DNA from: a virus
IMG/VR virus record: IMGVR_UViG_3300017725_000065
Location: 1-24,824 of that record
Strand: one strand, 5' to 3'
DNA: 24,824 nucleotides
Position 1 is the first letter of the stretch. Each line of letters begins with the position of its first letter. Positions 1 through 24,824 of this stretch are shown piece by piece. The notes beneath the pieces are model-generated. The model was not told where the DNA came from and did not search any database. It saw only the letters and a program-made list of their open reading frames with translations. A program made the translations under genes and the position numbers.

Positions 1-1548
1 CAACAGGATTTTAGCGTCTACTCCAGCACCTGACGTGTTTATGTTTAGCGTAGCGCCACTTGAGTTGCTAACAACAATTTGATCAGCCGTGATAGTGCCA
101 GTTACGTCAATACCTGTGGCGGTTGTTTCTATTTTTTTAGAGCCATCATGATAAAGCTCTACAGAACCATCAGTTGTTGCTTTTAATTTAAATTCAGTTG
201 ATGCTGAATTGGTTATTGCAACTTCAGCGTCACCACCGATAAATAAACTGCCAGCGCCAGTGTCACGAAAGAAAGTATTAGACCCGTCATGCGTGATTTG
301 AGCATCATCACCTGTTCCAAAAAATGCAGCAATGTTGTCAGCAAATCGTAAACTACCTGTTAAAGTATCTCCTGATTTAGATACCTTTTGAGATATAGTT
401 GATATGTTTGTTGCTACTGTGTTGACAGCAGATATGTTGGAAGAAACTGTGCCTATATCACTTGCATCGGCATTAACGGCATTAATAGCCGTTTGATCTG
501 AGGAAGTTGGCGTTGTACGTAGCCAGGTAGTGGTTCCTAGGTTGTACACCATAAGAACATTGTTGGTGGTATCAAAAAATAATGCACCGTCAATAAGTGC
601 ATCACCATCATTATCGACTGTAGGGTTGCCACCTGACGTTGATTTTGCACCTAAGTACCTATCATCAAAGCTATCAAGTGCGGTTTCAGCTGCTGTTTTT
701 GCAGTTTCACTTGCGGTTTTAGCAGTTTCACTAGCAGTCTTAGCTGTCTCACTAGCAGTCTTAGCTGTCTCCGATGCAGTTTGTGCAGTTTGTGCAGCTG
801 TAGCCGAATTTGCTGCAGCTGTAGCCGAGCTTGCTGCAGCTGTAGCCGAGCTTGCCGATGCTGTTTGCGCTGTGGTAGAAGATGCAGCATCGACTATTAA
901 ATCATATTTTGCACTATTAGCATTTGTTGTAAGGGGCTGAGAGCCGCTAGATGTATGCGCTGTATTTACCAAGAAGATATTATTAGTGCTTGTATCTTTT
1001 ACAATGTCACGCGGAACATATGCTGTACTAGCTGCCCAATTACCTTTAAATGTACCTAACTCTTGTGTTACAGATAAATCCCCAGATCCATCAAAAGCAA
1101 ACACTTTGTTAGCTCTATCTGTTGCAGATACTGTAAACTCAGAATTTGTTATTGTGTTTGTTCGAGAGCCTTTGATAGCTCGACTAAGTTCTTCCTCATG
1201 CTTTTGAGACATAAACGTAAGTTTATCTAGCGCCTCTTCTAAGCTTTCAGCCGGGAATGGATTGTTAGGAACCAGGTCTAATCCCTGGGTAAGAGGCTGT
1301 TCACGTATAATAACGACAGTAACACCACTAGCTGGAGCGGATCCAAAGACAACATTACCACCACTAGCCTCGCCTACTCCACTAACTGTGTAATGCGTTG
1401 TTATTGTCTGGGTTGTTTCCGTACCATCAGCCGCCCGTAGAATGACAGTCAGATCGTCTTGATCAAAGATCTTAAAGCTATATGCAAACGTGGTTAATGA
1501 ACCATTACCACTATAGCTGACTTTGTTTGTGCTGCTAGATACTGTCAT
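1..1548 (-). CDS. T7 gp17-type tail fibre protein, 3' end beyond window
   Basis: The minus strand is open from an ATG at 1548 to the window edge (516 codons, no stop), so this is an N-terminal fragment. Residues 1-140 (starting MTVSSSTNKVSYSG) resemble the T7 gp17 N-terminal domain that attaches fibres to the tail. About 175-228 is a GNW/TAY-type module. About 228-290 is an Ala/Thr-rich heptad region (repeats of SATAAAS and ETAKTAS), probably a trimeric coiled coil. A 'FDDRYLGAK' to 'DALIDGALFF' block and a 'SGDTLTGSL' block follow, both common in marine phage fibres. The receptor-binding tip lies outside the window. The start overlaps the stop of the 1087-aa gene by four bases (ATGA), which implies coupled translation. 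The family call is from remembered sequence patterns; the reading frame is certain. Confidence 0.9.
   Translation of the reverse strand, partial: MTVSSSTNKVSYSGNGSLTTFAYSFKIFDQDDLTVILRAADGTETTQTITTHYTVSGVGEASGGNVVFGSAPASGVTVVIIREQPLTQGLDLVPNNPFPAESLEEALDKLTFMSQKHEEELSRAIKGSRTNTITNSEFTVSATDRANKVFAFDGSGDLSVTQELGTFKGNWAASTAYVPRDIVKDTSTNNIFLVNTAHTSSGSQPLTTNANSAKYDLIVDAASSTTAQTASASSATAAASSATAAANSATAAQTAQTASETAKTASETAKTASETAKTASETAKTAAETALDSFDDRYLGAKSTSGGNPTVDNDGDALIDGALFFDTTNNVLMVYNLGTTTWLRTTPTSSDQTAINAVNADASDIGTVSSNISAVNTVATNISTISQKVSKSGDTLTGSLRFADNIAAFFGTGDDAQITHDGSNTFFRDTGAGSLFIGGDAEVAITNSASTEFKLKATTDGSVELYHDGSKKIETTATGIDVTGTITADQIVVSNSSGATLNINTSGAGVDAKILL
682..870 (-). repeat. 21-bp imperfect tandem repeats encoding fibre heptads
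   Basis: Within the tail-fibre gene, near-identical 21-bp units follow each other: three AGCTGTAGCCGA-type units at about 797-859 and several TTTCACTAGCAG-type units at about 682-775 (plus-strand reading). They encode seven-residue steps (SATAAAS, ETAKTAS), matching a coiled-coil shaft. The near identity suggests growth or loss of units by slippage or unequal recombination. Confidence 0.8.
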
Positions 1549-4500
1549 CGTCTACCTTCCTTCTTGAGGCGTTCCACTTGTTGGTATGCTTTTTTGAGAT
1601 CTTCATTCCCTGGCACTTCAATAAGCACCCGAAAACCTTGGTCTATAAATTGTTTGTTTATGTTGCGTAGCAGCGCTAATCTGTCTTTGTCTTTCAAACC
1701 TTTATAAGTTCTGCTTTGCGTAACTGCTGATAACGTCTGACGAAATGTCAGAGTTCCAAAACCACTGCGTCTTACTTTAATTTCGTTTTTAGCCAAGCGA
1801 ATGAGATCTGATTGTGTGCCATAACTTAGTGTAATATTGTTGTATTTTTCTGGGTTTGTTAAAGGCCACTTATTGGTCATGTCATGTAACCGAATAAGTT
1901 CTTTTTCATAGTTTTCTAATGCATCACCGTCTTTAATCCGTATGCCTGTAAGCGCACCAAAAATAGCAGCGCCAGGTTTGTTGGCAAAACTTACATCTTC
2001 CTCGCCTTGCACCTCACCAAATGTGTCATACCGTACAGCGTTATAATCGCGTTCATCTCTGACAAAACTGTCTTTAGCTTGAAATGAATTCATTTTGTCA
2101 AAAAACGCTTTTACGCCCCACCCTTTTTTAGGTGTGCCAACCAGATCATAATTTGGTGACCCATCAGTTTTTGCGTATTTAAAAACCTTGTTGCCATTAA
2201 CAACATCAAATTGCTGAATCTCTTCTAACGTATAATATTCAAAATCTTCTCTTGGGCTTACTGGTGTGGGATCCGCAAGCCGCTGAAACATTCGCTGCAA
2301 AGAAGACAACGGATTAGGCAATCCAACAGGTGTTGCGCTCTCAGCATAAGATCGAGCAAGTTTAGCCGGATCAAAACCATTTAAAAATGATGTTACATCT
2401 GCAATTCCTTGCAACATTGGCGCTTCTTTATAGTACTCACCAATTGCAAGAGCTGCTGCATGTATATAACTTTTTTGCAGCTCCGGATCTCTTGTTTTGT
2501 TTGCACGTTGTACTGTGTCTGCAATAATAGCTAACAAGCCACCTACTGGTTCGTATCCAGAAAAACTTACATATCGTAGTGGGCCATTGGGTCTACCGAA
2601 AACGTCATACAAATCGTCAACACCTTCGGGCCAACCCTCGCCTTTTAAAACAAAGCTGTAAGGTTGCCAGCCAGGTGGTAAGGCTTCGCGCTGTGCATTT
2701 GTTTCTGGCATACCACCAGTTAGCTTGCCATCCATAGCATATTGACCAACTTGCCATGTTGTAGCCGCACCCATTGTAAATCTACCAAAAGCAAGTTGTT
2801 GTTTACGTGGGCCGTTACGACCTAACAAATCGAACGCTGCTTTTGATACTGGCAACGGCACATACTCTAGAGTTCGTAAAAGTGCATTTGTTGGAGCTGT
2901 AACAAACGGAACGATAAAACGTCCTACTAGCGTTCTTTGAAAAGCAGACATAGCCTTTCCAAAAGCGCCTAGATCACTTTGCAAGGTATCAAACTTTGCT
3001 TTTACATCAAGGTCATCAGCAACAGCACGAGGGTCTAGCATCAGCATACCAGCTTCATCCATTGCTTCTTCTTTTGTCATTCCTTGGCGTAGAGAATGTT
3101 GGTATCTTTTATTAAGTGCTGTGTAAAACTCACCACGCTGAGAAATTGTTTTAGTAAATTCATCGCCAGCAAGCAGCAAACGAAAGGGTATACGCATACC
3201 TTTTGACAAAGTATCTAACGATTTACCAAACATCGTGTCACTGTTTTTAAAAGATGGTTGGTATTGATCAATATCTAACTTGCTTGCACCAGCTGGTTGT
3301 TCTGTACGCCAGGCTATTGAAGCAGCTTTCATTGCATCGCCCCAAGCATCACTCCAGCCTTTTACACGGAGCATAGCATCTTCTATGTAAATTTGATCTT
3401 CCGCTATTGGATAGGCCATTCCTAGCTGCTTACGTCCAGCTCTAACGACTTCACCAAACATGCCAGCAAAGATTTCTGTTGGCAGCTGAAACAACATAAA
3501 TGTAGCGTTTGAAAATATGTTTTTAAATTGTGTAGATGGCGCTGATAACAACCCAGCTAAAAATGCCTCATGCACCATTTGTTTTGTTTTTGCGTAGTAT
3601 CCAACTTGCGAAAATTCATTAACACCTTTCATGCCATTTTCTGCACCAACGCGTAACAATCGATCTGCCATTGCTTCTGTTACGTCATCTTGACCGCTTT
3701 CTTTTAATAAACGGTTAGCCTCTGCACTAAACTGATCTGCGTTTAGCTCACCACTTACTTCGATTTTGAAAGACTGAAGCGCTCTTGCAGCTTCTGTTTG
3801 AGCACCTTTAAGCTGCAACTGTATGCCACTGTGAATTGCTAACTGCCTACGAAACTTTAGACGTACATCTGCACCAGCTCCGTTTTTTATTTGTTTTGCA
3901 AGATCTTCTAATTTTACAGCACTTCTTACGAGCAACTCTCTACCAGCAACAAATTCATCTGCTGTAAGTCCACCCTCGCCAATACGCCTAGACAATAGCC
4001 TATCCGTAAAACCGATTTCATCTTGCAATAAATCAAAAGCATCTTGTTTTGTTTTATTGTTTGATATGTACCCTCGTTTGCGAACTTTAGTTTCATCAGC
4101 GTAGACTTCACCAACAGCCGTAATCATGGCTTTTACGTCATCTTCTGTATCAACATAATCAAAATTAAAATCACCACCATCTTGAAGCGATTTTATGTTT
4201 TGTTCTTTTTGTGATGTTCGTAGCAAAATTTCATCTGCTACCGTTTCATCTATAACTCCAGCTTCTGCGCTAAACCCACGCTTGTCAGCTTGTAACGCTT
4301 TCTGTGCTTGCTTATTTATATCGATTGCTAAATCTTCAGCTGATTGCGATTGCTCACTTAGTGCGCTTTGTGCGTCCTTTAAAACATCTGTAGGTGGTTC
4401 TTCGCCAATTCCAAAAGACTGCATGTTACGGTCTTTAAATTTCTCAACACCCTCTGCACTAAGTATTTTTGGTGCGAGCTCTCGCTTTGTCGCTGCTTCA

Positions 4501-4808
4501 GAATACATACCAGGTTGATTGATTAAACCTCGCTCTTGACCTGTTGGCACTCGCGGAGCTACACCCACCGGACTTTGCTTTGTGCCAAGACCAGTTTGAT
4601 CTGTCGCTGCACTAGGCTTAGAAACGCTACTATCTACGCTATCTATAATTTTAACTACTGGTGCAAACAGTTCTAATATATTGCTACCAATGCCAGCAAC
4701 TTGCACACCTTGCGCTGGATCTGTTGCAAACTCTGTAGGCGAGCCAGCAGCATTGATCTGTGCACGTTGTGTTTGCTCTTCAGCTAAGTCTTGTGGATTT
4801 ACTGCCAT
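1545..4808 (-). CDS. Large virion (ejection-type) protein, 1087 aa
   Basis: This very long protein lies just before the tail fibre, the place where T7 encodes its largest internal core protein (gp16). About residues 415-460 hold 'GLLSAPSTQFKNIFSN' followed by a hydrophobic stretch, a motif I associate with large phage polyvalent or ejected proteins. About 610-660 (LVGRFIVPFVTAPTN) and about 750 (PVGGLLAIIA) are also hydrophobic or amphipathic and could insert in a membrane during DNA delivery. I see no lysozyme or transglycosylase signature. GAGG at 4813-4816 is its ribosome-binding site. An intrinsic terminator lies only 13 nt upstream of the start, so expression depends on readthrough. The stop overlaps the fibre start (ATGA). 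Virion location is inferred from context and size; no enzymatic role can be given. Confidence 0.75.
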   Translation of the reverse strand: MAVNPQDLAEEQTQRAQINAAGSPTEFATDPAQGVQVAGIGSNILELFAPVVKIIDSVDSSVSKPSAATDQTGLGTKQSPVGVAPRVPTGQERGLINQPGMYSEAATKRELAPKILSAEGVEKFKDRNMQSFGIGEEPPTDVLKDAQSALSEQSQSAEDLAIDINKQAQKALQADKRGFSAEAGVIDETVADEILLRTSQKEQNIKSLQDGGDFNFDYVDTEDDVKAMITAVGEVYADETKVRKRGYISNNKTKQDAFDLLQDEIGFTDRLLSRRIGEGGLTADEFVAGRELLVRSAVKLEDLAKQIKNGAGADVRLKFRRQLAIHSGIQLQLKGAQTEAARALQSFKIEVSGELNADQFSAEANRLLKESGQDDVTEAMADRLLRVGAENGMKGVNEFSQVGYYAKTKQMVHEAFLAGLLSAPSTQFKNIFSNATFMLFQLPTEIFAGMFGEVVRAGRKQLGMAYPIAEDQIYIEDAMLRVKGWSDAWGDAMKAASIAWRTEQPAGASKLDIDQYQPSFKNSDTMFGKSLDTLSKGMRIPFRLLLAGDEFTKTISQRGEFYTALNKRYQHSLRQGMTKEEAMDEAGMLMLDPRAVADDLDVKAKFDTLQSDLGAFGKAMSAFQRTLVGRFIVPFVTAPTNALLRTLEYVPLPVSKAAFDLLGRNGPRKQQLAFGRFTMGAATTWQVGQYAMDGKLTGGMPETNAQREALPPGWQPYSFVLKGEGWPEGVDDLYDVFGRPNGPLRYVSFSGYEPVGGLLAIIADTVQRANKTRDPELQKSYIHAAALAIGEYYKEAPMLQGIADVTSFLNGFDPAKLARSYAESATPVGLPNPLSSLQRMFQRLADPTPVSPREDFEYYTLEEIQQFDVVNGNKVFKYAKTDGSPNYDLVGTPKKGWGVKAFFDKMNSFQAKDSFVRDERDYNAVRYDTFGEVQGEEDVSFANKPGAAIFGALTGIRIKDGDALENYEKELIRLHDMTNKWPLTNPEKYNNITLSYGTQSDLIRLAKNEIKVRRSGFGTLTFRQTLSAVTQSRTYKGLKDKDRLALLRNINKQFIDQGFRVLIEVPGNEDLKKAYQQVERLKKEGRR

Positions 4809-4820
4809 GATGCCTCACGC

Positions 4821-4842
4821 AAAAAAGGCCGCATAAGCGACC
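4821..4842 (-). terminator. Intrinsic terminator upstream of the 1087-aa gene
   Basis: The minus-strand RNA reads GGUCGC-UUAU-GCGGCC followed by six U. This is a six-pair stem (one G-U) with a four-base loop and a U run at 4821-4826. It lies between the 57-aa gene and the 1087-aa gene, inside an otherwise co-directional operon, so it probably reduces readthrough into the last virion genes. Confidence 0.65.
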
Positions 4843-4870
4843 TATAAGTAGTTTAAAATTTTAAGTGTGT

Positions 4871-5044
4871 TTACTGTTCTTTTGTATCAGCCTGACGTTT
4901 CATCATACCGACAACATATTTTTGTTGTACGGTTTCACCAGACTTGTTTGCTGCAATCTGATCGCGCAGAAACTGCAACTCTGGTGCGCCTTTGCCGTAT
5001 CTTTTTTCAGCTCTAATCAGCTGTCGTTCCAAGGATTGCGTCAT
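4871..5044 (-). CDS. Small charged protein of 57 aa, unknown function
   Basis: This is a short helical, strongly charged protein (MTQSLERQLIRAEKRYGKGA at its start) resembling small proteins between core genes of other marine podoviruses. I recognise no domain. The ATG at 5044 is chosen because AGGGAG at 5053-5058 lies 8 nt upstream. The GTG at 5053 and ATG at 5050 are too close to that site. The gene overlaps the end of the 1030-aa gene by 32 nt and is followed by an intrinsic terminator. It may be a minor virion or assembly protein, but this is a guess from position only. Confidence 0.65.
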   Translation of the reverse strand: MTQSLERQLIRAEKRYGKGAPELQFLRDQIAANKSGETVQQKYVVGMMKRQADTKEQ

Positions 5045-8000
5045 AGCCATCACTCCCTATAACGTTAGTTTCATTGTGCGTAATAATAGCAGTACTTATA
5101 TCGGTGTTTTGACGGTTCATGTCAATAATTATGTCGTGATAAATATCTTCAATCTCATCTAACTTAGCTGCTTTGTCAGCTGCTGACATTGCATTCCAGG
5201 CATCTGCGCCCATGTCGAACTCTGGTATATATTGAAACCTTATACCAGTTAACCCAGCTATAGCCTCTTCGTTCATACCAGCTTGCCTACTAGGCTGATC
5301 TGCTACTCTTGCATCTGTGATAAATGTAAATCCATCAACATTGTACTTAGTCAGCTCATCCGACAAATCTCTTGCATAGTCTGCATCTTGTCTATTTTTA
5401 AAATATATTTCTACACCAGGGCGGCTATTATCTGTTCGCTCCGGTACGATCTTAGAAATAAATGCTGCATCCTGATCAGCGTCTTTTGCTACCTCAACCA
5501 TACGCTTTGTCACTGCGCTAGGGTCAAAGTTTTCGCGTACCACAAACTCAGCATTAAAGGCACGTTCATCCGACTGCATAAACCGTCCGTATGTATTATT
5601 AACCTGATACATCACAACGCTTTGATCTTGTTTTGCTGGCTCTCCTAAACGTGCTGCTACGTTAGCCTGATCAACATTTGTCGGTCTTGCACCAGGACGC
5701 TCAACACTAATACCTAGAACGTATCTTGCTACTGGTGCAGCCGCTGCGTTTACTTCTTCTTGCGCTGCAAGTTTTGCCGCTGTGTCAGCTTCTTGAGCTT
5801 GTTTTACTCTAGCAGCGTATTGCTCATCAGTTTCTTTTTTAAGTTTATTAGGTGCTTTGAATTTTTTATTTAATATTTTGCGGTTACTTTTAATTTTACC
5901 TTGGTCAGCCGCACCAGCTAATGACGCTTCAAAATCCAAGGATCCACCTTCACCAGCTTTCGATGTCCAACCTTTTTTTGTCCATATTTCTTTTTCTAAA
6001 AACCACAACACAGCTTGCAAATCATCTGCACCCATTTCGCCAATATTAGGCGCTACGTTTTTAATAAAACCTTTTTTATTAATTTCATCTACCGCATCTT
6101 TAATTACACGTTGTCCGAAACCAAATTCAGCACCTACTTTAGGATCTGCTAATGTACTGCCCACCATGTGTTTACCGCTTACGCCTTTTTCTACTGGTGG
6201 CGGCAATCGTTTTTGCCCAGACATTCTGCGTAGAAAACGCGCTGCCCATACATCAACAGTTGCTGCGTTTGTGTAACCAATAAGGTTACCAGTAAAGTTT
6301 GGCGTTTTTGGTGACCCTTTTGCAGATCTAAATAAATCTAAAAGCGCTCGCGTAGAGGCTGGGCTGTTTGCATTAAACAAAGATCCACTTGCTTTTGTTA
6401 TTAGTTTAAATGGACTGTCAGGATCTTTATGCATTTGCCCTAGCGTAATCGGGTTTGTATCACCCTTCGCCAACATCTCTTCGTACATGCGTATTTCGTT
6501 GTCAAACTCGCCACGAGAAAACCTACGCATAATCTCAACAGCATTATCAAAGTTTTGGGTTACGCCTGTTTGAGCTGATGTTGTTCCCAGCAAATCAGCA
6601 AACAAATCCCCTAGTCCACCAAACTCCTGACGCATACGAGCTCGCATAGCTCGATACCAGTTAGCCTGTTCTATTATTGCTTTAGCGCTTGGATCGCCTT
6701 GTGCCGCTCTATTAGCAAGGTTTTTAATCTCATTAACGGTTTTACGCTTTATCGTATTTTGCCATTTAATGGGATCTACATTTTCTGGCGGTATATGAAA
6801 GTTATACGGAACTTCTTTGTAAGTAACTTCTACTTTATCTTTTTTCTGTTTTACGTTAGCTACTTCCATGCCTTCTTGGAGCCAACCCTGGTCAGCTGGA
6901 TAATTATTTTTTTGTGATGCTACTTGTGATTGCACTGCTGTAGAAGCTTCGTCACCAGGAAATGCCGTATTGATAATGTTTTTTTCGGGTTCGCGTAAAA
7001 GCTTACCAATCATGCTAATCATTTGATCCGCAGCTGGCGTTATGGGATTGCTGTAAAGTGTGTTTGCTCCATCTGCTATTCTTAGATCAGCAGCTTGCCC
7101 AGCATCAGCTAAACCAACACGCGCTTTTGATATAATTGCTTTAAGAGGTTTACTTATTAACTTACCAACACCAGTGGCTTCTGCTAATCCGGCAAGAACC
7201 AACATAGCGCCAAGACCTCGATCAACACCGCCACTGGTGCGACCTTGTTTAAATAACCTTGCACCCTCTTGGATATCCATAATACCAGCGGTTACAAAAT
7301 CACCAACACCGATACCTAGCGAGTTTGAGCTGCCAAAAAACATGTCTGACAAAACGCTTGTTTCGTTTTTAAGCCGTGGCCTGACTGCTTCTAACTGCCT
7401 TTGTATATTATCTTCTGTTAAACCTTGAGCTCGCAGATCGTCTACAAAACTTTGTTCTGCCATTCCTAATAGGTACTGACTTAATTGCAGTTTACCAGTT
7501 TCTCGCAAGGTGGGATCGTACTCGCCAATGACGGATCCACCGTTACGAATTGTTTCTTCAACTTCTGCAGCAGATAACGGCTCTGTGCGTGTCACTTCAT
7601 TAGGCATGTTGTCTTGCGCTTGATTGCCAAAGACTGCGTTTGTTACTTCTGGAGAATATCCAGCCGCTAACAAATCTTGCGCTGTAGGATTGCCGAGAGA
7701 AGTAGCGTAAGCTCTTGCGTCCTCAATGCGTGTTTGCTCTGAAACAACCGGAGCTGCTTCTGCTTGTCCTAGCTCGCCCATTGAGGGGCTTGTGCTCATT
7801 ACCTCTGGCTGTGGCTCTGGATCGGGATAATACCGCTGATACTCTGGCGTTTCTCTGCCATACTCCATGCCGTTGAGAAGAATAGACCCTGGCCTGGTAG
7901 CTTCTACATCTAGACTTTCTTCACCTATTTTGACGTACCCACCACTGCCCATTCGCGTTAGAATATCATGCGTACCAGTTTCTGGATTAAATACGCTTTT

Positions 8001-8105
8001 TTTACCTTTTGTTGTTTGTGGATTAATGCCAGATTTAATAACGTTTTCTGCTTCAATGTACTTTTCAACTTCATAATCAGTCAGATTATTTAATAGATCA
8101 CTCAT
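5013..8105 (-). CDS. Large internal/ejected virion protein, 1030 aa
   Basis: This second giant protein of the core region follows the gp14-like and 587-aa genes, in the order of T7 internal virion proteins. The N-terminal 200 residues are low in predicted structure and Pro-rich (YYPDPEPQPEV at about 90-100). About residues 500-520 contain 'LLGTTSAQTGVTQNF' and about 690-715 contain 'DDLQAVLWFLEKEIWTKKGW', which resemble a domain of unknown function found in large phage virion proteins (memory-based, unchecked). The middle is Lys- and Ala-rich and the C-terminus is acidic. No peptidoglycan hydrolase motif was seen. Its start shares one base with the stop of the 587-aa gene (TAATG), so the two are translationally coupled. 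The role in DNA ejection is inferred from position. Confidence 0.75.
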   Translation of the reverse strand: MSDLLNNLTDYEVEKYIEAENVIKSGINPQTTKGKKSVFNPETGTHDILTRMGSGGYVKIGEESLDVEATRPGSILLNGMEYGRETPEYQRYYPDPEPQPEVMSTSPSMGELGQAEAAPVVSEQTRIEDARAYATSLGNPTAQDLLAAGYSPEVTNAVFGNQAQDNMPNEVTRTEPLSAAEVEETIRNGGSVIGEYDPTLRETGKLQLSQYLLGMAEQSFVDDLRAQGLTEDNIQRQLEAVRPRLKNETSVLSDMFFGSSNSLGIGVGDFVTAGIMDIQEGARLFKQGRTSGGVDRGLGAMLVLAGLAEATGVGKLISKPLKAIISKARVGLADAGQAADLRIADGANTLYSNPITPAADQMISMIGKLLREPEKNIINTAFPGDEASTAVQSQVASQKNNYPADQGWLQEGMEVANVKQKKDKVEVTYKEVPYNFHIPPENVDPIKWQNTIKRKTVNEIKNLANRAAQGDPSAKAIIEQANWYRAMRARMRQEFGGLGDLFADLLGTTSAQTGVTQNFDNAVEIMRRFSRGEFDNEIRMYEEMLAKGDTNPITLGQMHKDPDSPFKLITKASGSLFNANSPASTRALLDLFRSAKGSPKTPNFTGNLIGYTNAATVDVWAARFLRRMSGQKRLPPPVEKGVSGKHMVGSTLADPKVGAEFGFGQRVIKDAVDEINKKGFIKNVAPNIGEMGADDLQAVLWFLEKEIWTKKGWTSKAGEGGSLDFEASLAGAADQGKIKSNRKILNKKFKAPNKLKKETDEQYAARVKQAQEADTAAKLAAQEEVNAAAAPVARYVLGISVERPGARPTNVDQANVAARLGEPAKQDQSVVMYQVNNTYGRFMQSDERAFNAEFVVRENFDPSAVTKRMVEVAKDADQDAAFISKIVPERTDNSRPGVEIYFKNRQDADYARDLSDELTKYNVDGFTFITDARVADQPSRQAGMNEEAIAGLTGIRFQYIPEFDMGADAWNAMSAADKAAKLDEIEDIYHDIIIDMNRQNTDISTAIITHNETNVIGSDGYDAILGTTAD

Positions 8106-9868
8106 TAAAATAATCCTCTATTTGAAAAAGCAGAAATTATTCTTTGCCTAAAAATACCTAACTCATTACGTAGCTGCTCTTGACCAGCTGCATCTAAGTT
8201 ATTGTAGTGTTCTTGTACGCTTCCAAGTGGATCTGTCTTATCTATTACAAAACCGTTGCGGATATTATTTGCTGCGAAATTATCAATAAAATTATTATAT
8301 TCAACACGCAGTGTTTCTGTATAAACCACCATAAATTCATTAAGTGTTTTTTGTGCAAACTCGCGCAGCTCTGAACGTGTCATAGGATTTCCCTCTGACT
8401 GTCTTTTGTTGCTTTCTAATAACAATTCTGCTGCTGCTGACTCGTAGGCTGTTTTGGACGCTTGTGCTAAATTATCGTCTTTTCCAATCGCTTGTAATTC
8501 ATTATATCGGAAGCTTAATTTTAAAATTTGTTTAGCTTCGCCTAACGCTTCATCGCTTTCAGATTGTATCATTCTTAAAATATTGTTGTGTTGCTCAGAT
8601 GTTATAAGTGGTCGGCTATTTGTAAGTTCTTCAATTTTTAATTCACCACGTTCAGCTAATCCAAATAACCTACTATTTTCCGCTTGGTTTGCTTTGCCTG
8701 GTGCTGCAAAGATTACGTTTGTACTAACATCAAGTTCTGTAGCCAGCTGATCTTGTTGCGTTTTATCAAGCCAGAACTGACCTTTTGCACCAAGAACATC
8801 ATTTAAAAAATGTTTTGCTTCTAACCCAACTGCACCATTTGGAAATTTTGTTTTAAACGCATTTAAGTCTAGAGGGTTAAGCAGCTGTTCCATAGTTTCA
8901 ACAGAAACATTATCACCATTGTGAACACCCAAAGCAAAATTATATGCCTTAGTGTTTTTTCTATTTTGTGTTTCTAGGATTTCGTCTTCTATTTTTTCTT
9001 GAAAATTATAAAACTTTGTTGCGTTATCTAATGTGCCTAGCAATATGTCTTGTGCATCAGCTGGAGATATTTGCTTTAGAACATTAATAACATGTTGTGG
9101 TATATCATCGCTAATTATTGCTTCATCAATTTTACCAGCTGCCTCTAGCTGTATTTGCTCAAAAGCCTCTGTAAGATCCATTGCTTTGCTTAGATCACGC
9201 CCAGCATAGGCTGGCATAAGATTTGTCGCTATTCTTTTTAAAACGTTATTAGGCAGCTCTGACATTACATCTTTTTCAAAACCACCTAGTTCAACTGCCT
9301 TACTTGTTTTCTCTTTTTCATGAGCAAAATCTATATCAAAAGTAGTCGTGTTAACGTTTGGATCTGAATACTTAATAATAAAATCTTCCCAGCCCTCATT
9401 AACAGAAGCAACGTGCATCTTTTCTATTTTGGTATCGATCTGTCCTTTTAACTGAAACCGTAAAGGCAACTCAGCTTGTGCAAAGGCTGTATCAAATGCA
9501 GCCAGCGCATATCGATCCGTACCAATCTTTGACCGGAGTTTATTCTTTATATCTTTTGTTTCTTTATCCCATCGGCCCGTTCCATCTGGCTCAAAAATAT
9601 CATAGGGCTGATTATCATTCAGAAACGCATCTGATAGCTGCATCATGGCTTCTTTAGCGCCAAGAATAGCTTCGTTCTTACGTGCCTCTACTTTGATCTT
9701 GCGTTGCGTTGCCGCATAGCTTGCCGCTTGAGAAAACAACTCCGCTTGCATGTTTCCCTTGGCAAGAGCTTGTTGAACAAACGGATTAGGGTTTTTACGT
9801 GCAGTAAAGCTTTGTCCAGGCGCTTGCGTTGTAATCTGTGCCTGACCTCGATACGTAGGTATTCTCAT
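8105..9868 (-). CDS. Probable internal virion protein (gp15-like position), 587 aa
   Basis: This is a long, mostly helical soluble protein with no signal peptide or membrane segment, located directly after the gp14-like gene as T7 gp15 is. The N-terminus (MRIPTYRGQAQITTQAPG) is typical of the class: a short extended leader, then an Ala/Gln-rich helix (FVQQALAKGNMQAELFSQAA). The rest is rich in charged helical segments. The family is too divergent for direct recognition. The ribosome-binding site is TAGGAT, five bases before the ATG, overlapping the stop of the previous gene. It probably forms part of the ejectosome with its neighbours. Confidence 0.7.
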   Translation of the reverse strand: MRIPTYRGQAQITTQAPGQSFTARKNPNPFVQQALAKGNMQAELFSQAASYAATQRKIKVEARKNEAILGAKEAMMQLSDAFLNDNQPYDIFEPDGTGRWDKETKDIKNKLRSKIGTDRYALAAFDTAFAQAELPLRFQLKGQIDTKIEKMHVASVNEGWEDFIIKYSDPNVNTTTFDIDFAHEKEKTSKAVELGGFEKDVMSELPNNVLKRIATNLMPAYAGRDLSKAMDLTEAFEQIQLEAAGKIDEAIISDDIPQHVINVLKQISPADAQDILLGTLDNATKFYNFQEKIEDEILETQNRKNTKAYNFALGVHNGDNVSVETMEQLLNPLDLNAFKTKFPNGAVGLEAKHFLNDVLGAKGQFWLDKTQQDQLATELDVSTNVIFAAPGKANQAENSRLFGLAERGELKIEELTNSRPLITSEQHNNILRMIQSESDEALGEAKQILKLSFRYNELQAIGKDDNLAQASKTAYESAAAELLLESNKRQSEGNPMTRSELREFAQKTLNEFMVVYTETLRVEYNNFIDNFAANNIRNGFVIDKTDPLGSVQEHYNNLDAAGQEQLRNELGIFRQRIISAFSNRGLF

Positions 9869-9876
9869 TTTTTATC

Positions 9877-10497
9877 CTATATTCGTATAGTACTGCCAAG
9901 AGATCCTGGGCGTGGTTGTGGTCTGCCAAAGTTTGTGATCCCTACTGGCGAGGATCTAAATGCACCCTCATCAAACAACCCAGAGCCCATTCCATAATTT
10001 AAGCTGCTACCAATACCAGCGATAAGCGATTGTGTACCTTGGGCTCGTAATGCACCAGCTGATGCACCACCTTCCATTCTTGTAAGCTCTGCTGTGAGTT
10101 TGACGTTTTCTTTTGCGTCTGCAATTTTCATTTGTGTCACGCTGTCGTTAAATCTTTGTACAGCCATATCGTACTCAAAAACTCTAGCATTTTGGCGAAG
10201 CTTTCGCATCGGAGTTCCAGACGCTATATCAATACCATTTGCTGCATATCCGGTTACGACTGAGCCCTGTAGGTTTGCAAAGTCAAATCTACCACGTTTT
10301 TCGCGTAGAACTTTTGCAACATCAACAAGCTTTGACTGACGATCCAATATATCCAGATCGCGCTCGATAATATCAGCATTAAAGTTTGCCGCCTCTTGTG
10401 CCGCTTCAGCTGCTCTGTCAGCTGCACTTTTTGATTTGCTTGCGCCAAACAAACCTAAACCAAAATTTGCTATTGCTAATGCCGTTGTTACTTCCAT
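9877..10497 (-). CDS. Internal virion protein, T7 gp14-like, 206 aa
   Basis: The N-terminal Ala/Gly-rich amphipathic stretch (LAIANFGLGLFGASK) and a long Ala-rich helix (SAADRAAEAAQEAANFNADI) are followed by 'LREKRGRFDFANLQGSVV' and 'GIDIASGTPMRKLRQNA'. The last segment is the characteristic 'GVD..SGS..' region of gp14-type proteins in podoviruses. In T7 this protein is ejected into the outer membrane to start the DNA-delivery channel. The gene follows the nozzle gene, its usual place. The ribosome-binding site AAAGGT lies six bases before the ATG. The C-terminus is Gly/Ser/Arg-rich and unstructured. Confidence 0.8.
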   Translation of the reverse strand: MEVTTALAIANFGLGLFGASKSKSAADRAAEAAQEAANFNADIIERDLDILDRQSKLVDVAKVLREKRGRFDFANLQGSVVTGYAANGIDIASGTPMRKLRQNARVFEYDMAVQRFNDSVTQMKIADAKENVKLTAELTRMEGGASAGALRAQGTQSLIAGIGSSLNYGMGSGLFDEGAFRSSPVGITNFGRPQPRPGSLGSTIRI

Positions 10498-10508
10498 TAA
10501 ATTACCTT

Positions 10509-12770
10509 TTACAGATCAAAAGTGTTGAGCCTTGGATAAATCGCTAACACTGTCATAGGCAGTGGCTGCGTTTGCCTGACGAATATTTTAGCGTCATCAT
10601 CAAAACCACCAGGAAACTCTATTTCTTTATCTCCGGTAAACAGAGGCACAGCAGTATCCATTGCCATGCTGCTATCGCGGAAGAATATTCTATCTAAGCT
10701 ATTTTCATCGGGGCCAACCTCGATCCCTACCGTTTCGTCTAATCGCAACGTTACTGCGTGAATGCGCTTAGGCTTGCCCTGAGAGGTGCCATCAACTGAC
10801 CCAGCTTCTAGTCGCAAAGTTTGCATTTGGCTTGTGTAGCCAAAGCCTATAGCCGCTGAAGTTACATCTATGTCAAAACTAATACTTGCTGCTGATACAG
10901 CCTTGTCTGCATGGCTTGCACCGTTTGCCAAGATCGATACCGTCTGACCTTCGATGTGCTGCATTCCGGTAAGTGTTGTTGTAGCGCTTCCAGCGTAGCT
11001 TAATCCACTATCAACAAAAAATGCGGTTGTTGGCACCGACCCAAAGTCATAGGTTTTCATAACCTCGATGTAGCGTTTTGTCTGTGAGTTGATCGTGCGT
11101 TTTACAATCATGTACAACTCATCTTCGCCACTATCTGTTGGCAAGGTTACAATGCTTTCGACAACTGCCTGACCAGACCCGAACACACCGCCTATGACAT
11201 GCTTATGCCAGGCAACCACTTCTTCTTCGCGTCGATAAGTTAAACCCAACAATGTGCCATCTGCACGTAATGCCCAAACAATGCTCTCAGGCTCTTGCTG
11301 ATAAGCGAAATCAGTCAGACCACCCTTTGTAAGGTGTTCTGCCAATATCGTTATGTCTGGGGCCGCATATCCGCTCGTATCGACTTCTCCAGCGTATCTA
11401 AACTCTCTGACCTTTCGACCACCGCGTTGAATAAACAATGTCAGGTCTGCAACTTGTACAGGCTCATCATTTGTACAGCCATAGTTGCTATATTTGCGGA
11501 TCACCGTTGTTGTTGCTGTTACTGGCCCACCGTTTGTTGTTGTCAGCACATACTCACCACCGGATGTACCAATAATTAGTATTCTTGTCGCTGACAGATA
11601 CCTAATCGCGTTCACTTTGTTAGACGCAATTGTGTAAATGAGCGCATCGTTATCCGCGCCCGACCCTATTGTAAAATTTTCGTATTGTGCAGACTTGCTA
11701 AAGAATAGTGTCTGTGGATTATTGCTTGTTGCACCAAAGACTAGGCGTTGCTCAAAAAATGTTACAACAGATGGATTATTTGCAGCACCATAAAGCGCTG
11801 GTACAGATGGCACTATTTTTTTTGCCGTCCCACCAGACGTATAGGCTGTAAAGCCCGTTGTATTTATATTGTTGCTATCAATGTCTTGTAACGTAAAAGT
11901 GTTCGACGTAACGTTTGCCACTTTAAAATATTTGTCATTAAGCTCTGTCATACCAGACACAGCTTCAATTAAAACCGGATCCCCATTACTAAAGCCATGC
12001 GAACTGCTGGTTATAACCCCAGGATTTGCTTGAGTTGCTCCTGTTATTGTTTTTGCTGCTTGCGGCTCACCTAGATAAATTGCATTTATTGACCAAGCAT
12101 TATGATCTGTTCTTACTAATGTTCTAACCTGGTATAAAGGATGCACCAGGTACATCACATCAGCTGACTGCGCAAAGCGTAAATTGGGTATATCAGCCGT
12201 TGCATAAGGCGTTGCCAGTTCAAAAAGCTTATCAACGCTGACACCGCTCGTGTATGTCGTAAAATTCGTAGTATCTATCGCTGCACCGTATAGATCTGTC
12301 AGCGTAAATGTATTTGTTGTGACGTTTGCTATAAGATAGTTTCGCGCTTTTAATTCTGTCATGGGAGATGAGTTGTATAGGTATACTTCATCGCCATTGC
12401 TTAACCCATGACCGTTACTGGTCAGCACACCTGGGTCAGCCTTTGTAATTGCGCTTACTGCTTTTGCACTTGCTTCTAAAACTTGGAGCCCATTGCGTAG
12501 AACACGCATGTATTGATTACCAAACTCTAAAACGTATGTATCAGCTGTTTTAAACTCAAACGGTATAAGTCTGGTTTTTGCTGCGCTGTTTTTTACTTCC
12601 CCTAAGAACTCTGTACCAGGACGCCTGGTTACACCGCCATGCGGCTGCACGATCATATTGGTAAGATCAGATAAACCCTCTCTGTATTTTTCTATGGTAA
12701 TCCGACCCTCTAGGCGCGGAGAGATTTCTCCGGCTGTAAAGGTGGATAGTGCTGGAGCTGATCGCGCCAT
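10509..12770 (-). CDS. Tail tubular protein B (nozzle), gp12-like, 753 aa
   Basis: The opening 'APALSTFTAGEISPRLEGR' and 'LTNMIVQPHGGVTRRPGTEF' are the hallmark of podovirus tail-nozzle proteins (T7 gp12 family). The length fits the family. Residues about 107-179 and 242-315 are two copies of an inserted module, each running from 'PGV(I/L)TS..HG(L/F)SNGD' to 'TNTFTL..' and ending 'TYTSG' or 'AYTSG'. This looks like a small beta domain on the nozzle surface. The start shares one base with the stop of the adaptor gene (TAATG), so adaptor and nozzle are made together. The protein closes the tail tube and is expected to carry the fibres. Confidence 0.92.
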   Translation of the reverse strand: MARSAPALSTFTAGEISPRLEGRITIEKYREGLSDLTNMIVQPHGGVTRRPGTEFLGEVKNSAAKTRLIPFEFKTADTYVLEFGNQYMRVLRNGLQVLEASAKAVSAITKADPGVLTSNGHGLSNGDEVYLYNSSPMTELKARNYLIANVTTNTFTLTDLYGAAIDTTNFTTYTSGVSVDKLFELATPYATADIPNLRFAQSADVMYLVHPLYQVRTLVRTDHNAWSINAIYLGEPQAAKTITGATQANPGVITSSSHGFSNGDPVLIEAVSGMTELNDKYFKVANVTSNTFTLQDIDSNNINTTGFTAYTSGGTAKKIVPSVPALYGAANNPSVVTFFEQRLVFGATSNNPQTLFFSKSAQYENFTIGSGADNDALIYTIASNKVNAIRYLSATRILIIGTSGGEYVLTTTNGGPVTATTTVIRKYSNYGCTNDEPVQVADLTLFIQRGGRKVREFRYAGEVDTSGYAAPDITILAEHLTKGGLTDFAYQQEPESIVWALRADGTLLGLTYRREEEVVAWHKHVIGGVFGSGQAVVESIVTLPTDSGEDELYMIVKRTINSQTKRYIEVMKTYDFGSVPTTAFFVDSGLSYAGSATTTLTGMQHIEGQTVSILANGASHADKAVSAASISFDIDVTSAAIGFGYTSQMQTLRLEAGSVDGTSQGKPKRIHAVTLRLDETVGIEVGPDENSLDRIFFRDSSMAMDTAVPLFTGDKEIEFPGGFDDDAKIFVRQTQPLPMTVLAIYPRLNTFDL

Positions 12771-13375
12771 TACAATCTCGCTTCAATAAATTCGCTTGCC
12801 TCGATGCGTTGAGGTGCGCCCTCAGTGCCATCAACAAATCGTGCTTCTTTTAGTTTCTGATCGTATAAACCAGCCGTAAGCTGGACAAGTGAATTAGACC
12901 CAGTGAGTGCGTAGGCTATTTCCATTGCCAGCTTTGCCGCCATCGTTTCTGTTAGATTAGCTTCATATTGCTGTGGATCAGTTACACGCCCGACATATTT
13001 GATTTTTGCAATACCTTCATCTGTTAGCAGCTTACGCCCCTCGATGACAAATACAGGGCCACCCGAGTTGCTTGTCATATTATCCTGGGGATAGCTTAAC
13101 GTACCATTAGAAAACTCTAATACACGCAGACAAAATGGATCTGTTGGCAGTGCATATTGATTTGCATAGCCAAATTCTGGCGCGGTACTTTCTTTCGCCA
13201 GTTCAGCTCTGCGTAATAAACAATTCCAGGGATGTGCTCTAAAGACAGTATCTCGTACTGACTCATATCGTTGATCAATAATACGTGCTGCCTTACTGTT
13301 TTCATCGAGCGAGCTAATGTTTGTCGCTCCCAACGTATTCAGCGCATAGTTTGCTATATCAACTACAGAAGTCAT
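12770..13375 (-). CDS. Tail tubular protein A (adaptor), gp11-like, 201 aa
   Basis: This is the adaptor that joins portal to nozzle in T7-like tails. The N-terminus 'DIANYALNTLGA' with 'LDENSKAARIIDQRYE' and 'RDTVFRAHPWNCLLRRAEL' is the recognisable core of the gp11-type adaptor. The length (about 200 aa) is normal. The ribosome-binding site GGGGAAA lies four bases before the ATG, directly downstream of the intrinsic terminator at 13393-13418. The gene is therefore the first read after any capsid-level termination. It overlaps the nozzle gene by one base. Confidence 0.92.
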   Translation of the reverse strand: MTSVVDIANYALNTLGATNISSLDENSKAARIIDQRYESVRDTVFRAHPWNCLLRRAELAKESTAPEFGYANQYALPTDPFCLRVLEFSNGTLSYPQDNMTSNSGGPVFVIEGRKLLTDEGIAKIKYVGRVTDPQQYEANLTETMAAKLAMEIAYALTGSNSLVQLTAGLYDQKLKEARFVDGTEGAPQRIEASEFIEARL

Positions 13376-13387
13376 TTGTTTTCCCCA

Positions 13388-13418
13388 TAAAAAAGGGGGG
13401 CGCTTTCACGCCCCTCTT
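13388..13418 (-). terminator. Intrinsic terminator after the capsid genes
   Basis: The minus-strand RNA reads AAGAGGGGCG-UGAAAG-CGCCCCCCUU, a ten-pair stem with one G-U. The U run has six residues, partly shared with the stem. It lies between the capsid-associated gene and tail tubular protein A. T7 also has its main terminator (T-phi) just after the capsid gene, so it probably raises capsid mRNA relative to tail mRNA. Confidence 0.85.
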
Positions 13419-13420
13419 AA

Positions 13421-13882
13421 TTAATCAACCACGTATTTAATGGTTACTTCGATTGTGCCAGTGCCAGCAGCACCACCCATTGTCACTGTTACAGCGACAC
13501 CACTTCCGTCAGTGTCGGTTTCTGTTCCAGAACCTAGAGCTAAAGTAGCAAGAATATCTACTTTTTGTGCTGATGTTGACGCAGCTGCTGCTTTATATGC
13601 GGCTGCAGCAGCGCTTACGGCTGTACCAGCTGCATTTGTGTGTGCAGCATAGCCAACTGACAGAGTTGTAGATGAACCCAAAGCATCATGTGCTAGTGAT
13701 CCTTCTAACAATCTTGCGCCATCTGGTAGAATAAACATCTCAATAACATCGCCAGATGCTAGTGAAGATGCTTCATAGACACCATGAGCGCAGCGGATAC
13801 GACCACCTAACTCATTAGCTTTATTCATAGCTACTGGTGTTGCACGATTGTTGGTTCGTTGTGTCGAATAAACTGTTGCCAT
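13421..13882 (-). CDS. Probable capsid-associated (decoration) protein, 153 aa
   Basis: This is a small Ala/Gly/Thr-rich, beta-prone protein with no catalytic features. It starts MATVYSTQRTNNRATPVAMN and contains 'IEMFILPDGARLLEGSLAHD', a pattern seen in small structural proteins beside the capsid gene of many phages. An Ala-rich stretch (SAAAAAYKAAAAS) follows at about residues 90-102. It lies 12 nt after the capsid gene with a strong ribosome-binding site (AGGAGA) and just before an intrinsic terminator, so it should be made at capsid level. This fits a decoration or cement protein, inferred from context. Confidence 0.7.
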   Translation of the reverse strand: MATVYSTQRTNNRATPVAMNKANELGGRIRCAHGVYEASSLASGDVIEMFILPDGARLLEGSLAHDALGSSTTLSVGYAAHTNAAGTAVSAAAAAYKAAAASTSAQKVDILATLALGSGTETDTDGSGVAVTVTMGGAAGTGTIEVTIKYVVD

Positions 13883-13894
13883 TTCTCAATCTCC

Positions 13895-14758
13895 TTATGA
13901 TTCAGTGCAAGCAATTTCGACTACTTTTACCTCTTCCATGCGCGTAGCACCAAGAGTTTGACAGTAGTAGACTTGCGTTGCGTAGGATTTGTCGGCACGT
14001 TCATCGATTTTCGCCATAGGCTCTTTGCCCATTGCGACTTTTACACCATCAGATGCAAAACAAATAACCTGGCGGTTACCGTCTGTATCGGTGGTTAGAC
14101 GATTGCTTGTGATGAAATTAAAACCCATAAATGAGTTTATTTCGCCTTGAGCAAGTGCTTTAACAGTGTTGAAATCAGATGACTTCACTTCTGTTGTGTT
14201 TAACAAATCTGTGACTTGTTTTGGTGAAACCACAATGGTTCTAGCGATTGATGGATCAACAGATGCTGCATCCAACGTTTCTTTTGCACTTAGAAGCTTT
14301 GCGACTGTTAGACCAGCAGATCCATGAACGATCTTCTGACCAGATGGTAGTGCAGTAGCTGTACCGCCATCTTTACCAGTTTGTGCTGTACCCAGTGCGG
14401 CTGCAATGATCTCATCGTCCATCGCTCTGCCCATCGCAGCAGCCGCAGCTCTGCCATAAGTTGAGGTTGGATCGATCAGCAAACGCACTTTATCGTTATC
14501 GTCGATGAGGTCAGCCCACTCATAATCAGACATGGTTACCATGCGTCTTGTGTGTGGTGTTTCAACAAGTGGTGTATCACTATGGCGGCTTGTTTTCTTT
14601 ACCGCTGCTGTTGATCCCACTTGATCAAAGAAAGCTTTTTCGCCATTCACGCTTTCTACGTCTACTGCATCACGCAGCAGCGAGCCCATTTGCTGTGATA
14701 GCATCTGGATGTTCGCAGAAAACTGATTGACAAAAGCTGTATCAATTTGAGTAGACAT
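13895..14758 (-). CDS. Major capsid protein, HK97-fold type, 287 aa
   Basis: Order (portal, Bbp19-like, scaffold, this gene) and sequence identify the capsid protein. It opens 'MSTQIDTAFVNQFSANIQML' and has 'DTPLVETPHTRRMVTMSDYE' (about 60-80), 'AMGRAMDDEIIAAALG' (about 109-124) and a C-terminal 'YYCQTLGATRMEEVKVVEI'. These are the features of a phage capsid family common in marine and proteobacterial podoviruses. There is no N-terminal scaffolding or protease region, since a separate scaffold precedes it. The ribosome-binding site AAGGAGA, five bases before the ATG, is near perfect, as expected for the most abundant product. A 145-nt leader separates it from the scaffold gene. Confidence 0.92.
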   Translation of the reverse strand: MSTQIDTAFVNQFSANIQMLSQQMGSLLRDAVDVESVNGEKAFFDQVGSTAAVKKTSRHSDTPLVETPHTRRMVTMSDYEWADLIDDNDKVRLLIDPTSTYGRAAAAAMGRAMDDEIIAAALGTAQTGKDGGTATALPSGQKIVHGSAGLTVAKLLSAKETLDAASVDPSIARTIVVSPKQVTDLLNTTEVKSSDFNTVKALAQGEINSFMGFNFITSNRLTTDTDGNRQVICFASDGVKVAMGKEPMAKIDERADKSYATQVYYCQTLGATRMEEVKVVEIACTES

Positions 14759-14903
14759 AAGTCTCTCCTTTACAGTTTAGTTTCAATTTAAATTTTTGGG
14801 TTGCTGCGCTTGGTTATCCCTATAGGGGCCGTGCTTACTGCTTGAGGCAGTCAGTCTACATGTCACACATGCTTGGCGTGTGGGTCTTTCGATTGTCCAC
14901 GTA
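14759..14903 (-). other. Leader between scaffold and capsid genes
   Basis: This 145-nt gap is unusual among the overlapping genes around it. The minus strand contains a CCCTATAGGG palindrome at about 14818-14827, whose right part resembles the TATAGGGA core of T7 RNA polymerase promoters, and a hairpin ACTGC-CTCAA-GCAGT at about 14838-14852. The region just before the gene is A/T-rich. I found no convincing sigma70 promoter. It may hold a separate capsid promoter or a processing site, but this is unproven. Confidence 0.35.
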
Positions 14904-15719
14904 TCACGATGCTGCTTGAAAAAGCTCCTGTACTTTTTGTACATACGCATCATGTTCTGGGTGTCTGGCATCCATGTATGGAGTGCCAGGACGCATCAGC
15001 TCTTTTAATTCCTGTTTGGCTTGATCTGGTGTTTTAATCAGCTCCGTGGGCTCACCTAGCAAGCTGTCTTCGCCAATATTTTCGGCAAGGCTTACGAACA
15101 TTCGCACAACGTCAGGATGATCGCCTAGTTTACGCCCATCTTGTAATCGCACATCTTCAAATATTGATAGACCTTCTTTGCCTAGCAAAGCTGTTGCAGC
15201 AGTGTACGCCATCTTTGTTTTTTGATCATACGCCTGACCATATTCCGTTTTAAGCTCTTGTATTGCACCATTTACAGCTTGTGCTGTGGATTGCTGGTTT
15301 AACTCATGTGCACCTTGTGCTTGATTGCTTAGATACTGCGCGATTGCTTGCGCTTGTCCTGGTGCTAGTCCGGCATCAAAGGCGGCTTGTTGAAAAGCCT
15401 CTATGTCTGTTTCTTCTACGTCCATACCAAATTCTATGGCATAATCATTTGCGCTTTGTGGTCTGCCTGTTTCTGCATAGAATTGTGTGTATTGATCTGG
15501 CGTCCAGCTTTGTTGTGGCTTACCAATGCTATCAGCGCCAATCATTGACCTTGCGTGTACGTAGCTTTTTGCCAACGATCCAGCGTCTGTAAAATTTTGT
15601 AAACTAGGATTGCCTCGCAAATCTTCTGGTAGGCTATCTAAAAAATTAACTGGTGCTGCGCTTGTAACAGCTTCCGGTGCGACTTCCTGAGATCCAGTTT
15701 GGGTTGCCTCTTCGCTCAT
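14904..15719 (-). CDS. Capsid assembly scaffolding protein, 271 aa
   Basis: This acidic, Gln/Ala-rich helical protein directly precedes the capsid gene. The N-terminus is disordered (MSEEATQTGSQEVAPEAVTS). It then has 'FLDSLPEDLRGNPSLQNF' and 'DAGSLAKSYVHARSMIG', followed by 'PQSANDYAI', a combination typical of podovirus scaffolds. A helical rod covers about residues 105-180. The C-terminus carries 'GTPYMDARHPEHDAYVQKV', the usual capsid-contact end of this family. Scaffold is needed for prohead formation and is then released. The ATGA overlap with the Bbp19-like gene shows coupling. Confidence 0.88.
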   Translation of the reverse strand: MSEEATQTGSQEVAPEAVTSAAPVNFLDSLPEDLRGNPSLQNFTDAGSLAKSYVHARSMIGADSIGKPQQSWTPDQYTQFYAETGRPQSANDYAIEFGMDVEETDIEAFQQAAFDAGLAPGQAQAIAQYLSNQAQGAHELNQQSTAQAVNGAIQELKTEYGQAYDQKTKMAYTAATALLGKEGLSIFEDVRLQDGRKLGDHPDVVRMFVSLAENIGEDSLLGEPTELIKTPDQAKQELKELMRPGTPYMDARHPEHDAYVQKVQELFQAAS

Positions 15720-15925
15720 TCGGGTTCCTTCCCTTCGATCAGCATCCGGACAATCAGCAACACTGTTGCTCGCTGACCTTCGTTAAATGCAGAATTATAT
15801 GGATTGTCCGTATACGTGGTTGTCTCAAAACCAAACCTGGCCTTGAGGTCACTTAGTACTTTATCGCCATCTTCGGTGTTAAACGTCCGACGATAGGCAA
15901 GTTTTAACTCTTCTATTTGTTTCAT
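15716..15925 (-). CDS. Bbp19-like small phage protein, 69 aa
   Basis: The sequence 'DLKARFGFETTTYTDNPYNS' followed by 'AFNEGQRATVLLIVRMLIEG' matches the short domain I know from Bordetella phage BPP-1 Bbp19 and related podovirus proteins (from memory, not searched). The function is unknown, but it is regularly encoded between portal and scaffold, as here, so a role in head assembly is likely. It overlaps both neighbours by four bases (ATGA), tying its translation to portal and scaffold. Confidence 0.75.
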   Translation of the reverse strand: MKQIEELKLAYRRTFNTEDGDKVLSDLKARFGFETTTYTDNPYNSAFNEGQRATVLLIVRMLIEGKEPE

Positions 15926-17529
15926 TGCTGTGGAGCCGTTTGCGCTTGCGCTTTAATAAACGGTGCTACTTTATTTGCCACTTCTGCCTCTTGCATTTGC
16001 GCTTGTTGTTGTTGCGCTGCAGCTTGTGCTTCGGCCTGTTGTCTTCTTATTTCCTCAACCTCACCAGCGCCACGAATAACTCTTGCCGGAAGCCCAGCTG
16101 TTTCAACCAGGTATTGCACCATCTTATCACCATCGAGGTAATCGGTTACTGGTGCTACTTCTGCAACTTGCAGTAAGATCTCAAATCCACGCAGCATGGC
16201 CTGTAGATCTGTGAGCTTTTGTGCCTTGGCAAGAGGTGAGACATACTCGATGTCTACTTCTTGTCCTTGTAACTCCTCCGGAGCCGGAGGGAGTAGACCG
16301 TTCCGGAGGAGCAATGCAAAGGATCTAGAGATTAACGGCTGGAGCAATTCTGCTTGTAACCTACCCAAAACAGGCCCAAGCAACCGCATTTTCTCTTCGT
16401 TTCTTTGCAACACTTCCGTAGCCGTCATATTGGCGCCCTGACCCAATAGCAGCTGATCTACATAAAACGCTTGGCGTATTGCATTACGCCTTTGTTCTTC
16501 CATATTTAGACCAAGTGGATTGTTTGCACCTATGTTGAGCGGCTCTAGTCTATCTCGTGTTCCGGAACGGTAGAAATTCAAAGCTCCTGGTGATGTTCTT
16601 ACTGGTGAAATAAAGCCATCATCAGGAACCATGAGGGGTGGATCTAATTGTTTCTGGCTGGCTCGTATGGTCACTTCGCTCATTTTATTGAGCATTTTTA
16701 CATCTGGCAGAGCAGTCATAGCTGGAGAGCGACCATACTGGCTAACTGAATCTTTTACAAAACGCGGAACCATAAACGGAAACTCATCAAATCCGCTTTC
16801 TGATAGCATCGCAAGACCATCAGAGAGGTAGTATATTGATGCTACAGGCTTGTCTTTTGCAAAGCTTCCCTTTGTTTCACTGCGTGGAAAAACGGCATGT
16901 ATAACATCATGTTCTGCGTATGGATCTTTTTCTACGTCTTTTTCTATTTTTTGCGGTAGTTTTATGTCTGCGAACTGCATTTGTATGGCACGAGCTGACA
17001 TTTTAAACTTACGATAGATCGTATCGACGCGACCACTTGGATCCTCTGATATACATATCTCCGCAATATGTCTGCAAGCAAACCGCAAACCATCAGGGTT
17101 CATCTCCACATAAAACGCACCAGTGCCGAAAACCACCAGGTCATAATATAATTCATGTATTTCTTGCTGGAAGTTAGAACGATTGAAGTGCTGGTACATT
17201 TGATCTGTACACACTTCTAGCCATTCATTTGCTGCGTCATCCCTTTGTAGCCCTGGATTTCTGTATCGCATAGAAAACCAAGGTGTACTTGGGCTGGTTA
17301 ACATACCGTGCAAGCTTGATGCTAATAGCTCTACTGCATGTATTGCCGTACCATCATAGATTAATTCTGTTCGTTTATCGCCTTGTGTTCTGCGTTTTGT
17401 AATATCTGCTTTGCGTGGCAACATAAAATCAGCCAGTTGTTGCCAGTGATTTTCCCAATTTGATCGCTGACCTTGTAGCGTTTTTAATCGCTTATCAAGC
17501 TGCGCTATAATAGGATTTACTTGTGCCAT
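15922..17529 (-). CDS. Portal (head-tail connector) protein, podovirus type, 535 aa
   Basis: The length and the motifs 'RSNWENHWQQLADFMLPRK' (about 22-40), 'HGMLTSPSTPWFSMR' (about 74-88), 'VVFGTGAFYVE' (about 131-142) and 'MNKMSEVTIRASQKQLDPPL' (about 281-300) are those of T7 gp8-type connectors. Twelve copies form the ring through which DNA is packaged and leaves. The last 45 residues are a Gln/Ala-rich helix, perhaps a barrel extending into the capsid. The start shares one base with the stop of the 67-aa gene (TAATG). It lies after the terminase genes, unlike the T7 order. Confidence 0.95.
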   Translation of the reverse strand: MAQVNPIIAQLDKRLKTLQGQRSNWENHWQQLADFMLPRKADITKRRTQGDKRTELIYDGTAIHAVELLASSLHGMLTSPSTPWFSMRYRNPGLQRDDAANEWLEVCTDQMYQHFNRSNFQQEIHELYYDLVVFGTGAFYVEMNPDGLRFACRHIAEICISEDPSGRVDTIYRKFKMSARAIQMQFADIKLPQKIEKDVEKDPYAEHDVIHAVFPRSETKGSFAKDKPVASIYYLSDGLAMLSESGFDEFPFMVPRFVKDSVSQYGRSPAMTALPDVKMLNKMSEVTIRASQKQLDPPLMVPDDGFISPVRTSPGALNFYRSGTRDRLEPLNIGANNPLGLNMEEQRRNAIRQAFYVDQLLLGQGANMTATEVLQRNEEKMRLLGPVLGRLQAELLQPLISRSFALLLRNGLLPPAPEELQGQEVDIEYVSPLAKAQKLTDLQAMLRGFEILLQVAEVAPVTDYLDGDKMVQYLVETAGLPARVIRGAGEVEEIRRQQAEAQAAAQQQQAQMQEAEVANKVAPFIKAQAQTAPQQ

Positions 17530-17732
17530 TATCTTTTTCCGTAACTGCCCATGATCGATGGACGTTTGACCTTAATACCCTCTAAAACCCTACCCTGAGA
17601 TCGTCCGGCTGATTTTTGCAACATACGCTCTAACGGATCGACAGTAGCTATGCCTGGCATCTGCGCTGGCTGCATTGCATCACGCCCCATAAGACCAGCT
17701 ATATTTTGCGGTTTTTTCTTATTCATTATCAT
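17529..17732 (-). CDS. Small basic protein of 67 aa, unknown
   Basis: This is a short Lys/Arg-rich protein with no recognised domain (MIMNKKKPQNIAGLMGRDAM at its start, IMGSYGKR at its end). It begins two bases after the stop of the acidic PE-repeat gene and overlaps the portal gene by one base, so it is clearly part of the coupled late operon. No good ribosome-binding site is visible; the second ATG at 17726 is also possible. It may be a minor head protein, but only context supports that. Confidence 0.65.
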   Translation of the reverse strand: MIMNKKKPQNIAGLMGRDAMQPAQMPGIATVDPLERMLQKSAGRSQGRVLEGIKVKRPSIMGSYGKR

Positions 17733-17734
17733 AA

Positions 17735-18799
17735 TTAACCAGCAATCAATCCGCGTCTGCTACGCAGTGCCGGATCAAGTTCGTCAGTTAATAAACCACC
17801 AGGCCTAGTCAAAATTGTGCCACGCACACCCTCTCCATAAAAATCAATGGCATTATCTTCGGCTGGGCCTACAGAAATAGCTGCATCTATTTCCTGTTGA
17901 CCGCCTAATGCGGTATTACTACTGATTGTTTGTACCGCTGGTGCAACAGATGTTAATATACTTTTGTCAGATTTATCTACTACTTCTGGTGCTGGTTGAG
18001 GCTCTGGTTGAGGCGCTGCTTCTGGCTCCGGCTCAGGTTCAGGTTCAGGTTCAGGCTCAGGCTCAGGTTCTAAAGCCTCAAGTAATTCTTCGTTTGTAAG
18101 TTCTGTCGTTTCCGTTAAGGCTGTTTCATCAGTAAAATCGTCCGTAGTCGGTTCCACATCTCCAACAAGATCGCCACCAAACGCAGCCTCTGCAGCAACA
18201 CCTACATCGTCTAAATCATCTTCTGCTTGTTCTGCTTCTTCACTGTCGCCTAAATCTATATCAAGTGCGTCACTTACATCCAAGTCAACAATGTCATCAG
18301 CACCTTCAATGCGTGTTTCGTCATCACCGTCATCACCGCCATCATCGTCTGCCACTTCATCTTCTTCTGCCTCTGCCTCAATAAAAGCAGCACCTATTTC
18401 ATCAGCCAAACGCTTTACAGTTTTAATTTCATTACTATCTTTACCAGCACCAGAACTTAAAATGCTGCCATCCGATAATTCTAATGTCGTTAAGGTATCT
18501 TTATTTGCCCCAAAAATATTTCTTCCACGAGCGCCAATATTTGTATTAACATTATCATCGCCATACGTTAATTGTTCGCCACCTTCAGCAGCCTCTAATC
18601 CAGCCTTAAAACTATCAAAGGTTGTTGCTAAGGCATTTTTATTGCCACTTTTACTAAAACTAGAACTGTCAGAAGAAATGACCGTCCTTTTGCCATCCGC
18701 GTCATATTTCTCAATTATGTTTTTGCCTTTTTTATAACGACCAACGTATCTCGTACCGTCAGCCCTCGTAAAACTATCATATGTGCTATATGAAGACAT
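17735..18799 (-). CDS. Acidic PE-repeat protein between terminase and portal, 354 aa
   Basis: The N-terminal 40 residues (SYSTYDSFTRADGTRYVGRY) are basic and Tyr-rich. About 140-240 is very acidic (runs such as EAEAEEDEVADDDGGDDGDD). About 244-260 is an (EP)n stretch, then 'AAPQPEPQPAPE'. The C-terminus (LRSRRGLIAG) is basic again. The acidic centre is likely disordered and could act as a DNA mimic or flexible tether. I do not recognise a family. GGAG lies six bases before the ATG and 10 nt separate it from the terminase stop. Its place suggests a minor head or packaging role. Confidence 0.75.
   Translation of the reverse strand: MSSYSTYDSFTRADGTRYVGRYKKGKNIIEKYDADGKRTVISSDSSSFSKSGNKNALATTFDSFKAGLEAAEGGEQLTYGDDNVNTNIGARGRNIFGANKDTLTTLELSDGSILSSGAGKDSNEIKTVKRLADEIGAAFIEAEAEEDEVADDDGGDDGDDETRIEGADDIVDLDVSDALDIDLGDSEEAEQAEDDLDDVGVAAEAAFGGDLVGDVEPTTDDFTDETALTETTELTNEELLEALEPEPEPEPEPEPEPEPEAAPQPEPQPAPEVVDKSDKSILTSVAPAVQTISSNTALGGQQEIDAAISVGPAEDNAIDFYGEGVRGTILTRPGGLLTDELDPALRSRRGLIAG
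18022..18070 (-). repeat. Hexamer tandem repeat encoding the EP tract
   Basis: On the plus strand a GGYTCA/GGYTCN unit is repeated about eight times in a row within the acidic gene, reading as alternating Glu and Pro on the minus strand. Length variation by slippage would keep the frame. Confidence 0.75.
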
Positions 18800-18809
18800 T
18801 TATCTCTCC

Positions 18810-20084
18810 TTACGCTGCAAACGGATTATAACCGCTGTCAGCATTCCTTTGAGCCGGACGTAAGCTGTCCGTAACAGTCCTAATACCCACCGCCATGTAT
18901 CTTGCACAATCGGCTGCATGCGAACTCCAATCGTGTACAGGGGTGTTCCTAAAACTACGTAAACGCTCATTATAAGCGCGGTGATACTGCCTAAGAGCTT
19001 CCAGCCCAGGTTTGCACAACTCTGCATCAAACCAGCAACGAGGGAGGAGCATTTTCGTAGCATGTATCCCATCCTCTAATGGCAATTTCGGAACAACCCT
19101 AAAGTTAATCCCCAAGTCATAAGCAGCCTCTCGCCTACTCTTCCCAGTGCTTAACTCTCTTACCTCAATGTCATGCGGTGCATGATGCAATGAATATAAA
19201 TATTCTTTCTGCTGGAGAACCTTCGCATAATGCGGCAAGCCCTCTCCCCTATTCTCATAGTAATCAATCACATGAACAGCACGACCAACCTGTTGGACAA
19301 ACCATATAACCGTACTGTCGTTTACTCCCAGATCCCAAAAGGTTTCTACCCTAACACTTGGATCATACGGAACTGAAGTGATGCGACCCATCACATGGAG
19401 CTCCTGTAACTCCTTGCCATAAACAGCACCTGGTACATTCGCTACCCAAGAACACTCATACTCCTGGGCATACTGATCAGGGCTCATCATACTCGATGCA
19501 GCCTCTAATTCCTCATCATCCAGTATTCCGGTCTCACTCGCCTTAAATAAAGCCGTGTGCCAATCCTTCTGCCTCTCAGCAGCCTCATACAACTCATAAA
19601 AAGCATTGTGACCCCTAGGCGTTCCAATAAACAACGCCCATCCCTTACGATCACTTAAAGCTGGCCTAATGATCTCCGGAAATAAACTCTCCGGCATATC
19701 AGCCATCTCATCCAAACACGTACCATCCTGGTATATCCCACGCAGACTATCAGGGTTCTCAGCACCCAACAGCTGTATCCTAGCGCCATTCGGCAAATCA
19801 CACCGCAATTCAGTCTCGTGAAACCTTACCATCGGTATTGCACCAGCAAACTGCTTCAAATAATCCCAAGCAACCGCCTTCGCCTGACGATACGTAGGTG
19901 CAATGTAACTAAACCGTGGATTGGGCTTGTCACAAAGAATAGCAGCCCTCAACAAGTGATTAATCGCCATAACCGTCTTGCCAAACCTACGATGACATAC
20001 AACTACACCCCAGCGCTTCTCAGCTAACGCCTGGTGCAACTGGTTCTGTAATGGCCTTGGTGAATAAGGGATCTCGATGTGCAT
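18810..20084 (-). CDS. terL: Terminase large subunit (ATPase and nuclease), 424 aa
   Basis: This is the packaging motor. The Walker A-like loop is 'CHRRFGKT' at 30-37. Walker B is 'TCLDEMAD' at 122-129, with catalytic E126. The coupling motif is 'IGTPRG' at 153-158. The nuclease domain (about 240-400) shows D251 in 'FWDLGVNDST', the 'HAPHD' segment at 301-305 and D385/D392 in 'VHDWSSHAADCARY'; these are the likely metal-binding acids. The length is slightly short for the family but both domains are complete. No ribosome-binding site precedes the ATG at 20084, which is odd for an essential gene; the 271-nt leader may contribute. The acidic gene follows 10 nt after its stop. Confidence 0.95.
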   Translation of the reverse strand: MHIEIPYSPRPLQNQLHQALAEKRWGVVVCHRRFGKTVMAINHLLRAAILCDKPNPRFSYIAPTYRQAKAVAWDYLKQFAGAIPMVRFHETELRCDLPNGARIQLLGAENPDSLRGIYQDGTCLDEMADMPESLFPEIIRPALSDRKGWALFIGTPRGHNAFYELYEAAERQKDWHTALFKASETGILDDEELEAASSMMSPDQYAQEYECSWVANVPGAVYGKELQELHVMGRITSVPYDPSVRVETFWDLGVNDSTVIWFVQQVGRAVHVIDYYENRGEGLPHYAKVLQQKEYLYSLHHAPHDIEVRELSTGKSRREAAYDLGINFRVVPKLPLEDGIHATKMLLPRCWFDAELCKPGLEALRQYHRAYNERLRSFRNTPVHDWSSHAADCARYMAVGIRTVTDSLRPAQRNADSGYNPFAA

Positions 20085-20355
20085 GTGTGTGAGTGTCTTG
20101 TGTAAGGGTATTATACGTATAGTAGGAGCGCCCAGTTTTTCGGGGGGTGGGGGTCTGCCCCTGGCTAAAATAATAGGGTCATCGGGTGTGTATCCCGACT
20201 ACATTACTTGCAATTACAATAGGTTAGCTATGCTGGGCGCCTAACGGGCGCCTAGAACCAAGCATATTAAAAACAAAATCAAATCGTCGGGGGTGTCTGC
20301 CTTGTACGCGCGACCCCTGTCTCAGCCTATGCACTACACACACAAATCCATAACA
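20085..20355. promoter_or_regulatory. Terminase small-large gap with strong palindromes, possible packaging or control site
   Basis: The gap contains no ORF of note. A nine-pair stem (one wobble) CTGGGCGCC-TAACG-GGCGCCTAG spans 20233-20255 and is flanked by a second inverted repeat TATGCT/AGCATA at 20229-20266. An inverted copy of the stem arm, GCGCCCAG, lies at 20128-20135. GGGG-TCTG-CCCC at 20150-20161 forms a small hairpin, and TATACGTATA at about 20113-20122 is a palindrome with a TATAAT box on the minus strand. A terminase recognition site or a terL promoter are both possible. Confidence 0.4.
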
Positions 20356-20769
20356 CTATCCAGCTTCAGCACTCACCTCACCACCACTCCAGGTAAGTGT
20401 AATCTGTCCAGCCTGTTGCTTATCTTCTTGCTTGTCACGTAAGCCTAGTGGCTGCATCTGACGTATGTGTTTATCCATGTGATCTGCTTGTAGTCTTCGT
20501 CTCTGTACTTCAGCCATAGCGAGCTTAGGATCATCCGGTAACGCTGCTTCAACTATGTCTAGTATCTGGTCACGCATAACCTCACACTGCAAAGAACGAG
20601 CTGTACGATACTGTGTGTATGCATCTTCGTTCTCTTGAACATAACGCAAGATAGTACGCCATGAAGGTAGATGATCGTTCTCGTTGCAAATACGAGTAAG
20701 GCTTACACCTTCTGCTATTGCTTCGCAGATCTCTTCAAGCTGTGCTTTTGTTACATTACGTTTTGGCAT
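20356..20769 (-). CDS. terS: Terminase small subunit, 137 aa
   Basis: The HTH region 'EGVSLTRICNENDHLPSWRT' at 20-39 followed by 'ILRYVQENEDAYTQYRTAR' is the DNA-binding fold of Sf6-type small terminases, a family I recognise by its 'SL..IC......PS..T' pattern. A helical oligomerisation segment (about 58-105, REVMRDQI-like) follows. The C-terminus (ITLTWSGGEVSAEAG) is short and may contact the large subunit. It directly precedes the large terminase gene with a 271-nt gap. The ribosome-binding site is weak (AAGAAAAG). Confidence 0.88.
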   Translation of the reverse strand: MPKRNVTKAQLEEICEAIAEGVSLTRICNENDHLPSWRTILRYVQENEDAYTQYRTARSLQCEVMRDQILDIVEAALPDDPKLAMAEVQRRRLQADHMDKHIRQMQPLGLRDKQEDKQQAGQITLTWSGGEVSAEAG

Positions 20770-21126
20770 GTTCTTTTCTTAGAAAAAGACCTGACTAGAT
20801 TGGTTTCAGTTTGAGACAGCATAAGCGCCAGTAATAAGTATCTAGCCAGGTAAGTTAATGAAATAAAATGTTGTTAAAAAAAAACCCTCATAAATTAATA
20901 CAAGGGTTTCTCTGTATCTAGCTACGCCCAGAAGCGACCAAACCTCTGAATTCGTATGTCGTGCTGACAGCTCAAGATCCGTTTCTTTGCGACAAGATAT
21001 GGAGGAGCTGCCAGACTTTGACATTGATTAAACAATATCTGTCCAATCATATCATACTCCATACTACATTTCGTGCATTCATACAAGCAATAGTTTTTTT
21101 TCAGTCAAGCGACATGACATATATCG
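20770..21126 (-). other. Gene-free leader between early and late genes
   Basis: This 357-nt stretch carries no supported gene. It contains the intrinsic terminator at 20874-20909. A TTGACT box lies at 21103-21108 on the minus strand, followed after 17 nt by TGTATG, with overlapping TATGAT boxes at about 21045-21058. These could form a late promoter. Downstream of the terminator, GTATCTAGC is repeated at about 20838 and 20915. An RNA of about 150-200 nt ending at the terminator is possible if the promoter is real. Confidence 0.4.
20874..20909 (-). terminator. Intrinsic terminator upstream of the terminase genes
   Basis: The minus-strand RNA reads AAACCCU, a 14-base A/U-rich loop and AGGGUUU, followed by six more U. 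The stem (seven pairs) is modest and the loop large, but the U run is excellent. It lies 105 nt before the small terminase start, so late transcription from upstream must pass it. Confidence 0.65.
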
Positions 21127-21555
21127 TCAAAAGTACTCAGCAAGTATCTCATCGTCTTGGTATTTAAGTCTAGCCCAGAGCCTCACTAATGCATCTGTGT
21201 ATCTACGTTTGATCTGTCTACCATCTCGTAGTCCATTCATTCTTGCAAGCTTCTGCCATTGCGCGCCTCTTTCACGGAAGGCAGCGCTATGGCTTACAGC
21301 CCATACCATCTTGCGATCATCTGCATCCATGTGCTCGATACCCAGGTATAGCGCATTTGTATACTTATCTACTTGCTTGGGAGATGGAACCGGATGTTTA
21401 GGTTTGAATTCAGAGTAACCATATGCTGACCACTGTTGCTGATACTCAGGCCATGATCCTAGCTTCTGCTTTCGTATTGCTGGGGGAAGTGCTCGCTCTG
21501 TTTCTGCTGCCTCGAAAAATAGTTCACTGAGCTGTGCTACATCAGGGTTATCCAC
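21127..21555 (-). CDS. DUF6362-like phage protein, possible late regulator, 142 aa
   Basis: The sequence 'SELFFEAAETERALPPAIRK' near the N-terminus, 'QKLGSWPEYQQQW' and a C-terminal 'RGAQWQKLARMNGLRDGRQI' with 'KRRYTDALVRLW' match what I remember of DUF6362 proteins in phages and prophages. The last 45 residues look like a helix-turn-helix. I choose the GTG at 21555 because GGAG at 21564-21567 lies 8 nt upstream. The longer reading from the ATG at 21600 has no ribosome-binding site and begins with a poly-Phe stretch. It is the last early gene and faces the late-gene leader, so a Q- or RinA-like role in late transcription is attractive but unproven. Confidence 0.7.
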   Translation of the reverse strand: MDNPDVAQLSELFFEAAETERALPPAIRKQKLGSWPEYQQQWSAYGYSEFKPKHPVPSPKQVDKYTNALYLGIEHMDADDRKMVWAVSHSAAFRERGAQWQKLARMNGLRDGRQIKRRYTDALVRLWARLKYQDDEILAEYF

Positions 21556-21588
21556 AAGGTTTGCTCCGAAAAAAAAAACAATGCTCCT

Positions 21589-21701
21589 ATGTGTACACAT
21601 TGTGATTTACTGTGTGTTACATTTCGCGTCTGCAAATGAGTTGTATGGACACTCATTTACAACGCTGTGTATGAGCAATGTGTAACACAATGTGTATACA
21701 T
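21589..21701. promoter_or_regulatory. Cluster of TGTGT/ACACA palindromes, candidate operators
   Basis: ATGTGTACACAT (21589-21600) is a perfect 12-bp palindrome. TGTGTAACACA (21679-21689) is perfect around one central base. TGTGTATACA (21691-21700) and TGTGTTACA (21613-21621) are partial copies. The spacing and similarity suggest binding sites of one dimeric regulator before the DUF6362-like gene. Confidence 0.45.
21634..21658. repeat. Inverted repeat AAATGAGT/ACTCATTT
   Basis: An eight-base perfect inverted repeat surrounds a nine-base loop in the gap before the DUF6362-like gene. There is no U run on either side, so it is not an intrinsic terminator. It may be an operator or a leader hairpin. 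Confidence 0.55.
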
Positions 21702-21752
21702 GTCGTGAACACTTCGTGATTATAAAAACACCTCAAAAACCTAGTCAATCCC

Positions 21753-21935
21753 CTATTTTTCCACATGTCCTAATGAGTGCTCCTGAGTGCCTCTAAGTGC
21801 TGCATTTTTATTGTTCCGTTTAGATCGATTGCTCTTGATCTGCTGTAATGTGGCTAGCGTGTGATCGAAATCTTCATCGTTCATACGCATCATAAACGTA
21901 ATAATTTTTGATACGTTTTGTGTTGTTTCACTCAT
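21753..21935 (-). CDS. Small protein of 60 aa, unknown
   Basis: This is a short charged protein (MSETTQNVSKIITFMMRMND at its start) with a Lys/Arg/Asn-rich centre (KSNRSKRNNKN). It has no recognised domain. The start lies inside the end of the 72-aa gene (8-nt overlap) and is preceded by GGGGAAG, four bases upstream, supporting translation. It is the last member of the overlapping early operon before the palindrome-rich gap. Confidence 0.6.
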   Translation of the reverse strand: MSETTQNVSKIITFMMRMNDEDFDHTLATLQQIKSNRSKRNNKNAALRGTQEHSLGHVEK

Positions 21936-22146
21936 CTATCTTCCCCTTCGCTACGTCCTCTGCGTGTCTAATAACCCAGCTCAATTTCAATAATTCTTCA
22001 CCCATTTCTTCAGTCACAATGCCGCTAAACAATACCTTCGTATGCTTGTTCTCTACAGCCTCTGATGGCCTCACTGCCCAGGTAGCTAGACCGTCCTTCA
22101 CACTGACCGTGAACAACATATGTCCTACCTTGAGCTGCCTATTCAT
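21928..22146 (-). CDS. Small protein of 72 aa, unknown
   Basis: The ATG at 22146 overlaps the stop of the PP-loop gene by four bases (ATGA), with GGGGAG eight bases upstream; the GTG at 22155 is less likely. The protein starts MNRQLKVGHMLFTVSVKDGL, then 'ATWAVRPSEAVEN', and ends in a charged helix (EEMGEELLKLSWVIRHAEDV). I recognise no family. Its coupling to the PAPS-reductase-like gene suggests joint expression, not necessarily joint function. Confidence 0.65.
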   Translation of the reverse strand: MNRQLKVGHMLFTVSVKDGLATWAVRPSEAVENKHTKVLFSGIVTEEMGEELLKLSWVIRHAEDVAKGKIDE

Positions 22147-22985
22147 CCGGTACACTCCCCACCATCAGCCTGGCAAAAGAACCCTTCAATATCGAACACC
22201 CAATCGCCTTGACGATCTAAGTTGTTTTTAATTTCTTGATAGGCTACGCCATCGTAGCGAAAAGTATGTCCAAACTCTTTTTCTAACCTCGACCACCACT
22301 GCATACGATCTGGATAATCTCGCCACATCTCTGCTAATTTTAACTCGCTTTTTAAAAAACAACCGTCACAATTTGAATGTGGTGTCACACCATTGATAAG
22401 TGGTAATTTTAAATCGAAAGCTAAATTTTGTTTTGTCCAGAATTCAGCAACATCATACTTTGTTTCGCCAGCGTTATATATTGGAAACCAATTTAACCAG
22501 CGTTTATCTTTACTGTCTTTAACTCTGCGTCCTTCATCAGCTCTTATGCCAACAGTGTTATACCACGACTTCCATTTAATACTTACTAAAAATCTTTTAA
22601 TTGTTTTTACTTTTAATTCTTCCGTACACTTTCTTCTCATAGTGTTTGGAATATATTTGTTAGCTCTTATTAAAGCTTCTAACGGTTCACCATCACGACT
22701 AGCAGAGTTGTGGCTAACGGTTACAAACTTAGGCATTTGCTTTCTGTATTCTAACCATGTGATAGGCACACGCCAACGCTCGCTACACTCTTGTACAAAG
22801 TCTAATGTTTCTGGCATCTCACGCCCAGTATTTGCGAAAGTAACAACACAATCACTAGGTAATCCATTGTATGCTTCTAAAATATTATGAAGCATAAACG
22901 CACTTGTTCTACCGCCCGAAAAACTTATTTGTGTACGCCCCTCTGGTAACTCATATGCATACATACTATTCATTAGCGCCATCAT
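22143..22985 (-). CDS. PAPS-reductase-like PP-loop protein, 280 aa
   Basis: This is a member of the adenosine-phosphosulfate reductase/ATP-pyrophosphatase superfamily. The PP-loop is 'SGGRTS' at 23-28, preceded by a beta strand (QISF). 'FANTGREMPETLDFVQECSE' at 50-69 and 'GIRADEGRR' at 146-154 are further conserved family segments. Cysteines at 120, 206 and 209 (NCDGC) could hold a metal or iron-sulfur cluster. The ECG(L/I)H end of true CysH reductases is missing, so sulfur assimilation is not assured; nucleic-acid thiolation or phosphorothioation (DndC-type chemistry) is an alternative, but no other dnd gene is visible. The start is uncertain: ATGs at 22985, 22982, 22973 and 22964 all lack a clear ribosome-binding site. 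Confidence 0.85.
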   Translation of the reverse strand: MMALMNSMYAYELPEGRTQISFSGGRTSAFMLHNILEAYNGLPSDCVVTFANTGREMPETLDFVQECSERWRVPITWLEYRKQMPKFVTVSHNSASRDGEPLEALIRANKYIPNTMRRKCTEELKVKTIKRFLVSIKWKSWYNTVGIRADEGRRVKDSKDKRWLNWFPIYNAGETKYDVAEFWTKQNLAFDLKLPLINGVTPHSNCDGCFLKSELKLAEMWRDYPDRMQWWSRLEKEFGHTFRYDGVAYQEIKNNLDRQGDWVFDIEGFFCQADGGECTG

Positions 22986-23166
22986 TCAGTACCGCGTCTT
23001 CAAGCATGTTGATCTTGCCACTACCGCCACAAATCTCGCACTCAACCATCTGCACATACTCACCGTTGTTGTGCTCGCCAGGCCAATGCACGTAGTAGGT
23101 CATTTCTCTCTCTCCGTACCCTCTGCAACGTGAACAGCGAACCATGATCACATCGTCCTGGGTCAT
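22966..23166 (-). CDS. Small zinc-binding protein with two DnaJ-type CXXCXGXG motifs, 66 aa
   Basis: 'CSRCRGYG' at 11-18 and 'CEICGGSG' at 43-50 are two of the four repeats of the DnaJ central domain, enough for one zinc site. There is no J domain or substrate-binding domain, so it is not a co-chaperone. Similar mini-proteins occur in phages. The ATG at 23166 shares its first base with the stop of the VRR-NUC gene (TGATG), supporting this start over the upstream ATG at 23238. It overlaps the PP-loop gene by up to 20 nt. The function may be nucleic-acid or protein binding; only the motif is certain. Confidence 0.8.
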   Translation of the reverse strand: MTQDDVIMVRCSRCRGYGEREMTYYVHWPGEHNNGEYVQMVECEICGGSGKINMLEDAVLNDGANE

Positions 23167-23549
23167 CACTTCACCTTTAGTTTGACGAGTGGCGTCAAGA
23201 ACTCTGTTACGTCCTCGATGCTCTTGCACAGCGCCCACGCAAAACCAGCCTCAATTATCTGATCTCGCATACGACGTTGGTTCTCGTTCATCACACCACG
23301 TTTAGCTTTGAGCTCTATGAAGATCGCTTCGTTGTTGCCGGACTTGGTTGCAGTAGAAGGGCAAAACAATTCAAGGTCAGGCCAGCCATACTTTGTACCC
23401 ATCTGCTTGAGCCTGTTAATGTAGTTTATATGCCGCTTACCTTCATTAGGACTATGGTGAAATACACAACCCTCAGGCAGCGCTACATCAAGCCAGGATG
23501 ATACCTGACGCTGTAGATCGTCCTCAGTACCGCTGAATGTAGAAGTCAT
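23166..23549 (-). CDS. VRR-NUC domain nuclease, 127 aa
   Basis: This stand-alone VRR-NUC protein belongs to the PD-(D/E)XK nuclease superfamily. E9 in 'SGTEDDLQRQ', 'HHSPNEGKR' at 31-39, the G-x-P-D motif 'KYGWPDLEL' (D58) and 'IFIELKAKRG' (E79, K81) followed by Q91 form the expected active site in order. The length of about 120 residues is normal for phage copies, which act on DNA junctions or flaps in replication and recombination. It overlaps the Cro-like gene by 26 nt, with a weak ribosome-binding site (AGG nine bases before the ATG), and is coupled to the zinc-protein gene. Confidence 0.9.
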   Translation of the reverse strand: MTSTFSGTEDDLQRQVSSWLDVALPEGCVFHHSPNEGKRHINYINRLKQMGTKYGWPDLELFCPSTATKSGNNEAIFIELKAKRGVMNENQRRMRDQIIEAGFAWALCKSIEDVTEFLTPLVKLKVK

Positions 23550-23736
23550 TTGGCATTACCTGACCGTTAGTTTTCAACATGATGTTCGACATGAATTCTT
23601 GATTTGGTATGAGCCTCGCGCTATCTTCAAAACCCAAACACCAGCGACGAGCCACGGCTGCATGACTAGCACCTAGCTGACGAGCCAGTTCCGAATAACT
23701 CCAGTTATTTTGCTTTCTATATTCGTCAAGCGTCAT
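23524..23736 (-). CDS. Cro-like helix-turn-helix regulator, 70 aa
   Basis: The start is taken at the ATG of 23736, because AGGA lies six bases upstream; the longer reading to 23823 would run through the promoter region. Residues about 12-33 (WSYSELARQLGASHAAVARR) form a classic HTH. The rest (FEDSARLIPNQEF, then PNDFYIQRY) has no further domain. It is divergent from the repressor gene and first in the early operon, the place of lambda Cro. DNA binding is predicted from the motif; its target is inferred to be the same intergenic region. Confidence 0.8.
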   Translation of the reverse strand: MTLDEYRKQNNWSYSELARQLGASHAAVARRWCLGFEDSARLIPNQEFMSNIMLKTNGQVMPNDFYIQRY

Positions 23737-23738
23737 AT

Positions 23739-23759
23739 CAATTCCTAACACAAGAATTG
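23739..23759. promoter_or_regulatory. Candidate operator CAATTC-N9-GAATTG
   Basis: Inverted half-sites lie at 23739-23744 and 23754-23759, between the divergent repressor and Cro-like genes. The right half continues as CAAGAATTG, the exact reverse complement of the CAATTCTTG core found twice beyond the repressor gene. The site overlaps the -10 box of the early promoter and reaches the Cro-like ribosome-binding region, so binding would block early transcription. Confidence 0.65.
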
Positions 23760-23784
23760 TAAAAAGCTTGACTTGGATTTGCAA
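23756..23784 (-). promoter_or_regulatory. Early operon promoter TTGCAA-N17-TACAAT
   Basis: On the minus strand a -35 box TTGCAA (23779-23784) is separated by exactly 17 nt from TACAAT (23756-23761), about 20 nt before the Cro-like start codon. It should drive the operon from the Cro-like gene onward. A plus-strand TTGACT (23768-23773) with TAATTG 17 nt on is a weaker candidate for the repressor. Confidence 0.65.
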
Positions 23785-23834
23785 CCCTCTTAATTGTAAT
23801 AGGAGTTTGACCATTTGCGACAAGGTGAGATATT

Positions 23835-24563
23835 ATGACCTCAGAAATACATCAACTATTTGCAGTTCCGTTCGATATGCCAAATAATTTAGACGCAGTT
23901 ATCCGCGCAAGCAACATGAACAAGAAGCAGTTAGCGAAAGCAGCTGGTATTATGCCGGAGACACTTTCCAGGCATATTCATGGCAAAGTACAGATGACTT
24001 TAGAGAATGCTGAGAGGTATGCCGAAATACTCAATGTGAGTGTGCAAAAGATAATGTTTGTTAATCCAGCAACGCCAATCGTTGGTTCTGCAATACTAAA
24101 AAATAACGAAATAATACGACAATTTTACAATACCTGGACTGAAGGTGTGCAAATTCCAGCCTACTTAGGTGAGGATTTATGCGCTGTAAAATATACATCT
24201 GAAACAGGTTATACTGGCCTCTGGTACGAATATAGCAATGCTCTATGCTTTTATTTAAAAGATCCAATAATAAATCATTACGTTCATCAGTCATGTATGC
24301 AGAACTCATGCATAGCTATGCTTGAAGATGAAATTAAATTACCAAATCAAAATCCTACGCGACTGATTGCTGGGGTTTTATATCCAGAGCCAGGAGAGCT
24401 TTACACAATAGACAGTCCAAAAAATGGCGTACATTTTCGTGGCTTAAAAGTCAGATGGGCTACACCATATGTGTCTGCTTTATTTAGGCCAGATCTGCGT
24501 GGCGTTACGATTGTAGACATAGAATCGGAACATACCGATCCGTATAAATTTATCAATTCTTGA
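23835..24563 (+). CDS. CI-like phage repressor with N-terminal HTH, 242 aa
   Basis: This is the only complete plus-strand gene. Residues about 19-75 form an HTH_3-type domain: 'NMNKKQLAKAAGIMPETLSR' with 'HIHGK' after the recognition helix and 'AERYAEILNVSVQKIMF' closing the bundle. The C-terminal 160 residues are beta-rich, with 'GLWYEYSNALCFYLKDP', 'AGVLYPEPGELYTIDSP' and 'VRWATPYVSALFRP'. I see no clear Ser-Lys pair of LexA/CI autoproteases, so induction may not use RecA-stimulated cleavage. The start is supported by AAGGTGAG, five bases upstream. A divergent Cro-like gene and shared operators make a lysogeny switch the best reading. Confidence 0.85.
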   Translation: MTSEIHQLFAVPFDMPNNLDAVIRASNMNKKQLAKAAGIMPETLSRHIHGKVQMTLENAERYAEILNVSVQKIMFVNPATPIVGSAILKNNEIIRQFYNTWTEGVQIPAYLGEDLCAVKYTSETGYTGLWYEYSNALCFYLKDPIINHYVHQSCMQNSCIAMLEDEIKLPNQNPTRLIAGVLYPEPGELYTIDSPKNGVHFRGLKVRWATPYVSALFRPDLRGVTIVDIESEHTDPYKFINS

Positions 24564-24564
24564 C
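24552..24564 (+). promoter_or_regulatory. Operator-like repeat ATCAATTCTTGAC, copy 1
   Basis: This 13-bp sequence is repeated exactly at 24608-24620 and shares its CAATTCTTG core with the site between the divergent regulators. It overlaps the last codons and stop of the repressor gene. Its TTGAC end forms a -35 box. Confidence 0.6.
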
Positions 24565-24588
24565 CGTTACTATTCAACTCTATATTCT
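24560..24588 (+). promoter_or_regulatory. Candidate rightward promoter TTGACC-N17-TATTCT
   Basis: The -35 box TTGACC (24560-24565) and -10 box TATTCT (24583-24588) have ideal 17-nt spacing and lie before the plus-strand gene at 24673. The -35 overlaps the first ATCAATTCTTGAC repeat, so repressor binding would block it. Confidence 0.5.
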
Positions 24589-24607
24589 TTTTCTTGCACG
24601 TTCTTAA

Positions 24608-24620
24608 ATCAATTCTTGAC
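24608..24620 (+). promoter_or_regulatory. Operator-like repeat ATCAATTCTTGAC, copy 2
   Basis: Exact second copy, 56 bp from the first. It lies in the leader of the plus-strand gene at 24673. A possible promoter starting with its TTGAC has only a poor -10 (TTATTT), so it may be mainly a binding site. Confidence 0.6.
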
Positions 24621-24672
24621 TTCTTTTTTCTAAGCTGATTATTTGAAAGTGCGACAAGAAATGGAGTAACTG

Positions 24673-24824
24673 ATGTTTGACATCCCACAATGGGCTGTTC
24701 GACATGACTACTTTCATCATTCTAACCCTCGTTCTGGTGATCGGGCGAAGAAGTTATTTGAGAAAGTACATGTCAGACCAGCTCTTAAAAAAGCGTTTGA
24801 AACGCTAAAGAATATTGAGGCACA
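24673..24824 (+). CDS. Unrecognised plus-strand protein, 3' end beyond window
   Basis: An ATG preceded by GGAG (seven bases upstream) opens a frame that runs to the window edge (50 codons). It starts MFDIPQWAVRHDYFHHSNPR and continues Lys/Arg-rich (FEKVHVRPALKKAFETLKN). No family is recognised from this fragment. It follows the repressor in the same direction but has its own candidate promoter, so it may begin a rightward operon. Confidence 0.6.
   Translation, partial: MFDIPQWAVRHDYFHHSNPRSGDRAKKLFEKVHVRPALKKAFETLKNIEA

Follow-up and report, generated by a model that had tools for sequence, protein, structure and literature searches.

The phage antiterminator Q depends on two sequence elements. 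One is a binding element that lies between -35 and -10, and the other, a -10-like sequence within the initially transcribed region, causes a sigma-dependent pause (PMC6606751). In the structure of 21Q, H3-H6 fold like sigma region 4 (PMC6606751). AlpA, from Pseudomonas aeruginosa, relies on similar cis elements: its binding element lies between -10 and -35, a -10-like sequence spans -1 to +5, and it acts on an intrinsic terminator further downstream (PMC9371919). GafZ, the antiterminator of the Caulobacter gene transfer agent, is a protein with a sigma-like HTH, and its element also lies between -10 and -35 (PMC11150451).

Here we describe a locus with a similar layout, next to a gene from the uncharacterized family DUF6362. 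The window that we analyzed is the complete IMG/VR record IMGVR_UViG_3300017725_000065 (24,824 bases), which is a piece of a marine temperate lambda-like phage genome. Its terL shares 57% identity with the terL of the Pelagibacter phage HTVC010P group. As judged from the anatomy of the locus, DUF6362 probably acts as a Q-type antiterminator of phage late genes. The features of the leader and its flanking genes are listed in Table 1.

Table 1. Leader elements and flanking genes in the window, from the regulator to the late genes.
Feature	Position	Strand	Remarks
DUF6362 gene, proposed Q-type antiterminator	21127..21555	-	142 aa, PF19889
-35 element TTGTAT	21081..21086	-	TTG 17/18 nt from the -10 in 32/32 leaders
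Conserved spacer GAATGCACGAAATGTAG, proposed QBE-like binding element	21064..21080	-	EM motif, 14.5 bits
-10 element TATGGA	21058..21063	-	TA in 31/32 leaders
-10-like element TATGAT, at about +1	21046..21051	-	TANNNT in 29/32 leaders
Conserved leader hairpin	20961..21016	-	CTGGCAGCT/AGCTGTCAG stem, TTGTCGC loop
Lineage-specific extra intrinsic terminator	20876..20909	-	Restricted to the window and the near-identical contigs L002/L003
Conserved leader terminator	20781..20851	-	12-bp stem, long loop, then CTTTTTCT; invariant in 15 aligned close leaders
terS, first late gene	20356..20769	-	Pfam Sf6_terminase, E = 5e-23
terL	18810..20084	-	Terminase_6N, E = 1.5e-11

Most of the layout is as an earlier note on this DNA described it. 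DUF6362 is the last early gene, and it matches PF19889 and encodes a protein whose C-terminal half is HTH-like. The leader (20770-21126) is exactly 357 nt long and gene-free, as the reading frames inside it are not preserved in the relatives. And terS, terL, and the large genes that follow are all on the minus strand, which fits the co-directional late operon that the note had reported. The note also placed a minus-strand intrinsic terminator in the leader. There is one, but the terminator that was probably meant (20909-20876) is confined to this lineage, and the conserved one is at 20851-20781. Finally, the note's likening of this layout to lambda Q and its pR' leader is borne out by anatomy and conservation, that is, as a statement about anatomy and not about biochemistry. 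(We also considered that the leader might hide a small gene for a zinc ribbon: CxxC-like peptides are encoded in two frames, but these frames break across the relatives, and what is conserved is the DNA block.)

Two longer relatives (34 and 35.8 kb) have a cI-like gene that is divergent from a cro-like gene, and we recognized an integrase-like protein by eye in both of them. These two phages look temperate. Given the integrase-like protein and the divergent cI- and cro-like genes, the overall order resembles that of lambda, with cro first, then the early genes, the regulator, the leader, and the late genes. As with lambda Q, pR', and tR', the regulator gene is followed by a promoter and leader, then by a terminator and the late genes, and the setting is likewise a temperate phage in which cI- and cro-like genes are divergent. 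In contrast to lambda, the protein is unrelated to Q by sequence, and DUF6362 seems to have its own promoter too. Half-sites CAATTCTTG/CAAGAATTG are repeated around the cI-like gene, beside TTGAC sequences (near 23763, 24552, and 24610 in the window), and these are likely repressor operators. The early operon also includes an auxiliary gene for a PAPS-reductase-like protein (22143-22985, minus strand), which we found in just 7 of 37 related terS loci.

The DUF6362 gene starts at a GTG codon (21555) with a GGAG Shine-Dalgarno sequence; a longer ATG frame reaches 21600. The window protein matches the Pfam model for DUF6362 (PF19889) with E = 1e-10 and 42.3 bits, which is above the curated cut-off of 31. 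Upstream of the gene is a strong promoter-like site (TTGACT-18-TATAAT; 21748-21719, minus strand). In close relatives, a similar site (TTGAC-18-TATAAT or TAAAAT) stands at almost the same position, and the spacer is always 18 nt. DUF6362 may thus have a promoter of its own. Palindromic TGTGT-NN-ACACA operators upstream of DUF6362 were no more frequent than expected by chance. A search of 50,697 cultured phage records returned zero homologs of DUF6362, and a literature search found no paper that names the family. When we compared a profile of 31 DUF6362 proteins to all PDB sequences (up to E = 5), no Q protein was returned. DUF6362 is also not GafZ: the C-terminal domain of GafZ and GafA is DUF6456 (PF20057), and the profile-profile comparison to DUF6362 with hhalign gave a probability of 0.6% (E = 0.099). 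GafZ does resemble our proposal in being a protein with a sigma-like HTH whose element lies between -10 and -35. Its element is palindromic, and it carries out antitermination of a phage-like gene cluster (the gene transfer agents of alphaproteobacteria), but it works with GafY and IHF.

We then examined the gene neighborhood of DUF6362, which the earlier note had put forward as a check, in a sample of viral contigs with 80 DUF6362 loci and 80 terS loci. Nearly all of the viral relatives have DUF6362 right ahead of terS, on the same strand and with a conserved leader between them, which places the candidate regulator gene immediately upstream of the late operon. Specifically, terS is downstream of DUF6362 on the same strand at 145 loci read in this orientation, and the apparent exceptions have an identical arrangement, seen from the opposite strand. 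DUF6362 is on the same strand in all 37 terS loci with at least 2.6 kb of upstream sequence. Other early genes are less constant at those loci (Zn-finger, 5/37; cro, 13/37; VRR nuclease, 23/37). At some loci, 1.5-2.3 kb is inserted between DUF6362 and terS, and the promoter block and the terminator stay beside terS. L013 and L037 have extra DNA between DUF6362 and the leader promoter (230-270 nt after DUF6362); there, too, the promoter stays with terS. In a single case, L198, terL is 71% identical and terS is homologous, and both DUF6362 and the promoter motif are missing. This phage-like contig has a different protein of 112 amino acids at the place of DUF6362 (2813-3151), which is possibly an alternative late regulator.

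DUF6362 is also found in the chromosomes of alphaproteobacteria: PF19889 was above the cut-off in 57 of 385 sampled genomes. Homologs scattered away from late operons would have spoken against the note's proposal. Instead, 14 of 20 host copies are upstream of a terminase and about 6 are isolated. More precisely, in 14 of the 20 loci (7-13 kb examined for each), a terminase large subunit is downstream on the same strand, and these terminases are of three unrelated types (GpA, 8; Terminase_6N, 5; TerL_ATPase, 1). We rejected DUF6362 as a partner of terS, since it precedes terminases of three unrelated types. The remaining six loci have a chromosomal appearance, with isolated genes. In these (L303, L307, L308, L310, L311, and L313), DUF6362 is beside ordinary-looking genes such as thrS, an ammonium transporter, or a response regulator; they are possibly domesticated or degraded prophage remnants.

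One unrelated prophage (L271) has the exact cassette: TTGACC-18-TATTAT-5-TATAGT overlaps the stop codon of DUF6362, followed by a hairpin (GGGCGCC...GGCGCCC, TTTTCTTTTT) with a T run, a terS-like gene, and terL. However, the strict promoter pattern was found in just 1 of 32 alphaproteobacterial chromosomal loci (0.25 expected) and in none of the GpA-type prophages, so only in the marine group do we regard the cassette as established. At L255-L266, there is a conserved GGGTCCTTCCTGGC block 130-220 nt after DUF6362, and then GC-rich repeats before the GpA-type terminase genes, resembling a cos-like region.

The most informative part of the locus is the promoter in the leader, which went unseen in the earlier note. 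We searched for motifs by EM in 28 leaders that are less than about 80% alike, and counted the elements in 32 distinct leaders. The log-likelihood ratio of the motif was 358, versus 98-111 in six shuffled sets. The -35 element is TTG in all 32 leaders and TTGAC in 19 of them, and the spacer is 17 or 18 nt, with the consensus gAATGcaCtAAATgTaG (14.5 bits over 17 columns). Because the motif was selected for both TTG and TA, these two counts (32/32 and 31/32) are partly circular. The TANNNT is outside the motif core, and its count is not circular. It begins 12 nt after the start of the -10 in 26 leaders and 11 nt after it in another 3 (in shuffles, the mean was 2.4 leaders and the maximum was 8), and this -10-like sequence is at -1/+1. 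All three features are present together in 28 of 32 leaders, versus at most 1 leader in the shuffles; the relatives share ancestry, so none of these promoter counts are independent. The complete set is missing from L074, L078, L080, L076, and L081.

These promoter elements are the most widely conserved part of the leader, and the block occurs once per genome. It does not seem to be a common motif: the genuine matches in viral contigs are all beside DUF6362, and matches in L109, L111, and L112 are due to chance and lie inside unrelated genes. Nor does it seem to be a promoter for a phage RNA polymerase, given that it occurs once per genome and that we recognized no RNA polymerase by eye in the protein lists of the two ~35-kb relatives. 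(A third -10-like element, 12-16 nt further downstream, is present in 15 of 29 leaders versus 2.0 in shuffles. It was defined post hoc and we left it out of the model.) We propose that the TATGAT at about +1 is a sigma-dependent pause element or, alternatively, the real -10. Overall, the sequence features of the cis elements that were named for Q and AlpA (PMC6606751, PMC9371919) are all present with the expected spacing, with binding and pausing as predictions. As in AlpA's case, a putative binding element lies between -10 and -35, a -10-like sequence is near the start, and an intrinsic terminator is downstream; AlpA differs in that its targets are lysis genes of the host and in that the protein has two additional helices.

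We also examined the terminators. The conserved terminator in the window comprises ACCTGGCTAG...CTAGTCAGGT and CTTTTTCT, and its stem ends 19 nt before the ATG of terS. The lineage-specific one comprises AAACCCTTGTA-TTAATT-TATGAGGGTTT and a T run. A simple terminator scan of the window picked up neither of them. In most groups, a hairpin with a T-rich tract ends 11-22 nt ahead of the start codon of terS. The stems are unrelated between groups, but their position is kept (ACCTGGCTAG in the window, GCCCCGTAG in L025, GCCGCCCTG in L043, GCCTAGCAGC in L050, GCCCAGCTA in L162, and GCAGGCTCA in L165). A hairpin and T tract with an energy of -15 kcal/mol or below was found before terS in 14 of 28 cases, before DUF6362 in 5 of 27, and before terL in 1 of 23, and in 14 of 142 windows from the early region (under a single scoring rule). 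The median before terS was -17, versus -5 in shuffles. The signal has p = 5e-5 against dinucleotide shuffles and p = 8e-4 against the reverse strand, but these values are optimistic because the relatives share ancestry. L035, L037, and L041 have a hairpin before terS that lacks a T tract, and L074, L078, and L080 have no clear terminator there. So, most groups, but not L035 or L041, have an intrinsic terminator between the promoter and the first late gene.

The earlier note had also suggested structure prediction. We built AlphaFold2 models of two proteins, the one from the window (pLDDT 73.5) and a shorter relative for which the alignment was deeper (pLDDT 81.6). Both models have an N-terminal helix and a C-terminal HTH that resembles sigma region 4; the DNA-binding half of DUF6362 is predicted to have the sigma-region-4 fold, which is also present in 21Q. 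For the window protein, 21Q ranks 1, 2, and 5 (6p1c and 6p1a have Z = 7.1 over 116-118 residues), and sigma factors are also among the top matches. For the shorter relative, sigma factors reach Z = 7.7 over 70 residues, and 21Q matches across the whole chain (Z = 7.2, 7.0, and 6.8 over 93-107 residues, including 6p1a_C at 7.2 and 6jnx_P at 6.8 over 107 residues). Thus, 21Q is the best full-length match to the models, but with a score that is within the noise, as unrelated helical proteins can also reach Z of about 7. Foldseek searches with the DUF6362 models gave zero significant matches. With nothing significant from Foldseek and Z within the noise, the structural match lends support to the Q-type reading but is no proof of it.

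Taken together, the resemblance to 21Q includes a regulator before the late operon, a candidate binding site that lies between -35 and -10, an initial transcript with a -10-like sequence, a downstream terminator, and, in the predicted models, a sigma-R4-like HTH preceded by an N-terminal helix. On the other side, we found no sequence similarity between 21Q and DUF6362, the structural Z of about 7 is not decisive, and the direct-repeat QBE of 21Q (TGAGCA) is not seen in DUF6362 leaders.

If DUF6362 is an antiterminator, then it might work as follows. The leader promoter would fire a short transcript that normally ends at the hairpin just before terS. DUF6362, made from the early region, would bind the conserved spacer that separates -35 from -10, at a time when retained sigma keeps RNA polymerase paused at the -10-like element near +1. 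DUF6362 would then join the polymerase and allow it to pass the leader terminator and terminators beyond, and the whole late operon would be transcribed. In most leaders, the 11-22 nt between the terminator and terS are too little for another promoter. With so little DNA between them, a late transcript from the leader must read through the hairpin, and this is our main argument for antitermination over plain activation.

The chief alternative is that DUF6362 activates late transcription in the ordinary way, as RinA and ArpU do in Gram-positive phages. It would act on the block overlapping the -35, the second TANNNT would be the true -10, sigma70 would be recruited, and the hairpin before terS would merely attenuate transcription or stabilize the mRNA. 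This differs from Q-type antitermination in where transcription starts, with +1 near 21051 under the Q-type reading and about 12 nt later under this one, and in whether the terminator is relevant. The second TANNNT is indeed the better -10 (its last position is T in 29/32 leaders, versus 13/32 for the first one); the block would then span about -47 to -23, the usual position for an activator; and a sigma-R4-like HTH fits equally well. But a strong hairpin and T tract between the promoter and terS, as most groups have, would block a promoter that had only an activator. Activation would also leave TTG(AC)-17/18-TA, a normal sigma70 layout, unexplained, and the Pfam matches of the window protein (up to E = 0.1) include no RinA/ArpU-type or other known activator family. 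We consider this alternative to be unlikely. Another factor from the phage might instead work the leader, with DUF6362 merely adjacent. The small DnaJ-like zinc-finger protein (CxxCxGxG; 22966-23238, minus strand) has weak PHROG matches to "anti-termination protein Q-like" (E = 0.005 and 0.009). However, its gene is not conserved with the leader (5/37 terS loci versus 37/37 for DUF6362), and such a factor would not account for DUF6362 being ahead of three unrelated types of terminases in host genomes, so this idea seems highly improbable.

The leader could also be a self-acting RNA element (like put from HK022) or a packaging site (pac or cos) for the adjoining terminase, with a different job for DUF6362. 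The location beside terS would fit, and the leader of the window folds better than all 200 of its shuffles (z = -5.3). The conserved hairpin with the TTGTCGC loop has two-sided U-A to C-G changes in L020-L022, and L035, L041, and L024 have group-specific stems, with compensatory changes and TTGTCGC or TTGACGC in the loop. Yet this hairpin is absent from short leaders, in which 66-110 nt separate the promoter and the ATG and which keep both promoter and terminator, and it is the promoter elements that are most widely conserved, which makes a self-acting or packaging role very unlikely. (We discarded the hairpin that comes first after the promoter as an RNA element, because its 5' arm overlaps the TANNNT region and may be outside of the transcript if the second TANNNT is the -10.) The long leader RNA could also be part of the mechanism in the lineage of the window: the hairpin with the invariant TTGTCGC loop, transcribed between promoter and terminator, would be bound by, or cooperate with, DUF6362 and the polymerase, but we find this doubtful. 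If it were true, then the system would combine antitermination by a protein (Q) with antitermination by an RNA (HK022 put).

If Q-type antitermination is the correct reading, then the master switch for late genes would be the function of a so far uncharacterized domain, which is common among uncultured marine phages and alphaproteobacterial prophages. DUF6362 would be an additional family that has no sequence similarity to Q or GafZ and uses the same promoter layout. This would suggest that evolution has repeatedly arrived at the promoter layout and not at one particular protein. The signature (a -35, a conserved spacer, a -10, a -10-like sequence at +1, and a terminator) could then be used to find the late promoters of uncultured phages.
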